From Natrialba asiatica DSM 12278 (GTDB lineage: Archaea > Halobacteriota > Halobacteria > Halobacteriales > Natrialbaceae), in NCBI RefSeq assembly GCF_000337555.1, contig NZ_AOIO01000003.1, positions 283,494-342,834 of the forward strand: 59,341 bases of DNA, in the 5' to 3' direction. Under the pieces are notes generated by a model, which saw only the letters and a list, made by a program, of their open reading frames with translations, did no database searches and was not told the DNA's origin. This document shows positions 1 through 59,341 of this stretch, in pieces; position 1 is the stretch's first letter, and each line of letters opens with the position of its first letter. The translations under genes and the position numbers were made by a program.

Positions 1-461
1 TCTCGTCCGATTTTCGCACCGGATTTGGAGTCACCAGCTCGTGAATTTCCTAGTTTCATTTGTAGGTTTATAAGCATGCGAAGAATGTGATGTTGCGAAG
101 ATGGGGAATAACGCATGGATCCGCCGCGACCACTCTCCGGACTGAGTGTCTCGCACACCCTTGTCCACGAGTGAATAGCCCGCTTTTCTCAGAACGGCGA
201 GAAGGATCAGTTGCCGCGGATCTGCTCCGTACGCCGTAGCGTTGTCTCTGCCGTCTCGATTTTGTCCGCGATATCAGTCGTCGTGAATACGGCGACTCTA
301 TTCACGAAGCCGTAGCCACTGTCCGGTCAATTAGGGTAGACGCGTATCATGGTCGGTTGATTTCTCTGTCACTTGATGCAAACGGCGTGCAAGATATAGA
401 GGATGTATTCAGCAAAGGGCCCGATAAATCAACGAACGATCACAGCCCCACCCTGAAAAGG
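1..461. other. Gene-poor left flank
   Basis: No convincing gene is visible. A TATA-like element (TTTATAAG, about 67-74) faces right but leads only into very short reading frames. On the minus strand about 40 codons stay open between roughly 330 and 207 (…VAVFTTTDIADKIETAE… then stop) with no start, so this may be the tail of a decayed gene that I cannot name. An inverted repeat CGTGAATA-9 nt-TATTCACG lies at 282-306; its arms match the palindromes at 12531 and 14640. Confidence 0.4.
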
Positions 462-468
462 TTTTAAG
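462..468 (+). promoter_or_regulatory. TATA box of the creatininase-family gene
   Basis: TTTTAAG, preceded by a BRE-like CTGAAAAG, lies 24-30 bp before the ATG at 492. This spacing puts transcription start at or next to the start codon, as in leaderless haloarchaeal transcripts, and supports the chosen start. Confidence 0.5.
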
Positions 469-491
469 TCTAGTAGTAAAGGGTCGAATGC

Positions 492-1250
492 ATGTCTTCT
501 CGCAGGTCAGTACTCCTTGAGGAGATGGTTTGGCCAGAGGTCGAATCAGCCCTCGAAGCCGGCACACGCACAGCGATCGTGGCTGTCGGGTCGATTGAAC
601 AGCACGGTCCACACCTGCCGTTGAATATGGATACACTAGACGGCGACGAACTCTCTCGTCGGATCGCGTCGGAGCTAGGAGATGCGCTCGCTGCCCCGAC
701 GATTCGCCCCGGGTGTTCGGGTCATCACATGGAGTTTCCCGGTACGATTACTGTCCGACCCGAAATACTGATGGACGTAATTCGATCGTACTGCCGGTCC
801 CTCGATAAACATGGTTTCGAGTACATAGTACTTGTACCGACTCATGGAGGGAATTTCGGCCCCGTGAAGACCGTCGCACCCGATGTCGCCCGAGAGATTG
901 ATGCCACCGTAATCCCCCTTGCCGACCTCGACGAACACATGCAGTTACTGAACGCGGGGCTCAGCGAGGCAGGTGTCGAGTACGACCAAGACGTGATTCA
1001 CGCCGGAGCAGCCGAAACGGCGATGGTATTGGCAATCGACGAGGGTCTCGTCAGGATGGATCAGATCGAACGCGGTCCTGAAGGCGATATTTCGCCCGCC
1101 CGTCTCCTCAGCGAAGGATTTAGATCGATCACCGAAAACGGCGTGCTCGGGAATCCGAACGAGGCGACTGTCGAGGCTGGTGAAACGATTATTCAAAAAG
1201 TCGCGGAGACGTACGTCAAGTACATCGAAACCGAACGAAGTTCAGTCTAA
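492..1250 (+). CDS. Creatininase family protein (amidohydrolase)
   Basis: A 252-residue protein of the creatininase/MftE-like family, whose members are metal-dependent cytosolic hydrolases of cyclic amides or related C-N bonds. Visible family motifs are GSIEQHGPHLP (residues ~33-43, metal ligands Glu and His) followed by NMDT, then PTHGGN (~115-120) and HAGAAET (~171-177) carrying the second Glu. Length is normal for the family. The ATG at 492 is preceded by a well-spaced TATA box. It sits alone, followed by a decayed transposase, but the proline dehydrogenase and racemase genes lie within 5 kb, so a role in degrading a nitrogen compound is plausible. The true substrate cannot be read from sequence; creatinine itself is unlikely to be the only possibility. 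Confidence 0.88.
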   Translation: MSSRRSVLLEEMVWPEVESALEAGTRTAIVAVGSIEQHGPHLPLNMDTLDGDELSRRIASELGDALAAPTIRPGCSGHHMEFPGTITVRPEILMDVIRSYCRSLDKHGFEYIVLVPTHGGNFGPVKTVAPDVAREIDATVIPLADLDEHMQLLNAGLSEAGVEYDQDVIHAGAAETAMVLAIDEGLVRMDQIERGPEGDISPARLLSEGFRSITENGVLGNPNEATVEAGETIIQKVAETYVKYIETERSSV

Positions 1251-1289
1251 TCGACGAACCGCTACCTTGGTAGCGGATAAGCGCCCTGT

Positions 1290-1672
1290 CTCTTGCACGT
1301 CACTAAGGACACCGGTACGACCGCTCAGTCACTCCGGAAGACTTCGTCACCGAAGTCCCCCGCCTACTACCTTCGCTTCTACGACACCTACGACCACGAA
1401 CAGGGAGATCCGATGTCCTAGAACGCTGTCTTCCGTGCCCACGTTCTGCGATACGTGAAGAGCTGGAAGAACGAGACGGCGCTTTGGAAGCCCCTCAAAC
1501 GGAAGCCGTTCCTCTGCATGCGGCTCGACTTCGAGGCATCCCGTCCAGTCTACGCTCTGGCGGGCATGGGTTCCCGAATCGCGACCGCGGAGAGTGCCTT
1601 CGACCCGTCGTAGACCCCGAGGTTGTCACTGAAGTGGCGGCGGTCGATCAGGAAAGATCTTGGGAGATCTGA
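1290..1672 (+). pseudogene. Decayed IS transposase fragment
   Basis: From 1290 one frame reads …AYYLRFYDTYDHEQGDPMS, then a TAG, then FRAHVLRYVKSWKNETALW. The latter resembles the N-terminal region of the intact transposase at 8669-10621 (IRAHVLKQAMGWNGETQL). Near 1545 the reading frame shifts and continues as QSTLWRAW, matching QSRLWEMW of that protein. The piece corresponds only to the N-terminal third of a transposase and carries at least one stop and one frameshift, so it is dead. It is related to, but not a copy of, the intact element. Confidence 0.6.
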
Positions 1673-2063
1673 GGACCCTGTACGCCGATTTCCTCACTGA
1701 TCGTCAACCACTCCCCGGCTGTGGCCTCTCTGCTGTCACATCCGAAGCCACGGCGTGCAACGACTGCGAACGAACAGCAACAGCACACACCGATAGGGGT
1801 CCCGGAACCACCGTAAACCTCCGAGACCCCTACTAGCGGCAGTTCTGGTTTCGATTGTGATATTTCAGCGTAGACGATACGGTTTTCAGCGAGTCTGAAA
1901 TAGAGATCTCAAGTTCGAGACTACTGCAGTGGATCTACCCTCATGAGCAAGTAACGGGGTGAACTCGTGGGTGCACAATGCACTCCACTCGATCGACCGA
2001 ATACGAGAGCCGTCAAGCGAGAAAGCAGATCGTATCGAGTTCAGATCAGTATCCGACCGCCTA
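1673..2063. other. Non-coding stretch between IS remnant and HTH gene
   Basis: About 390 bp with no supported gene. One plus-strand frame stays open for about 50 codons (…YADFLTDRQPLPGCG…) directly after the transposase remnant and ends near 1835; it may be further debris of the same element. The rest is the 3' flank of the minus-strand HTH gene. Confidence 0.4.
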
Positions 2064-2795
2064 TCACTCTTGGTCCAGCAGCTTCGCCTCCGCTTTTCGG
2101 AGATGTTCCAACAGTGTCGTCTTCGAGATATCAGCTTTTTTCGCGAGTTCTTTCGTGGTGATCCCCCGAGGCCAAGAGTAGTAATCGTGGGTACGGGCGA
2201 GTTCAAATACCTCGCGCTGACGTTCTGAAAGCGTCTCTTGGTTCGGCTGAGAGTGACTGCGGTTCGACGACACCACTCTGCGGACGGAAATGTCTGCATC
2301 TTTCTCTTCGCGAAGCGAGTCGAGACGTGCATTGAGATCTTCTCGATCCCCCGTGGCGACGACGGGCCAGTATTCACGGCCGTCACGAACGCGGACCGGA
2401 GCGTCGTGGATGAACCCGTGTGAAAGCAACGCGTCGCTCATCGTGTTCCGGTGATCGTACTCAACGAAAAGTTCACACGACGCGTTCCCGTAGTTTGTCG
2501 CTCTCCCGGTAAAGTCGTGGCAGCGCTCGAACTCCATCACTGACTGCGTATGCTCGGATTGCTCGGCAGCCGCAACTAGTTTTTTGACTTCTTGTATGGT
2601 GTCCGCGTAGGCGGTGAAATGCCCGCGGACAAGCGACTCCGCTGATCGAGATTCATCGGCGGAGGGAGCCTTGTATACCGTGTGGGCGATTAAATCCGCA
2701 TCTGCTTGTGCTGTTACCTCAAGCGTCCAACAGTCTGGGTGCCAGATGTCGAGCGTGAGACTGGTTGTCTCTTCCGTTCTGTATTTAGTTGCCAT
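2064..2795 (-). CDS. HTH_10 (bacterio-opsin activator-like) transcriptional regulator
   Basis: A 243-residue DNA-binding regulator of the haloarchaeal Bat-like group. The C-terminal ~55 residues carry the HTH_10 signature: LSERQREVFELA, then YYSWPRGITTKELA and ISKTTLLEHLRKAEAKLL. The N-terminal ~180 residues form the usual variable sensor region (begins MATKYRTEETTS). The ATG at 2795 has a TATA box 34-40 bp upstream; a longer frame reaches 2882 but would place that promoter inside the gene. It lies downstream of and on the same strand as proline dehydrogenase, separated by ~265 bp, so it is a good candidate regulator of the proline island, though this is inference from position. Confidence 0.8.
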   Translation of the reverse strand: MATKYRTEETTSLTLDIWHPDCWTLEVTAQADADLIAHTVYKAPSADESRSAESLVRGHFTAYADTIQEVKKLVAAAEQSEHTQSVMEFERCHDFTGRATNYGNASCELFVEYDHRNTMSDALLSHGFIHDAPVRVRDGREYWPVVATGDREDLNARLDSLREEKDADISVRRVVSSNRSHSQPNQETLSERQREVFELARTHDYYSWPRGITTKELAKKADISKTTLLEHLRKAEAKLLDQE

Positions 2796-2828
2796 TACGA
2801 AGCCTGTAAATGGGTTAGAAAGAAGGTG

Positions 2829-2835
2829 TATAAAA
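2829..2835 (-). promoter_or_regulatory. TATA box of the HTH_10 gene
   Basis: TTTTATA on the minus strand, centred 37 bp before the ATG at 2795. It decides between this start and the longer upstream frame. Confidence 0.5.
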
Positions 2836-3060
2836 CCAACCCCGACTATGAACGGTGGTGGGAACGAAATCGCTGATTCCATCGGCGGGTGCTCCGTCTT
2901 CCGGGTGCCACGCGATCAAGCCGGATGTGTCTGCGGCCAAAGCGGGGTCGACCGCTCGGTGCGTCGTCGACAGATGCGCCCTCACTATCAGGTGTGTCTG
3001 CAACGGGTCGGCCAGCCAGACGAGACGGTTCGTCACGACTGACCGAAGAGTCGACCCATC

Positions 3061-3900
3061 TCAGGATGTAAGGACGGCTCGGGCTGCAAACAACAGGTTC
3101 TCTTTGCGCTCACGAACTCGTCTGTAAAAGTACGACGCCCACTTGTTCCCGTAGGGAATGTACTGATTGACCTCGTACCCCTCTCGAGCGAGTTCGCGTT
3201 GGGCGTCCGTTCGAACGCCCATCAGCATTTGTATCTCGAAGTCGGTTTTGTACCGCTCTCGAAGTTCTTTCGCGTAGTCGATCATTTCGGGATCGTGGCT
3301 CCCAACGGCGATCCCGCTATCGAACGTCTGGAACATATACTCGAGGTGGTTCTTGTACGCTTCGTTGACGTGCTTTTTCTGTTGGTACGCGACGTCCGTC
3401 GGCTCATCGTACGCACCCTTGACGAGCCGAACCTTACCGGGAACCGCTGCGAGGCGTTCGAGATCGTCGGCCGTCCGTTTGAGGTTGGCCTGCACGCAGA
3501 GTCCAACGCCACCCCCGTATCTGGAGGCGGACTGCGTGTACGCGTCGAGGGTTACGTCGGTCGTCGTGTAATCTTCCATATCGACCCAGACAAACACGTT
3601 CTTTTCATCGGCCATGCTCAGTATCCGTGCGAGATTGTCCTCGAACACCGCATCTCCAGCATCGAGTCCAATCTGAGAAGGTTTGACCGAGATGGATGCG
3701 GTGAGTTCCGTCTTGTCGAGTTGAGCGATGAGATTCAGATACTTGCTCACGTCCTCGTCCGCGGCGTCTCGGGTTTGGTAGTGCTCGCCGAGTACGTTCA
3801 GTATGCCGCCGATACCGTTTCGGTTGAGGTCGGCCACGTGATCGAGTGACTCGCTCGCAGATTCGCCGGCAACAAAACGTCTCGCTATAGGAGGTATCAT
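3061..3900 (-). CDS. Proline dehydrogenase
   Basis: A 279-residue FAD-dependent proline dehydrogenase of the short monofunctional PutA/PRODH type, oxidising L-proline to pyrroline-5-carboxylate and passing electrons to the membrane chain. Seen: SVKPSQIGL (~70-78), VWVDMEDY (~102-109) of the TIM barrel, VRLVKGAYDEP (~178-188) with the conserved Lys, SHDPEMI (~220), and QMLMGVR (~246) near the C-terminus, all in family order. The ATG at 3900 follows AGGAGG-like sequence poorly but is preferred over a TTG at 3909. No pyrroline-5-carboxylate dehydrogenase lies in the window, so the second step must be encoded elsewhere. The upstream region carries two inverted repeats that may be operators. Confidence 0.9.
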   Translation of the reverse strand: MIPPIARRFVAGESASESLDHVADLNRNGIGGILNVLGEHYQTRDAADEDVSKYLNLIAQLDKTELTASISVKPSQIGLDAGDAVFEDNLARILSMADEKNVFVWVDMEDYTTTDVTLDAYTQSASRYGGGVGLCVQANLKRTADDLERLAAVPGKVRLVKGAYDEPTDVAYQQKKHVNEAYKNHLEYMFQTFDSGIAVGSHDPEMIDYAKELRERYKTDFEIQMLMGVRTDAQRELAREGYEVNQYIPYGNKWASYFYRRVRERKENLLFAARAVLTS

Positions 3901-3923
3901 TCTTCGCAATATCGATACCCACC

Positions 3924-3941
3924 GGTACTAAGTTCAGTACC
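3924..3941. promoter_or_regulatory. Inverted repeat upstream of proline dehydrogenase
   Basis: GGTACT-AAGTTC-AGTACC, perfect 6-bp arms with a 6-bp spacer, 24-41 bp before the proline dehydrogenase ATG, where a core promoter should sit. A second, looser pair CATAATA/TATTATG lies at 3960-3988. Both are candidate operators; no regulator is proven. Confidence 0.35.
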
Positions 3942-4072
3942 TACCAAACGATTCTCGCCCATAATAATAGGAATATAAACATATTATGGACCAGGTAGAC
4001 GATTCACTACTGATAATAGGGCCAGTGGATCGCAGCCCTCATACTGAGAGACGATAGAGTGTATATCAAAGA

Positions 4073-4125
4073 ACCCAACCATAGTAGGGGAGTAATATAA
4101 CTTCCATCTATACCACGGGTTGGGT
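4073..4125 (+). promoter_or_regulatory. Promoter region of the symporter gene with flanking inverted repeat
   Basis: Arms ACCCAACC (4073-4080) and GGTTGGGT (4118-4125) are perfect 8-bp complements enclosing an AT-rich TATA-like stretch (AATATAA at ~4094-4100), 35-41 bp before the symporter ATG. The arrangement suits an operator or a looped repression site. Confidence 0.35.
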
Positions 4126-4134
4126 AGGGTTATC

Positions 4135-5601
4135 ATGACTAATTCAGAGGCGAGAACAGCGAGAGAAGAGTGGGGAAGCCGATTCGGCTTCCTCATGGCG
4201 ATGGTCGGGGCGATGGTCGGAGCGGGAAACATCTGGCGGATGCCGTTTACGACGGGGCAGAACGGTGGCGGCGCGTTCCTCGTCGCGTACATTCTTCTAT
4301 TGTACGTCATCGCCGTTCCCGGCCTGATGGCCGAGACGATGGTCGGTCGGTACACGAACACCGGCGTTATCGGATCGTTTAGACAAGTTCTACAGAGTAA
4401 GCGCGGTCAGGGGCTCGGTCTCGTCGTCCTCATCGTCAACGTGGCGCTGATGTCCTACTACGCGCCGATCATCGCATGGGCACTCTACTACACTGTCCAC
4501 TCGTTGCTCTTGACATTTACCCAACCGGGCTTCCAGCCGCAGGCGTTCTGGGAGGGATTCATTTCCAACCCCGCGCTCGTCATCGGGATGCACACGCTGA
4601 CCATGGCCGGACTCGCCGGTGTTCTCGTCTTCGGGATCCGACGCGGTATTGAGCGCGTGGTAAAATGGATGATCCCGCTCCTGGTCATAGCGCTTATCGC
4701 GGTCGGGATACGCGGCGTCACCCTCCCCGGTGGAACGGAAGGTCTGGCGTTCGTCTTCACCCCCGAATGGGAATCGCTCGCTCGCGGAAGCACGTGGGTT
4801 GCAGCACTCAGTCAAGCACTGTTCTCGACGGGATTAGGGTGGGGTATCGCACTCACCTACGGAAGCTATCTCGGGCGGTACGACGACGTTCCGCTCGGGG
4901 GTGGTCTATTCACCGCAGTCGGAAACACGAGTATCGGTCTCCTGGCGGTATTCGCAACGTTCCCCGTCGTCTTCGCGTTCGGACTCGAACCAAGCGCAGG
5001 GTCTAACTTGTTGTTCATCTCGCTGGCCGAGGTGTTCCCGGAACTGCCCGGTGGAGCGGCGTGGGCCATCGTGTTCTTCGTTTCGTTCTTCTTTGCAACG
5101 TTTACATCCGGTCTCGGTATCACCGAGGTCGGCGTAACGACCGTCTCCGAAGAAACGACTCTCTCGCGAACCGGCTCGGTGCTCGCGGTCTGTGGAGTCA
5201 TCTGGCTGCTCGGACTCCCGAGCGCCTACTCGTCGTCGTTCCTCGATCGAATGGACTTCATGTTCGGCACCTTCGGCCTCCCGCTGGCGACGCTCTCGAT
5301 CATCGTGCTCGTCGCGTGGAAAATCGGCCCTGAATGTGCCCGCGTTATCGACCTCAATCGCAATACCGGCATCTACGTCGGTCGATGGTGGAACCCGGTC
5401 GTCAAGTACGTCATCCCGGCCGTGATGATATTCATCCTTGGATACGGAGTCATCTCGAGTATCGGCACCGAGAATCAGACCTTGATGATACTGGGCGTCG
5501 CATTCATGATTGTACTCACCGTCGTGAGTACGGCTATGATGAGTATCATCGGAGAGGCGTCTACTGGATCTGTAGAACTCGCCTCGGAGGGGGGTGACTG
5601 A
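4135..5601 (+). CDS. NSS-family sodium-dependent amino-acid symporter
   Basis: A 488-residue integral membrane protein of the neurotransmitter:sodium symporter family (SNF, LeuT fold), importing an amino acid or related solute with Na+. The TM1 signature is clear at residues ~13-35 (SRFGFLMAMVGAMVGAGNIW), with the unwound glycine segment and the conserved NIWRMPF. About 11-12 hydrophobic segments follow. The ATG at 4135 is used rather than an in-frame start 15 bp upstream. The stop overlaps the next gene, and the racemase gene follows, so the likely cargo is proline, hydroxyproline or a related imino acid. The family assignment is firm; the substrate is inferred from neighbours. Confidence 0.9.
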   Translation: MTNSEARTAREEWGSRFGFLMAMVGAMVGAGNIWRMPFTTGQNGGGAFLVAYILLLYVIAVPGLMAETMVGRYTNTGVIGSFRQVLQSKRGQGLGLVVLIVNVALMSYYAPIIAWALYYTVHSLLLTFTQPGFQPQAFWEGFISNPALVIGMHTLTMAGLAGVLVFGIRRGIERVVKWMIPLLVIALIAVGIRGVTLPGGTEGLAFVFTPEWESLARGSTWVAALSQALFSTGLGWGIALTYGSYLGRYDDVPLGGGLFTAVGNTSIGLLAVFATFPVVFAFGLEPSAGSNLLFISLAEVFPELPGGAAWAIVFFVSFFFATFTSGLGITEVGVTTVSEETTLSRTGSVLAVCGVIWLLGLPSAYSSSFLDRMDFMFGTFGLPLATLSIIVLVAWKIGPECARVIDLNRNTGIYVGRWWNPVVKYVIPAVMIFILGYGVISSIGTENQTLMILGVAFMIVLTVVSTAMMSIIGEASTGSVELASEGGD

Positions 5602-5602
5602 G

Positions 5603-5926
5603 ATGGCGCTCTCGACTGTCGCATGGGTGACGATGCTCCTCGCAATACTCGCACTCCCCGGCGTCGCGAGCGTCGTCCTCGTCAGGTCACTCCGCACCGA
5701 AGGACGAAAACTGACGATGCTCAGAGAGCAGGGAAATCTCGATAGCTACTCGCCGCAAGCGCTGAAAGAACTCCGCGAATGGATTCAGACGAACCCGAAC
5801 AACCCGTACGTGTCTGATGCTCGGCAGCGATACAACGAGTGCGTGCGAACGCTCAGGGAGATCGACGACCCGTACTACGACTGGTCCGACGAACAGATCG
5901 AGGAACTGGAGGTAATCGACGAATGA
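5603..5926 (+). CDS. Small single-pass membrane protein, putative symporter accessory subunit
   Basis: A 107-residue protein with one N-terminal membrane helix (ALSTVAWVTMLLAILALPGV) followed by a charged cytosolic tail ending in acidic residues. It begins 1 bp after the symporter stop; a GTG at 5594 would overlap that stop. Small one-helix partners are known for some NSS transporters, for example MetS of the MetPS methionine transporter, and this gene has the right place, size and topology. The tail is much longer than in MetS. Function as a symporter subunit is inference from synteny. Confidence 0.65.
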   Translation: MALSTVAWVTMLLAILALPGVASVVLVRSLRTEGRKLTMLREQGNLDSYSPQALKELREWIQTNPNNPYVSDARQRYNECVRTLREIDDPYYDWSDEQIEELEVIDE

Positions 5927-6954
5927 CGTCCGACAACGATTTCAACGACATGCATGTGGACGCGTCGTTCACGACGATCGATACACACACAGCGGGCGAA
6001 CCGACGCGCATCCTCCTCGATGGCCTCGACCGATCACCGCTTGACGGCGAGAGCGTTCGAGCGAAGCGCAAATCGTTCGCCGAGGAGTACGACTGGGTTC
6101 GCAAACTACTGATGAAAGAACCACGGGGCCACGACGATATGTTCGGTGCGGTCATCGTCAACCCGTGCGATGATACCGCGGACCTCGGCGTAATCTTCAT
6201 GGACAGCGAGGGGTACCTGGACATGTGCGGCCACGGGACGATCGGCGTCGTCTCTGCGCTTATCGAACAAGGACACCTGTCCGCCGAACCAACGATCCGC
6301 GTGGAGACGCCGGCAGGCGTCGTCGAAGCGACGCCCCGGTACGCCGAGGGAGGCGTCGAACGAGTCACGATCCAGAACGTCACGTCGTTCGTCTACGATG
6401 CGACGACAGTCCCCGTCTCGTTTCTGGATTCGCCGCTCCGGGTTGACATCGTCTACGCCGGGAACTTCTTCGCGCTCGTCGACGGTGAACAACTCGGCGT
6501 CTCGGTCGATACCACCCGAACCGACGACTTCGTCGACTGGGGCCTCGAAATCCGGGCCGCCGTCAACGATGAACTCGATATCGTGCATCCGTTCTCCGGC
6601 GAACCCGATAGCGTTTCCATTACCGAGATCTACGAGTCTTCCGACGGTGCCGACCGCAGCATCGTTATCTTTGGCGGCGGCCAGGTGGATCGCTCTCCGT
6701 GCGGGACCGGGACGTGTGCGAAGATGACGCTCTTGCACGAGAGCGGACGACTCGCTGTTGACGAACCGTACATCCATGAGAGTGTCATCGGAACGCGGTT
6801 CGAGGGCCGAATCATCGAAACGAAAGAACGGGAAGGAATTACCCTGACGGTCCCGACGATAACCGGAACCGCTCGAATCACGGGCAAGCACACGTTCATA
6901 AAAGACCACAGAGACTCGATAACCAGCCTGAGTATCGATTCGGACGAGGGGTAA
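5923..6954 (+). CDS. Proline racemase / hydroxyproline epimerase family protein
   Basis: A 343-residue cofactor-independent racemase. Both catalytic cysteines are present: DMCGHGTIG (~100-106) and SPCGTGTCAK (~258-267). Having Cys at both positions argues for proline racemase or 4-hydroxyproline 2-epimerase and against trans-3-hydroxyproline dehydratase, which replaces the first Cys by Ser or Thr. IDTHTAGEPTR near the N-terminus is also typical. The ATG overlaps the preceding stop (ATGA), so it is translationally coupled to the symporter pair. Together they suggest uptake and epimerisation of hydroxyproline or proline before oxidation. Confidence 0.9.
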   Translation: MTSDNDFNDMHVDASFTTIDTHTAGEPTRILLDGLDRSPLDGESVRAKRKSFAEEYDWVRKLLMKEPRGHDDMFGAVIVNPCDDTADLGVIFMDSEGYLDMCGHGTIGVVSALIEQGHLSAEPTIRVETPAGVVEATPRYAEGGVERVTIQNVTSFVYDATTVPVSFLDSPLRVDIVYAGNFFALVDGEQLGVSVDTTRTDDFVDWGLEIRAAVNDELDIVHPFSGEPDSVSITEIYESSDGADRSIVIFGGGQVDRSPCGTGTCAKMTLLHESGRLAVDEPYIHESVIGTRFEGRIIETKEREGITLTVPTITGTARITGKHTFIKDHRDSITSLSIDSDEG

Positions 6955-7069
6955 AGAGCAGGTACCGTTCGTCCCGCTGCTCGTTGAAGAGCACTGTTGC
7001 AGTTTGCCCGCTATTCATCAAGATCAAGATACTCCATCTCGTCGATCACCGCCCAATACGTGCCGATCC

Positions 7070-7276
7070 GTCGCCTCGGGGACGGTTAACAGTCTCCGAT
7101 TCATCGGCGAAGCGTTCGCACCGATTACGGCCGGGTATCTCGGCCAGCAGTACGGCGCGACAGTCCCGTACCTGCTCGGAACGCTCGTCGTCGCCAACGG
7201 ATTCATCGCCCTCCTGATTCGATTCGGGTTCGGAGGACTCCAGTTCACCGAATCGGCACACCAAACAAGTCACTGA
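7070..7276 (+). pseudogene. C-terminal fragment of an MFS transporter
   Basis: About 68 codons reading ASGTVNSLRFIGEAFAPITA, then YLGQQYGATVPYLLGTL and a final hydrophobic helix before TGA. This is the last two membrane helices of a drug/sugar-type MFS permease. No upstream part exists: the preceding 115 bp show no related frame. It is a truncated relic left by deletion between the racemase and the aldolase genes. Confidence 0.65.
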
Positions 7277-7341
7277 TTTTATTCGATCTCGAATGGATTT
7301 GGCCGCCGTCAGAAACACGTTCGCCTACGGGGGATATCTCC

Positions 7342-8103
7342 CTATTCGGATAGGAACTTTTGGATACCGCTACGCATAAAGCTCAAATCTGCCCCGAGCA
7401 GGAAGAACCGAAAACCCTGCTCTGTTCGTTCAGCTTGCATGGCTGGTGTTCGGCCTGCAATGCCAGGAAATACATCGTTTTCAATTGCCGCATTGAGAAC
7501 ACGTGTGACAGCATTCGTTACCTCTGGATGGTCAGTCTCTCCGGGGAAGCCAAGTGCCGATGAGAGATCGTTCTCACCAATAAATGCGACATCAATTCCA
7601 TCCGTCGCGAGAATCTCTTCAATCGCTTCAACAGCGGGAGGTGATTCGATCTGTATCGCGACGAGTGTTTCCGTATCAGCGTCATTAACGTAGTCCTCGA
7701 AGTTTTCACCGTAGGCATTCGCCCGTGTAGTACCAGCGACTCCACGCTCTCCAATCGGCGGAAAATAGGTCGATCTTACAACTTCTTGCGCATGTGTGGG
7801 GGTTTGGACGCTTGGTACGATCACTCCCTGTGCCCCAGAATCAAGAGCATGCTTCGCCGCTCCCGAAATGGCTTCTTCAACGGATGGCAGCCGTACTATG
7901 GGTGTAGCATTGGGTTCAATCGCTCGAACCAATCTCTCTACGTGCTCTGGTGAATACGGGGCATGCTCCGTATCAATTCCAACCCAATCAATATCCGTCC
8001 GCGAAAGTACTTCTGCCGTACGAGCACTTTGAGACAAAAGCCATGCGCCAACAACACTATTGCCCCGCTCGAGTTCAGCTAAAGCGTGATTTTCGTTGAC
8101 CAT
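7342..8103 (-). CDS. HpcH/HpaI-family aldolase
   Basis: A 253-residue class II, divalent-metal aldolase of the HpcH/HpaI (2-keto-3-deoxy acid) family that cleaves 2-oxo-4-hydroxy acids into pyruvate or a similar ketoacid plus an aldehyde. Seen: VGIDTEHAPYS (~44-54, catalytic His), GAQGVIVPSVQT (~93-104), VAIQIESPPAV (~149-159, metal Glu) and FIGENDLSSALG (~175-186, metal Asp). Length is standard. ATG 8103 is preferred over a GTG 6 bp upstream. It is convergent with the MFS remnant. Its lower GC and codon choice differ a little from the neighbours. Substrate unknown; sugar-acid or aromatic degradation are both possible. Confidence 0.85.
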   Translation of the reverse strand: MVNENHALAELERGNSVVGAWLLSQSARTAEVLSRTDIDWVGIDTEHAPYSPEHVERLVRAIEPNATPIVRLPSVEEAISGAAKHALDSGAQGVIVPSVQTPTHAQEVVRSTYFPPIGERGVAGTTRANAYGENFEDYVNDADTETLVAIQIESPPAVEAIEEILATDGIDVAFIGENDLSSALGFPGETDHPEVTNAVTRVLNAAIENDVFPGIAGRTPAMQAERTEQGFRFFLLGADLSFMRSGIQKFLSE

Positions 8104-8109
8104 GCTCAC

Positions 8110-8590
8110 CGATTTGAGGCCCCTGTAAATAGAGAGCTGTGTAGCGGCGAAACCACATTGCTCAAACTGGCACGGTCTAGTTACTCTCCCGAGTTGGTTC
8201 GACGATTACGCAATTGATTCAGTCGCTGGAACGTTTTGTATTCTCCACAAATCCACCTCCGCCTTAGATGAAGCGTGTGGTGTCAGTAATCTATGGGTTC
8301 GTGGGAATCTGAACGCGGAATCTGTGGCCTCACAATAGCGAACTCTGTATCGCCCCATGGAGTTTATCGCCGAGTTCATCAGCGGGGTTGAGATCAGCGT
8401 TCTTACTGGACACCCTCATACGGAAACCCGCAAGACATGGAGTCGGTACCGGTAGTACACCTGCAAAACCACACTAGAAACTGATGGCAATTGGGTAGCC
8501 AGATAATCGCTCGAACTCGGCTGTTTCCGGCTCAGTTTTGGGCCCATCAGAACGAATTCAAAATCGATAATTTTTGTAAATTATTATAGA
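8110..8590. other. Intergenic stretch with no supported gene
   Basis: About 480 bp between the aldolase promoter and the insertion element. A TATA-like CTATTTACA near 8125 (minus strand) may serve the aldolase. I find no protein-coding frame, RNA or obvious repeat in the rest. Confidence 0.4.
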
Positions 8591-10647
8591 CTGTGAGTAT
8601 TTGGCCGGAACAATCGGAGAGTAAGAGAGCTATTGCTCAGCAGGCGCGACCACGAAGAGAAATCAGTGTCAGTCGGGCGGGTCGAGACCGTAGTACTGCT
8701 TCGCTATCGTTACGAACTGGTTGGCGTTAACCCGCGGCGAGTAATCGGGATTCATCTCTAGTGAGAGCTTGACGAGCAGATCGACCAGCCGCCACACATT
8801 GTACAGGACGCACGCGAACATGAAATTGAAAAACCGATAGCGCGGGCACGTCGATGTCGTCCGCACCATGAACGTCTTGATTTTCTTGTAGCCGTTCTCG
8901 ATACCCCATCGGTGGCGGTACCAGCGAATTACGCGCGCTATCATGTGGATTTGCTCGCGTTCGTCGTAGGGGCTGCCGTCTTCGTCACGGGCCGAGACGA
9001 ACGGGTGGTTAGTCTGGAACACCACAAAGCCCGTGCCGTCGCCGTTGGCATCCTCCGTCTCCAGTGGTTCATCGCCACGGATTTCCCCGAGAAGGCGTCC
9101 CAGTGGAGAGGCATCCCCGTCGATGTCGTCTTCGGCCAGCCCGAGTTCACCGCGCATCTCTTGCCGGTGATTCGGCCTTTCATCGGGGTCGTCGTCTCCC
9201 TCCTCGTTTTTCGTCTCCTCGTCTTCTGGCGTCTCCCTCGTTGAGGGCAGAAACAGGTTCTTCCGGTTCGGGTGGTCCTCACGTGGCTGCTCGACGATGC
9301 GGACGGTCTCCTCGTTCCGCTTCATCTCCTCGATGGTGTCGTTCTGGTCGGTGAACTTCCGCTTCGGGTTCAGAAAGTATACGCCGTGCTCCTCGCAGGA
9401 ATCCTTGACCGGATCACTATCGAATTCCCGGTCCATCATCACGAGGTCGATGTCGTCAACCATCTCGGTCGCGTGGTCAAGCAGTTCAGCAACGATCTCG
9501 TCCTTTGCCATGCCGCGCTTTCTCGGGAGCGCGTCAAGCACGAGCGGAATGTCGTGGCCGACGATCTGGATGCTCGCCCACTGGTGGTAGTAGTTCCCGT
9601 CTCGGTGACCGAGGATGTACGGCTCGATAACGTTTCCCCCGTCGTCGGTGTCCATCTCGCCAGTGAACGGCGCACCCTTCGTCACGTCGATGGCCGTCCA
9701 CAGCTCCCCGACGAGTTCGCCGTCACGTCGCGCGCGTTCGATGAGGCGCTTCGTGGTTCGGCGGTGCTGGCGGCGCATTTCCTCGATGGTCAACTTGCGA
9801 ATCTGCCACCGATGGGTCGATCCAGAGAGCGTTCTATCGCGGGTCGAGTCGACGTAGAAGCTGTCCGCACCGCTCTCGGCGAACATGTTCTTCCGGACGC
9901 CCATGAACGCGTGTTGCTCCCAGAAGGCATTCTCGTGGATTTGGGCGTTACTGCCGCGTTTCAGGAAAAATTCCTCGGTGACGAACGGTTTGGTCTGCTG
10001 CCACACCTCCTTGGTCGTATCGGTGATGAGACGGGTTTCCGATCTCTTCGAGGTGTTCCCTTTGCCGCCGGGCTGAAAAACATCGTCCGGAGCGGGAATA
10101 CCCTCCTCACGTGCCAGTTCGACGAGTTCGGACGCAACCGTACGACAGATGGTTCGGAGGTTATCGTCGAACCCCTCGTGCCACATCTCCCAAAGCCGAG
10201 ATTGTGCCGGTAGATTGGGACGCACCGTTTCCGACTGTGTTGTCGGATCATCACTGACGAACCCGTATGCCACTGCCAACTCCGGATGCTCTTTGAAGTG
10301 GTCGGCGAGTTGTGTCTCGCCGTTCCACCCCATCGCCTGTTTGAGGACGTGTGCTCTGATCCACGGCGCGAGCGGGGTGTAATTCCGGTGCCACGTGGCG
10401 CGTGCGTCGGGAATGTCCGGATCAACCGAAAGGTCGCCGATTAGGTTTTTGACGGTCGGATCGTCCGTAGCCGCCCCAACATAGCGGAGCGAAAATCGGA
10501 ATCGGCCGTCAGCAGAATGATTAGAGAGGTCGTAGGACGAATCCCATCGAAGATCGAACACCGGTTCTGAGCCTCCTACTGTTGACTGTGATACCATTGC
10601 TGATGGATCGGTTGCCGACATCTAGCACATCCCTGTACTGCTCACAG
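8591..10647 (-). mobile_element. IS4-type insertion sequence (boundaries tentative)
   Basis: One large transposase occupies almost the whole element. Short inverted ends are CTGTGAG at 8591-8597 and CTCACAG at 10641-10647, only 7 bp perfect plus scattered matches, and I see no clear target-site duplication (flanks TTATAGA and CCCTTTC differ). The right end would cut a gene fragment (10648-10752), giving it a stop inside the repeat. The ends should therefore be treated as approximate. Confidence 0.5.
8669..10621 (-). CDS. IS4-family DDE transposase
   Basis: A 650-residue transposase, apparently full length. The DDE catalytic set is visible: the first Asp in WTAIDVTKG (~312-320), the second in DLVMMDREFD (~395-404), and the Glu within the IS4 Y-x2-R-x3-E-x6-K motif, YRHRWGIENGYKKIK (~574-588). 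An acidic, poorly conserved insertion of ~100 residues (EETKNEEGDDDPDERP) separates the second Asp from the Glu, as in many IS4-type proteins where a beta-strand domain is inserted. No internal stops or frameshifts, so the element may be active. A distant relative is decayed at 1290-1672. Confidence 0.88.
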   Translation of the reverse strand: MSATDPSAMVSQSTVGGSEPVFDLRWDSSYDLSNHSADGRFRFSLRYVGAATDDPTVKNLIGDLSVDPDIPDARATWHRNYTPLAPWIRAHVLKQAMGWNGETQLADHFKEHPELAVAYGFVSDDPTTQSETVRPNLPAQSRLWEMWHEGFDDNLRTICRTVASELVELAREEGIPAPDDVFQPGGKGNTSKRSETRLITDTTKEVWQQTKPFVTEEFFLKRGSNAQIHENAFWEQHAFMGVRKNMFAESGADSFYVDSTRDRTLSGSTHRWQIRKLTIEEMRRQHRRTTKRLIERARRDGELVGELWTAIDVTKGAPFTGEMDTDDGGNVIEPYILGHRDGNYYHQWASIQIVGHDIPLVLDALPRKRGMAKDEIVAELLDHATEMVDDIDLVMMDREFDSDPVKDSCEEHGVYFLNPKRKFTDQNDTIEEMKRNEETVRIVEQPREDHPNRKNLFLPSTRETPEDEETKNEEGDDDPDERPNHRQEMRGELGLAEDDIDGDASPLGRLLGEIRGDEPLETEDANGDGTGFVVFQTNHPFVSARDEDGSPYDEREQIHMIARVIRWYRHRWGIENGYKKIKTFMVRTTSTCPRYRFFNFMFACVLYNVWRLVDLLVKLSLEMNPDYSPRVNANQFVTIAKQYYGLDPPD

Positions 10648-10752
10648 CCCTTTCTCGAAGTCGACATGACTGTGGATGGTGACATCCTCGCCGGTGATCT
10701 CCACGAAGAAGACGCCGTTGCCGCTGCCGGTATCATAGTATGTCTCATAGCA
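10642..10752 (-). pseudogene. C-terminal remnant of an unidentified gene
   Basis: Directly after the MFS stop, in the same frame, 36 codons read CYETYYDTGSGNGVFFVEIT and then GEDVTIHSHVDFEKGL before TGA. The sequence is protein-like and has codon use of the host but no start codon. The stop lies within the presumed right end of the insertion element. It may be what is left of a third gene of the exporter operon, cut by the insertion, or of an older deletion. I do not recognise the family. Confidence 0.4.
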
Positions 10753-12003
10753 CTACCGGGCTGGTTGGTCGGCAGGTTTGGGTTCAACCTCGGGTTCGGA
10801 CTCGGTTGATGGCGTGATATACACCGCCGCGAGCGCGAACGCAACCGCTCCCACCACCAGGACCACGCCGACGCCGAGAAACGTCGCGCCGAGACCGACG
10901 ACCTCGCTTACCGGGCGCACGACAATTGGGGACAGGAACTGTCCGAGGAACAACGCGCTTGTCAGTCCACTGAGTGCCCGTCCGCGAACGGTTTCCGGAG
11001 TGACCGCCGTGATCCATGTGTTGAGGTTCGGCAGGATGAGCCCAATGCCAGCACCGACGAAAGCCAGTCCAGCGACGATGCCGAGGAACGTCCCGCTCAC
11101 TCCGATGACGACGTACCCGACGCTCATGAAGGCGAACGTGAGCGCGACGATTGCGATCACGCTCATAGAGGATCGGATGCGCCCGTAGAGCAGCGACACG
11201 GCCCCACCGGTGCCTGTCGCCGCTGCCAACACACCGCCGACCAGTGTCGCGCTCGCTCCCGTCTGTGTTTCGAGATAGAACGGTATCTGAACCGGGATCA
11301 TGTAGAAGATGATCTGGCTGACGAGCCCGAGCGCGGAGATGAGTGCGAGCGTTCCGAGTGGGAATCCAGCGAGCGTGCGGCGGAGGTCGTCGACGCTCGT
11401 CAGGCGGTCCTCAGACGATTTTTGTCGGTCGGATTCCGGCAACGCGAACGCCATTGCTGGCAGGAGAACCAACGCCACCGTATAGACGAGAAACGGAACC
11501 CGCCAGCCGATATCGGCGAGCACGCCCGCGAGCGGCAACAACACGACACCCCCAAACGACATGAAGGCTCCCTGTCTCCCGAGGACCGTTTCCCGGCGAT
11601 TCTCCTCGTAGTAGTCGGTGATCAGTGCCGTCACCGTCACCATCACGCCCGCGACTGCCAGCCCCAGCACAGCCCGCCCGGCGAGAATCGCCACCAATGA
11701 ATCGAGCACGAACCCCGAGCCACCCGCGAGCGCGTAGACCACTGTCGAGACGAGCAACAACCACCGGCGACCGTATCGGTCAGCGAGTGCGCCGATGACG
11801 GGCGAGCCGACCGCGATGAACAATCCATGTGTGGTGAGCACGAGCCCGACGAGGACCGCCGCGTTCGGTGCCGTTGCGAACTCCCGCTGGATGGCGGGCA
11901 ACGCCGGGGCGATTGTCGCCCCCGCCATGATGGTCAGCATACTCGCCAGCAACAGCGTCGCCTGAGCGAGCCGCGGGCGCGGAAGCGCCGTCTCGTGGCT
12001 CAC
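10753..12003 (-). CDS. MFS transporter, multidrug-efflux type
   Basis: A 416-residue major facilitator superfamily permease with 12 predicted helices. The motif-A region reads GALADRYGRRWLLL (~71-84) in the loop between TM2 and TM3, and motif C-like GxxxGP features appear in TM5. The C-terminal tail is acidic (ESEPEVEPKPAD). It starts with GTG at 12003 overlapping the TGA of the upstream gene, so the two are translationally coupled. Similarity is to drug:H+ antiporters, giving a likely role in export of a toxic small molecule. Upstream regulation is probably through the palindrome at 12531. Confidence 0.85.
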   Translation of the reverse strand: MSHETALPRPRLAQATLLLASMLTIMAGATIAPALPAIQREFATAPNAAVLVGLVLTTHGLFIAVGSPVIGALADRYGRRWLLLVSTVVYALAGGSGFVLDSLVAILAGRAVLGLAVAGVMVTVTALITDYYEENRRETVLGRQGAFMSFGGVVLLPLAGVLADIGWRVPFLVYTVALVLLPAMAFALPESDRQKSSEDRLTSVDDLRRTLAGFPLGTLALISALGLVSQIIFYMIPVQIPFYLETQTGASATLVGGVLAAATGTGGAVSLLYGRIRSSMSVIAIVALTFAFMSVGYVVIGVSGTFLGIVAGLAFVGAGIGLILPNLNTWITAVTPETVRGRALSGLTSALFLGQFLSPIVVRPVSEVVGLGATFLGVGVVLVVGAVAFALAAVYITPSTESEPEVEPKPADQPAR

Positions 12004-12494
12004 TCGACGGTCCTCCGTTCGCTGAACACGTGCTCCAACGCGTCGCTCAGATCCAGCTCGGCGAGTACCGCGTCAATATTCACTGCGTCTTCCGCAGAAT
12101 GATCTTTCTCGCGCTTCCGCATTGCGATCAAGTGGTAGAGGTACGAGATGCGCAGGAGCCAGAGTGCTCCATCAATGTCTTCGTCCGAGCGGACGCAGTA
12201 AGAGACCCACCCAGAGTCGGGATAGACGTGATGCTTTTCGGCTCGCTCCTCTTCGATGAGGATGTCACGGATGCGCTTGGCGAATGGGATGTCGATGAGA
12301 CGGCCGCGGTGGACGTGGCCGACCTCCCGCCCGTCGAGAGTGAATTCGCGCCCACCACGGTCGTGCGACTCGACTTCGACACCGGGCCACTCACTGGTGT
12401 CGGATTCGATTGGATTCGTGGGAGTGTCTCTGGTGCGACTCCTTTCAGTCTGTTCGTGGGATTCACCGTTTCGATGTGGCTTTGGTGGTACCAT
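12000..12494 (-). CDS. Luciferase-domain-like (DUF5519-type) protein
   Basis: A 164-residue soluble protein. The core at residues ~30-120 (WPGVEVESHDRGGREFTL, GREVGHVHRGRLIDIPF, AEKHHVYPDSGWVSYCVRS) matches my memory of proteins annotated as luciferase-domain or DUF5519; histidines and the HVYPDSGW segment are prominent. The biochemical function of that group is not established. ATG 12494 is chosen; an upstream GTG at 12545 lies inside the palindrome. It is coupled to the MFS gene and divergent from the HTH_10 regulator. The C-terminal ~40 residues are charged and may be helical. Confidence 0.65.
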   Translation of the reverse strand: MVPPKPHRNGESHEQTERSRTRDTPTNPIESDTSEWPGVEVESHDRGGREFTLDGREVGHVHRGRLIDIPFAKRIRDILIEEERAEKHHVYPDSGWVSYCVRSDEDIDGALWLLRISYLYHLIAMRKREKDHSAEDAVNIDAVLAELDLSDALEHVFSERRTVE

Positions 12495-12530
12495 GAGATA
12501 GTTGAGGAAGGGAAGCACCGTGGAATTTCG

Positions 12531-12546
12531 CGTGAATATATTCACG
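12531..12546. promoter_or_regulatory. Perfect 16-bp palindrome, candidate operator
   Basis: CGTGAATATATTCACG lies exactly midway between two divergent start codons: 44 bp from the ATG at 12494 and 44 bp from the ATG at 12582. Its AATATATT core could act as TATA box in both directions, so a bound regulator would block both. The 14-bp core recurs at 14640-14653. Confidence 0.6.
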
Positions 12547-12581
12547 GTCAGGGTAACAAGCCAACAGGGAGATGAAGAGTT

Positions 12582-13235
12582 ATGCCCAGAGTATGGCTGA
12601 AGATCAAACTACCAAATGATACGTTAGTGGAATTTTCGACCGATCATCCAGACGATGAGTTTCGGATGTTCACCGCCCATCGCACGGAGGATGGTATGCG
12701 CGTGATCGTCGAAGCAGAGACGGCCGATACGGAGGCTCTGTTCAAGCAATTTGATGAAGCACCTGAGGTGAGCTCATATGAGATATTACGCGCTGATCAG
12801 AGGTCGGTGTTGTTCCAGCTTGAGGCCTTGGAACAGGCACCGCGTATCGCAGCACATACGGCGGGAATCCTGCCGCAATATCCTATGATTTTGCGCAACG
12901 GGTGGCAAACCATTGAAGCGATCACGTCGTGGGAACGATTGTCACAGCTCAAGGAGGAGTTCGAGAGAGCCGATGTCTCATTTGAGGTCCTCTCGGTCAC
13001 CCAGCCAATCGAAACGACCCACCTCTTGACGGACCGTCAGTGGGAAGTCCTCACTGAAGCCACCACGCGTGGGTACTACGATAGCCCACGTGGCTGTTCA
13101 CTCACCGAGCTCGCGGCCGCGCTGGATGTCAACCCGTCGGCGGTGAGTGGCGTGCTCCACCGTGCCGAAGAGCAAATCATCAAAGCGTTCGTTGCCGAGA
13201 CGAAGCAGGTCGACGGCCTTGACCGACCTGGCTGA
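12582..13235 (+). CDS. HTH_10 (Bat-like) transcriptional regulator
   Basis: A 217-residue regulator with the haloarchaeal two-part layout: an N-terminal sensor-like domain (~1-150) and a C-terminal HTH_10 domain (LTDRQWEVLTEA, YYDSPRGCSLTELAAALDV, PSAVSGVLHRAEEQII at ~153-205). It is divergent from the luciferase-like/MFS pair across a shared palindrome, the classical position for a local regulator. The epoxide hydrolase lies 90 bp downstream, convergent, and has the same palindrome upstream. I infer that this protein controls that set, but another DNA-binding protein could be the one using the site. Confidence 0.82.
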   Translation: MPRVWLKIKLPNDTLVEFSTDHPDDEFRMFTAHRTEDGMRVIVEAETADTEALFKQFDEAPEVSSYEILRADQRSVLFQLEALEQAPRIAAHTAGILPQYPMILRNGWQTIEAITSWERLSQLKEEFERADVSFEVLSVTQPIETTHLLTDRQWEVLTEATTRGYYDSPRGCSLTELAAALDVNPSAVSGVLHRAEEQIIKAFVAETKQVDGLDRPG

Positions 13236-13328
13236 CACCTGATCACACTGTGGTCGCAAGCTTGTCGTCGGAGCTGTTTTATTGTGCTCATCACAGCGTC
13301 AGTCGTGGAACATCGCCAATTCCTTATT

Positions 13329-14456
13329 TTACCGGAATCGCTGGAAGAACTCTCTCACGTCGGTAACGAGCACGTCGGGCACTTCCATCGCAGCAAAGTG
13401 GCCGCCACGGTCGAATTCGCTCCAGTGCACGACCGTATACTGGAGCTCAGCGAGGCGGCGCACCGGCAGGACGAGGTCGTGTGGGAAGACGGCCACCCCA
13501 AGCGGTACGGGGCACCGCTTCGGCTGGCCTCGGGACTTAGCGGACTCGTAGTAGAGTCGGGCTGACGAGCCTGCGGTGCCCGTGAGCCAGTAGAGCATCA
13601 CGTTGGTGAGCAGGCGATCGACCTCAATCGGACGTGCGGGATCGGCCCATTCGGTAAACTTCTCCGCAATCCAGGCTAGCTGCCCGACCGGCGAGTCAGT
13701 GAGCCCGTATGCTAGGGTCTGAGGCCGGGTGGACTGGATCCGCATGTAGCCGGCAGGCTCGGATTTGTAGCGCTTCAGCTGTGCGAGCCTAGCCTCATCT
13801 TCTTCGGAGAGGTTGCTCAGATCGCCGGACGGGACGGTCACCAGGTAATTCAGGTGTACGCCAACGACGTGCTCGGGGTCCACCGTGCCCAACTCGCGAG
13901 AGATCGCTGACCCCCAATCACCGCCCTGCGCACCGTACCGGTTATAGTCCAACCGGCGCATCAGCTTGGCAAAGGTGCTAGCGATCCGGCGTACGTCCCA
14001 GCCAGTTTCGGAGGTGGGACCGGAGAAGCCGTAGCCGGGAATCGACGGGATCACGAGATCGAACGCATCACCGTGATCTCCACCGCGGACCCGAGGATCC
14101 GTAAGTGGGCCAATAACGTCCAGGAACTCCACCACCGATCCCGGCCAGCCGTGGGTCATGATTAGGGGAATGGAATCGGGTTCGGGTGAGCGCACGTGCA
14201 GGAAGTGGATTTCCAATCCATCGATGTCGGTGGTGTATTGAGGAAATTCGTTGAGTGTTTCCTCGTGCTCACGCCAATCGTAGTCGGTGCGCCAGTAGTT
14301 GACCAGCTCCTGGAGGTAGTCGAGGGGCACGCCGTAGTCCCAGCCGACGTCGGGCAGCTCGTCGGGCCACCGAGTGCGATCCAAGCGTTCGTGCAGGTCG
14401 TTTAGGTCGCTCTCGGGAATGTCGATGCTGAAGGGATGGATGTCGGTGTTGCTCAT
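13329..14456 (-). CDS. Epoxide hydrolase (EHN-domain alpha/beta hydrolase)
   Basis: A 375-residue alpha/beta-hydrolase with an N-terminal epoxide-hydrolase (EHN) domain: FSIDIPESDLNDLHERL and TRWPDEL within the first 35 residues, DWREHEETLNEFPQY at ~60-75. The oxyanion motif is THGWPGS (~108-114), the nucleophile Asp sits in QGGDWGS (~180-186), and the final His in GGHFAAMEVPD (~349-359). This is the juvenile-hormone/microsomal-type layout; it should hydrolyse epoxides to diols. ATG 14456 (MSNTDIH) is chosen over one 9 bp upstream. The upstream palindrome links it to the exporter genes. Confidence 0.88.
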   Translation of the reverse strand: MSNTDIHPFSIDIPESDLNDLHERLDRTRWPDELPDVGWDYGVPLDYLQELVNYWRTDYDWREHEETLNEFPQYTTDIDGLEIHFLHVRSPEPDSIPLIMTHGWPGSVVEFLDVIGPLTDPRVRGGDHGDAFDLVIPSIPGYGFSGPTSETGWDVRRIASTFAKLMRRLDYNRYGAQGGDWGSAISRELGTVDPEHVVGVHLNYLVTVPSGDLSNLSEEDEARLAQLKRYKSEPAGYMRIQSTRPQTLAYGLTDSPVGQLAWIAEKFTEWADPARPIEVDRLLTNVMLYWLTGTAGSSARLYYESAKSRGQPKRCPVPLGVAVFPHDLVLPVRRLAELQYTVVHWSEFDRGGHFAAMEVPDVLVTDVREFFQRFR

Positions 14457-14461
14457 TTGTA

Positions 14462-14629
14462 TCATCTCACTATTATCAGTCTTCGTCCGGTTTCAGTCCT
14501 GTTTGGATAGGTGGCACTGGGATCTTGAGATTCGAGCGCGGTTGAAGCGCGTTCGGTCTGGTCAACAAGTCTACCATGTGTGTTCGTTGGTATTACACCC
14601 ACAAGGTCTACTAAGAGGAGAAATCGCAT
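14462..14629 (-). CDS. Possible 55-codon leader ORF upstream of the epoxide hydrolase
   Basis: A frame from ATG 14629 (MRFLLLVDLVGVIP…) to TGA at 14462-14464 begins 11 bp downstream of the palindrome and ends overlapping the first of the two possible starts of the epoxide hydrolase. It has a hydrophobic start but otherwise low-information sequence. It could be a translated leader or chance; coding evidence is weak. Confidence 0.2.
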   Translation of the reverse strand: MRFLLLVDLVGVIPTNTHGRLVDQTERASTALESQDPSATYPNRTETGRRLIIVR

Positions 14630-14639
14630 AGCGATTCGT

Positions 14640-14653
14640 GTGAATATATTCAC
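14640..14653. promoter_or_regulatory. Second copy of the GTGAATATATTCAC palindrome
   Basis: A 14-bp perfect palindrome identical to the core at 12532-12545, about 185 bp upstream of the epoxide hydrolase start. Flanking bases differ between the two copies, so the core is what is conserved. Likely operator/TATA element of the epoxide hydrolase transcript. Confidence 0.55.
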
Positions 14654-14659
14654 GAACTC

Positions 14660-15203
14660 ACCGTCAGGATATTATATTAAGATGTAATTCAGTTAAACCC
14701 ATATACCTACATGGATAATCAATCTCCCGATTTCAGGCCCTGAGATGCGAGGATTCCTCCGATCTGAAGTTGACGAAGTAGATTTGTCATGCACGGCGTC
14801 CTGTGAAATGTGAGCCCGGATGTAGATTCAGTATATGCTATGCATGATAAAACCATTTGCTGTCTTCAGACTGAACCGCTTGTAACTGGAACAGAGCCCA
14901 AAAGCATGGCACAGCGGTAGAGGTTGACTTACTCTCCGGGAAATCTGAATGGGAGGGGACTGCCAATCCAAGCGATTATATCTGACCTAGTTGCCTACTG
15001 TCACCTAGAAGTGCCCTCATAGCGTCTCAGTCGAAAACGGAGCGGCTCAACAGCACCGACCAGAGTATCCAATCGAAGATGAGAGACAACCGAGAACGAA
15101 CTCTCGACAGACGACTGTGGTTGGGAAGGATAGAACTTTTGCTACGTTCACTCCTCAAATCGACGGAAATCCGATTCGGGGATGAGCCGTCTCGAATCTC
15201 AAT
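14660..15203. other. Intergenic stretch with no supported gene
   Basis: About 540 bp, AT-rich near 14670-14720, between the promoter of the epoxide hydrolase and the 3' end of the next gene. Open frames here are short and have no recognisable protein features. No RNA gene recognised. Confidence 0.4.
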
Positions 15204-15998
15204 TCACTTGCGGAGATCCGCGGAACTGAGCGGAGCTGCGTTCTGCCAGTACTGGGCGTGCTTCTCGCGAGCCCACGAGACCACGGCCTCGTTGTCGGTA
15301 TCTATCGCCCCCTGAAGAACGCCCGCCTCGTCGCGCAGCATGAAGTGAACGACATCGTCGGCGATCGTCACGGCATACGGAATTCGGTCTTCGTGAAGGC
15401 GAATCTCGGCCCCATCAGCCGCGACTAATTCCTGAAGCGGTTGTCGGAGCATGGAATCCTGCGCGATGGCATCCACTGCCGTCGGGGAGAACACGCCGGT
15501 GAAGTGCTGGTCTCCGCCAATCACGTGCTCTCGGATGATATCGAGACTCTGTTCGTTAAACGCATACGAGAAGATCGAGACCTGTTCTGATCCGGACAGT
15601 AACGAAAGAATCCGCTGAACCGGCGCGTTCGGTCGCATTTGGCTGGGTGTCGTGATAGTGGCGTCAGTAAGGCAGCGAAAATCGAACTCCATCTCCTCCG
15701 TCGGCAACCACTCGATTATCTCGCGTAGGTCGGCTTCCGCGTCGAGTGTGTCCCAGAGATTCGTGAACGCTTCGGCGACGAGTTCACCGGTGGCCGTTGC
15801 AGTGTACGTGTCCCCGTCGTACGAGACCCATCGCCGCGTTTGCAGATCGTTGAGAACGCGACTGAGCGTTGGCTGGGAGGCATCGATCTCCGCCTGGAGC
15901 TCGCGGCGAGTGTACGCGTCGTGACTGAGCACTCGAAGGGTCTCGACCCGGTTAGCAGACAGCGCGAGGAATTCGATCTCGTCGAGTGCCGAATCCAT
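15204..15998 (-). CDS. Winged-helix transcriptional regulator (ArsR/MRR-like)
   Basis: A 264-residue regulator. The N-terminal ~75 residues form a winged helix: LALSANRVETLRVLSHDAYT, RRELQAEIDASQPTLSRVLNDL with recognition helix, and RRWVSYDGDTYTAT wing. Residues ~95-260 form a ligand-binding-like C-terminal domain (QMRPNAPVQRILSLLSGSEQ) of the type found in many archaeal regulators of unknown ligand. It is divergent from the EamA exporter with ~225 bp between them. An odd-length palindrome TTCACGGCGTGAA lies 34-46 bp before its start, suggesting autoregulation. Confidence 0.8.
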   Translation of the reverse strand: MDSALDEIEFLALSANRVETLRVLSHDAYTRRELQAEIDASQPTLSRVLNDLQTRRWVSYDGDTYTATATGELVAEAFTNLWDTLDAEADLREIIEWLPTEEMEFDFRCLTDATITTPSQMRPNAPVQRILSLLSGSEQVSIFSYAFNEQSLDIIREHVIGGDQHFTGVFSPTAVDAIAQDSMLRQPLQELVAADGAEIRLHEDRIPYAVTIADDVVHFMLRDEAGVLQGAIDTDNEAVVSWAREKHAQYWQNAAPLSSADLRK

Positions 15999-16031
15999 GG
16001 CGGCGTTTGGTCCCGGTCACGGTTAACTGTT

Positions 16032-16044
16032 TTCACGGCGTGAA
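16032..16044. promoter_or_regulatory. TTCACGGCGTGAA palindrome upstream of the winged-helix gene
   Basis: A 13-bp perfect palindrome with the same CGTGAA half-site as the 12531/14640 sites but in opposite arrangement (arms meeting head to head around one G). It lies where the core promoter of the minus-strand regulator would be. Confidence 0.35.
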
Positions 16045-16113
16045 TAGTAATCAAAGAGCGAATACGAGGCAAACCTGTTCACTCTTTCAATAATTGCATG
16101 TAATTCTAAATAG

Positions 16114-16120
16114 ATATAAA
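16114..16120 (+). promoter_or_regulatory. TATA box of the leader ORF/EamA transcript
   Basis: ATATAAA, 27-33 bp before the ATG at 16147 but over 100 bp before the EamA gene. Predicted transcription start (~16141-16145) would be just before the leader ORF. Confidence 0.45.
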
Positions 16121-16146
16121 GTCCCGGTCGGCGTACTCTGAGATAG

Positions 16147-16221
16147 ATGACTGACTCTATCGCATTGCAAACGGATTCCCCCGCTTCTCTAGAATCGCTG
16201 ATAGTCTGGGGGGAAGCATAG
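16147..16221 (+). CDS. 24-codon leader ORF ahead of the EamA transporter
   Basis: ATG to TAG encoding 24 residues (MTDSIALQTDSPASLESLIV, then WGEA). It starts at the position expected for a leaderless transcript from the TATA box at 16114. Its stop overlaps the purine-rich stretch and ends 1 bp before the exporter ATG. Such a layout fits translational coupling or a regulatory leader peptide. There is no run of one amino acid to suggest classical attenuation. Whether it is translated cannot be judged from sequence alone. Confidence 0.4.
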   Translation: MTDSIALQTDSPASLESLIVWGEA

Positions 16222-16222
16222 G

Positions 16223-17215
16223 ATGACGCGGTCGACGAAGCAAACGCTCGTCTTCTTCGTCATTGCAAGCCTCTGTTTCGGCGGAACATACGTCGCTGCA
16301 AAAGCAGGACTTAGCTACTTTCCACCGCTTCTCTTCGTCGCGTTCCGGTTCGACATCGGGGCGCTGCTGCTGTCCAGCTACGTGCTGTATCGCTTTCCTC
16401 GAAGCGAACTGCTACCGAGAACGCGGGCCGATATCGTATCGATCCTCGCTGCTGGCGTATTTGCGATCGGACTCGCGAACGCGTTCATCTTCATCGGACA
16501 ACAGTTCACGACCAGTGCAGTGAGCTCGATTATGTACAGTCTGAACCCCATCCTGACACCGGTATTTGCAACCGTGATGTTAGCAGATGAAGACATTTCG
16601 AAATACGGGGTCGGCGGACTGCTGCTCGGTCTCGTTGGCGTTGCACTCGTTGTCAATCTCGACCCAACGAACATATTCAGTGGTGCAGTCGTCGGCAAGG
16701 CGATCGTGCTCACCGGCGCAATCAGCGGCGCACTTGGAAGTATCTTCATCCGCGGAGCGGATGCATCCCTTCCGAGCACGGTACGCACTGCATGGGCCGT
16801 CCCGGTTGGCGCAGTGCTGTGTCACAGTCTCAGCCTGGCAACGGGAGAAAAAGCTGCAATGGTCGCATGGACCCCGACAGCACTCGTCGCACTTGGATAC
16901 CTTGGCGTGTTCTCCGGTGCAATCGCCTTCATCGCGTATTTCAGCCTCTTAGACGATATCGGCGCGATTCGAGGGAACCTGATCTTCTACGTCGTACCAG
17001 TCGTGGCAACACTTGGCGGCTGGATTCTCCTTGGTGAGACCATCTCCGCCTGGACGTTTGCTGGTTTCCTCGTGATCTTCGCCGGATTCGCGCTCATCGG
17101 TCGCGGTCCGTTACTGACTGAACTCGCGAAAGTTCACCAGAGCCTCACCGAAAGCACTCCGGACGACACCCAAGAGACGGGTAACCGCGGGGTGGAAGCA
17201 GCGAGCAACGACTGA
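16223..17215 (+). CDS. EamA/DMT-family transporter
   Basis: A 330-residue drug/metabolite transporter with two EamA repeats and ten predicted helices. The first repeat begins at residue ~8 (LVFFVIASLCFGGTYVAAKA) and ends near SSIMYSLNPILTPV (~96-109), a conserved EamA segment; the second ends with IFYVVPVVATLGGWILLGE (~253-271). The last ~45 residues are a hydrophilic tail rich in Thr, Glu and Asn. A G-rich sequence at 16208-16213 can act as ribosome-binding site. Probably exports a metabolite or amino acid; substrate unknown. The adjacent divergent regulator is the natural candidate for control. Confidence 0.85.
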   Translation: MTRSTKQTLVFFVIASLCFGGTYVAAKAGLSYFPPLLFVAFRFDIGALLLSSYVLYRFPRSELLPRTRADIVSILAAGVFAIGLANAFIFIGQQFTTSAVSSIMYSLNPILTPVFATVMLADEDISKYGVGGLLLGLVGVALVVNLDPTNIFSGAVVGKAIVLTGAISGALGSIFIRGADASLPSTVRTAWAVPVGAVLCHSLSLATGEKAAMVAWTPTALVALGYLGVFSGAIAFIAYFSLLDDIGAIRGNLIFYVVPVVATLGGWILLGETISAWTFAGFLVIFAGFALIGRGPLLTELAKVHQSLTESTPDDTQETGNRGVEAASND

Positions 17216-17457
17216 GTCTTTCGTCCGTCCGAGAAGAGAACCCAATCCGTTCGACTGAAAGTTCCATTGCACTGCGAACCAGCACGGGTCGGATACCGCG
17301 TCTAACGTCGGTCGTCGCTGTGTTCGCGGAGACGTTTCCGTTATCGGACAGCATCCCTTGAGGGCCAAACGAACTGGAAGCGACGCTCGATCGAATTTAC
17401 CATAACGACCCGATTTGTTGGTTATATCTAATTTTTAATCCAACCAATATGCTTGAA

Positions 17458-17465
17458 TATAAATA
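17458..17465 (+). promoter_or_regulatory. TATA box of the metallo-beta-lactamase-fold gene
   Basis: TATAAATA ends 27 bp before the ATG at 17493, giving a near-leaderless transcript. The 240 bp between the EamA stop and this point contain no gene; an inverted pair TTGGTT/AACCAA lies at about 17417-17446 and could be an operator. Confidence 0.5.
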
Positions 17466-17492
17466 CAGTCGACCGGAAGTGAAGACGAGAGC

Positions 17493-19151
17493 ATGCGCGT
17501 CTCCTATCAACACACAAATATTCGGAGCGGCAACGAATCTACCCTCCTCCGATTCACGGCTGCCGATGGGACACGCGCCTGCGTTCTCGTCGATGCTGGT
17601 GGCGCTGTCGATCTCGATTCGGCGCTCGGCGACGACGAGTATCTGAACGCGATTTTACTCACACACGCACATATCGACCACTATCGGTCGATCGCGAGAA
17701 ACGTCCGACATAACGCACCGATCTACACCTCGCCGGCAACAGCGACTCTCCTCGAACGGACACTCCCGGAGGCGCAGAAAGACAACGATCTCGGTGAGAT
17801 CTCGAAGGCGCTGGACGCGCTCGAACCGATCGACGACTGGACGGCGGTTCTGGCCACTCTCGAAGTTCGACCCGTTGCCGCAGGCCATACACCCGGTGCA
17901 GCCGGGTTCATCATCCGCTTTCGAGACCGGACCACCACTGATGAACTCTTGAACGGCGAACAGCACATACTCGCGACGGGAGATTTTACGATGCGACCCT
18001 GTGCCGGCTTTCCGGAACTCCAGACGGCCTATCCGTTCGATATTGATGCTGTCCTTCTGAACGCCTCGACCGAAGACTCCTATCAGACTGCGCTCAATGA
18101 GTCGTTACAGACGGTTCTCGAACGAGCGTACGCCGGTTCGCAGGTCGTCATTGCGACGAGTTCACTGACGGGACTCCACTACGCAATACTGTTGAGACAC
18201 ACCGCGGCGGAACTCGATCGCGAACTCCCGATCACGATGGTCGGACAGGCCGCCAAACTGTACAACGCGATCGAATTGGACGTTCCCGGGATCGAGACAC
18301 GGGAAGTGTTCGAGCGGACTGCGACAGTGCTCGAACAGGGACGGGTGACGATCGCCGGACCGGAGTCACCGCAGAAAGGAAGCGCATCTCGACTCCTGAA
18401 CGCGATTAAAGACGACCCAACCGGCGTCTTCGTCCAGCTCGCAACGGGCGACGCCGCGCCGGTTGCGAACGTGAGCTGTACGACACGGTATATCGAACTC
18501 CGGAACCATCCATCGATCGAGACGATCGACCATGTCGTTCGCGAGTTGGCACCCAAACAGGTCGTTGTCAAACACGCGATGGGAGACGCGCTCAAGCGGT
18601 TTCAGCGCCGCTTCGATCACTGTTTCACGTGGGGAACGAACGATCAAGAGGTCCATCGACTCTACGAAGCAGGGGAGTGGCAGGCCCCAGAATGGATCAC
18701 AGAAACGGCTGCAACGCAAATTCGGACGCGACAGTGGGAAAGTGCACAGAACCAGCCGTTCGATCCCGATGGAACTCGCGCACCCGTTCGAAGGGATGCA
18801 GTCGATCTCGAGGCGGAGGGCGTTGATCTCGACGCACTCGAGACCACGTTTGGACACCCGTCGACTGATCCGTATTCGACATCGGCTTCCGACGACGGTG
18901 TGACCGCTGTCGATACCGAGGAGAATCGTCCGCAACGAGGGGGAGATGATTCGGTCGAGGCCGAGCTCCTTGCGCGTCTCGAGGCGATCGAAACCAAACT
19001 CGATCGATCCAGGGAGACGATACGGGCGCGCGTACTCTCCGATGGAAACGGTGAACAGTTCCTCTATCTTCTCGAACAAGCTGATATCGAGCCAGGAGAC
19101 ACCGTCGAAATCAGCGTTTCCGGGACGGATTCCGAAGAGGGATCAGGATAA
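17493..19151 (+). CDS. Metallo-beta-lactamase-fold (beta-CASP-like) hydrolase
   Basis: A 552-residue protein. The metal-binding HxHxDH motif reads THAHIDHY (~55-62), followed by AGHTPGAAGF (~130-139) and ATGDFTMRP (~163-171). A middle segment (~185-340) has a beta-CASP-like layout (VLLNASTEDSYQTALNE…QVVIATSSLTG), and VVVKHAMGD (~350-358) supplies the terminal His. Relatives are nucleases of RNA or DNA. The C-terminal ~170 residues are extra: an acidic linker, a predicted short coiled coil (AELLARLEAIETKLDRSRET) and a small beta domain ending IEPGDTVEISVSG. It is convergent with the pilus operon. Nuclease activity is likely but not certain. Confidence 0.75.
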   Translation: MRVSYQHTNIRSGNESTLLRFTAADGTRACVLVDAGGAVDLDSALGDDEYLNAILLTHAHIDHYRSIARNVRHNAPIYTSPATATLLERTLPEAQKDNDLGEISKALDALEPIDDWTAVLATLEVRPVAAGHTPGAAGFIIRFRDRTTTDELLNGEQHILATGDFTMRPCAGFPELQTAYPFDIDAVLLNASTEDSYQTALNESLQTVLERAYAGSQVVIATSSLTGLHYAILLRHTAAELDRELPITMVGQAAKLYNAIELDVPGIETREVFERTATVLEQGRVTIAGPESPQKGSASRLLNAIKDDPTGVFVQLATGDAAPVANVSCTTRYIELRNHPSIETIDHVVRELAPKQVVVKHAMGDALKRFQRRFDHCFTWGTNDQEVHRLYEAGEWQAPEWITETAATQIRTRQWESAQNQPFDPDGTRAPVRRDAVDLEAEGVDLDALETTFGHPSTDPYSTSASDDGVTAVDTEENRPQRGGDDSVEAELLARLEAIETKLDRSRETIRARVLSDGNGEQFLYLLEQADIEPGDTVEISVSGTDSEEGSG

Positions 19152-19265
19152 TAGCGCCTATAGTAGCGATGATGCTACTTCGAACGTCCCCCACTGTTTG
19201 ATAAGGCCGTCACTGTCGCTGCCCCGACACGGCGGCTTCATCTTGCCAAAGAACGAACGCCGATC

Positions 19266-22200
19266 CTACGACTGGTTACTAGAGATGGGATACGCACACT
19301 CTCGTTCGATCGTCGTCTCCGCCTCGGCGGGATCGAATCCCGGTCCGGTCTGATCCCAGGTTGGCGAACACACGGTTTGTCCGTCGTGTTCCGGCTCCGT
19401 ATCCCCAACTGTCGGAACACCGCCGCTCGAGACGACTCCCCCCGGCATCACGACGATTACCTCGGTCGTACTCTCGAACTCGATCGGCTCGTTCGTGCCG
19501 AGTTCGAGTTCAGTGCCGTCGTGGAGTTCGACCGTGATCGGTCGGTGCTCGCGAACGTAGGTCAATCGCCCCGTCTCGCCGGGATCGCTGATGGTGGCTC
19601 CGACTTCGAAGCGAGCGTATTCGCCCCGGATCGTCGTATTCCAGGTGTTGACCTGCAACAACCACATCGAGGGCGGCAGAGGCGTCACCGGAAGCCCCGG
19701 CCACGGGTTTCGATTCGTGCTTTGAATCGTCAGTGGCGCGTGTTCGGTTTCGGCATCGACATCGGTGATCGTCGCATTCGCCGGCCGAACGGCCGGGTCC
19801 TGCGTTCCGGAGATGCTCTCGTGGGTCAGATACGTCGGCGATCCGGCGACTTCGTACTGGGCCTCATCGAGCACCGGCGAGCCCTCGATCGATTCGGGAT
19901 TGTACTCGACATCGGCGTTCAGTACGTCCTGTACGAACCCGAGCAGATCATCGCCAACGTCGACCGCCGGCTCACCCATCTCGTCGACTTCGTCCTCGAT
20001 GTCGCCGATCCGCCCCTCGTACTGGACGGCAACTGCATCGAGATACGAGTAGAGCCTGTCGAAGTACGCCTTCCGCACCTGCGCCGTAAGGAATTCCTCC
20101 GGCGTCTCGAACGAGTCGTTTGGCCCCGACGCGGAGAGATTCCGGTAGACGAACTCGTCTTCGACCGCTTTGACGTGATCAATTGCGCCCGACACCGGAT
20201 CGGCGTCCGCGTTTAACAACTCGGTTCGGTTGACGGTATACGCGTTCTTCTCATCCTCGATCCACGTACTGAACTCGGCGTGTGTGCGGTTGAGTTCGTC
20301 GTAGAGATCAGTCTCTAGCCCAGATTGGTCGGTCACAGCGACCAACTCGTCGAGTTCGTAAGTCTCGTCGAACTCGTCGTCGATAACGGCCTCCTCGAAT
20401 GCGGACTCGATCGCGCTGGCCCTCGTCGTCCCGGAATTACTGCCAAAATCGGTAGTCCGAGACTGAAGTGCATCGACGTTTTGCTCGAGATCGCGCTCGA
20501 CTGAGCCATAGTAGCTGACACCGTCCGTCACGTCGAGAACGGAATCGGTGAGCGCCGCGTTGAACGTCGTCTCATTGCCGAGCGAACTCGTCGACTGGAC
20601 AGCGCTAGCGACACCAGCCGTGCCGGTCCCGTTTTCGGACTGAGACTGGATCGAACTCGTATTGGATTCGCGTACAGGCGGCTGAAAGTGCAGGTAATCG
20701 CTCTCGAGAGCCGGGGCTTCCTGAATAACGAACGTGTCGTCGTAGAGCCCCTCCTCTCGGAAGTCGTACTGGCCCTCGATCGAAAGCCCGAGACGGGCCG
20801 AAACGTTCGCCGTTTCGGATCTCGTTATCGTCCGTCGTTCGCCGTACTCGCTCGCGTTAGCTGGATCATCGTGCATCCACATCTCGATGGCGTCGAGTTC
20901 GAGTTCGGCGTCGACGTCGAGTTCGTGAATCGTCCGGTCACTCGAGGCCGACGTCCCATCGGGGTGTGGAAACGCCTCGTGGGTCGCATCGCTGTCGTGT
21001 ACGTCGGAAATGTCGACGGAGAACGTTTCGAGCGAGTGGTTGGTCGTCGGTGGCGAACCTGCTGACGGCGTGGACCCGAAGAGCCTCGCATTGCCATCGC
21101 TCGTGTCGATATCGATCTCGTAGAGTTCTTCCATGAGCCGTCGAATGCTTCGACCATCGTTCTCGATGGCAGGTGTGCCCGCCTGATCGACGGTCTCTTC
21201 GACATCGTCTCGGTATTCGTCCGGAACCTGATCGACTACGTCCTCCGTTCGATCTTCGAAGAACTCGGAAACGTCGAGGACTTTGTCGTTTACCACCTGA
21301 TACTCGTAGTACCGATAGGATGCCTCCGACAGGTCGGCAATCGGAATCTCCTCGGCCTCGTTCATCACGTCCATCTCGCCGAGTCCCTCCTGAATTAGTT
21401 CCGAGAGCGGCGGCATGTCGGGGAGTTCACCGGTTGCCTGATCCCCAAAGAGCCACTGCTGGGCCGCACCGCCATCACAGAGTTGGGTTTCGATATCGAT
21501 GCTCTCGTTGTTCTGGGTCTCGTTCGTAACCTCGCCCATTCCGAACTCGTCGGTATCGATGATGCTACTGCCCCCACTCTCACCCGAATCGTCACTGCCC
21601 CCGCTCATCGACTCGCCCATCTGGTATGCCATACAGACGTATCCCGGTCGTAACGTCCGTTGTGCGTATGGGTCTCGGGTTCCGAACACATCCTCCTGAA
21701 TGGCGAAAATCGCGTGATTCGTGAGAACTTCCGTATGTCCCGGCTCGAGTACCCGCCCGAAATCGTGGCTCTCCGGTGATGTCGTCTTGTGCATCCGATC
21801 CCAGCCTGACTTGAAATAGGCGAACGGGTACAGACGAGCAGCCATGTGCTGGCCGAGACTCTCGAGTTCAGTATCGATCCCGGCATCGAGAAAGCCCTCG
21901 TTGAGTCGGCTCTCGTACGTCGATGTTCGCTCGTTCAGTTGCATGACCGGTGAGCCGACGGTTACCGAAAGATCTCTGGTTTCGACTGGAAGGTTCCGTC
22001 CGCCGGTTTCGGCGTCGATCACCACATCGTGAAGCGTCACTTCAAGCAGGCCGGCCTCGAGCGCAGTAGCGTCGTCATCGCCGATCGTCAAGTCGACGGC
22101 ATCGATCGCTTCGTCCGGCGAGACGCCGTCGTCGCCGTCCGCGGTGACCGGTGGAATCGACACCGTCGAGACGGTCTCGGAACCGACTCGCTGCCCCGCG

Positions 22201-22571
22201 GCGGGAAGTCGATCGTGCGCTTCGAGGTAGACGCGGAGTTTGAGGTAGTTCTCAAGATTGACCGGCTGGTCGTTGTTCGGGTGGATAGCCGTAATATCAC
22301 CGTCCTTACTTGCGTTGATCAGCGGCGCGCTCACCACGTCGTGGCTGGCGTCGATCGCCGCCGATCGAATCTCGGACTGGGCCGCCGTCTCGCTTCGATC
22401 CATTACGACCCCGACGTCCTGCTCAATTACCGGGTCCGAACGTTGTTCGAGAGTGGCGACGATGGCGATACTCGAGACGAGCAACAGGACTGCGATCATG
22501 GCGAAGGGAATCCGTGCCCGGTCGTCGTCTGCGATCGATACGGTTCGTCGATTACGGGATCGGTTGGTCAT
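19266..22571 (-). CDS. Large secreted/surface protein of the pilus operon
   Basis: A 1101-residue protein with a single N-terminal membrane helix at ~20-41 (RIPFAMIAVLLLVSSIAIVA) preceded by DDDRA, which resembles an archaeal prepilin processing site (RA|hydrophobic). The rest is a long, acidic extracytoplasmic region rich in Asp, Ser and Thr, with predicted helical stretches at ~700-800 and beta-rich ends, and Cys pairs near ~310-370 and near the C-terminus. I know this as a haloarchaea-specific uncharacterised family located at the end of Tad-like pilus operons. Its ATG overlaps the upstream stop by 4 bp. Possible filament cap, adhesin or assembly scaffold; function unknown. Confidence 0.75.
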   Translation of the reverse strand: MTNRSRNRRTVSIADDDRARIPFAMIAVLLLVSSIAIVATLEQRSDPVIEQDVGVVMDRSETAAQSEIRSAAIDASHDVVSAPLINASKDGDITAIHPNNDQPVNLENYLKLRVYLEAHDRLPAAGQRVGSETVSTVSIPPVTADGDDGVSPDEAIDAVDLTIGDDDATALEAGLLEVTLHDVVIDAETGGRNLPVETRDLSVTVGSPVMQLNERTSTYESRLNEGFLDAGIDTELESLGQHMAARLYPFAYFKSGWDRMHKTTSPESHDFGRVLEPGHTEVLTNHAIFAIQEDVFGTRDPYAQRTLRPGYVCMAYQMGESMSGGSDDSGESGGSSIIDTDEFGMGEVTNETQNNESIDIETQLCDGGAAQQWLFGDQATGELPDMPPLSELIQEGLGEMDVMNEAEEIPIADLSEASYRYYEYQVVNDKVLDVSEFFEDRTEDVVDQVPDEYRDDVEETVDQAGTPAIENDGRSIRRLMEELYEIDIDTSDGNARLFGSTPSAGSPPTTNHSLETFSVDISDVHDSDATHEAFPHPDGTSASSDRTIHELDVDAELELDAIEMWMHDDPANASEYGERRTITRSETANVSARLGLSIEGQYDFREEGLYDDTFVIQEAPALESDYLHFQPPVRESNTSSIQSQSENGTGTAGVASAVQSTSSLGNETTFNAALTDSVLDVTDGVSYYGSVERDLEQNVDALQSRTTDFGSNSGTTRASAIESAFEEAVIDDEFDETYELDELVAVTDQSGLETDLYDELNRTHAEFSTWIEDEKNAYTVNRTELLNADADPVSGAIDHVKAVEDEFVYRNLSASGPNDSFETPEEFLTAQVRKAYFDRLYSYLDAVAVQYEGRIGDIEDEVDEMGEPAVDVGDDLLGFVQDVLNADVEYNPESIEGSPVLDEAQYEVAGSPTYLTHESISGTQDPAVRPANATITDVDAETEHAPLTIQSTNRNPWPGLPVTPLPPSMWLLQVNTWNTTIRGEYARFEVGATISDPGETGRLTYVREHRPITVELHDGTELELGTNEPIEFESTTEVIVVMPGGVVSSGGVPTVGDTEPEHDGQTVCSPTWDQTGPGFDPAEAETTIERECAYPISSNQS

Positions 22572-23647
22572 TGATCAGTAACATAAACGGTCAGGTCGAC
22601 TGTTTCGATCGAGACGTACTCCTCGAGATGCGGTACTGCTGCGGTTGTGAACGCGTCTTTGTCGGAGTGAGCCGCAAAGAGCCGATCGAGTTCATCGTGA
22701 ATTGGATCGTCGCGCATGTCCTCGGTAATCTGGTCGGCCAAGCCGGCCGCAAGCTGCTCGTTTGCAGCGTTAGCGTCGGGGTTGACGCCGGTGATTTCCT
22801 CGTCGACAGCCGCCTTGAGATCGTCTCCGCCGAACGCAAGTGCCAGTTGTCGATAATCGTATACCGTCACCGCGTTCTCGGTCCGCGTCGATTCGAGTGC
22901 ATACTGCGTCTCCGCAACCGGAAACATCGCCTCGACGATCAGTTCCGCGAGCGTGCCGGCCGTGCCGTCGACCCCCGCCGATCCCGCTGCTCGCGCGTCG
23001 TAAAATGAACTCGCGAGTGCCTCGTAGTCCTCTTCGTCGGCACCGGCCATCCTCGTCGACACCGTGACGGACGTACTCGAGATATCCGCCGTCCGTGGCG
23101 GGCGGTCTCCGGCAGTCGCAGTGCCGCTGATCGAACTGTTCGCGTAGGGTTCCCACGTCGCCACGGCGTAGATCGAGTCGTCGCTCCCGACCAGTTGGCC
23201 GCGGATGGCCGCATCGACCGACGATTCGACATCGTCTGCGTACGCGAGTGGCCGTTGTCCGTCGTATTCGACGCCGACGAGCGCCGACTCAGCTACCAGC
23301 GCACTGGCCGAGTCGTAGGTCGTCACCCGATACAGTTCCGGACTCTCGTCAGGGTCGAGTCCGTCTGGGACCTCGAAGTTGTCACTGTCGACCGGCGCGT
23401 GACCCGACTCGTTCTCGGCCGTCATATCGTAGGTGATCGTGATCGTCGACCCAGAGAGCGTCTGGTAGGCTCGATCGGCGCGCGTCCCGTCGACGGACTC
23501 GTCGTCACTGTGGAGATAGACCCCGATCATCACCACGCAGGCGCTGATGATCAACAGCGCCAACGCAACGTCCATGACCGTCGAAATAGCCCGGTCGCGG
23601 CTCCGGCCGCCCGCGAGTTCAGCGGGAGGATCCCGAGTTCGGCTCAC
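22568..23647 (-). CDS. Prepilin-like protein of the pilus operon
   Basis: A 359-residue protein. DRAISTVMDVALALLIISA (~19-37) is a class III (type IV prepilin) signal: a basic stretch, RA before the predicted cut, then a ~20-residue hydrophobic helix, as in archaellins and archaeal pilins. The remainder is an acidic extracellular region with no Cys. It is larger than a major pilin and is probably a minor or structural pilin. Both ends overlap neighbouring genes by 4 bp, so it is tightly co-translated. Haloarchaeal family without a known role. Confidence 0.75.
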   Translation of the reverse strand: MSRTRDPPAELAGGRSRDRAISTVMDVALALLIISACVVMIGVYLHSDDESVDGTRADRAYQTLSGSTITITYDMTAENESGHAPVDSDNFEVPDGLDPDESPELYRVTTYDSASALVAESALVGVEYDGQRPLAYADDVESSVDAAIRGQLVGSDDSIYAVATWEPYANSSISGTATAGDRPPRTADISSTSVTVSTRMAGADEEDYEALASSFYDARAAGSAGVDGTAGTLAELIVEAMFPVAETQYALESTRTENAVTVYDYRQLALAFGGDDLKAAVDEEITGVNPDANAANEQLAAGLADQITEDMRDDPIHDELDRLFAAHSDKDAFTTAAVPHLEEYVSIETVDLTVYVTDQ

Positions 23648-24144
23648 CAGACGCTCACCCGAAGCGTGCCGGCTCGAACGTCGGCCTCGTTTTCGACGGC
23701 GACCGGGATCGACTGGGTCGCGACGGATGCCTCGTCGGGGACTCCGTGCGCTTCGACGGAGCGGTCGAGTGCAGCGACATCCGCACGATTGGTCTCGTCG
23801 GGAAAGCCGGTCGGAAACGCACCCGTCGCGACCGCCCGTTCACGGCCCTCATCGACCGCAGTCACCTCGACCGCAACCGTTGCGCCGGCCGGAAGCGCCG
23901 CGGACGTAACGCGATCCGAAAGCGGGGTGGCATCGTCGTGAGCGTAGAACACGCCGCCCGTTTCGATGTCGTCCCACACGCGGTCGATCGTCCGATCGGC
24001 CGTCGCCGACTGGCTGGTTCCGGGGAGCACGGTCTGCATGGAAATCGCGTAGAGGCCGATCCCGACGACGACAACCGAGACCGCAACGATCGCGGCGATC
24101 GGTTCGGTCTGGGCTCTCCCCTTAGACCGCGACGAGCGTAACAT
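23644..24144 (-). CDS. Small prepilin-like protein of the pilus operon
   Basis: A 166-residue protein starting MLRSSRSKGRAQTEPIAAIV. KGRA is followed by QTEP and a hydrophobic helix (IAAIVAVSVVVVGIGLYAI); this is the class III prepilin layout with a Glu close after the predicted cleavage site, as in true pilins. The ~130-residue ectodomain is beta-strand-like and acidic. It overlaps the upstream gene by 23 bp and the downstream one by 4 bp. A minor pilin or pseudopilin that primes the filament is a reasonable guess. Confidence 0.72.
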   Translation of the reverse strand: MLRSSRSKGRAQTEPIAAIVAVSVVVVGIGLYAISMQTVLPGTSQSATADRTIDRVWDDIETGGVFYAHDDATPLSDRVTSAALPAGATVAVEVTAVDEGRERAVATGAFPTGFPDETNRADVAALDRSVEAHGVPDEASVATQSIPVAVENEADVRAGTLRVSVW

Positions 24145-25177
24145 AGTAGTTCCCTCCGTCGTTGCGGCCGATCGCCGGATGCTCGTGGTCGAACTCCATG
24201 TCGCGTTCGACCTCGTTCGTCCACTCGACCGATCCGTCCGCGTACTCGAGTTCGCCGGATCCCGTCGCCGACGGCAGATCGCCGCTCGGATCGGTCGCCT
24301 CTACGGTGAACTCGAGAGGGTCACGAGCCGGTTGGGACGACCTGAGACGGCCGGAATCACCCGGGAGGGAGATATTAATCTGACCGTCCGATCGTGGCCT
24401 GATAACGGAACTAGCGCTGCCGTGGCCGGTGGCAGCTAGCTCTACCGTTTCGTCGAGCGGCTCCGGGTCGGGAACCGCCGGATTGGGAACGATATCGGGG
24501 AGGGTATCGGAAAGGCGATACTCCCCGTCCATGTGGACGGTCGCCCGTCTGTCTTCGGGTCCGGTATACGTGACCCGCATCGCGCCGATGTAGGGTTCGG
24601 GGTCCCAGATCCGATCGGGAACGGTGCTGAGTATCGGCTCCCAGTCATCCGTTACCTCGATCGTCAGTCGCTCCTCGACGGGGTCGAGTTCATCGACGGC
24701 AGCGTCGACCGTGACCTGGCGGGCGCGAAGATCGCCGTTGGCTCGGATCGGTCGCCCGGAGTTCTCGTCGAACGCCGATTCGACATCCTGCTGAAATTCG
24801 TCGAAAGCGTGTCTGTCTCCGTCTTCGAGCGCCTCAGCGTACTCGTCTTTGAACGCGGCCCCGGCGGTCAGATTCTCCAGGCGTTCGTTGCCGCGGACGG
24901 GGACGGCGACGCCGTAGTCGACGCTCGCGTGGGAAGTACCGTGGTCGTTTCCCATCGTGATCGTCCTGCGGTCGATCGTGACGGTCTCGGCGTCGTGCTC
25001 GACGGTGGCACGTGCGGGATACTCGCTGGTTGTTGCGCCCTCGATCGTGGTCGCCGCTCGCTCGGCATCGGGCGGTGGGCCGGTTGAAACGCCCAGTGCA
25101 AGCCCCGCGAGCGCGACGCTGACGATTGCGACTGCGACGTAGACGTACCACGCGTCAGCCGGCGCGTCCAGATCCAT
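24122..25177 (-). CDS. Single-pass membrane protein of the pilus operon
   Basis: A 351-residue protein with one N-terminal helix (YVYVAVAIVSVALAGLALGV at ~11-30) and no prepilin-type RA site, so it is probably an uncleaved anchor. The outer region (~30-351) is acidic and beta-rich with several repeats of the form VEWT/VEVT. It is 88 bp downstream of the platform gene and overlaps the next by 23 bp. A haloarchaea-specific family seen with Tad-like pili; role unknown. Confidence 0.7.
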   Translation of the reverse strand: MDLDAPADAWYVYVAVAIVSVALAGLALGVSTGPPPDAERAATTIEGATTSEYPARATVEHDAETVTIDRRTITMGNDHGTSHASVDYGVAVPVRGNERLENLTAGAAFKDEYAEALEDGDRHAFDEFQQDVESAFDENSGRPIRANGDLRARQVTVDAAVDELDPVEERLTIEVTDDWEPILSTVPDRIWDPEPYIGAMRVTYTGPEDRRATVHMDGEYRLSDTLPDIVPNPAVPDPEPLDETVELAATGHGSASSVIRPRSDGQINISLPGDSGRLRSSQPARDPLEFTVEATDPSGDLPSATGSGELEYADGSVEWTNEVERDMEFDHEHPAIGRNDGGNYYVTLVAV

Positions 25178-25265
25178 ACCGCGTCTGTTTCGGCTTCGTA
25201 TTTAAACTCCAGTCGCGGAGAGATGAGAGCGGAGACGCGAATTACAGGTCGAGGTCCGTCACTTG

Positions 25266-27023
25266 CTACATCGGGCTGACGAGGACGACATCGATCAGGG
25301 CGACAGTCAGCGCGAACAACAGCATCGACGAGAGCAGCGTTCGACCGATGTGATAGCCAAACAGCGACCGGTCCATGCCGTACCGGAGAGCGTACGAAAG
25401 CGGCGTCATGATGAACGCGAGTAAGATTAAGTAGACGGCGACGACGACGCCGAGTTGTTCGATCGGCAGCGTACTCGCATCGGCGAAGCCATCGACGGCA
25501 TCGAAGTTCTGGACGGTGAGCATATCCGCCATCCCGACCGTCGCCCCGCCGACCATCGGGCCGAAGTACGCCGCGGTGTTATCGAGCGTGCTCGTTACGC
25601 GTACGAGTTCACGTTTCGTCTCGGCTTCGACCGTCTCGAGTTCTTCGAGGTGATCGGCCATCGAGACGATGGCACGGCCGGCGGGTTTGCCCTCGTCGCC
25701 GGCGATGGCGAGAAGGGCGGCCATGCTGTGAGCGCGCTGGCTCGGAATATCGCGAAGTGCGCCGTAGGGGCCGAGAAACGCCTCCTCGACGCTGGTGTGG
25801 AGGCGGCGCTGGACGCCGGCGGCGTGATCGAACACCGCGCCGGTCTCGGCGGGAACGCGGTCGGCCGCGAGGTCGATCGCGGACTCGACGGACTCGCCCT
25901 CGGCGACCTGGCGGCCGACGATGTACAGGGCGTCGGTCAGGTGTTCTTCGACCGCTCGGACGTGGTTTCGAAGCGCGAGAACGGGGCTGTATACGGCGAG
26001 CAGCGCCGTTCCAAGACCGGTCCCGAGACCGACGATTTCGGCGAGATACGCCGGGCCGAACGCTCCGACGAGCGCGTAGCTGATCCCGCCAACGGCCACC
26101 CCCCAACCGGTGCGCAACCAGAGCCGGTCCGGAAGTTCGGGATGGTCCCGGTCGATCGTCGGCGGCGGAAACGCGACCGGCCGCCGGACGAGCAGCCACA
26201 GCGACGCGCCGAGCAACCCGAGCGGCAGCACGATCGTATAGAGGAGCACGAATATCCAGATGTTGAGGTTGATGCCGGCCATCGGTGCGACCGGAACGAG
26301 GGCGATCAGCGCTAGCGGAAGCAGGATGCCGAACGCAAAGAGCATCGTCGTCGGCGCTCGAATCGCCGAGGTGAACTCGGCCATCCGGTTTCGCGTACCG
26401 TCGAGAATCGCGGATAACGCACGGTCGAGCGTGCGACCGCGTTCGCCCTCGGGGGCGTCCTGTGCCGTCGCCAGGAGCGTCGACGACCGGCGGAGCGCAG
26501 GGAAGTGCGCCGACCATTCCTCGGCAAACGAGAGCAGGCCGGCGTGGGGCGTCCCCTTCGAGCGATTGAAGTGCGCCTCGAGACTCCTGGCGAGCGGCCC
26601 GGTCCCCGTGTCGGCGGCGAATCGGATCGAGTTCTCGAGCGACGGCTGGATCTGCATGCGCAAGACGGCCCGACCGATGAGGTTCGGCGTATCGCCGAGC
26701 GCTTCCGTTCGACGGAACGCCGCCACCAGATGCGGCCAGGAGTGGACGCCGTGGATCGCCGCGAGCGCGGCGGTAATGACGAACACCGCGATGAAGGGGA
26801 GCGGAACGTCGGCGAGCACCAGCGGGAGCGGCACCATCGCCCCGAGCAGTCCCGCGCCGTAGCCGGCTCGGACGATCGTCGCGGCGTCGTAGGGGGCGTC
26901 GATGAACCGGACCGAATCGACGAGTGCGGCACTTGCGTCGACATCGTAGGGGTACAGCCGGGCGAGGCCGCGAATGGCGAGTGCCGGAAAGCGGGTCCGG
27001 TTCGAGCGTGCCACGACTGTCAC
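25266..27023 (-). CDS. TadC/FlaJ-like type II secretion system F-domain protein
   Basis: A 585-residue inner-membrane platform protein of type IV pilus/archaellum systems. It holds two T2SF-type cytosolic helical domains: the first at ~105-200 (MQIQPSLENSIRFAADTGTG), the second at ~375-520 (GRQVAEGESVESAIDLAADR, ending GGATVGMADML), each followed by hydrophobic helices. Two to three helices at the N-terminal part, three near the middle (~215-345) and two at the C-terminus are visible. GTG 27023 overlaps the ATPase stop, fitting the usual ATPase-platform gene pair. It should bind the secretion ATPase and guide pilin insertion. Confidence 0.85.
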   Translation of the reverse strand: MTVVARSNRTRFPALAIRGLARLYPYDVDASAALVDSVRFIDAPYDAATIVRAGYGAGLLGAMVPLPLVLADVPLPFIAVFVITAALAAIHGVHSWPHLVAAFRRTEALGDTPNLIGRAVLRMQIQPSLENSIRFAADTGTGPLARSLEAHFNRSKGTPHAGLLSFAEEWSAHFPALRRSSTLLATAQDAPEGERGRTLDRALSAILDGTRNRMAEFTSAIRAPTTMLFAFGILLPLALIALVPVAPMAGINLNIWIFVLLYTIVLPLGLLGASLWLLVRRPVAFPPPTIDRDHPELPDRLWLRTGWGVAVGGISYALVGAFGPAYLAEIVGLGTGLGTALLAVYSPVLALRNHVRAVEEHLTDALYIVGRQVAEGESVESAIDLAADRVPAETGAVFDHAAGVQRRLHTSVEEAFLGPYGALRDIPSQRAHSMAALLAIAGDEGKPAGRAIVSMADHLEELETVEAETKRELVRVTSTLDNTAAYFGPMVGGATVGMADMLTVQNFDAVDGFADASTLPIEQLGVVVAVYLILLAFIMTPLSYALRYGMDRSLFGYHIGRTLLSSMLLFALTVALIDVVLVSPM

Positions 27024-28939
27024 CTCCGGTCGGCGTACGCCGCTGCGACTTCGGCCGGCGAGACGCGCCCGTCCGTGGCGAGCGTCGAGAGTAACTCCGT
27101 CCGGTCGGCGATAGCCCCGCGCACGTCGGCGTAGGCCTCCGTCGGGCCGGCGATCGCATTGACGAACCGGCTCTCGCCGCGATCGATGCGGCCGGTCGGT
27201 GCTGCTGTGTCCCCGTCGAGTTCGTAGAGCGGCTCGAACCAGAGGTCCTCCCCGGTACCGCAGACCTCCTCGATGCGGGCGACGCGACGACTGCGTCCGG
27301 TCGACGTGGGATAGGCGTCGACCGTAACGACCAGGTCGGTCGAGCTGAACGACGAGGGTTCGACCTTCAGGTCGGAGACGACGCGTTCGTAGACCTCGCT
27401 CGCGCCGCCGCCGTGGATCGTTCCCAGAACGGCGTTTGCGTTCGCACCGACGCGCATGGCCTCGTAGAGAACCTGCGCCTCCTCGCCGCGGATCTCGCCG
27501 ACGACCAGCGCACCGTCGCCGAGCCGGAGTGCCGTGTGTAACGCGTCGGACGGCGTGATCTCTGGCCCGTCGCCGGTCCCAGTCCGAAGCGCCTGCACAT
27601 CTCGGCCGACCGTCTGTAGCGGGCTAACCGGGAGTTCCGGCGTATCTTCGATAATCACCGTCCGGGTATCCGGCGTCACCTCGTAGAGCAGCGTTCCGAG
27701 CAGCGTCGTCTTGCCCGACCCGCGGGTGCCGGCGATCAGCGCCGCCGCGTTCCGCTCGATCGCGGTCGAGAGAAAGCCCGCGACCGAGGCCGGCATCGTC
27801 CCGTTAGCCACGAGACCCGGCAGCGTGAACCGATCGTCGGACCGCTCGCGAAAGGCGAAGCCGATCCCGTCCGCAACCGGCTCCGTCACTCCCGCAATTC
27901 GCAGTCCACGATCGTTCGAAAGCGACGCCGTCGCATCGATCGTCGGCTTCGCACGCGAGAACGCACGGCCGCTCGTCCGTCTGACCCGCGAGGCGAGCGC
28001 CTTCGCCCCCGTTTCGGTGAGGTGCACATTCGTCTCCATCGCAACTCCATCGAACTCGATCCGAAGCGGGTTCGCCGTGACCGGCGACGTGACGTAGACG
28101 TCCGTCACCGCCGGGTCGGCGAACAAATCCTCAAGCACGCCGTAGCCGTCGGTATGCTTCTCCAACACCGCCGTCAGCGTCGGATCGACCGGGTCGTCGG
28201 AGACGAACTCGATCGCCCGCGACGCGGCACGGTCCCCTTCGACCCACCCCTCCGCAATCGCCTCGTACCCGTTGACGACCAGCTCGCGTTCCCCCGGCGA
28301 CAACGAGAGATCCAACGCGTCGAGCGAATATAGCGGCACCCGCTCCGCACGGTCGTAGACACGCGCCCTACTCCCCGTCTCGAGTTCGCGAACATCGTCG
28401 AGACGAGCGGTCCCCGGAATCGATTGATCGACGTAATAGTACGCGACCGCCAGTCCGAGACGCGGCGAGAACACGTCGGTATAGTCGGAAGCGTCGGCGA
28501 CGGCACCCAGTAGACCGGATTCGATCGCCACGTCGCCGATCTCGTCGACCCGCGTCTCGAGACCCGCCGCTCCTTCGATCGGATCCCGGGCAACCGCCCG
28601 CGCGAGTTCGCCGTCGCGATCGCCGAGCAGTTCGACGAAACGGCCTGCGGCACCGAGAAACGCAGTCCCTTCCCGATCGTACCGGTGTTTCAATCCATCC
28701 GTGTGGACGACGATCGAAGACGCTTCGCGGGTCGCCAGACGCTCGACGACGGAGTGCCGGCAGGCGGGCGACGCCGCGAGATCGCCGCTGCAGTCCGAGG
28801 CCTCGACCACCAGCGTTCTGTCGTCGAACTCGAGGTCACAGCCACAGTGGCTCTCGGTCGACTCGCCGCCGTACAGTCCGTCGAGACCGAGCCCCGCGAG
28901 CAGGGTCTCGACCGAACCGCCGGACGAATCAGATGACAT
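27020..28939 (-). CDS. Type II/IV secretion system ATPase (TadA/CpaF-like)
   Basis: A 639-residue hexameric secretion ATPase powering pilus assembly. The C-terminal core has Walker A AGTRGSGKTTLL (~395-406), the Asp box VIIEDTPELP (~424-433), Walker B GALVVGEIRGEE (~474-485) and the His box LGTIHGGGA (~501-509). The N-terminal ~280 residues are a divergent domain with several Cys and His near the start (HCGCDLEFD, ASDCSGDLAASPACRHS at ~32-65), possibly a metal site and uncommon in bacterial relatives. It precedes the platform gene and follows a small membrane protein by 26 bp. Confidence 0.88.
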   Translation of the reverse strand: MSSDSSGGSVETLLAGLGLDGLYGGESTESHCGCDLEFDDRTLVVEASDCSGDLAASPACRHSVVERLATREASSIVVHTDGLKHRYDREGTAFLGAAGRFVELLGDRDGELARAVARDPIEGAAGLETRVDEIGDVAIESGLLGAVADASDYTDVFSPRLGLAVAYYYVDQSIPGTARLDDVRELETGSRARVYDRAERVPLYSLDALDLSLSPGERELVVNGYEAIAEGWVEGDRAASRAIEFVSDDPVDPTLTAVLEKHTDGYGVLEDLFADPAVTDVYVTSPVTANPLRIEFDGVAMETNVHLTETGAKALASRVRRTSGRAFSRAKPTIDATASLSNDRGLRIAGVTEPVADGIGFAFRERSDDRFTLPGLVANGTMPASVAGFLSTAIERNAAALIAGTRGSGKTTLLGTLLYEVTPDTRTVIIEDTPELPVSPLQTVGRDVQALRTGTGDGPEITPSDALHTALRLGDGALVVGEIRGEEAQVLYEAMRVGANANAVLGTIHGGGASEVYERVVSDLKVEPSSFSSTDLVVTVDAYPTSTGRSRRVARIEEVCGTGEDLWFEPLYELDGDTAAPTGRIDRGESRFVNAIAGPTEAYADVRGAIADRTELLSTLATDGRVSPAEVAAAYADRR

Positions 28940-28965
28940 ACCCCACGCTGGACTCGGCTTCCGAT

Positions 28966-29430
28966 TTAAACCCGCTCCGTGACGACGAGTGGATCACCCT
29001 GCTCGTCGGAAACGAGACGGAGACGTAACCGGTGGGTTCCGGCCGCCTCGAGTGTCGTTCGCGACGCCGTCCGATTCCGAACAACGAGCCGCACGTCGAG
29101 AACCTCCCGATTTGCCGTCCCATCGTCCAGCACGTACCGGGCCATACTCGCGTCGACGTCCTCCTCGACCGGTTCGATTTCGACGTGTGAGACGCCCGTC
29201 GTCAGCAGTGACCGCTCGGGAATCAACACCTCGACGACCCGCTGCGGATCGGGATGGTCGGCAGGCGAAACCTCCTCGTTCGCAGCGAGATCGATCGCCG
29301 CAGCCTCGATATCCGAAATCGCCGTTCGTACCTCCCGTTCGGTCGCGGCAGTTGAACTCTCGGCGAGCGCCAGGCCGCCAAGCGCGAGCAGCGATACGGC
29401 GAGCAAGACGGCGAGCACGTACCGGATCAT
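28966..29430 (-). CDS. Small signal-anchored protein of the pilus operon
   Basis: A 154-residue protein with an N-terminal hydrophobic stretch (YVLAVLLAVSLLALGGLALA, ~4-23) that may be a signal peptide or anchor, followed by a predominantly beta extracytoplasmic domain. The ATG overlaps the stop of the coiled-coil gene by 4 bp and the ATPase gene is 26 bp downstream. No prepilin-type site. I recognise it only as a haloarchaeal family of unknown function that travels with these ATPases. Confidence 0.68.
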   Translation of the reverse strand: MIRYVLAVLLAVSLLALGGLALAESSTAATEREVRTAISDIEAAAIDLAANEEVSPADHPDPQRVVEVLIPERSLLTTGVSHVEIEPVEEDVDASMARYVLDDGTANREVLDVRLVVRNRTASRTTLEAAGTHRLRLRLVSDEQGDPLVVTERV

Positions 29431-30323
29431 GAGAGCCGAGACCGGATCGAGTCGACCAACCCGGTAGTATCGTCTCCGTTGGGATCGTCATCGGGGGAGT
29501 CATCGGTCTCGGAATTCGCGCGAGCAGCAGTAGCAGTATCAGTAGCCGTAGCCGTAGCCGTAGCAGTACCAGACCCAGCAGTCGTCTCAACGGTCGCGGT
29601 ATCGGGAGCAGTACCGGTGGCACCATCATCAGTCCCCGTAGGAGCGTCCCCGCCGTTCTCACGCCGATCGTTCTCCTCACCAACTGCCAGTTCGATCGCG
29701 GTCTGGTTTGCAGACGACGCCGGTCGATCAATACCGTCGTCGACGAGCGACCGCTTTCCGTCGCCGAGAACCGCCGCTACCGATTGTTCTGGCGACCCGG
29801 GAGGCGATTCTCCGGCAGGTCGGTTCCCACTTCCGCCATCATCGTCACCATCGCCACCATCACCACCATCGACAGCGGTACCGAACTGCCGGCCCTCGCC
29901 ATCTCCCGCTCGACTCTCGGGCCCTGTCTCGCCACTGGTTTCTGTCTCACCGCCAGTCACGGACCCCGCCGTATCGACAGCCGGGTCCTCGCCCGCAAGA
30001 AGCCCGCCCTCGAGATCGTCGAGTTCAACTTCCAGCGCCTCGACGCGGCGTTCGAGCCGATCGACCGTCGCAACCGCGGTCGCCGACTGTCGCTCGACCT
30101 CGTCGTTGACCGCCTCGACGTTGCCGACGTACCCCTCGATCGACTGAACGGCCCCCTCGAGTTCTGCAAGTCGTCGTTCGTGCTCCGAAAGCCGCGTTTC
30201 TATGGTCGAGACGGCGTCGGCCACCGAAGCCAGTTCCGCCAGCTCATCGAGTGCAACGTCGCCGTCGACGACGACGCGTTCGACTGCCGCCAGTCGCTGT
30301 TCGAGTCGATCCCGGTCGGTCAT
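29427..30323 (-). CDS. Coiled-coil protein with low-complexity tail
   Basis: A 298-residue cytosolic protein without membrane helices. Residues ~1-105 form a long coiled coil with heptads of Leu, Val and Ile (RLEQRLAAVERVVVDGDVAL … DRLERRVEALEVELDDLEGG). Residues ~110-298 are low-complexity and acidic (Gly, Thr, Asp), including an Ala-Thr run (GTATATATATDTATAA) coded by a hexanucleotide repeat. It lies between the small membrane protein and the anchored protein in the pilus operon. A scaffold or linker role is a guess. Confidence 0.7.
   Translation of the reverse strand: MTDRDRLEQRLAAVERVVVDGDVALDELAELASVADAVSTIETRLSEHERRLAELEGAVQSIEGYVGNVEAVNDEVERQSATAVATVDRLERRVEALEVELDDLEGGLLAGEDPAVDTAGSVTGGETETSGETGPESRAGDGEGRQFGTAVDGGDGGDGDDDGGSGNRPAGESPPGSPEQSVAAVLGDGKRSLVDDGIDRPASSANQTAIELAVGEENDRRENGGDAPTGTDDGATGTAPDTATVETTAGSGTATATATATDTATAARANSETDDSPDDDPNGDDTTGLVDSIRSRLS
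29525..29571 (+). repeat. Hexanucleotide repeat inside the coiled-coil gene
   Basis: About seven degenerate units of CCGTAG/CAGTAG type (plus strand) encode the alternating Ala-Thr run on the minus strand. Unit length is a multiple of three, so slippage would change length without breaking the frame. Confidence 0.5.
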
Positions 30324-30332
30324 CGTTGCACC

Positions 30333-30494
30333 TCACCGGAATTGGCCGATCGAAACCGTCTCTGAGACCCGCGCTGCCTCGCCGCCTGCAGCCACAATCG
30401 CAGCCAGAGACTCACGCCCAACCCCAACCGCGACAACGACAACGGCCACGACCTCGACGACACCCACAACTGTCCCTGCATAGCGATCACTCAC
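30333..30494 (-). CDS. 53-residue small membrane protein
   Basis: GTG 30494 lies within the end of the HerA-like gene (8-bp overlap) and the frame ends 9 bp before the coiled-coil gene. It encodes one hydrophobic helix (GTVVGVVEVVAVVVVAVGVG) followed by an Ala/Gly-rich tail. It exactly fills the only gap in this part of the operon, and the overlap is the same coupling used by its neighbours. Small size makes it easy to miss; family unknown. Confidence 0.55.
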   Translation of the reverse strand: MSDRYAGTVVGVVEVVAVVVVAVGVGRESLAAIVAAGGEAARVSETVSIGQFR

Positions 30495-31554
30495 GCTCAC
30501 CCGCAGCAGCGACGACGTCTCGCGCCCGCGGACTCCCGCCACCGTGTGGCGTGTCCCGAAGCCGAACCTGCGCCGCATGGATCGTCTCCGTCGCATCATC
30601 GATGACGACAACCTGTCCGGGATCGGTCGGGAGCCGATTACCAAGTGATTCGTTCATATACGTCGGCTGGGCCGCGTTCAAGGCGTCCAGATCCGCCTCG
30701 GCCGTCAGCCGATGGGAGAGCAGGATGTCGGACTGGGAAATCGCAGTCTCCGTCACTGAACTCGGGCGCTGCGTTGCGAGGACGAGGCTGACACCGGGGG
30801 CGCGCCCACGGGTAAGAATCGTGTGCAACGCCGGCTCCGCGACGCCGTCGAAGAACGTGTGCGCCTCGTCGATCATGAGCCACGGCAACCGGTCGATCGT
30901 TTCGTCGATCCGAGCACGATAGAGCGCCTCGGCAACGCCGCGGCAGATCGCGTTCATCGGGGCCGAATCCAGCCCGGAAACATCGAGAACGGTAACCGCA
31001 GCGCTTGCGAGTTCAGCCGTGCCGAGCCCGTCGGGGTCGAACACGTCCCACGAGTCCGCGAGCGCGAGGTGATTCGTCGCCGCCCGTCTGTCGGTCTTCG
31101 GTGCGTCAGCCGTCTCGATGTGGTGTTGCATAGCCGCCAGTGATGCCTTCGCCTGGGCCGCCTGCCAGACGAGCCCCCCGGCTCCGCTTTCGGGGGACAG
31201 CCCGAGCAGCGAACACCACGACCGCGGATCGAGAACATCCGCTGTCACCGCCGGCTTTGCAACGGTGTCCACGGGGACTGCCTCACCAGCGGCGGATTCG
31301 GCGAGCGTCGAAAATACGCCCATCGGATCGACGATAACAGGTGCAACGCCCTGCACCCGGGCGAGTTCCTCCGCAACGACGCCTAGCGTGAACGACTTCC
31401 CGTAGCCGCGTTTCCCGACGATCAACATTGCGTGTGGCCCGTCGAGATCGACGTGCAGTGTCGCCCCCTCGCTTCCATCGAGCGCTCGATACCGCCCAAG
31501 ATGGCCCGTCTGTTCGGTCTCAGCGTTTGCACCGCGACCGATAACGAAACTCAT
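30487..31554 (-). CDS. HerA/VirB4-like ATPase, first gene of the pilus operon
   Basis: A 355-residue P-loop ATPase of the HerA-FtsK group. Walker A is IVGKRGYGKSFTLG (~49-62), Walker B LPWLMIDEAHTFF (~220-232), and the sensor region VLATQRPSSV (~256-265). It lacks the N-terminal HAS-barrel in full (only ~45 residues precede the P-loop), so it is a compact form. DNA export or repair is the usual role of HerA relatives, but as lead gene of a pilus operon it may instead power or gate secretion of surface proteins. It is divergent from the pilin across a 102-bp region. Confidence 0.82.
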   Translation of the reverse strand: MSFVIGRGANAETEQTGHLGRYRALDGSEGATLHVDLDGPHAMLIVGKRGYGKSFTLGVVAEELARVQGVAPVIVDPMGVFSTLAESAAGEAVPVDTVAKPAVTADVLDPRSWCSLLGLSPESGAGGLVWQAAQAKASLAAMQHHIETADAPKTDRRAATNHLALADSWDVFDPDGLGTAELASAAVTVLDVSGLDSAPMNAICRGVAEALYRARIDETIDRLPWLMIDEAHTFFDGVAEPALHTILTRGRAPGVSLVLATQRPSSVTETAISQSDILLSHRLTAEADLDALNAAQPTYMNESLGNRLPTDPGQVVVIDDATETIHAAQVRLRDTPHGGGSPRARDVVAAAGERE

Positions 31555-31582
31555 AGCGAGCGTTCGCTCGCTCTCGTACTTG

Positions 31583-31629
31583 AAGTTTTACCCGATCATA
31601 TAAGTTGCATCATTTGCATAGTAAAACTT
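31583..31629. promoter_or_regulatory. Symmetrical divergent promoter between the pilus operon and pilin gene
   Basis: AAGTTTTAC (31583-31591) and GTAAAACTT (31621-31629) are perfect 9-bp inverted arms 29 bp apart. Read outward, each gives GTAAAACTTYAAG, resembling a BRE plus TATA element; each is at suitable distance from its gene (start codons at 31554 and 31657). It could be a shared operator or a pair of near-identical core promoters ensuring equal expression. Confidence 0.5.
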
Positions 31630-31656
31630 TAAGACAGATTACGAGCCAACAGGGGT

Positions 31657-32169
31657 ATGGGCTCGAAACGCCGCCCACAACTGAACTCGGTCTCTCCGGG
31701 CGATCGTCGTTCATTTGCAGACGATGATCGTGCGATTGAGGGGTTACCGATTCGGCTCGTGATCGCACTCGTTATCGGTGTTGTATCATTAGGGATAATG
31801 CTACAGATATTAGGAGGTATTGATACGTTTGAAGGGGATACAGAGGTGGATGTAGAGTTTGAGGATGATGTTATAAATATTGATGATGATGAGCATTTGA
31901 GTGAGTTCACTATCTCAGTCGTTGATGAAGACGGGAATGACGTTACAGACACAACTGTAATTGCGACTGCAGGTGATGCACAAATGGATGGCACGATGGT
32001 CGGTAGTACAGGTGAAGATTCTAATAAAGTAAAATTTATATTCGATAATAAGAATCTTCGTCTTCCACCAGATCAAGATACTGGAACAGTTGAATTTAAG
32101 CTGCAGCCGCCATCTGGGACTAATTGGGCCGATGAAAATCCTAATAATGAACTCTTGGTAGTTGGATAA
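31657..32169 (+). CDS. Pilin-like surface protein
   Basis: A 170-residue protein with a class III prepilin layout: a 25-residue charged leader, DDRA (~23-26), then IEGLPIRLVIALVIGVVSLG as the hydrophobic assembly helix. The ectodomain (~55-170) is very acidic and probably beta-rich (EVDVEFEDDVINIDDDEH…). It stands opposite the pilus operon and is the best candidate for its main filament subunit. The first ~130 bp have host-like GC; from about 31790 the gene turns AT-rich (a hand-counted line at 31801-31860 is 40 % GC), unlike the surrounding operons. This suggests that the exposed part was exchanged. Confidence 0.72.
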   Translation: MGSKRRPQLNSVSPGDRRSFADDDRAIEGLPIRLVIALVIGVVSLGIMLQILGGIDTFEGDTEVDVEFEDDVINIDDDEHLSEFTISVVDEDGNDVTDTTVIATAGDAQMDGTMVGSTGEDSNKVKFIFDNKNLRLPPDQDTGTVEFKLQPPSGTNWADENPNNELLVVG

Positions 32170-32275
32170 TAGTACGGGTTGTCAAATCACATTGATTATA
32201 ATATATTTTATAATTAGGCATTGTATTTTTATAATATTAGTATGAGTTAGTCCCACCACATATAGAAATATTATA

Positions 32276-34570
32276 GTGATAGTAGAAAAGACATTCGGTG
32301 TGAAAGATTTAACAATAAAAGTGACAAGGAGTGTCCTGATGGTCTCTCTCGCGATGTTTATCATTAGTTGTGGTATTGCTGGAATAGCAGGTGCAAATGA
32401 GGGAATGGATCTTAGAGAATTAGATGGAAGTGGAACAGAAGATGATCCATATATCATTACCACTATAGAGGAATTGCAATTAATAAACCAAAATCTCGAG
32501 GCACATTATGTACTTGGCAATAATATCGATGCTAGTAATACGAGTTCTTGGAACAGCGGGGCTGGGTTCGAGCCAATAGGCGACGGAGATATTGGCGATC
32601 GATCACAGACTCCCTTTAGTGGATCATTCAACGGACAAGGTCACACAATTTCTGGACTCATTATTGATCGGCCGGGGGAACACTTTATTGCACCATTTGG
32701 AGTTGTTACAGGAACCGTAGAAGATGTGTACTTGAAAGATATTGAAGTCTATGGTACTGAACGCCGAATTGCAGGTTTAGCAGGAGATAATCTCGGTACA
32801 ATTCAAGATGTGTCTGTTACTGGAACAGTCGAAGGAGAGGATCTTTGGGTTGGTGGACTCGTTGCACGTGGCGACGAAAGAGCAACAATCAAACGTTCAA
32901 TGGCAAATGTTGGCGTTAAGGGCGAAGAGTATGTCGGTGGTTTAGTAGGTGATAATAATGAGCAACAGATAGTCGAATCATATGCAACCGGTAATGTCGA
33001 AGGGGTTGACGGTGTTGGTGGTCTTGTTGGATGGAAAAAGAACGGAGAGAATATCGCTCAGTCGTATGCTACTGGGGATGTTTCTGGAGAGGAACGGACT
33101 GGTGGAGTAATTGGAGCGCTCGCCGGACCGATCAGTGATGGCTATGTGGTAAATACTATCGATGGAAATCCTAGTAAAACAGGGGCGATATATGGTCTAG
33201 AATCCGGCGGATATCAACGGTTGGATGCTGTTGTATCCGATTTCTATTACGAAAAACCTACGAATTACGACGGAACTGGTGAGGGAGATGATGTCGGAAC
33301 AGGACTATCTAAAGAAGAAATGACCGGTGCAGATGCCAAGACGAATATGGATCTCGACTTCGAGAACTTCTGGGCTGCGACAGACGAGTATCCGATCCTC
33401 CAGTGGCAGGTCCAAGATGTCGATCTGAGCGTCTCACAACCCGCTATCGGCGAGGGAGAAACGACCAGCGTTACGGTTGAACTCACACTGGACGATGGCT
33501 CGACTGTCACCGCATCCGAAGTTGCTAACTACGATTCCGAAACAGCCGTCGCTTCTGTCTCTGATGGAACGCTTCAGGCGAACTCCGTCGGCCAGACAGA
33601 ACTCACGGCAACTGTCGCCGGTGAGAGCGATAGCGTGACCGTAGAAGTCCTTGAGCCGCCGAACATCGAGTTCAGTGACGCTGAATTCGGCACGGAAGCG
33701 GCTGTCGACGGAACCACAGTCGAGGCGGCTGTCACCTACGAGAACACCGGCGGACCTGGTTCAGAAACGGCGGCAGTCACGGTCGACGGTGAAACGGTAG
33801 CAACAAAAACCGTACACGTCGATGCCGATAGTGAGACGACCGAATCGATCCAGTGGACTGCACAGCGAAACGGAACGGTTGCGGTGGATGGTGAACCGGT
33901 CGGAGAGCTCTCCATCGTCGCTCCCGAAGCAATAACGCTCGAGTCGATTTCCCTTCCAGATGAAGCAGCACAGGGCAGCGACTACGATATCGAACTCGAG
34001 TTCAATAACACGGCGTCGCACCCGGTTGTGGACACGGTCGAACTCCGCGTGAACGGAACTGTCGAAACGACGGAAACGGTTGAAATCGGTGCAGGTGAAT
34101 CAACGGAGACGGTCACGTACGCCTACGACGAGCAGGGGATCGCGACCCACGTCGTCGACCATCACAGCAACGATGCGACGGGGACGGTACGCATCATCGC
34201 GCCCGCAGCGTTCACACTCGACGGACTCGATGCGCCCGAGACGGTGACGAACGGAGAGGACGGTTCGGTATCCGTGACGGTGACGAATACCGGTGGGGCG
34301 TCGGAGACGCAGGAACTCGACTTGCTCGTCGACGGTGAACTCGTCGATACGCAGTCGGTGACACTCGACAGCGGCGGCTCGGAGACGATCGAGTTCACGC
34401 CAGCGTTCGACCAGCAGGGGGAGATCGCGGTCACGATCGCATCGGCCGACGACGAACTCGAGACGGTGGTTGAGAGTACGGCGGCGGCAGACGACGGCTC
34501 GCCCGGCTTTGGTGGGGCTGTCGCGCTGGCTGCGATTGTCCTTGCGACGGTCGTGATGCGGCGGCACTGA
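32276..34570 (+). CDS. GLUG-repeat adhesin with PGF-type C-terminal anchor
   Basis: A 764-residue secreted surface protein. Residues ~9-40 are a signal peptide (SVLMVSLAMFIISCGIAGIA). A DPYIITTIEELQ segment and four GLUG-like repeats (VGGLVGDN, VGGLVGWKK and similar) follow up to ~290. A Big_2-like domain lies at ~375-455, then three CARDB-like domains (~460-735, each with VTYENTGG or VTVTNTGG), and finally SPGFGGAVALAAIVLATVVM, a PGF-CTERM-like signal for archaeosortase-dependent lipid anchoring. GTG 32276 is annotated; a GTG at 32300 would give a tidier signal peptide. The DNA is AT-rich up to ~33340 and GC-rich afterwards. A role in attachment or cell-cell contact is likely. Confidence 0.78.
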   Translation: MIVEKTFGVKDLTIKVTRSVLMVSLAMFIISCGIAGIAGANEGMDLRELDGSGTEDDPYIITTIEELQLINQNLEAHYVLGNNIDASNTSSWNSGAGFEPIGDGDIGDRSQTPFSGSFNGQGHTISGLIIDRPGEHFIAPFGVVTGTVEDVYLKDIEVYGTERRIAGLAGDNLGTIQDVSVTGTVEGEDLWVGGLVARGDERATIKRSMANVGVKGEEYVGGLVGDNNEQQIVESYATGNVEGVDGVGGLVGWKKNGENIAQSYATGDVSGEERTGGVIGALAGPISDGYVVNTIDGNPSKTGAIYGLESGGYQRLDAVVSDFYYEKPTNYDGTGEGDDVGTGLSKEEMTGADAKTNMDLDFENFWAATDEYPILQWQVQDVDLSVSQPAIGEGETTSVTVELTLDDGSTVTASEVANYDSETAVASVSDGTLQANSVGQTELTATVAGESDSVTVEVLEPPNIEFSDAEFGTEAAVDGTTVEAAVTYENTGGPGSETAAVTVDGETVATKTVHVDADSETTESIQWTAQRNGTVAVDGEPVGELSIVAPEAITLESISLPDEAAQGSDYDIELEFNNTASHPVVDTVELRVNGTVETTETVEIGAGESTETVTYAYDEQGIATHVVDHHSNDATGTVRIIAPAAFTLDGLDAPETVTNGEDGSVSVTVTNTGGASETQELDLLVDGELVDTQSVTLDSGGSETIEFTPAFDQQGEIAVTIASADDELETVVESTAAADDGSPGFGGAVALAAIVLATVVMRRH

Positions 34571-34589
34571 GCGAAGAAATAAACAGTTT

Positions 34590-35294
34590 TTAGACAGTTG
34601 TGGCTCGGCCGGAGAGTCGGTCTGCAGTCCGTTCGAGTCGGTCGGCAATCGAGTGATAGGCGTCGACGGCCTGTGCGTCGGCGGCGTGATCGCGGACCGG
34701 CAGCCAGCGCGCCTGTGCGTCGGCGACGGCCTGTTGGGAGGCAATAATCGTGACCTCGACACCGAGCATTCGGCTGATTTTATCGGCGATCTCGCCGTGG
34801 GAATCCCGATCGGCCTTGTTGAGGACGAGTGCAGCAATCGGCGTCTGGAGGGCATCGGCGAGGGATGCCGTTCGAAACGCGTCGACCAGTGCTGATTTGG
34901 CCGGTGTCGTAACGAGGATCGTCAGATCGGCACTCCGAAGTTCGATCCCGACATCGCGAGCGAGGCCGGCCGGACAGTCGACGACGACCGTTCCCCACTC
35001 CCGTTCGATGCGTTGGAGGATCGCATCTAGATTGTCGAGTTCACGCGCGGCGGCGCGAGCGCCGGCGAGGGTGCGCCCACAGGGGAGGAGCGTAACGGGT
35101 CCGATCGTCTCGACCGCCGCAGTCGGGTCGACGCGACCGGCGAGAACGTCGTGGAGATCGGGGCCGGTCCCTGGCGGGAGGTCGGCAGTCGTGAGATCGG
35201 CGTCGACGGCGACGGCATCGAGTTCGCGGGCGAGGTTTAACGCGGTCGTGGATTTGCCGACGCCACCTTTGCCGCCGGCGACGGCGACGATCAT
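34590..35294 (-). CDS. MinD/ParA-family ATPase
   Basis: A 234-residue deviant-Walker ATPase. The N-terminus reads MIVAVAGGKGGVGKST with the signature second Lys; VDADLTTADLPPG (~30-42) is switch I, VVVDCPAGLARDVG (~103-116) is Walker B/switch II, and LNKADRD is the base-binding NKxD-like segment. Start 35294 is set by this motif, although the frame extends 48 bp upstream. Its ATG overlaps the upstream stop (ATGA). Relatives position cell-division or surface machines; next to a pilus system it may place filaments. This is the last gene of its operon. Confidence 0.85.
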   Translation of the reverse strand: MIVAVAGGKGGVGKSTTALNLARELDAVAVDADLTTADLPPGTGPDLHDVLAGRVDPTAAVETIGPVTLLPCGRTLAGARAAARELDNLDAILQRIEREWGTVVVDCPAGLARDVGIELRSADLTILVTTPAKSALVDAFRTASLADALQTPIAALVLNKADRDSHGEIADKISRMLGVEVTIIASQQAVADAQARWLPVRDHAADAQAVDAYHSIADRLERTADRLSGRATTV

Positions 35295-35668
35295 GGGTCG
35301 AGAGCGGGAGTGCGTTCGAGAATCTTGCTCGGCGGACACCACGTATCGAGTCCTGCGAGGACTGTTTCGGGTGACCGGATGCGATCGTCTGTAGAGCGAG
35401 TGCTCGAGACGACGGTTACGAGTGGGTCGGTTGGAACGGCGGGACTCGCAAAGCCGAGTCCCTCGCTTCGGTCGGGTCGGATCGTCGTTTCCCAGCAGTT
35501 GCCGGTCCAGCGAGGGTCGGCGACGCCGTTGGGCCGGGCCGGCCAGATCGGCCCGTCGAGGCGGTGTTCGAGTCTGACTGTTTGTGGCGTCGAATGCGTG
35601 TTCGTGAGGACGACTCGGACTGTCGTCACCCCGTTCGTTCTGTCGGCGCTCGCTTCGACCGTAACCAT
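35291..35668 (-). CDS. Conserved haloarchaeal hypothetical protein
   Basis: A 125-residue soluble protein, beta-rich in its first half (VTVEASADRTNGVTTVRVVL, then TNTHSTPQTVRLEHRL), resembling an immunoglobulin-like or CARDB-like fold, and with conserved-looking Trp residues (GPIWPARPNGVADPRWTGNC). It overlaps the MinD gene by 4 bp. I do not recognise a function; co-translation suggests a partner of MinD. Confidence 0.6.
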   Translation of the reverse strand: MVTVEASADRTNGVTTVRVVLTNTHSTPQTVRLEHRLDGPIWPARPNGVADPRWTGNCWETTIRPDRSEGLGFASPAVPTDPLVTVVSSTRSTDDRIRSPETVLAGLDTWCPPSKILERTPALDP

Positions 35669-35692
35669 GGCGATGCTATTTCGCGTTCCGAT

Positions 35693-36856
35693 TTAAACGC
35701 TCGACCGTGGAGGGGGACCGTCATCAGTTGGTGCTGGATCGAACGCAGTCAGGTCCGTCGGTGAGGCAAGCACCCAGAGTTCATCTTCGGATTCGAGCGT
35801 CTCGTTGTCCGCCGGGAGCGGCAAGTGGTCGTTGCCGCGCTCGATGACGAGAACGCGTCCGGGAAGCCAGCCGGTGAACTCGCCGACGAGCGGGCCGTCG
35901 GAGTCGATCGAGAGCGTCGTGACGGTTTCCTCGACGGTTCGTAGCGTCGAGGCGAACTCGTAGCCGTCGGTCGGTTCGTCCGGGTAGGTAAGCAGCCGGT
36001 AGCGGTCGTCGGCTGGAAGTTCGTCGGAGAGGGTCGCGTCGACGATGACGGTCGCGATAGAGCGAGTCATCGTTCGAAGCGTGCCGGTCGCGATGAGTTC
36101 AGGTTCAGTGTGGTCGTCTGTCGACCAGATTGCGACGGGATCGCCGAGGCTGGCATCCGGAGATGGATCGGCTCGAATCGCGATGGCGACGGCTCCGCGG
36201 GGGACCGTCGATCCGAGTCCGGTGGACTGCTGGCCGACGAGAACGCGGTCGACGGTGCCATCGTCGGCGAGCGTCACGGCGGCATAGCCGACGTCGTAGT
36301 CGCGTTCGATGTGTCGTTCGAGGCGCTCACGGCGTGCTGTCGTCGTCAGTCCGTGCGGGAGCCTGATCGTCGCGCCTGAAAGTGCTCTGTGGACGGCCGG
36401 ATCGACTGCCTGGTATCCGGATGCCGTTGCAATCGGTTCCGGCAGTGAGATTTCGACGGCGAGCCGAGCGGATCGGACGGCAGCCGCGGCCTCGCCGTTC
36501 GCATCGATCCGCTCGATGTCGGCGACCTGACAGGCGATCCGATCGCCGAGGCGACCGCCGGCCGTCGCAGCGATACCCCCCAGAAGCATCGTTCCGAGCA
36601 GGTAGCCGGCGCTGAGACGATGATCGAGCGGGACGGCTCCGAGAAATGCCCCGGATGCAAGAGCGCTGCTAGAGAGAACGCCAGCAACCGCCGTGAGTCC
36701 GAGGAACGCGGGAATACCGGCCGGCGGCGATCGTGTCGATAGCCGGCGGTAGCCCCCCGCCGCGAGCAGCCCCGCGGTCGCCGCGAGCAACGCCGTTCCG
36801 ACGAATCCGACCGTTGCTTCCCGGGCGAGAGAGACGACGAGTTCGGGATCGATCAT
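35693..36856 (-). CDS. Membrane protein with TrkA-C (RCK_C)-like domain
   Basis: A 387-residue protein with three N-terminal helices (~10-110) and a long cytosolic part. The end (~315-370: GEFTGWLPGRVLVIERGNDH … ESEDELWVLAS) resembles the RCK_C/TrkA-C ligand-binding fold; an earlier segment (~205-265) may be a second copy. It overlaps the next gene upstream by 4 bp and has the same overall layout as it. RCK_C domains sense ions or nucleotides, so it may be a sensor; I see no channel filter. Confidence 0.65.
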   Translation of the reverse strand: MIDPELVVSLAREATVGFVGTALLAATAGLLAAGGYRRLSTRSPPAGIPAFLGLTAVAGVLSSSALASGAFLGAVPLDHRLSAGYLLGTMLLGGIAATAGGRLGDRIACQVADIERIDANGEAAAAVRSARLAVEISLPEPIATASGYQAVDPAVHRALSGATIRLPHGLTTTARRERLERHIERDYDVGYAAVTLADDGTVDRVLVGQQSTGLGSTVPRGAVAIAIRADPSPDASLGDPVAIWSTDDHTEPELIATGTLRTMTRSIATVIVDATLSDELPADDRYRLLTYPDEPTDGYEFASTLRTVEETVTTLSIDSDGPLVGEFTGWLPGRVLVIERGNDHLPLPADNETLESEDELWVLASPTDLTAFDPAPTDDGPPPRSSV

Positions 36857-38091
36857 CGGTTCACCTCGAGTTGTGGCTGTGGTTGTGATTGTGATGTAGA
36901 CTGTAGCTGTGATTGTGAGTTGGACTGCGATTGTGACCGTCTCTCCTCACAATCGGGCTGGGGCGAGCCAGCCACAAACGCCCGGTCTGCACCGTGGGGA
37001 ACCGGGTCATCGGCGCTGTGTTGCCAGTGCCAGTCTTCAGCCGTTCGCACGCCGATCGTCGTTGCTGGATCGAGTTCAGCGAGCGCGGTATCACGGACGG
37101 TGATCGGACGGCCGGCGTTGTCGAGGATCGTTGCGGCCTCGAGTGCGTGGTTGTGGGTGGCGTCGTCACTCGGCTGCACCGCGATCCGGTGGTGAGTCGA
37201 CTCGAGGAGCGTGTCGGCGGCGGCCGTCTCGACGGCGACGGTCAGCCGGCGGTCGCCGCCGTCGGTACCGATGGCCGCTCGCTGCGTGTCGGCGGCAGGC
37301 GCGACGAACTCGTGATCGGTCGCGTCCTGGGTTTCGTCGTCGATAGCGAGGGCCGTTCCCTCGACCGTCGTTTCGTCGCCGCTAATGAGAACGCGATCGC
37401 CGGGTTCCAGGCCGGTCGGGAGCAGCCCGGTTACCGTTACCGCCCGGAACCCGTCGGCGAGGGTCGTCGCGACGCCCTTGGACGGCGGAGCGGCAGCGAT
37501 CGTCGCTCGCCCGCGGCCATCGACGGCGACGCGAACGGTGGCGAGTCCGTGGTCGGTTCGAAGGCGGCGCTCGAGACGGTCCTCGAGTTCGGCGAGCTGA
37601 AGGTCGGCGGGGAATCGCCAGGCACCGTTTTCGAGGGCGGTCCGGAGGGCGGGTGAGAGCGGTGGATAGCCGTCGAGCTCGCGGATCGCACCGGTCGGCC
37701 GAATTGTGACCTGTCCCATCGCGTCGACGGCGTCGATCGCGTCGGCGGACAGCGCCTGCCCGCGGACGATGGGAAACGTTCGGTCCTGCGGGAGTGCAGT
37801 TGCGATCCGCGCACCCTGGCTCGTGGCAAAGACGCCGAGCACGCCGGCGATGACGCCGACAAACGCGAGTCGAATCGCCTGTGCGAGGACGGGACCAGAG
37901 CCATGGACGCCACCGAAGACGACGATCGCAGCCGCGATCGCAGCCGCGAAGAGTCCGGTCGCGGCGGGTACCGATCGGTCTCGAGCGAGACCGACGCCTG
38001 CTGCAATCAGGCCGAACAGGACGGCGGGACCGGTGCCCGCCAGAAGGCCGTACGAAACGCCAAGCAGTGATTCGTATGGAAGGTCGACCAT
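36853..38091 (-). CDS. Membrane protein, paired with the downstream TrkA-C-like protein
   Basis: A 412-residue protein with three N-terminal helices (~12-100) and a cytosolic region similar in plan to its neighbour: a helix-beta unit (LAELEDRLERRLRTDHGLAT followed by VRVAVDGRGRATIAAAPPS) matches RRERLERHIERDYDVGYAAV of the downstream protein. The two look like diverged duplicates. The C-terminus is a Ser-Gln run (SQSQSNSQSQLQSTSQSQ) encoded by a hexanucleotide repeat. No known function. Confidence 0.62.
   Translation of the reverse strand: MVDLPYESLLGVSYGLLAGTGPAVLFGLIAAGVGLARDRSVPAATGLFAAAIAAAIVVFGGVHGSGPVLAQAIRLAFVGVIAGVLGVFATSQGARIATALPQDRTFPIVRGQALSADAIDAVDAMGQVTIRPTGAIRELDGYPPLSPALRTALENGAWRFPADLQLAELEDRLERRLRTDHGLATVRVAVDGRGRATIAAAPPSKGVATTLADGFRAVTVTGLLPTGLEPGDRVLISGDETTVEGTALAIDDETQDATDHEFVAPAADTQRAAIGTDGGDRRLTVAVETAAADTLLESTHHRIAVQPSDDATHNHALEAATILDNAGRPITVRDTALAELDPATTIGVRTAEDWHWQHSADDPVPHGADRAFVAGSPQPDCEERRSQSQSNSQSQLQSTSQSQPQPQLEVNR
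36871..36937 (-). repeat. Hexanucleotide repeat coding for a Ser-Gln tail
   Basis: Degenerate TTGTGA/CTGTGG-type units on the plus strand, about eleven in a row, encode alternating Ser and Gln (later Pro-Gln) on the minus strand, ending 5 residues before the stop. Length variation by slippage would keep the frame. Confidence 0.55.
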
Positions 38092-38097
38092 CGTGGC

Positions 38098-39531
38098 TCA
38101 CCCCTGTTCCGTCTCCGCTTGCGGTGCATCCGGCCGTGGACGATCCGACTGCGGCGACTGCCCTGGGTCGTCCGGTGATGTCTGCTCGGCGCGCGGTGGC
38201 GACTCGATCGGTTCGACTCCAGCCCCGTCGCTGAACTCGAGTTCGATCGTCCCGACGACGGAGGCGTCGTGACGGTACTTCGGAATTCGGAGGGAGTGCG
38301 TACTGGTGGTGCCGGTCGCGGTGAGCGTATTGGACGTATCGGCGGGCTCGGAATCGGAACCGCCGAACTCGAGTTCGAACACGGCATCGGCCAGCCGAAA
38401 TGTCGCGGATCGAGTTGCTCGATCGTCTGTCCCGCCGAGACAGTGAAGGATAGCGATACTGTCGGTCTCGGCCAGTCGGTCTGTGAGCGTATCGAGAAAG
38501 GCGACGTAGGCCGATCGGTCCCGGCGTTCGAGTTCGTCGATCGGATCGATAATCAGCGTGGCCGCGGTCGGAAGCTTTCCGATCAAGGACGTGGCGTCGT
38601 CGAAGGAATCCGGGCCGGTGACGCGTCTGATCGTCGGGGTGCCGGTACCGACGGCGGTCGACTCGAGTTCGTGACGGACGGTCGTTCGTGAGCGATCCGT
38701 CGAGAGGAACAACGTTCCGCGGACGGCGGTCGCCCGGTGGAGGAGCCGTTCGCCCTGGCTGGCGGGCGGACTGACGAATGCGACGAGCGAGCCGGGTTCC
38801 AGGCCGCCGCCCAAGTGCCGGTCGATCGCATCCGTACCGAGCGGGAGTCGGTCGTCGGCGTACGTCTGCAGCGCGCGGTCGGCCGGTGACTGGGACGCCA
38901 GTCGAGCGACGGCGTCGTCGAACGCCGCCGCGACCGCATCGTTGGCGAGCGGCGACGGGCGGTCGGGAACGCAGCCGAGCAACGGGACCCCCTCCCAGCG
39001 GGTCGCCGGTTCCGGCACCGCCGAACACCGGTTCAAAAGAGCGCCGTAGATGGGGACGCCGAGTCGGCGAGCCATCTCGATCGTCGTCGCTGCGGCCGTG
39101 AGACTCCGTTCGGAATCCGTGGCGACGACGATGACGCCGTCGGCCTGCCGCAACGGGTCAACGACGCTCGGGCCGGCTCCGGACGGACAGTCGAGGAACA
39201 CCTGTACGCTCTCGGTGTCGAGGTGTTCCGCGAGCGAACCGAACTCGAACGCCTGGTCGGGCGTCGGGGCGGGAACGATACCGACACCGGACGCACGAGG
39301 GTGTTGCTGTGCGCCGTCGCGGATATCGGTGGTTTCGGACGCGGCAGCGCGATCGACGAGCGTGGCGAGCGTCGGCTCGCGGTCCGTCTCGGTCATCACG
39401 TGCAGATTCGGCAGTTGGCGATCCGCGTCGATGGCAAGCACCGGGGTATCGGCTCTGGCGAACGCCTCGGCGAGGCCGAGCGTTATCGTGGACTTCCCGC
39501 AGCCGCCTTTCGAGCCGGCAATGGCGATCAT
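38098..39531 (-). CDS. MinD-like ATPase fused to a RecA/KaiC-like domain
   Basis: A 477-residue protein. Residues ~1-225 are a MinD/ParA domain: MIAIAGSKGGCGKST with the deviant Walker A, LAIDADRQLPNL, VFLDCPSGAGPSV, and GALLNRC. Residues ~245-430 look like a RecA/KaiC-type fold (DRHLGGGLEPGSLVAFVSPP … LIIDPIDELERRD … IAILHCLGG), but the expected P-loop is SPPASQGERLL, without the GK[ST] needed for ATP. The C-terminal ~50 residues are disordered and acidic. ATG 39531 is fixed by the motif. First gene of the MinD operon. An active positioning ATPase joined to an inactive sensor-like domain is suggested. Confidence 0.75.
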   Translation of the reverse strand: MIAIAGSKGGCGKSTITLGLAEAFARADTPVLAIDADRQLPNLHVMTETDREPTLATLVDRAAASETTDIRDGAQQHPRASGVGIVPAPTPDQAFEFGSLAEHLDTESVQVFLDCPSGAGPSVVDPLRQADGVIVVATDSERSLTAAATTIEMARRLGVPIYGALLNRCSAVPEPATRWEGVPLLGCVPDRPSPLANDAVAAAFDDAVARLASQSPADRALQTYADDRLPLGTDAIDRHLGGGLEPGSLVAFVSPPASQGERLLHRATAVRGTLFLSTDRSRTTVRHELESTAVGTGTPTIRRVTGPDSFDDATSLIGKLPTAATLIIDPIDELERRDRSAYVAFLDTLTDRLAETDSIAILHCLGGTDDRATRSATFRLADAVFELEFGGSDSEPADTSNTLTATGTTSTHSLRIPKYRHDASVVGTIELEFSDGAGVEPIESPPRAEQTSPDDPGQSPQSDRPRPDAPQAETEQG

Positions 39532-39614
39532 AGCCCGGGCTATTGCGGCATCCGTTTTGAAGGTACGGACCGGCTGCCCGGAACCGAAACTGACCGTCGT
39601 CGCCGGCCTCCGCC

Positions 39615-40499
39615 TCAATCCGGCGAGTTCGCCCCGCGGTTCGCCCAGTCGCCGTACAGGTACGACCGTTCGTAGCCGGCACCCGTAACGGCGTCGCCGA
39701 TGACGACGAGCGCGGAGGCGCGATAGCCGGCCTCTTCGACCCGGTCCGCGATGTCGTCGATCGAACCGATAAGCACGTCCTCGTCGGGCCAGGAGGCGTG
39801 GTAGATCACCGCGACGGGCGTCTCGGGATCGTGGCCGTCCGCGAGCAGGCGATCCATCGTGTCCCGGACGGCGTGGGTGCCGAGGTAGATACAGGTCGTG
39901 ACGTCGCCCATCGAGATGAACTCGGAGATGTGATCCTCGTCTTCGCTCAGGGTCTTGCCCTGCGGCCGGGTGAACGCGACGTGGTTCGAGACCTCGTTGA
40001 GCGTCAACTGCGTTCGCATCGTGGCGCTCGCGGCGAACGCCGACGTGACGCCGGGGACGATGTACGTCGGGACGCCCTCGTGCTCCAGCGCGTCCATCTG
40101 CTCGAGTGCGGCCCCGTAGATCGCGGGGTCGCCGCTGTGGAGGCGGACGACCTGCCGACCGTCCTCGTAGGCGTCCCGCATCAGCGGCACGAGTTCTTCG
40201 AGATCCTTCCCGACCGAGTTGACGAGGTCGGCGTGGCCGCAGTAGGCGTCGAGGAGGTCGCTGTTGACCAGCGAGCCGGCGTGGACGACGAGGTCGGCCG
40301 CCTCTAGCAGTTCCTTCCCGGCGACGGTCAGGAGTCGCGGGTTGCCGGGGCCAGCGCCGACGAAGGGAACCCCGTCCTGGTCGTCGCCGGCGCTGTGTGC
40401 GAAGATGCGATCGTCGAGGTCGTCGCGGCGGCGGTCGCTCTGAGAGTCGATCGCGGTCTGTGGGTCGGTTGCGGTCGGCGATGCCGTGTTATCGCTCAT
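39615..40499 (-). CDS. cbiF: Cobalt-precorrin-4 C11-methyltransferase
   Basis: A 294-residue SAM-dependent tetrapyrrole methylase adding the C-11 methyl in anaerobic cobalamin synthesis. Seen: VPFVGAGPGNPRLLTVAGKE (~43-62), the CbiF-typical VVHAGSLVN (~73-81), RLHSGDPAIYGA (~120-131), and VPGVTSAFAASATM (~146-159) with the SAM-binding loop. The first ~40 residues are an extra hydrophilic extension. It overlaps cbiL by 11 bp as the third gene of the cbiT-cbiL-cbiF operon, and lies 84 bp from the MinD-RecA gene. Confidence 0.9.
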   Translation of the reverse strand: MSDNTASPTATDPQTAIDSQSDRRRDDLDDRIFAHSAGDDQDGVPFVGAGPGNPRLLTVAGKELLEAADLVVHAGSLVNSDLLDAYCGHADLVNSVGKDLEELVPLMRDAYEDGRQVVRLHSGDPAIYGAALEQMDALEHEGVPTYIVPGVTSAFAASATMRTQLTLNEVSNHVAFTRPQGKTLSEDEDHISEFISMGDVTTCIYLGTHAVRDTMDRLLADGHDPETPVAVIYHASWPDEDVLIGSIDDIADRVEEAGYRASALVVIGDAVTGAGYERSYLYGDWANRGANSPD

Positions 40500-41379
40500 C
40501 GGCTACCCCCGTGGTTCCGTGGTTGGCGTCTCCGTGGTCGGCGTTACAGTCGCCGCCCGCACAGCCTTCAGCCCGTTCGAGTGCAGCGAGTTCGGCGGCC
40601 GAGAACTCGCGGCCGCCGTCGGAGCGGACGTTCGCGTCGGCGGTATCGGATCCGTCGGGAGTATCGGCGTCGGTCGTCTCGCCGGAGACGGCGCTAGTAT
40701 CGAAGGCTGCCGTCGCCGATTCGACGTCGAGGGATTCCTTCTCGGCGTAGGCGAGCGTGTAGTAGTCGCGCTCGTCGAGTTCGGTGGGATCGTCCGTGGT
40801 GACGGTCTCGCCCTGCTCCATGAACAGGCGGCGGCCGTAGGTCACGTCGTAGCCGGCCGCGACGAGGCCCTCGTGGGTGGCCGGCGCGTCGGTGACTTTG
40901 AACAGGATCATGCGGTCCGGACCGGTCGGACTGTGACCGGCGGCGGCCTCGCGGAGCGAGAGTCCGGCACCGGCTTCGATTTCGACGCCGAGTGCGGTCG
41001 CGAAGGCCGTCACGGCGCTGACGCCGGGAACGATTTCGAGGTCGACGTCGGGGTGGAAGGCGTCGATCGTGCGGCGCAGATGACCGAACGTCGAGTAGAC
41101 GTTCGGGTCGCCGAGCGTCACGAACGCGACGTCGCCAGCGGTCGCCTTCGGGGCGACTTCAGCGGCGGCCTCCGTCCAAGCGGTGCGGAGTTTCTCCTCG
41201 TCTTTCGTCATCGGAAAGTCCAGGTCGCCGATTCGCTCCTCGGGGACGTGCTCGAGGGCGACGGTTCGAGAGAGCCGGCCGGGGGAGTAGACGACATCGG
41301 CAGTCTCTAAGATTTCCTTCCCGCGAACCGTAACGAGATCGGCCTCGCCGGGGCCGAGTCCGACGCCGTAGAGGGTCAT
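40489..41379 (-). CDS. cbiL: Precorrin-2/cobalt-factor-II C20-methyltransferase
   Basis: A 296-residue SAM-dependent methylase adding the C-20 methyl to sirohydrochlorin-type intermediates. Motifs: YGVGLGPGEADLVTVRGKE (~4-22), PMTKDEEKLRTAW (~57-69, typical of CbiL), TLGDPNVYSTFGHL (~89-102), VPGVSAVTAFATALG (~119-133). Residues ~235-296 are an unusual extension containing CAGGDC and two His (DHGDANH), which could bind metal. ATG overlaps cbiT's stop by 4 bp. Confidence 0.9.
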   Translation of the reverse strand: MTLYGVGLGPGEADLVTVRGKEILETADVVYSPGRLSRTVALEHVPEERIGDLDFPMTKDEEKLRTAWTEAAAEVAPKATAGDVAFVTLGDPNVYSTFGHLRRTIDAFHPDVDLEIVPGVSAVTAFATALGVEIEAGAGLSLREAAAGHSPTGPDRMILFKVTDAPATHEGLVAAGYDVTYGRRLFMEQGETVTTDDPTELDERDYYTLAYAEKESLDVESATAAFDTSAVSGETTDADTPDGSDTADANVRSDGGREFSAAELAALERAEGCAGGDCNADHGDANHGTTGVADER

Positions 41380-41981
41380 CGGGTCGTCCCTCCCGAGCGG
41401 GCTTCGGTTTCAGTCTCGGTCTCGTCCGAAGACGGGGTCGCACTTCCGACCAGCATGTAGACCGGGTTGTCCGAGTTGAAACTCGTCGCACCGGCGAGTT
41501 CGTAGCCGTGGCTCACCTGGAACTGGACGACTTCCTCGAGCAAGTCGCGCTCGCGGAAGGCGGCGGCCGCCCGCCCGGCGACTTCGAGTCGGGAGACGTT
41601 CATCACGATGCGGTCGACGCCCGTCTCGGCGGCGTGGTCGAGGACGGCCTCGAAGTTGCGGCTACCGCCGAGAAAGAGCGCGTCGGCGTCGGCCGGCAAC
41701 CCGTCGGGCGCTTCCGCGTTCCGGAGTTCGACGTCGGCGCGTATCGACGCGTCGTTCGCTGCGAGGTTCTTCTCGGTCGTCTCGAGTCGCTCGGCTTTCC
41801 GCTCGAGCGCGGTGACGCTGCCGGCTCGTTTGGCGGCCTCGATGGTGACGGCACCCGTACAGGAGCCGACCTCGACGAAGTGGTCGTCCGGCTCGAGTTC
41901 GAGTTTCGACTGGACGACGGCGCGGACCTCGGACTTGGTCGGTCCGGCCTTCGCGTCGTGCGGGAGCGCGATGGATGGCAT
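41376..41981 (-). CDS. cbiT: Cobalt-precorrin-6B C15-methyltransferase (decarboxylating)
   Basis: A 201-residue class I SAM methyltransferase that methylates C-15 and decarboxylates the C-12 acetate. Motifs: IALPHDAKAGPTKSEVRAVV at the start, FVEVGSCTGAVTIEAAK (~34-50, SAM motif I), ALERKAER (~57-64), ALFLGGSRN (~96-104, motif typical of CbiT). ATG 41981 is preferred over a TTG 12 bp upstream. First gene of the operon, with an imperfect palindrome over its promoter. A short acidic Thr-Glu tail follows the catalytic fold. Confidence 0.88.
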   Translation of the reverse strand: MPSIALPHDAKAGPTKSEVRAVVQSKLELEPDDHFVEVGSCTGAVTIEAAKRAGSVTALERKAERLETTEKNLAANDASIRADVELRNAEAPDGLPADADALFLGGSRNFEAVLDHAAETGVDRIVMNVSRLEVAGRAAAAFRERDLLEEVVQFQVSHGYELAGATSFNSDNPVYMLVGSATPSSDETETETEARSGGTTR

Positions 41982-42003
41982 CACCTGTGGCAACAGTCGC
42001 CCG

Positions 42004-42028
42004 TACTAAAACAATTTTGTTTGGAGTA
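42004..42028. promoter_or_regulatory. Imperfect palindrome over the cbiT promoter
   Basis: TACT-A-AAACAA-TT-TTGTTT-GG-AGTA: 6-bp perfect inner arms (42009-42014 and 42017-42022) and matching outer arms. It lies 23-47 bp before the cbiT ATG, covering the likely TATA (TTTTAGTA on the minus strand). Candidate operator of the cobalamin operon; no riboswitch is seen. Confidence 0.4.
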
Positions 42029-42046
42029 GGAAAAGTTCGTTTGATT

Positions 42047-42616
42047 TCACGGCCGTCCGTGTAGACACTCGATCGAGTCCCCAGCGTCGTCGGTAACGGA
42101 CCCGCCGTCGCAACCGCCGTTTTCGTAGTGCGCAGCGGAAACGCGAGCACCCGCCGCGTTTCTCACGCGGACCGTTCCGCCGTCGCCAAGCACCGGTAAC
42201 TCGTCGTCGAAACCGGCGTAGCGGAGGTACGCCGGAGGGCTGGACAGAAGCGTCGCGTCGGTTCCGTCTCGGCTCGCGAGCACGAACTGTGCGCCCGGTT
42301 CGAGGACGAGATCGGCGATTCGATACGTCCGATCGTCGGAGTAGGCGACAACGTATCCGGACACGTCGACTGCGTCGCTGGCGTCGTTCCTGAGGACGAG
42401 ATACTCGCCGTCGATGAACTCGCGGTCTCGGTCAGCCGCGTAGACGCCGGCGAAACGCACGTCGACGGCGTCGGCTCCGGCGGTGTCGGTATCGGTATCA
42501 GTACCGGTCTCGTCCTCGGTCGGCGCTGACGCACGATCCCGACCGAGTTCAGCGAGACACCCGGCGCTGCCGATGACGCCGAGCGCACTCAGGGCGAGGA
42601 GGTCGCGTCGTTGCAT
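42047..42616 (-). CDS. Tat-exported lipoprotein with lamin-tail-like domain
   Basis: A 189-residue protein. The N-terminus (RRDLLALSALGVIGSAGCLA) combines a twin-arginine signal and a lipobox, so it is folded before export and lipid-anchored on the outside. A Thr-Asp linker (~28-48) leads to an Ig-like lamin-tail domain: VRFAGVYAAD, GEYLVLRNDASDAVDVSGYV and DLVLEPGAQFVLAS are the typical LTD segments. Such proteins often bind nucleic acid or surface polymers. It is downstream of no operon partner. Confidence 0.75.
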   Translation of the reverse strand: MQRRDLLALSALGVIGSAGCLAELGRDRASAPTEDETGTDTDTDTAGADAVDVRFAGVYAADRDREFIDGEYLVLRNDASDAVDVSGYVVAYSDDRTYRIADLVLEPGAQFVLASRDGTDATLLSSPPAYLRYAGFDDELPVLGDGGTVRVRNAAGARVSAAHYENGGCDGGSVTDDAGDSIECLHGRP

Positions 42617-42804
42617 ACCGATTCGGAGGAAAGAAATCGGGAAAACCGTTGGGGAAGGACAAACGGTTATTTCAGCTATTACGATTCAGGTGGTAGTAGT
42701 AATGGCAGTAGCACCGACCAGCAGCAAAGCACAGTACGCACTCTCGAGACGATAGACCGACGGAGATCAGGCGGACGATCAGTTAGAATCGAAGAGCGCG
42801 ATCG

Positions 42805-43329
42805 CTACGCCGTCCGTTTTGTCCGTTCGTAATACCAACCGCCGAACAGTCCAAGCGGGATCACCAGCCACCCGGCGGCTGCCAGCGCCATACCGAAGCC
42901 CCGGGGAACGCGCGATACCACGGCGATCGTTGCTTCCAGGAGTTCCAACTCACCCTGGGCGAGGGTCAAAAGCGGATTGAACAGCGCAGCGCCGAGTGTG
43001 CCCCCGAGGAGACCGAAGATCGACGTTATCGCGCCGAGAAATGCGCCGGAGCGAGCGGGATTCGCGTCCGAGTACGCGTACCGCCAGCAGAGCGTGCCAC
43101 CGACGAACGCGGAGGGAATTGCGAACGGAACGTAAAACAGGGCCGAGATGAAGACGAATCCGACCGTGTGAGAAACGGTTCGAGTGGCAACGAGCAGAAA
43201 GGTGCCGCCAAACCACAGGAACGCAGCCAGAATCCCGGTCACTGCCATCGCGACGCCGCCGCCGATATCCCGACGAGCGGTGAACGGAACTCGGTCGGAC
43301 TCGTCTCGGCGGTGCGCTGGGCGGTTCAT
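42805..43329 (-). CDS. Four-helix membrane protein of unknown function
   Basis: A 174-residue protein with four predicted helices (~28-50, ~55-80, ~92-118, ~140-165) and glycine-rich turns. ATG 43329 (MNRPAHRRDESD) gives a compact protein; the frame extends further upstream but into sequence with no coding character. No family recognised. The 188 bp before its stop and the lipoprotein gene contain no gene. Confidence 0.6.
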   Translation of the reverse strand: MNRPAHRRDESDRVPFTARRDIGGGVAMAVTGILAAFLWFGGTFLLVATRTVSHTVGFVFISALFYVPFAIPSAFVGGTLCWRYAYSDANPARSGAFLGAITSIFGLLGGTLGAALFNPLLTLAQGELELLEATIAVVSRVPRGFGMALAAAGWLVIPLGLFGGWYYERTKRTA

Positions 43330-43385
43330 ACAGAGAGGTCCCTTCGGAAATGTATCAATACTTCGCCATCGATCACAGTCCCCCT

Positions 43386-43556
43386 CTAAAACGGTGCAGT
43401 GAATCGAGTTCGGTTGCGCGACGTGGATCGAACGACTCTCGCGACGACCACCGCCGCGACGAGACCCGTGCTGATGAGAGCACAGCGACAGAGCCACGGT
43501 GATGAGATACCGGTATCGGGTTCGCTGCTGGCCGCCTGTGAACTCGTTCTCGTCAT
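43386..43556 (-). CDS. Possible small tail-anchored protein
   Basis: A 56-codon frame (starts MTRTSSQAASSEP) with one hydrophobic stretch (CALISTGLVAAVVVARVV) and a basic C-terminus. It fills the gap between two annotated genes and is on the same strand. Coding evidence is limited to the membrane-like helix. Confidence 0.25.
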   Translation of the reverse strand: MTRTSSQAASSEPDTGISSPWLCRCALISTGLVAAVVVARVVRSTSRNRTRFTAPF

Positions 43557-43628
43557 ACGCCATCGGTCCACGACGACGGCCTTATACTCTAGCCGGCGAT
43601 TCGCCGACGAGTCGGCTCGGACCGGTCG

Positions 43629-43841
43629 CTACGTCTGCTCGGGTTCGTGGAGGATCACTTCGTCGTCGGTGATCTCCTTGATCGACTCCGCGTCGATATC
43701 CTCGTCGTGTTGGGTTTCACCGCCCCCCATCAAATCGACGTAGATGTGCCCCTCGTCCACCTCGGCGATAGTCCCCATTTCCTGGCCTTCGTCCGTGGTG
43801 ACGGACTTGCCGACTAGGTCGTCCGTTAGTTCGCGGTCCAT
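43629..43841 (-). CDS. PRC-barrel-like small protein
   Basis: A 70-residue acidic protein with the PRC-barrel pattern: LVGKSVTTDEGQEMGTIAEV, then IYVDLMGGGE, and ESIKEITDDEVILHEP. PRC barrels are small beta barrels that bind partners in RNA processing, photosystems or cell division. It follows the formate dehydrogenase gene by 53 bp on the same strand and may share its transcript. ATG 43841 is set by the domain's beginning. Confidence 0.75.
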   Translation of the reverse strand: MDRELTDDLVGKSVTTDEGQEMGTIAEVDEGHIYVDLMGGGETQHDEDIDAESIKEITDDEVILHEPEQT

Positions 43842-43894
43842 AACCGCATACGGGCCGGCCGGGCGAATAGAGCTACTGCCTGCGCTCTCACCCG

Positions 43895-46800
43895 TCAGTC
43901 GTCGTCCGAGTACGTGCCCGGCGACGTTTCGCCCGGCGTCCCGATCGGTTCGGTATCGGGATCGGGACCCATCGAACTGACCCGGACGCTCGCCATTTTG
44001 TAGTCCGGGATCCGGCTCACCGGATCGAGTTTTTCCTGCGTGAGTTCGTTGACCGCGCCCTCGGCGAAGTGCATCGGGATGAATATCTTCCCGGGGGCGG
44101 TGCGCTCGGTCACCTTCGCACGGACGACGATGGACCCGCGCTTGGATTCGACCTTGACGTACTCGTCGTCCGCGACACCGATCTGCCCGGCCGTCTGCGG
44201 GTGGATCTCCGCGTAGCTCTCGCCGACGTGGCCCATCAGCCCCTCGCTTCGCCGGGTGAGTTGGCCGGTGTGCCAGTGGTACAGCACCCGTCCCGAGGTG
44301 AGCGCGATGGGGAACTCCTCGTTGGGCAATTCCGTGGGGTCGCCCAGATCGGCGGGAACGAACCGCGCTTTTCCATCCTCGAAGTTGAACTCGTTCTCGT
44401 AGAGGTACGGCGTTCCGGGGTGGTCCTCGTCCGGACAGGGCCACTGCAACCCGTCGCCGTTCTCCTCCAGTCGGTCGTGGGTGATGCCGCCGTAGATCGG
44501 CGTCAACTCGTTGACCTCGTCCATGATGTCGGTCGGCGAGTCGTACTGCCAATCGAAGTCCATCCGTCGGGCGAGGTCCTGTAAGATCTTCCAGTCCGCA
44601 CGCGCCGATCCCGGTGGCTCGACCGCCGGACGGACCAGTTGCACGCGCCGTTCGGTGTTCGTGACGGTGCCGTACTTCTCGGTGAACGTCGCCGCCGGGA
44701 GGATGACGTCGGCGTACTCCGCGGTCTCCGTCACGAAGATGTCCTGGACGACGAGAAAGTCGAGTTCTTGCAGGCTCTCTCGGGCGTTCGTCACGTCGGG
44801 CTCCGAGATTGCGGGGTTTTCCCCGATGATGTACATCCCGCGGACGTTGCCCTCGTCGACCTCGTCGAATACTTCCGTGACGCGAAGCCCAGGTTCGTCC
44901 GGCGGGCGGACGCCCCACTCCTCCTCGAACTGGTCGAGTACGTCGTCGTCGGTAACGTCCTGATATCCCGGCAGGTTGTCGGGGATCGTCCCCATGTCAC
45001 CGCCGCCGCCCTGGACGTTGTTCTGTCCGCGGAACGGCGACACGCCGGCGTTCGGCTTGCCGACGTGCCCGGTCACGAGCGCGAGATCCGCGAGCGCAAG
45101 CACCGTCTGGGTGCCGTAGGTGTGCTGGGAGACGCCCATCGCCCAGCCAAACACGCACGAATCGGCTTCGGCGATCGTTTCCGCGGCGTTCGCCAACTCG
45201 TCGGGCGAGACGTTCGTGAGCTCTTCGACCTTCTCGGGGGTGAACGATTGGACCTTCTCCTCGACGTCCTCGAACCCTTTCGTGCGCTCCTCGATGAACG
45301 CCTCGTCGTGCAGATCGTTCTCGATAATGTGGCGAATCATCCCGTTGATCCACGCGATGTCGTGGCCGCCCGCCGTGCGCGTGAACTGGTCGGCGTGCTC
45401 GGCGAGTTCGATCCGCCGCGGCTCGAAGACGAACAGGTCCGCCCCGTCCCGCACGTTCTGCTTGAGCTTCGTCGCCAGCACGGGGTGGCTCTCGGTCGTG
45501 TTCGATCCGGTGATGAGATAGCAGTCGGCGTTGCCCACGTCCTTGATCCGGTTCGACATCGCGCCGTAGCCCATCGTCTGTTTCAACGCCGCGACGGTCG
45601 AGGAGTGACAGAGCCGCGTGCAGTTGTCGATGTTCTTCGTTCCGAGCACCTGGCGGGCGAACTTCTGCATCAGGAAGTTCTCCTCGTTGGTCGCCTTCGA
45701 CGAGGAAAACACCGCGAGCGAGTCCTGGCCGTAGGTCTCGCGCGTCTCGCTCAACTCCTCGACGACCCGCGAAAGCGCCTCGTCCCACGACGCCTCCCTG
45801 AACTCGCCGTCCTCCTTGATCAGCGGCGTCTCGAGGCGCTCGTCGCTGTTGGCGAAGTCGTAGCCGAACTTGCCCTTAACGCAGGTCGAATAGCCGTTCG
45901 CCGGCGTGGCGTCCGGATCGGCCGGCCGCGTTCCGAGAACCTCGTCGTCCTTGCCGTACAGATCGAATCGACAGCCGACCGCACAGAAACCGCAGGTAGT
46001 CTCGGCTTTGTTCACCCGCTTGAGCCGCTGGTCGCCCACCGCGTGGCCGATGTCGAACAGCATGCCCTCGGGGAGCGAGTTCGCCGCGACGAACTCGGCC
46101 GTGTGTTCGGTCCCCTCGAGTACCATCTCGGCCGTTTCGCGGGCCTTCTCGCTGGCCAGTTTGCGCGTCCGGCCGGCCTGTTGTTTCGCTCGGGACATCA
46201 TCTTCGCGACGCCGGACTTTCTGGCGACGTTTACGTCCGTCGGCGATCGGCCGGAAACCGCACGGTTCGGCGCTGAACTCGTCTCGCTCGTCTCGGCCCG
46301 CTCGCCATGGATCACCCGGCCGACCGAGTTCTCCTGATCGAAACCGGGCAGCGGCAGCGTCGTCATATCGGTGAGTCCTTCTTCGACGATCGACCCGGTC
46401 GGACAGACCGTCGCGCAGTGGCCACAGGAGATGCAGTTCGAGTCGGACATCGTCTCGGCCTCGCTCTGGAAGCCGATGCGGGTATCGGGTCCGTTGCCCT
46501 CCATGCGGAGCACGCCCGCGACCTGCACGTCGCTGCAGGCCTCAACGCACCGGTTACAGAGAATGCACTTGTTACGGTCGATCTGGATGAACGACGACGT
46601 CGAGTCGATCGGTTCGTACTCGTCGCGGTCGTCGAAGACGCCGTAGCGCGGGTGCTCGACGCCCTGCTGAATCGACGCATCCTGCAGTTCGCACCAGCCG
46701 TTTTTCGAACACGTGGTACATCGGAGATTGTGATTCGAAAGGAGGAGGTCCAGGTTGACGTCGCGGGCCTCCATCGCGTCGGCCGTGTCCGTCGCGACCG

Positions 46801-47179
46801 TCAGGCCGTCTTCGGCCGGGAAACTACACGACGGAACCAGGCCGTACGCGTCCGTCTCGACCATGCACGTCCGGCACTCGCTCCTCGGTCCGATCTCGTA
46901 CCGGCCGTGATCGCCCGAGTCACCCTCGTCACCGCGCTCGTAGTGACAGAGCGCGGGTACGTCACGGTGGGCGTCGGTTCCCTCGATGGCGTCGAGGACG
47001 GTCGATCCCGGGCGCATCGTGAGTCGCTCGCCGTCGACGGTAATCTCGGTCGCGGTCGTCGTCACGTCGACGTTCGGATCGTTCGCCGTCCCCTTGTTGA
47101 AATCCTCCGTCAACGGCGTCTCGGGCTGGGGATCGTCGATATTCGGTACGTGCGGATGCGGGTCGTTGTAGCTACTCAT
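43895..47179 (-). CDS. fdhA: Formate dehydrogenase-type molybdopterin oxidoreductase, alpha subunit
   Basis: A 1094-residue cytosolic-type enzyme oxidising formate (or a related substrate). Order: N-terminal 2Fe-2S domain (CHYERGD … CRTCMVE), His/Cys cluster of NuoG type (NHNLRCTTCSKNGWCEL, ~165-181), two 4Fe-4S sites (CILCNRCVEAC ~220-230; CISCGHCATVCPTG ~262-275), a ~110-residue linker, the molybdopterin-enzyme 4Fe-4S site (CGFCAVGC ~390) and the catalytic region with NCTRLCHSSTVAALK (~505-519), where Cys replaces selenocysteine. The C-terminal MopB dihydropteridine-binding domain follows (GRVLYHWHTGQLT). ATG 47179 overlaps the partner's stop by 8 bp. No Tat signal, so cytosolic. Confidence 0.85.
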   Translation of the reverse strand: MSSYNDPHPHVPNIDDPQPETPLTEDFNKGTANDPNVDVTTTATEITVDGERLTMRPGSTVLDAIEGTDAHRDVPALCHYERGDEGDSGDHGRYEIGPRSECRTCMVETDAYGLVPSCSFPAEDGLTVATDTADAMEARDVNLDLLLSNHNLRCTTCSKNGWCELQDASIQQGVEHPRYGVFDDRDEYEPIDSTSSFIQIDRNKCILCNRCVEACSDVQVAGVLRMEGNGPDTRIGFQSEAETMSDSNCISCGHCATVCPTGSIVEEGLTDMTTLPLPGFDQENSVGRVIHGERAETSETSSAPNRAVSGRSPTDVNVARKSGVAKMMSRAKQQAGRTRKLASEKARETAEMVLEGTEHTAEFVAANSLPEGMLFDIGHAVGDQRLKRVNKAETTCGFCAVGCRFDLYGKDDEVLGTRPADPDATPANGYSTCVKGKFGYDFANSDERLETPLIKEDGEFREASWDEALSRVVEELSETRETYGQDSLAVFSSSKATNEENFLMQKFARQVLGTKNIDNCTRLCHSSTVAALKQTMGYGAMSNRIKDVGNADCYLITGSNTTESHPVLATKLKQNVRDGADLFVFEPRRIELAEHADQFTRTAGGHDIAWINGMIRHIIENDLHDEAFIEERTKGFEDVEEKVQSFTPEKVEELTNVSPDELANAAETIAEADSCVFGWAMGVSQHTYGTQTVLALADLALVTGHVGKPNAGVSPFRGQNNVQGGGGDMGTIPDNLPGYQDVTDDDVLDQFEEEWGVRPPDEPGLRVTEVFDEVDEGNVRGMYIIGENPAISEPDVTNARESLQELDFLVVQDIFVTETAEYADVILPAATFTEKYGTVTNTERRVQLVRPAVEPPGSARADWKILQDLARRMDFDWQYDSPTDIMDEVNELTPIYGGITHDRLEENGDGLQWPCPDEDHPGTPYLYENEFNFEDGKARFVPADLGDPTELPNEEFPIALTSGRVLYHWHTGQLTRRSEGLMGHVGESYAEIHPQTAGQIGVADDEYVKVESKRGSIVVRAKVTERTAPGKIFIPMHFAEGAVNELTQEKLDPVSRIPDYKMASVRVSSMGPDPDTEPIGTPGETSPGTYSDDD

Positions 47180-48776
47180 GAGCGGTAGAGCCGGGTCGTC
47201 GCGGTTCGGTTCGAGATTCGGTCGCCGCCCGTTCCTCGCAGAAGCCGGCCGGGCAGTAGCCCTCCGTGTGGGCGGTGAACTCGCTGTCGAAGTTCGACAT
47301 GGCTGTCGTCGTCGGACGCGAGGCGGTCCGTCCGAAGTCACAGATCGACGAGCGACGCATCACGCGGGCGAGTTCCTCGATCATGCCGCGGTTGTAGTCG
47401 CCGTCGTAGATTTCGCGGAGGAGTTCGAGGAGCTGTTTGGTTCCCTCGCGGCCGGGAACGCAGCGCCCGCAGTTACCCTCGCGGGCGAACTTCGCGCGTT
47501 TCCCGGCGAACGCGACCATACACCGATCGTCGTTGAGTCGTTCGACGATGCCGTTGGTACCCAGGTTCGATGAGCGAAGCGCCCCCGCACTCGGCGAGAC
47601 GCGAATATCGCGGGTGATGCCGCCGAAGACGCCGCCGACGCAGGCGGCTTTGAACTGGCCGTCGCCGACGACGGCGTCGAACGCCGTTTTCAGCGAACCG
47701 TCGGTGGGAAGTTCGACCGTCGCCGGTGATTCCACGTCGCCGTCGACGGAAAGAAGCCGCGTCCCGGGATCCGCCTCGTCAGTCTCCATTGCCCCGGGTG
47801 ACGCGAGGGCTGCCCGGACCTGAGCGAGCGTGCGAGGCGTGTGAATCGCCGTCGGACGGCCGAAGAGGCCGTATTCCGCAGGACCCGGTGGGCGACGACG
47901 CGCTTCGAGCCGGTCGTTTCCTTCGAGCGATTCGAGCGCCATCGTCATCTCTCCCGCTCGGTACGTGTCGGGGCCGCTTGCGACCTGTACGTTCAGATCG
48001 ACACCGTCGACATGCCGATCGATCGCCCCTGCAGCCCGCTCGACTCGCTCGCGCGCTAGCGTGTCCGATTCATCGAGGTAGACGACGATATCGGGCGTCT
48101 CGAGGAGCGACGCGACGACACTCGCTCCGTCCAGTACATCGATCGGGACGCTCTCGAGCAACAGCGAATCCATCCGCGCGTTCTCATCCGCCTCGTTCCC
48201 GTTGACGACGACCACCGGATCGCCGGGTGCCTCCCGAACCGTCGTCCACGTCTCCGAAACCGGATCGTCCGTGCTTCCATCGCCGCGCCCACGGCCGCGA
48301 AGTCCGAGCTCGGCGAGTCGGTCGAACGCCTCGTCCGACTCCGTGGTAGTGGTAACGAGTTCGGCGCTGAACTCGTAATCGGTGACGCTTGCCGGAGCGA
48401 CCCACCCACACCGGGCGAGTGCGACGTGCTCGCCGACCGCGAGCGGCCCGGAGTCGGGACGTGGAAGCGTCGCCGGTTCGGGATCATGCGAAACGACGGC
48501 ATGAGCGCCGTCGGTTGGTGACTCTCCCTCCTCGAGCGTATCGACGAGCAGCCGGACGTCGCTTGGCGAGACGGCGGTGTGAAACGCGGTCGTCCCGTCG
48601 GCGGTCGTCACCGCGAGCGGTTCGAACCGCGGGACGCCGACGGGGCCGACTTCGACGACGTGCGTCTCCGTCGCCGTCTCGCGCGCAACGTCGAGCACCG
48701 CCTCCGGAGCGGGCGTTGCAGAGCTACTGACTCGAACGGTTGGAGACTGGCCGATCGCGCCCTGCTGTTTACGCAT
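47172..48776 (-). CDS. Degenerate NuoF-like flavoprotein partner of formate dehydrogenase
   Basis: A 534-residue protein related to the NADH-binding/FMN subunit NuoF (51 kDa) that pairs with soluble formate dehydrogenases. Seen: VVVVNGNEADENARMDSLLL (~190-209, cf. NaDExEPG of NuoF), GGVFGGITRDI (~385), and the 4Fe-4S region GNCGRCVPGREGTKQ (~432-446) followed by SSICDFGRTAS (~475). Only C-x2-C remains; the third Cys of C-x2-C-x2-C is Gly. The FMN loop GRGGAGFPTG is not found. ATG 48776 chosen over a start 54 bp upstream. It probably still docks FdhA but may not use NAD or FMN normally. Confidence 0.68.
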   Translation of the reverse strand: MRKQQGAIGQSPTVRVSSSATPAPEAVLDVARETATETHVVEVGPVGVPRFEPLAVTTADGTTAFHTAVSPSDVRLLVDTLEEGESPTDGAHAVVSHDPEPATLPRPDSGPLAVGEHVALARCGWVAPASVTDYEFSAELVTTTTESDEAFDRLAELGLRGRGRGDGSTDDPVSETWTTVREAPGDPVVVVNGNEADENARMDSLLLESVPIDVLDGASVVASLLETPDIVVYLDESDTLARERVERAAGAIDRHVDGVDLNVQVASGPDTYRAGEMTMALESLEGNDRLEARRRPPGPAEYGLFGRPTAIHTPRTLAQVRAALASPGAMETDEADPGTRLLSVDGDVESPATVELPTDGSLKTAFDAVVGDGQFKAACVGGVFGGITRDIRVSPSAGALRSSNLGTNGIVERLNDDRCMVAFAGKRAKFAREGNCGRCVPGREGTKQLLELLREIYDGDYNRGMIEELARVMRRSSICDFGRTASRPTTTAMSNFDSEFTAHTEGYCPAGFCEERAATESRTEPRRPGSTAHE

Positions 48777-48896
48777 AGCTATTCGGTTCACAGAGATGTC
48801 TAAAAGCATAGTGCAGACGCTTGCCAGCAAGCAGTGATGCCGAGCGAAAAGCGGGAGGAGAGTTGCGAGTTCAGTGACGGACGACCGACGCTGGAC

Positions 48897-49592
48897 TCAG
48901 ACGAGCGAGAGGAACAGCGACGTGATCGTCTCGATGATCGTTTCCCAGATGGAGACGGACGTAACGAGTTCGAGAATCGTATCGAGGCCGAAAAAGAGGA
49001 AGAGTGCCGCACCGGCGAAGTGGGCTCGCCGCGCGTCGAACCGGTGGGAGAAGCGATGGAAGAGAATCGCGTTCACGGCGCTCACGGGGATAATTGCGAG
49101 CATCTCTCCGGCCCAGATTGCGGGGTGGGCCCCGTACTGTACCGCGAGCCCGATCGTGACGAGTTGCGTCTTGTCGCCGAACTCGCCCGCGGTCATCAGG
49201 ACGAAAATAGGGGCGAACCCGCGGAAGTATGGCGGAATCTCGTGACCAAAAACGGAGACGTCGATGTCATCGGTCTCGGTCGTTCCACCGTCGGGCGTGA
49301 TGGCGGTCGCGTCCCGTTCTGGTGCCGACCGAACGAGCAGGACGGCAAAGAATAGGAACAACGCCGCCGTAATGGCGTTGAGATAGACGGGCGCGAGGAT
49401 CCCCTGTAGCGTCGCACCGAGAAGGATTTCGAGCACCGTCCATCCGGCGAAGGCGCTCCCGGCGGCGGCGACGACGACCCAGGGGCTATAGCGGGTTGCC
49501 AGGCCCGCAATGATGAATTGCCCCTTCTCGCCGGGGAGCACCGACAGCTGGAGGACGAACGCGCTGATAAATATTTCGAGCCAGCCGGTCAT
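48897..49592 (-). CDS. GDT1/TMEM165 (UPF0016) family cation transporter
   Basis: A 231-residue membrane protein with two three-helix repeats. The family motif E-x-G-D-K-T is intact in the second repeat (AGEFGDKTQL, ~138-147) but changed in the first (SVLPGEKGQF, ~17-26). A hydrophilic loop (~93-120) separates the repeats. Relatives carry Mn2+ or Ca2+ out of or across membranes. An inverted repeat TTAGA-CGGC-TCTAA is 59-72 bp upstream, similar to sites of metal-dependent DtxR-type repressors. Manganese homeostasis is the best guess. Confidence 0.82.
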   Translation of the reverse strand: MTGWLEIFISAFVLQLSVLPGEKGQFIIAGLATRYSPWVVVAAAGSAFAGWTVLEILLGATLQGILAPVYLNAITAALFLFFAVLLVRSAPERDATAITPDGGTTETDDIDVSVFGHEIPPYFRGFAPIFVLMTAGEFGDKTQLVTIGLAVQYGAHPAIWAGEMLAIIPVSAVNAILFHRFSHRFDARRAHFAGAALFLFFGLDTILELVTSVSIWETIIETITSLFLSLV

Positions 49593-49650
49593 CCGTGGAA
49601 CTGCCCGGAAGGGAGAACTCGGTCATCGACGGTACCACGCATACGCTGAT

Positions 49651-49664
49651 TTAGACGGCTCTAA
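49651..49664. promoter_or_regulatory. Inverted repeat upstream of the GDT1-like gene
   Basis: TTAGA-CGGC-TCTAA with matching outer Ts, in the likely promoter of the minus-strand transporter. The shape recalls DtxR/SirR-type metal-repressor operators. The rest of the 350-bp gap to 49940 has no gene. Confidence 0.35.
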
Positions 49665-49940
49665 TTTGTATCCTTTGTGGAGCAAAGCATTGGCGACAGG
49701 ATAGCAGTTCCAGACCCTAAATCCGTCCTGAGCCGATGATAGAACGATTTCGTATCGACCGACTGTGACGCGACGGCGTCAAGGCCCGCATAATCGTTTC
49801 AGATGGTATCACTCGCCACGCGGATCTATTCGTAAGTCAACGGTCGATCGCACCGTGATCCGAACGCTATCGACAGGACTCACCTGTACGCTGTTTGCAA
49901 GCAGCAAGGCTTCAATCGTCCCGGGTGTCAGCTATCGTGT

Positions 49941-50279
49941 ATGCAAACCGTCGTGCACCTCCTTTCCGGAGACGAGTCAGAGCAAGAGACGTCACTCGCG
50001 ATCGCACAGAACCTGCTAGACGACGAGACGGGCAGTATCGACGACGTTGCGATCGTCGTCCAGGCGGCGGGGATAAACGCGGTCAAAGCGGGCGAGGATA
50101 ACGAAGAGCAAGTACGCGAACTGCTCGATAGCGGGATTTCGGTCAAGGCGTGTAGCAACACGCTCGACATGATGGACCTCGACGAAGCCGACCTCGTCGA
50201 GGGAATCGAAACCGTTCCGGAAGGCGCCGTCGAAGTGACGCGGTTGCAATCGGAAGGCTACGCGTACGTCCGTCCGTAA
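49941..50279 (+). CDS. DsrE-family protein
   Basis: A 112-residue soluble protein of the DsrE/DsrF-like group. TVVHLLSGDESEQETSLAIA (~3-22), VAIVVQAAGINAVKAG (~36-51) and VKACSNTLDMM (~68-78) with the single Cys are family-typical; this Cys carries persulfide in sulfur-transfer relatives. Monocistronic, with no sulfur genes adjacent, so sulfur transfer or redox sensing remains an inference. Confidence 0.8.
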   Translation: MQTVVHLLSGDESEQETSLAIAQNLLDDETGSIDDVAIVVQAAGINAVKAGEDNEEQVRELLDSGISVKACSNTLDMMDLDEADLVEGIETVPEGAVEVTRLQSEGYAYVRP

Positions 50280-50438
50280 GGAGCGCGGAGTTCTTTTGCA
50301 GACCGACCCGCGTGACTCGTGGCAAGTACGGGCCGAATAGGTAACAGGGATAGTGCTGAACTCGATTCCGCGAATACCGTTCGAGATGACGATATTGATC
50401 AACACGGCGTACGAGTACTACGGAAGAGCCTGCGGCGT

Positions 50439-51143
50439 CTAGACGGACGCTGTAAGCCCCCCATCGACGCGGATGTTCTGGCCGGTGACGTAGCTCGAAG
50501 TGGGTGAGAGCAGGTACGCGACCGCGTCTGCAATCTCTGCGGTTTGTGCCGGTCGTCCCATCGGGATTCGCCCTCTCGTTTCCTCGTCGACGTCGTAACT
50601 ATCGACGAATCCGGGCTGGACCGTATTCATCCGGATTCCACTCGCTGCGTATTGATCGGCGTAGAGCTTCGTGAAACTCCCGAGTCCAGCCCGAAGCACC
50701 GATGACACGGGGAACTCACTCGACGGTTCGAACGCCGAGAACGTGGAGATGTTCACGATCGAGCCGTGACCTTGCTCTTCCATGATCGGTGTGACGAGTC
50801 GCGCCATCCGGACGGTATTCAAGAGAACGAGATCTAGCCCCTCGTGCCACTCCTCGTCGGAGATTCCGAGGAGGTCGCCGGACGCCGGGTGACCCGTATT
50901 GTTCACGACCGCGTCGATACGACCGTACCGCTCGGAGGTCGTCTCGACGAGGGCTGCCAAGTCATCGGGATTCGTCACCGATCCCTCAAACCCGTCTCCG
51001 CCGAGGTCGTTCGCAACGTCAACGGCGCTACCCGACCGCGACAACAGAACCGGCGCGTATCCCTCCTCGTTGAGTCGCCGAGCACAGGCTTCTCCGATAC
51101 CGCTTCCCGCCGCTGTCACTACCGCGACTTTCGTATCATCCAT
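50439..51143 (-). CDS. SDR-family protein lacking the canonical Tyr/Lys
   Basis: A 234-residue short-chain dehydrogenase/reductase-fold protein. The NAD(P) site TAAGSGIGEACARRL (~10-24), NNTG (~82-85), NISTFSAFEP (~128-137) and VQPGFVDSYDV are present. Where YxxxK should be, the sequence reads SSVLRAGLGSFTKL: Tyr becomes Ser and Lys becomes Arg. Length is normal. It may use a different mechanism, or bind cofactor without catalysis. Confidence 0.82.
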   Translation of the reverse strand: MDDTKVAVVTAAGSGIGEACARRLNEEGYAPVLLSRSGSAVDVANDLGGDGFEGSVTNPDDLAALVETTSERYGRIDAVVNNTGHPASGDLLGISDEEWHEGLDLVLLNTVRMARLVTPIMEEQGHGSIVNISTFSAFEPSSEFPVSSVLRAGLGSFTKLYADQYAASGIRMNTVQPGFVDSYDVDEETRGRIPMGRPAQTAEIADAVAYLLSPTSSYVTGQNIRVDGGLTASV

Positions 51144-51362
51144 ACAACTACTACCGGAACCACACTCATAAAAATACTCTCAGCACGACCCGCTGCAAGC
51201 GCTTCTCTCATCGTTTCGCGTTCGATCTGCACGCGTACCGAACCGGGACCCAATTCCGTTCCGCATCCTGAATACCGGAACTTCATTTCAACGATTGTAG
51301 TAGCAGAAATCCGGAATCCGCCGACGAAACACCGAACCGCAACCGGATTGCGGCCGGCAGGC

Positions 51363-52151
51363 TTACACCGGCCGTCGAACCGCAAGCACGACGAGGTCGG
51401 AAAACGGCGTATCGTCTCTCCCCGATCCACCCGCGAGTTCAGCGAGTTCGGCGAGCGTGAATCGACGAATCTGCTCGTTTTCGTGGGTGAGTCGTTCGAG
51501 TACCAGCGTTTGAAGATCCGGCTCGGCACCGTTTTCGAGCAGGAATCGGGCGATATCGCCGGGCATCCGGTCGAACGGGCGCGGCAGCACGAGCAGGTGT
51601 CGCTCGCCGACGCTCGCGGCGAGGCGGTCCATGTCGGCGGTCAGGTCGCCGCTTTTGTGCAGCGTGACGAACTCGGTGTCCTCCATCGGCGTCCGGGCGC
51701 GACTCGCGGCCACCTGTAGCGAGGAGATGCCCGGAACGACCCGGACCGGTCGGGCGGGATCGTCGCGGTGGACGGCGTCCTGTACCTTTCCGACGAACTG
51801 ATAGCCCGAGTGGTTGGGATCGCCCATCGCGACGGCGACGCCCGTCTCGCCGGCCGCGACGCGCTCGGCGAACGACGACAGCGCGGCCGCCTCATCCTCG
51901 TACCCGCAGGTCAGGAGATCCGTCTCGTCGTCCGCCAGCTCCGCGACGAACTCGACGACCGTCGTGAACCCGACGACGACATCGGCTTCCCGAACGGCCC
52001 GCTCGCCGCGAGGCGTGATGAACTCGGGGTTCCCGGGTCCGACGCCGATGACGCGGACCGGGTCGGCGGCCGATGCGTCGCGGTCGGTCTCCGGGTCGGC
52101 AGCGGCGAACGTCGCCGGATCGGGACCGGCGTCGAGATTGTAGTCACTCAT
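51363..52151 (-). CDS. cbiE: Cobalt-precorrin-7 C5-methyltransferase
   Basis: A 262-residue tetrapyrrole methylase. VRVIGVGPGNPEFITPRGER (~32-51), VAMGDPNHSGY (~106-116) and VPGISSLQVAASRARTP (~137-153) followed by VTLHKSGD match CbiE rather than CbiH or CbiF. The first ~30 residues are an acidic extension. The C-terminal CbiT domain is absent, as expected since cbiT is separate. It overlaps cbiC by 4 bp and is the last gene of cobN-cbiC-cbiE. Confidence 0.8.
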   Translation of the reverse strand: MSDYNLDAGPDPATFAAADPETDRDASAADPVRVIGVGPGNPEFITPRGERAVREADVVVGFTTVVEFVAELADDETDLLTCGYEDEAAALSSFAERVAAGETGVAVAMGDPNHSGYQFVGKVQDAVHRDDPARPVRVVPGISSLQVAASRARTPMEDTEFVTLHKSGDLTADMDRLAASVGERHLLVLPRPFDRMPGDIARFLLENGAEPDLQTLVLERLTHENEQIRRFTLAELAELAGGSGRDDTPFSDLVVLAVRRPV

Positions 52152-52897
52152 TCACCGGCTCCCGAGCTATCGAACTCGAGTTCACCCGCGCGAACGTCGG
52201 CCGCGACGTGGATCAGTTCGTTGGTCAGCGCAGCGGCGAGACCGCTGCCGCCGCGGCGGCCGACGTTCGTGATCGCCGGAACGCCGACGGCGTCGCTGAC
52301 CTCGCGTACGCGTTGGCGGCTCTCCTCGGCTTTGACGAAGCCGACCGGCGTCGCGACGACGGCGGCGGGACGGGTACCGTTCTCGATGCAGTCCGCGAGC
52401 GCGAACGCGGCCGTCGGGGCGTTGCCGACGACGGCGATCGAGTCGTCGTAGACGCCCTGGGTGTCGAGTTCGAGCACCGAGGCGGCGGTGCGGGTCATGC
52501 CGGTTCGCTCCGCTAACTCGGCCCCGTGGCCGATCGCCTTTCGCTTCTCGCAGTCGTGGCCGCGGCCCGTGATGCCCGCCATCGACATGGTGATGTCCGT
52601 GACGATGTCGGCCTCCGCGAGGACGGCCCGCGCACCGGCGCGAACGGGGGCGTCCTCGTCGTCTCCCCGGTCGTCCTCGCCGGTAAACCGAAGCAGGTGC
52701 TGGAACTCGATGTCGCCCATCGAGTGGACCGACTTCTGTCTGATGCGATCCGCGAGCGTCTCGTCGGGGACGAACTGCCGGACGATGTCCATGCTCGTCT
52801 CGGCGATGTCCATCGCGTTCTGGGTCGTCGCGCCGAGGTCGGCGTACTCCTCCCGGCTCTCCGTCGTAGCGGCGGGTTGCCCTGTCCCGTCAGTCAT
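52148..52897 (-). CDS. cbiC: Precorrin-8X methylmutase
   Basis: A 249-residue enzyme moving the methyl group from C-11 to C-12 to give hydrogenobyrinate/cobyrinate. VHSMGDIEFQHLLRF (~57-71, catalytic His), ADIVTDITMSMAGI (~95-108), GNAPTAAFALADCI (~160-173) and ATPVGFVKAEESR (~183-195) are all family marks. ATG 52897 (MTDGTGQ) overlaps cobN's stop by 8 bp. Confidence 0.9.
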   Translation of the reverse strand: MTDGTGQPAATTESREEYADLGATTQNAMDIAETSMDIVRQFVPDETLADRIRQKSVHSMGDIEFQHLLRFTGEDDRGDDEDAPVRAGARAVLAEADIVTDITMSMAGITGRGHDCEKRKAIGHGAELAERTGMTRTAASVLELDTQGVYDDSIAVVGNAPTAAFALADCIENGTRPAAVVATPVGFVKAEESRQRVREVSDAVGVPAITNVGRRGGSGLAAALTNELIHVAADVRAGELEFDSSGAGE

Positions 52898-55800
52898 CAG
52901 TCGACACCTCCGCACCGACGGCCTCGTTCGTCGTCCGCTCCTCTAAGTCGCCCTCGACCGAGAGGTTGAGATCGCGCACGCGGTCTGCGGTCTCCGCGTC
53001 GGCGTCCCAGAGGTCGCGATCGATCGCCTCGAGGAGCGTCTCGGTGATGGATTCGAGCGCCCACGGGTTGACCTCGCGCATCCACGCCTGCCTGTCGGCG
53101 TCGAAGGCGAACTTCTCGGCGACCTCCGCCCAGAGCGTATCGCTCACGACGCCGGCCGTCGCGTCCCAGCCGAGGGTCACGTCGACCGTCGTCGAGAGGT
53201 CGCCGGCACCCTTGTAGCCGTGTTCTTCCATGGACTCGAGCCAATCCGGGTTCAGGACGCGAGCGCGCATCGCCTTGCGGACCTTCTCCTCGTTCGTGTA
53301 GACGTCCACGTTGTCGGGATCCGAGGAGTCGCCGACGTACGAGGCCGGCTCTGCGCCGGAAATTTCGGTGACCGCGGAGATGAACCCGCCGTGGAAGGCG
53401 TACCAGTCCGAGGAGTCGAACTCGTCTTGCTCCATCGTGTCCTCGAGTTTGACGGTCGCGTCCACGTTCGACAGTCGCCGTTCGAAGGCGTCGTGTGCCT
53501 CCGAGACGCGGCCGCGAGAGCCCATCGCGTAGCCGCCCCACTGGACGTAAACGTCCGCGAGGTCGGCGCGGTCGTCCCAGTTGCCCTCGTCGACGGCCTT
53601 GTTCGTCCCGGCGCCGTAGCCGCCGGGCGTCGTGGTGAAGACGCGGTGTTTGGCCGCGTTTCGGGCGTCGGATTCGTCGAGTCCGTCGGCCTCGAGTTCA
53701 GCTTGCTCCTCCTCGACGTGCTTTTTCACGTAGTTCATGTCGTGGGGTTCGTCGAGGTCGACGACCGCGTCCACGGCGTCGTGGATGACGCCCGCTGCGG
53801 CCGGGAAGGCGTCGCGGAACAGCCCGGAGACGCGCGTCGTCACGTCGATCCGGGGCCGATCGAGTTCGTCCAGCGCAATCGGTTCCACGTCGTCTATCCG
53901 ACCGGCGTCGGTCCACTGCGGTTCGACGCCCATCAGTGCGAGCACCTGGGCGATCGTCTCGCCGCGGGTGCGCACGGTTGGGGTTCCCCAGGCGACGACG
54001 CCGATCTCCTCGGGGTACTCGCCCTCTCGCGGCTCCGTTTCGTCGCCGTCGTCTCGCGGCTCTGCCGCTCGACTGTCTGCGGAACTTCGTTCCGCGCTAC
54101 TCGCCTCTTCCGCGGCGCGTTGCGCTGCGCTCTCATCGCGGTGGCGCTCGAGCACGCCCTCCGCGACTTCCTTCCCCACTTGCCAGGCCGGCTTCGCCGG
54201 GACCTTGCGCGGATCGAGCGTGTAGAAGTTCCGCGCCGTCGGGAGCAGATCGACGCCGCCCCGCGTGGGCGCTCCGGATCCCCCGGGCGGGACGTACTCG
54301 CCCGAGAGCGCGTCGGCCGTCCGCGGAATCTCGTCTTCGGCCCCCTGTACACGCGGCTCGGCTTCGTCGCAGATGTACGCGAGAACCTCGCGCAGGTCGT
54401 CGTGCGCACCCGAGTTCGCCCGCGCGTCGCCGAGAGTGTCGATATCGACGACCAGCAGATTCATGTTCACCTCGTCTTCCGCGCCCGCGGTACGCTCCGA
54501 TTCGGGAACGTCGAACTCGTGTGCGGCGAGCGTTTCGACGAGGTCGACGCTCGTCTCGTGGACCGCGTCGGCGGCCTCGGCGTAGGTCATGCCGAGCGCG
54601 TCGTCGTACTCGCCAGGGGAATCGAGCATGGTCTCGTAATCGACGCCGAGCACGCCGGCGACGCTCTCGCGCAGGCTCGGCGCGCCGGGATTCTCGAGTC
54701 GGGTCAACGCGACCAAGTATTCGACGAGGCGCTCGCCCGCGGGTGGTTCGGACATCGTGTGCAGTCCCAGTCGGATCTGGGTCGTCTTCACGTCGGTGAG
54801 GTACTCGTGGATGCGCTCGACGAGGGCGTCGATATCGAGGGCGTCGCCGTCGACGGTACCTTCGGCGAGCGTCGAGCCGGCTTCGTCCGGGCCGCGCACG
54901 TCGGCGCGCTCGTCGATCGTGCCGGAAACGCCGAGTTCGACCGCGAGGTCGAGTTCGTCGACCGTCTCGCGAATCAGCGTCTCGAGGTGCTCGCCGTCGT
55001 CGGTGCGCGCATCCTTCATACCGGCCTCGCGGTACTGATTCGCGAGTTCTTCGAGTTCGGAAAGCTCGTCGTACGTGCCCGCAGTTCGCATCACGGGCGT
55101 CAGGTAGTCGACGATGGCGGCGTAGGAGCGGCGCTTGGCCTGCGTTCCCTCGCCGGGGTTGTTGATGATGTAGGGGTAGACGTTCGGAATATCGTCGACG
55201 AGCTGATCGGGCGCGCTCGCGCCGTCGAGACCGACGGTCTTGCCGGGCAGCCACTCGAGGCTGCCGTGCGTGCCGAGGTGGACGACCGCGTCGGCTTCGA
55301 AGGCGTTCCGGAGCCAGCCGTAGAAGGCGTAGTAGTCGTGGGGCGGCTGGAGGTTCGAATCGTGGTAGACCTTCGAGGGGTCCATGCCGAACCCGCGCGG
55401 GGGCTGGACGGTGACGAGGACGTTTCCGAACTCGACGCCGGGAATCGCGAACGGGCGGTCGGGGACATCGCCCCACTCTTCGAGCACGTTCTCCTGAAAG
55501 CCCTCGTCCGCCGACTCGAACCACGCCGCGTAGGTCTCCGGCGAGACGACGTCGACCGACAGGTCGCGAACGTCCTCGGGTGCGACCCAGCGGTCGTCGA
55601 GGGTGAGCTGTGCGGTCAGCTTTTCGACGAGCGACTGCCCGCTGTCGGGCAGTTCTCCACCGAGGTCGTAATCCCGGGCACCGAGTTCGGCGAGGAGGTT
55701 GACGGTCGATTCGGGCGAGTCGAGGCCGAATGCGGTGCCGATTCCGTCGTCGCTCGGCGGGTAGTTGTGTAGGACGACGGCGACTTGCTTGTCTTCGTTC

Positions 55801-56897
55801 GGCGTATGCTGGAGTGCGGCCCAGTTGACGGCCAGTCGAGTCGCGTGATCGATCCGGTCCTCGATCGGGAAGTGGTGTTTCGGCGCGGAGCCGATGCCGG
55901 CCTCGTCGTCGGTGCGTTCTTTCCCCGAGATGGGGTGGGTGATGACGTTGCCGTCGAACTCGGGAAGCGCGACCGAAAGCGCGAGTTCGAAGCCCATCAC
56001 GCCCGTATCGCTCGACGAGTAGCGCGAGCGCGAGCGCATCGTGGTGACAGTCTGGAGGACGGGGACGCCCAGGCGGTCGAGGAAAACGTCTTCGGCGCTC
56101 GATCCTTCGTCGCTGGCGCTGCGGCCGCGCTCGTCCATCGAGAGGGAGAACATGAACGACGAAAGTACGGCGTCGACGACTGACTCGCCCGAATCATCGA
56201 GAAGCCAGTTGTCCGTCACCCACTCGGCGTCTTCCTGCGCTTCCGTATCCGTGGCTGGGTTACAGAAAATGGGAAGGGCGTTCGCGCCCTGCGCCTCGAG
56301 CGCCCGAACCTGGGCGTCAACGTACCTGGTGTTCTCGTGGGTCCAGTGGGATTCGTAGAACCAGACCGCGACCGTCGGCCGCTCGGGATCGTGCGTCTCG
56401 AGTAGCTCTTCGTATTCGATCCCCGGGTGATCGGGATGGTAGACCCCCTCCGTGGGAAGCGCGGTGGGCTCGTCGAACTCGCGCTCGCGGTCGCCCGCGT
56501 CGGCGAACTCGGCGGCGAGGAACCGACACACGTTTGCCGCGTTGACCGTTCCGCCCCGCTCGAGGTACTCGTAGACCCGGTCGCGGCGGTCAGCGTCAAC
56601 CGTCGTGTCCTCGAACGCGAACGCGTCGCCGGTCGATTTGACGATCAGCGGGACGTTCGCCGACTCGAGTTCAGCCGTCGCGTACTCGTAGCCGGGCATG
56701 CTGTCTGCAGCGCCGTGCAGCCAGAAGATCGCCGCCGCGGCGTCGCTCAGTTCCTCGACGAACTCCTCGATCGCGGCCTCGTCGTCCAGGTCGCTCTCCG
56801 AGCGAACGACCAACTCGATGTCGTCGAGGCGCTTGGCCGCCCGCCCGATCGATCCGAGCTCGTTCTCCGTCGCAGTGTAGATGCCGATCCGTGTCAT
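52890..56897 (-). CDS. cobN: Cobaltochelatase large subunit CobN
   Basis: A 1335-residue subunit of the ATP-dependent cobalt chelatase (or Mg-chelatase H homologue) that inserts Co2+ into the corrin. The CobN/ChlH architecture is visible: an N-terminal region (~1-200), VWFYESHWTHENTRYVDAQV (~176-195), HNYPPSDDGIGTAFGLDSPE (~382-401), PPRGFGMDPSKVYHDSNLQP (~496-515), HLGTHGSLEWLPGK (~541-554), and C-terminal YVQWGGYAMG and VNPWALESITETLLEAI. A disordered acidic insert (~915-965) is halophile-specific. It heads cobN-cbiC-cbiE, divergent from the chelatase ATPase gene. Its presence with cbi-type methylases makes the pathway a mix of both cobalamin routes. Confidence 0.9.
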   Translation of the reverse strand: MTRIGIYTATENELGSIGRAAKRLDDIELVVRSESDLDDEAAIEEFVEELSDAAAAIFWLHGAADSMPGYEYATAELESANVPLIVKSTGDAFAFEDTTVDADRRDRVYEYLERGGTVNAANVCRFLAAEFADAGDREREFDEPTALPTEGVYHPDHPGIEYEELLETHDPERPTVAVWFYESHWTHENTRYVDAQVRALEAQGANALPIFCNPATDTEAQEDAEWVTDNWLLDDSGESVVDAVLSSFMFSLSMDERGRSASDEGSSAEDVFLDRLGVPVLQTVTTMRSRSRYSSSDTGVMGFELALSVALPEFDGNVITHPISGKERTDDEAGIGSAPKHHFPIEDRIDHATRLAVNWAALQHTPNEDKQVAVVLHNYPPSDDGIGTAFGLDSPESTVNLLAELGARDYDLGGELPDSGQSLVEKLTAQLTLDDRWVAPEDVRDLSVDVVSPETYAAWFESADEGFQENVLEEWGDVPDRPFAIPGVEFGNVLVTVQPPRGFGMDPSKVYHDSNLQPPHDYYAFYGWLRNAFEADAVVHLGTHGSLEWLPGKTVGLDGASAPDQLVDDIPNVYPYIINNPGEGTQAKRRSYAAIVDYLTPVMRTAGTYDELSELEELANQYREAGMKDARTDDGEHLETLIRETVDELDLAVELGVSGTIDERADVRGPDEAGSTLAEGTVDGDALDIDALVERIHEYLTDVKTTQIRLGLHTMSEPPAGERLVEYLVALTRLENPGAPSLRESVAGVLGVDYETMLDSPGEYDDALGMTYAEAADAVHETSVDLVETLAAHEFDVPESERTAGAEDEVNMNLLVVDIDTLGDARANSGAHDDLREVLAYICDEAEPRVQGAEDEIPRTADALSGEYVPPGGSGAPTRGGVDLLPTARNFYTLDPRKVPAKPAWQVGKEVAEGVLERHRDESAAQRAAEEASSAERSSADSRAAEPRDDGDETEPREGEYPEEIGVVAWGTPTVRTRGETIAQVLALMGVEPQWTDAGRIDDVEPIALDELDRPRIDVTTRVSGLFRDAFPAAAGVIHDAVDAVVDLDEPHDMNYVKKHVEEEQAELEADGLDESDARNAAKHRVFTTTPGGYGAGTNKAVDEGNWDDRADLADVYVQWGGYAMGSRGRVSEAHDAFERRLSNVDATVKLEDTMEQDEFDSSDWYAFHGGFISAVTEISGAEPASYVGDSSDPDNVDVYTNEEKVRKAMRARVLNPDWLESMEEHGYKGAGDLSTTVDVTLGWDATAGVVSDTLWAEVAEKFAFDADRQAWMREVNPWALESITETLLEAIDRDLWDADAETADRVRDLNLSVEGDLEERTTNEAVGAEVSTDD

Positions 56898-56901
56898 CGT
56901 G

Positions 56902-56910
56902 TTTTTAAAT
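56902..56910 (+). promoter_or_regulatory. TATA box of the chelatase ATPase gene
   Basis: TTTTTAAAT, about 22-30 bp before the ATG at 56932, in the 34-bp gap to the divergent cobN start. The gap is too short for two full promoters side by side, so the cobN promoter must overlap the chelatase gene's start region. Confidence 0.5.
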
Positions 56911-56931
56911 CTCTATTGTATTAGCGCAAGT

Positions 56932-59202
56932 ATGGTTGCAAATTCCGTGGGTAAAAAACTATCGTCGCTCGCCGTTCCGGGGATCGTCGGGCAGGAGACG
57001 CTCAAACGCGTGTTACTCGCCGTCGCGGTCAACGACGACCTCGACGGGGCGCTAATCGCCGGCGAGAAGGGAACCGCGAAGTCGACCGCCGTGCGGACGC
57101 TCGCGGAGCACCTCCCGGAACAGCGGGTCGTAGTCGACTGCCGGTTTCGCTGTTCGCCCGACGGATCCGGACCCCAGTGTGCTGACTGCCGGGAGCGCGA
57201 TCCCGACGATATGCCCGTCGAAACCCGTCCGACCCCGGTCGTCACGCTTCCGCTGGGCGCGACCCGCGACCGCGTCGTCGGTACCCTCTCGGTCGAGGAC
57301 GCACTCGCCGGCGAGGCGTCGTTCGAGCCCGGACTGTTAGCCCGTGCGAACCGCGGCATCCTCTACGTCGACGAAATCAACCTGCTCGACGATCACCTGG
57401 TCGACGTCCTCCTCGACGCGGCGGCAAGCGCCACGAACACCGTCGAACGCGACGGCGTCAGCGTCTCCCACCCCGCCGCGTTCACCCTGGTCGGCACCAT
57501 GAATCCCGAAGAGGGCGACCTCCGCCCCCAGCTTCGGGATCGGTTCGCCCTACAGACGACCGTCGAGGGCTGTCGAGATATCGATGATCGCGTCAAAATC
57601 ATCGACCGGGCGCTCGGCGATGGTGCCGACGCGGCTCCGACAGGCGGCGACGAACCCACCGACGCGCAACCGGCGGAGTTCAGCGTCGGCCAACGCCGCG
57701 AGGCGGTCGCCGCCGCCCGTGATCGCGTCGCACAGGTCGACCTCCCCGCCGAGTTCAGGGCGACGATCGCCGAACTCTGTCTCAATGCCGGCGTCGACGG
57801 CCACCGCGGCGATATTGCAACCGCCAGAACCGCGGTTACGCTGGCCGCGCTCGAGGAACGGACGACCGTAATCGAGTCGGACGTTCGCGAGGCCGCGACC
57901 TACACGTTGCCCCACCGACTCCGGAGTACGCCGTTCGCCGACGACGTTCCGGACGTAGACGACCTGCTTGCGGATCATCTCGAGGACTCGGCCGACGGCC
58001 GCGACGATGACGGCGAGTCGAACGCGGACGCCGCGGATGTCGGCGAGAGTGAACCCGGACCGGACGAGGACGGCGCGGCGGAGGGCGGAGACGGCGACGG
58101 TGACAATTGCGACCCCGAAACGAGCGGGGAGGCCGCCGATGCACCGCAGGACGACGAGCGCTCCGGAGATCGGTCGCCGACGGACGACCGCGATGAGTCG
58201 TATTCGGACCGCTCCGACGGCGACGACACGTCGGGAACCGGTAACGGGACCGCAGCGAACACAGCAGAGCAAGCGGGCGCTTCGGCGGCCGAAAGCGAGG
58301 GGGGCGAAGAGGGAAACGAGAGCGGTTCTGACGAGGGAGGATCTAATGCTGACACTGACACCGGTACCGACACCGCCCAGCCGCTCGTCCCCGGACAGCG
58401 ACGGGCCGCCATCGGGGACGCCGCCGCACCCGAACTCGAAACGCCGACCGCGGAGACCGACGCGACCTCACGATCGGATGGAAAGCACACGACCGTCGAC
58501 CCGAATTCGACGAACCGCGGCGCTCGCGTCAGAACGGAATCGGCGTCCGGCTCCACGGGCGAAGCCGGCTCGATCGACGCCGCAGCGTCCGTGCGGGCCG
58601 CCGCCGCCCGCGGCGAGACGACGGTCGGATCGGACGACCTCCGGCGCGCCGTCCGCGAGGGAACCGCCGCGGCGACGATCGTCTTCGCCGTCGACGCGAG
58701 CGCGTCGATGCAACCCGCGATGCGGACGGCCAAGGGCGTCGTCCTCGAACTCCTGCGCGAGAGCTACCAGCGCCGCGACGACATCGCGTTCGTCGCGTTC
58801 GCCGGCGACGACGCGGATGTTCTCCTCCCACCGACCCACAGCGTGAGCCTCGCTGCTCGCCACCTGAAGTCCCTCCCCACCGGCGACCGCACGCCGCTCC
58901 CCGCCGGCCTCGAAACCGCCAGTGCCGTCGTCGAACGGGCGGACACTGAAACCGCCGTCGTCGTCCTCGTTACCGACGGGAAAGCGACCGCCGCCGACAG
59001 CAGTCCGACCGAGCACACGCGAGCAGCCGCGCGCCGACTCACCCAGACTGGCGCTGAACTCGTGCTCGTCGACGCCGGGACCGATAGCCGCGCCGGCCTC
59101 TCCTCGCTCATCGTCGCGGAAACCGACGGCGAACGCGTTCCCCTCTCGGCGCTCTCGGCAGAAACCGTCCGCTCGGCCGTCGACGCGGCCACCGTCGACT
59201 AG
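56932..59202 (+). CDS. Chelatase AAA+/VWA protein (ChlI-ChlD-like fusion)
   Basis: A 756-residue protein joining both small subunits of Mg/Co chelatases. The AAA+ domain has GEKGTAKST (~43-51), the typical RCSPDGSGPQCADC insert (~74-87), YVDEINLLDDHLVDVLLDAA (~144-163, Walker B) and a C-terminal lid (~250-350). A very acidic linker (~355-550, runs of Asp, Gly, Glu) precedes a VWA domain with a MIDAS motif VDASASMQ (~587-594) and VLVTDGKATA (~681-690). It should drive CobN for cobalt insertion. Divergent from cobN with 34 bp between starts. Confidence 0.87.
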   Translation: MVANSVGKKLSSLAVPGIVGQETLKRVLLAVAVNDDLDGALIAGEKGTAKSTAVRTLAEHLPEQRVVVDCRFRCSPDGSGPQCADCRERDPDDMPVETRPTPVVTLPLGATRDRVVGTLSVEDALAGEASFEPGLLARANRGILYVDEINLLDDHLVDVLLDAAASATNTVERDGVSVSHPAAFTLVGTMNPEEGDLRPQLRDRFALQTTVEGCRDIDDRVKIIDRALGDGADAAPTGGDEPTDAQPAEFSVGQRREAVAAARDRVAQVDLPAEFRATIAELCLNAGVDGHRGDIATARTAVTLAALEERTTVIESDVREAATYTLPHRLRSTPFADDVPDVDDLLADHLEDSADGRDDDGESNADAADVGESEPGPDEDGAAEGGDGDGDNCDPETSGEAADAPQDDERSGDRSPTDDRDESYSDRSDGDDTSGTGNGTAANTAEQAGASAAESEGGEEGNESGSDEGGSNADTDTGTDTAQPLVPGQRRAAIGDAAAPELETPTAETDATSRSDGKHTTVDPNSTNRGARVRTESASGSTGEAGSIDAAASVRAAAARGETTVGSDDLRRAVREGTAAATIVFAVDASASMQPAMRTAKGVVLELLRESYQRRDDIAFVAFAGDDADVLLPPTHSVSLAARHLKSLPTGDRTPLPAGLETASAVVERADTETAVVVLVTDGKATAADSSPTEHTRAAARRLTQTGAELVLVDAGTDSRAGLSSLIVAETDGERVPLSALSAETVRSAVDAATVD

Positions 59203-59341
59203 TTCGAGAGGACGTTCCAAGAGGGGCCCACAGGAAGACATAACTAGATGGCCTAACCAAATAGACTAACCTATAGGGCCACGCGGGAAACCCGTACAAC
59301 TCAGGAGGCGGCGACCGAACCACCACTCGAATCCAAATGAG
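59203..59341. other. Right-end non-coding stretch
   Basis: 139 bp after the chelatase gene. It contains two copies of CTAACC (about 59251-59271) and a small hairpin CGGG-AAA-CCCG (about 59284-59295). No B12-riboswitch-like consensus or gene is recognisable. An upstream or RNA element of the next gene is possible. Confidence 0.3.

Follow-up and report, generated by a model that had tools for sequence, protein, structure and literature searches.

Why does a single AT-rich segment of a haloarchaeal genome begin inside one gene and end inside the next? We addressed this question in a 59-kb stretch of DNA (here called the window), which was compared with relatives sampled at one genome per species; the closest named relative of the window's genome is Natrialba taiwanensis DSM 12281. 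The segment falls in two plus-strand genes, encoding a pilin-like protein and an adhesin, that are enclosed by minus-strand groups on both sides. The left-hand group comprises genes for a PilC/TadC-like membrane protein (25266 to 27023; without a Pfam match and named from its position beside PilB), a PilB/TadA-type secretion ATPase (27020 to 28939; PF00437, E = 1.7e-18, with a TIGR03819-like match below the cutoff), DUF7311 and DUF7310 (coiled-coil) proteins (28966 to 30323; PF23993 and PF23991), and a HerA-superfamily ATPase (30487 to 31554; PF05872/PF01935 weak, above the cutoff), which is divergent from the pilin gene and forms the left flank of the AT-rich block. The right-hand group encodes a MinD/ParA-like protein, a DUF7857 protein, and two TrkA-C-like proteins (34590 to 38091, assigned by Pfam) and also a second ParA-like protein. 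The order within these conserved flanks is kept in relatives, and the HerA-like ATPase gene adjoins the pilin gene in most of them. Many haloarchaea keep the gene order around the pilin; some of them have the adhesin and others lack it.

The pilin-like gene (31657 to 32169, plus strand) encodes a 170-residue DUF7382 protein (PF24107), the match being confined to the part of the protein that lies within the block. In the AlphaFold2 (AF2) model (mean pLDDT of 74), a helix at residues 30 to 52 precedes a beta domain at residues 62 to 169. The protein has the architecture of a type IV pilin, with a hydrophobic N-terminal helix ahead of a globular beta domain, and its gene lies with those for PilB and PilC. 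The leader and hydrophobic helix (codons 1 to 52; 31657 to 31812, plus strand) make up a conserved end, the left anchor, in which DDRAIEGLPIRL..AL is near invariant between genera and synonymous divergence in close pairs is low relative to the pilin head. The putative prepilin signal was judged from conservation and anatomy, without a signal-peptide predictor. The variable beta domain (codons 61 to 170; 31837 to 32166, plus strand) is delimited by the AF2 model and by a step in synonymous divergence (dS) against N. taiwanensis. HerA-adjacent pilin remnants occur at two other loci, L093 (G041) and L112 (G008), where only the N-terminal end is present (query residues 7 to 74 and 16 to 46, respectively), followed by unrelated sequence.

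The adhesin gene (32276 to 34570, plus strand) encodes 764 residues with GLUG (PF07581), CARDB (PF07705), and PGF-CTERM (TIGR04126) matches. The open reading frame begins at GTG 32276, and alignment favors GTG 32300, which may be the actual start. In the AF2 model (mean pLDDT of 87), the head, which extends to about residue 345, is built of short repeated strands and is read as a putative beta-helix; about four Ig-like domains follow, with a helix at the C-terminus. Foldseek comparison of the pilin and adhesin models with the PDB returned generic Ig/beta-sandwich matches only, which were given no weight in judging function. All features of a surface adhesin are met, namely, a signal peptide (identified through inspection), a GLUG head, a CARDB stalk, and PGF-CTERM, while adhesion itself is inferred. 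The variable head (codons 45 to 345; 32408 to 33310, plus strand) is defined by the AF2 strand pattern, the GLUG match, and saturated divergence in close pairs. The stalk, or right anchor (33356 to 34567, plus strand), contains about four Ig-like/CARDB domains (residues 379 to 735) and PGF-CTERM (residues 739 to 764) and is highly identical in close pairs; the original prediction of a conserved CARDB/PGF anchor at the adhesin C-terminus was thus borne out.

The block (31781 to 33371) is a 1.6-kb segment that takes in the pilin beta domain, the intergenic gap, and the adhesin signal peptide and head. Likelihood segmentation of the window returned a single such segment, 31541 to 33371, with 42.6% GC between 65.9% and 60.8% and log-likelihood gains of 111 and 58 at its edges; the edge at 31541 takes in the naturally AT-rich promoter region that separates the pilin gene from the divergent HerA-like gene. 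Coding GC is 65%, 43%, and 61% before, in, and after the block, dropping at the end of the pilin helix and rising at about adhesin codons 354 to 360. The lowest 1,500-bp stretch of the window has 41.5% GC, compared with 50.5% for the next nonoverlapping stretch and a median of 62.9%. Third-position GC (GC3) falls from 0.55 in pilin codons 1 to 40 to 0.25 from codon 41 onward and is 0.15 to 0.50 in the adhesin through codon 360, then 0.5 to 0.95. The four GC values counted by hand for the original prediction (40.0, 23.3, 45.0, and 63.3%) proved exact, and the GC and GC3 profiles place its edges, at about 31790 and 33340, correctly to within about 30 bp. A separate compositional border lies near 22.9 kb, where positions 1 to 22944 average 57% GC versus about 66% to the right.

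At least eight haloarchaeal genera show the same two composition breakpoints, nearly always at loci in which the pilin gene is directly followed by the adhesin gene. The pilin head is AT-rich relative to its locus in 17/19 loci with an adjacent adhesin versus 2/82 loci without one (Fisher P = 3e-15, a value that overstates independence because the loci are related), and this association holds across families. For most genera in the family of the window, and for G231 from another family, GC3 change points fall at pilin codons 51 to 65 and adhesin codons 341 to 361. In other families, heads are AT-rich with more varied edges (pilin codons 56 to 113, adhesin codons 276 to 342), and in the adhesin-bearing loci of G014, G097, and G124, AT-richness is absent or only mild. 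A general AT-richness of GLUG proteins was rejected, given that most unlinked GLUG genes have a GC3 of 0.6 to 0.85. The AT bias is old, being present in many genera with host-specific sequence; it is a long-lived, strand-symmetric property of the alleles and not proof of a recent low-GC donor. Synonymous changes polarized with outgroups, an analysis based on few sites and sensitive to outgroup choice, gave no clear drift to GC in two pairs keeping a same-class allele, and two Natronorubrum comparisons leaned slightly the opposite way, on small counts.

Three further loci depart from the usual arrangement. L153 (G362:C6:149500-160500) carries two tandem pilin-adhesin pairs, an AT-rich first pair with an adhesin head GC3 of 0.40 and a GC-rich second pair with 0.82. 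At L096 (G084), a rearrangement of the HerA-pilin cluster has separated the adhesin gene from the pilin gene, and both heads have a GC3 of 0.71 to 0.72. At L185 (Natrarchaeobius chitinivorans AArcht4), an AT-rich stretch (42 to 56% GC) follows the pilin with no adhesin match detected; it may contain a different partner gene.

Divergence between close species changes at nearly the same positions. Flanks are approximately 90 to 97% identical, while the block shows approximately 55% DNA identity with saturated synonymous sites, and the divergent tracts mostly end at pilin codons 58 to 78 and adhesin codons 336 to 372, near the domain borders predicted by AF2. Within the Natronorubrum clade, G109 and G107 (N. 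texcoconense) share 96% of HerA, 90% of stalk, 71% of pilin-head, and 51% of adhesin-head residues; their DNA identity is 95% up to pilin codon 67, 56% from there to adhesin codon 336, and 89% beyond, with synonymous differences (pS) of 0.02 at the pilin 5' end versus 0.77 in the pilin head. Steps at pilin codons 58 to 65 and adhesin codons 353 to 372 separate G348 from Haloarcula rara and G103 from G107; tracts in G162/G193 and G103/G109 are narrower or weaker. Compared with N. taiwanensis, the window has a dS of 0.12 to 0.16 in the HerA, ParA1, TrkC1, TrkC2, and D7310 genes (0.16 in HerA and 0.12 to 0.15 in the right flank), 1.1 to 1.2 in pilin codons 76 to 170, and 1.39 in adhesin codons 61 to 120, from which it declines toward the C-terminus. 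In the lineage of the window itself, the most recent tract runs from pilin codon 75 to adhesin codon 154 and is shorter than the AT-rich block; therefore, the block and this tract are not identical.

Paralogs follow the same pattern. In the two copies within the G012 genome and in the tandem pair of G231, stalks are 87 to 92% identical and heads 52%. The G231 locus, L148 (G231:C2:10000-27000), has two tandem adhesins behind one pilin, with a common stalk and different heads, and may represent a reservoir or a duplication stage. Adhesin codons 44 to 80 (32405 to 32515, plus strand) form a conserved strip near the N-terminus that is 92 to 97% identical between the G012 paralogs (dS of 0.38) with saturation on both sides; it is also seen in G348 versus Haloarcula rara and may act as an additional crossover anchor that allows head-only exchange.

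Alignment across relatives, which had been proposed as the deciding comparison, revealed conserved ends, differing middles, and breakpoints that recur in several close pairs and in paralogs. Two parts of that expectation required revision. The middles differ without being unrelated, as the block alleles are homologous over their full length at approximately 50% amino acid identity; the breakpoints recur across genera, but some tract edges are graded rather than sharp, tract ends differ among pairs, and the latest tract in the window's lineage is shorter. Gradual divergence across both genes or a vertical block phylogeny, either of which would have refuted the proposal, was in general not observed: divergence changes in steps, and inheritance of the block is not vertical.

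Tree comparison also supports exchange. Flank and block trees were built for 13 loci; because the test groups were picked after the identity table, the AU P values are not strictly a priori. The flank tree joins G109 with G107 (100/100) and rejects G109 with G103 (AU P = 0.0003), while the block tree joins G109 with G103 (100/99) and rejects G109 with G107 (AU P = 0.003). Close pairs without the adhesin served as a control; in these, pilin-head pS is near HerA pS, with no jump. Where only one member of a pair has the adhesin (e.g., L123 with L106, L107, or L109), the pilin head is likewise replaced, and its pS reaches 0.82 to 0.86 against 0.37 to 0.40 for HerA, as if the adhesin were gained or lost together with the pilin head, to judge by these alignments. 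Pilin-head and adhesin-head similarity also covary after correction for HerA and stalk (partial r = 0.52, 0/2,000 permutations).

Taken together, the comparisons of divergence and topology show that replacement of alleles between haloarchaeal lineages has occurred repeatedly at this locus, that its ends fall within the two genes, close to where the pilin helix meets the beta domain and the adhesin head meets the stalk, and that it leaves the pilin leader and helix, the adhesin stalk and anchor, and the neighboring genes in place. The block is best explained as an intragenic cassette of alleles spanning two genes, made up of the exposed beta domain of the pilin together with the adhesin signal peptide and head. 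We consider it highly probable, on sequence evidence, that allelic replacement, probably through homologous recombination in the conserved flanks, codiversifies the filament and the adhesin. Imported DNA would recombine by ordinary homologous recombination, with a left crossover in HerA and the pilin 5' end, a right crossover in the adhesin stalk and beyond, and occasionally an additional crossover in the strip at adhesin codons 44 to 80 or elsewhere in the head. Presumably the gain is that filament surface and adhesin specificity change at the same time, which could help cells to recognize partners or surfaces or to escape viruses. The cassette exchange originally proposed is thus supported by the tree conflict and the pilin-only control, while its mode, homologous recombination, remains an inference: it is the simplest reading, made without recombination biochemistry. 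In the absence of any identified donor that carries a near-identical block, the replacements are inferred solely from divergence and tree conflict. The anchors of different genera are only approximately 70 to 75% identical, which is low for efficient recombination; exchange would therefore occur mostly within genera or between close relatives.

For the persistent AT-richness of the block, our preferred but unproven explanation is that heterologous alleles escape a GC-raising force to which the alignable flanks are subject, either gene conversion or codon selection. The split pair of G084, with near-normal GC3, fits this idea but is a single case. A more far-reaching version, which we regard as a speculative and rather unlikely possibility, holds that a circulating pool of AT-rich, paired pilin-head and adhesin-head alleles constitutes a recognition (mating- or kin-type) system in haloarchaea, with pilus and adhesin specificities inherited as well as exchanged jointly, and that the alleles stay AT-rich since unlike alleles cannot pair, barring GC-raising gene conversion or codon selection. 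If this were true, base composition would be a footprint of long-term allele exchange.

Explanations without exchange fare worse. In-place hypermutation (by a reverse transcriptase, a deaminase, or relaxed repair) or very strong diversifying selection, with drift to AT, could produce a block that is AT-rich and in which alone both dN and dS are high, but we hold it to be very improbable. G177 and G326, which have one block allele in common, show a block dS of 0.11 to 0.17, near that of HerA (0.11), and four-fold sites in the block are strand symmetric (A, 0.36; T, 0.34; C, 0.16; G, 0.14), unlike the products of a deaminase; on these two grounds, deaminase-like hypermutation was rejected. The conflict between flank and block trees also opposes change in place. 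The genome contains no RVT_1 family member, and without a reverse transcriptase or long repeat, the locus does not qualify as a diversity-generating retroelement. No inverted repeats of at least 16 nt occur in 31400 to 33800, as an invertible shufflon or phase switch would require, and no long direct repeats were found at the block edges. In Neisseria pilE/pilS, the pilin N-terminus is conserved and the exposed part varies through recombination; no silent pilin copies were found in the Natrialba genome, and neither the block DNA nor the pilin has a second copy there, as a pilE/pilS-type system would demand.

An equally poor prospect is vertical inheritance in which codon selection is relaxed and exposed domains are under little constraint, so that the step would be a rate difference only. 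The full-length homology of the alleles is compatible with it, as is the retention of major clades in block trees (e.g., the Natronorubrum group stays together). A rate difference does not explain a pS that rises from 0.02 to 0.77 inside one gene, a well-supported topology conflict, pilin-only loci that evolve at the pace of HerA, or paralogs in which stalks are conserved and heads are not. Also very improbable is a single recent import of low-GC DNA, whether from a virus, a plasmid, or a low-GC archaeon, that is still to ameliorate. The sharp GC step of approximately 20 points suggests it, but the same AT-rich block, bounded at the same positions or similar ones, occurs across several families and in many genera, and its sequence follows host clades. 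No viral contig relative was found, plasmid matches were distant GLUG/CARDB proteins only, and the two same-class pairs, on few sites, show no clear drift to GC.

Allelic replacement at this locus resembles several known systems in part. In Halorubrum ezzemoulense, homeocassettes are divergent homologous alleles exchanged at a single locus flanked by conserved core genes, and in one pair the alleles specify a type IV pilus system (PMC11078007). Mutually exclusive divergent homologous alleles between conserved neighbors are likewise found here, across species; however, homeocassettes are whole-gene islands with at least half homeoalleles, whereas the Natrialba block ends inside two genes, replaces only exposed halves, and carries a strong AT signature. 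By analogy, the block is best read as an intragenic relative of haloarchaeal homeocassettes, the closest known concept. Rhs elements share the signature of a GC-rich conserved core and an AT-rich variable tip, the tip being exchanged via core homology (PMC2935791), but each is one gene with displaced tips stored downstream; here, two genes are involved and no stored tips were found. In group A Streptococcus, adhesin and backbone pilin genes are diverse and are moved by recombination, giving new surface types (PMC11078000); this is a bacterium with unrelated pilus proteins, and its alleles are described per gene rather than as one two-gene segment. The accessible part of the report on VARTIG in Thermococcales describes a surface-protein domain made hypervariable by recombination between species and not by silent copies (PMC8416519); the C-terminal Ig domain varies there and downstream genes are shuffled, and that part reports no pilin link or composition step. 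In the Ups pili of Sulfolobales, a variable type IV pilin part determines cell recognition, and swapping it switches the partner (PMC7064770). This was a laboratory swap of a short UpsA region in a different phylum, not a natural cassette with a paired adhesin; by analogy, it would be the best precedent for a recognition role, which here is inferred only. No prior description of this locus as exchangeable was found in the literature searched, coverage of which was incomplete.

The locus is one where haloarchaea appear to alter the filament exterior and the partner adhesin together, with the assembly parts untouched, and it is a candidate for how promiscuously recombining archaea tell apart partners or surfaces or evade viruses. 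The recurrence of AT-rich composition near the same domain borders in distant genera, tied to the presence of the adhesin, is unexplained, and the block's AT-richness may reveal what keeps the rest of haloarchaeal genomes GC-rich. As a separate observation, the HerA-like ATPase shows weak similarity to CedD, an archaeal DNA-translocating ATPase (E = 2e-6, far below the cutoff); a role in DNA transfer for the pilus locus is an open lead that rests on this weak similarity.
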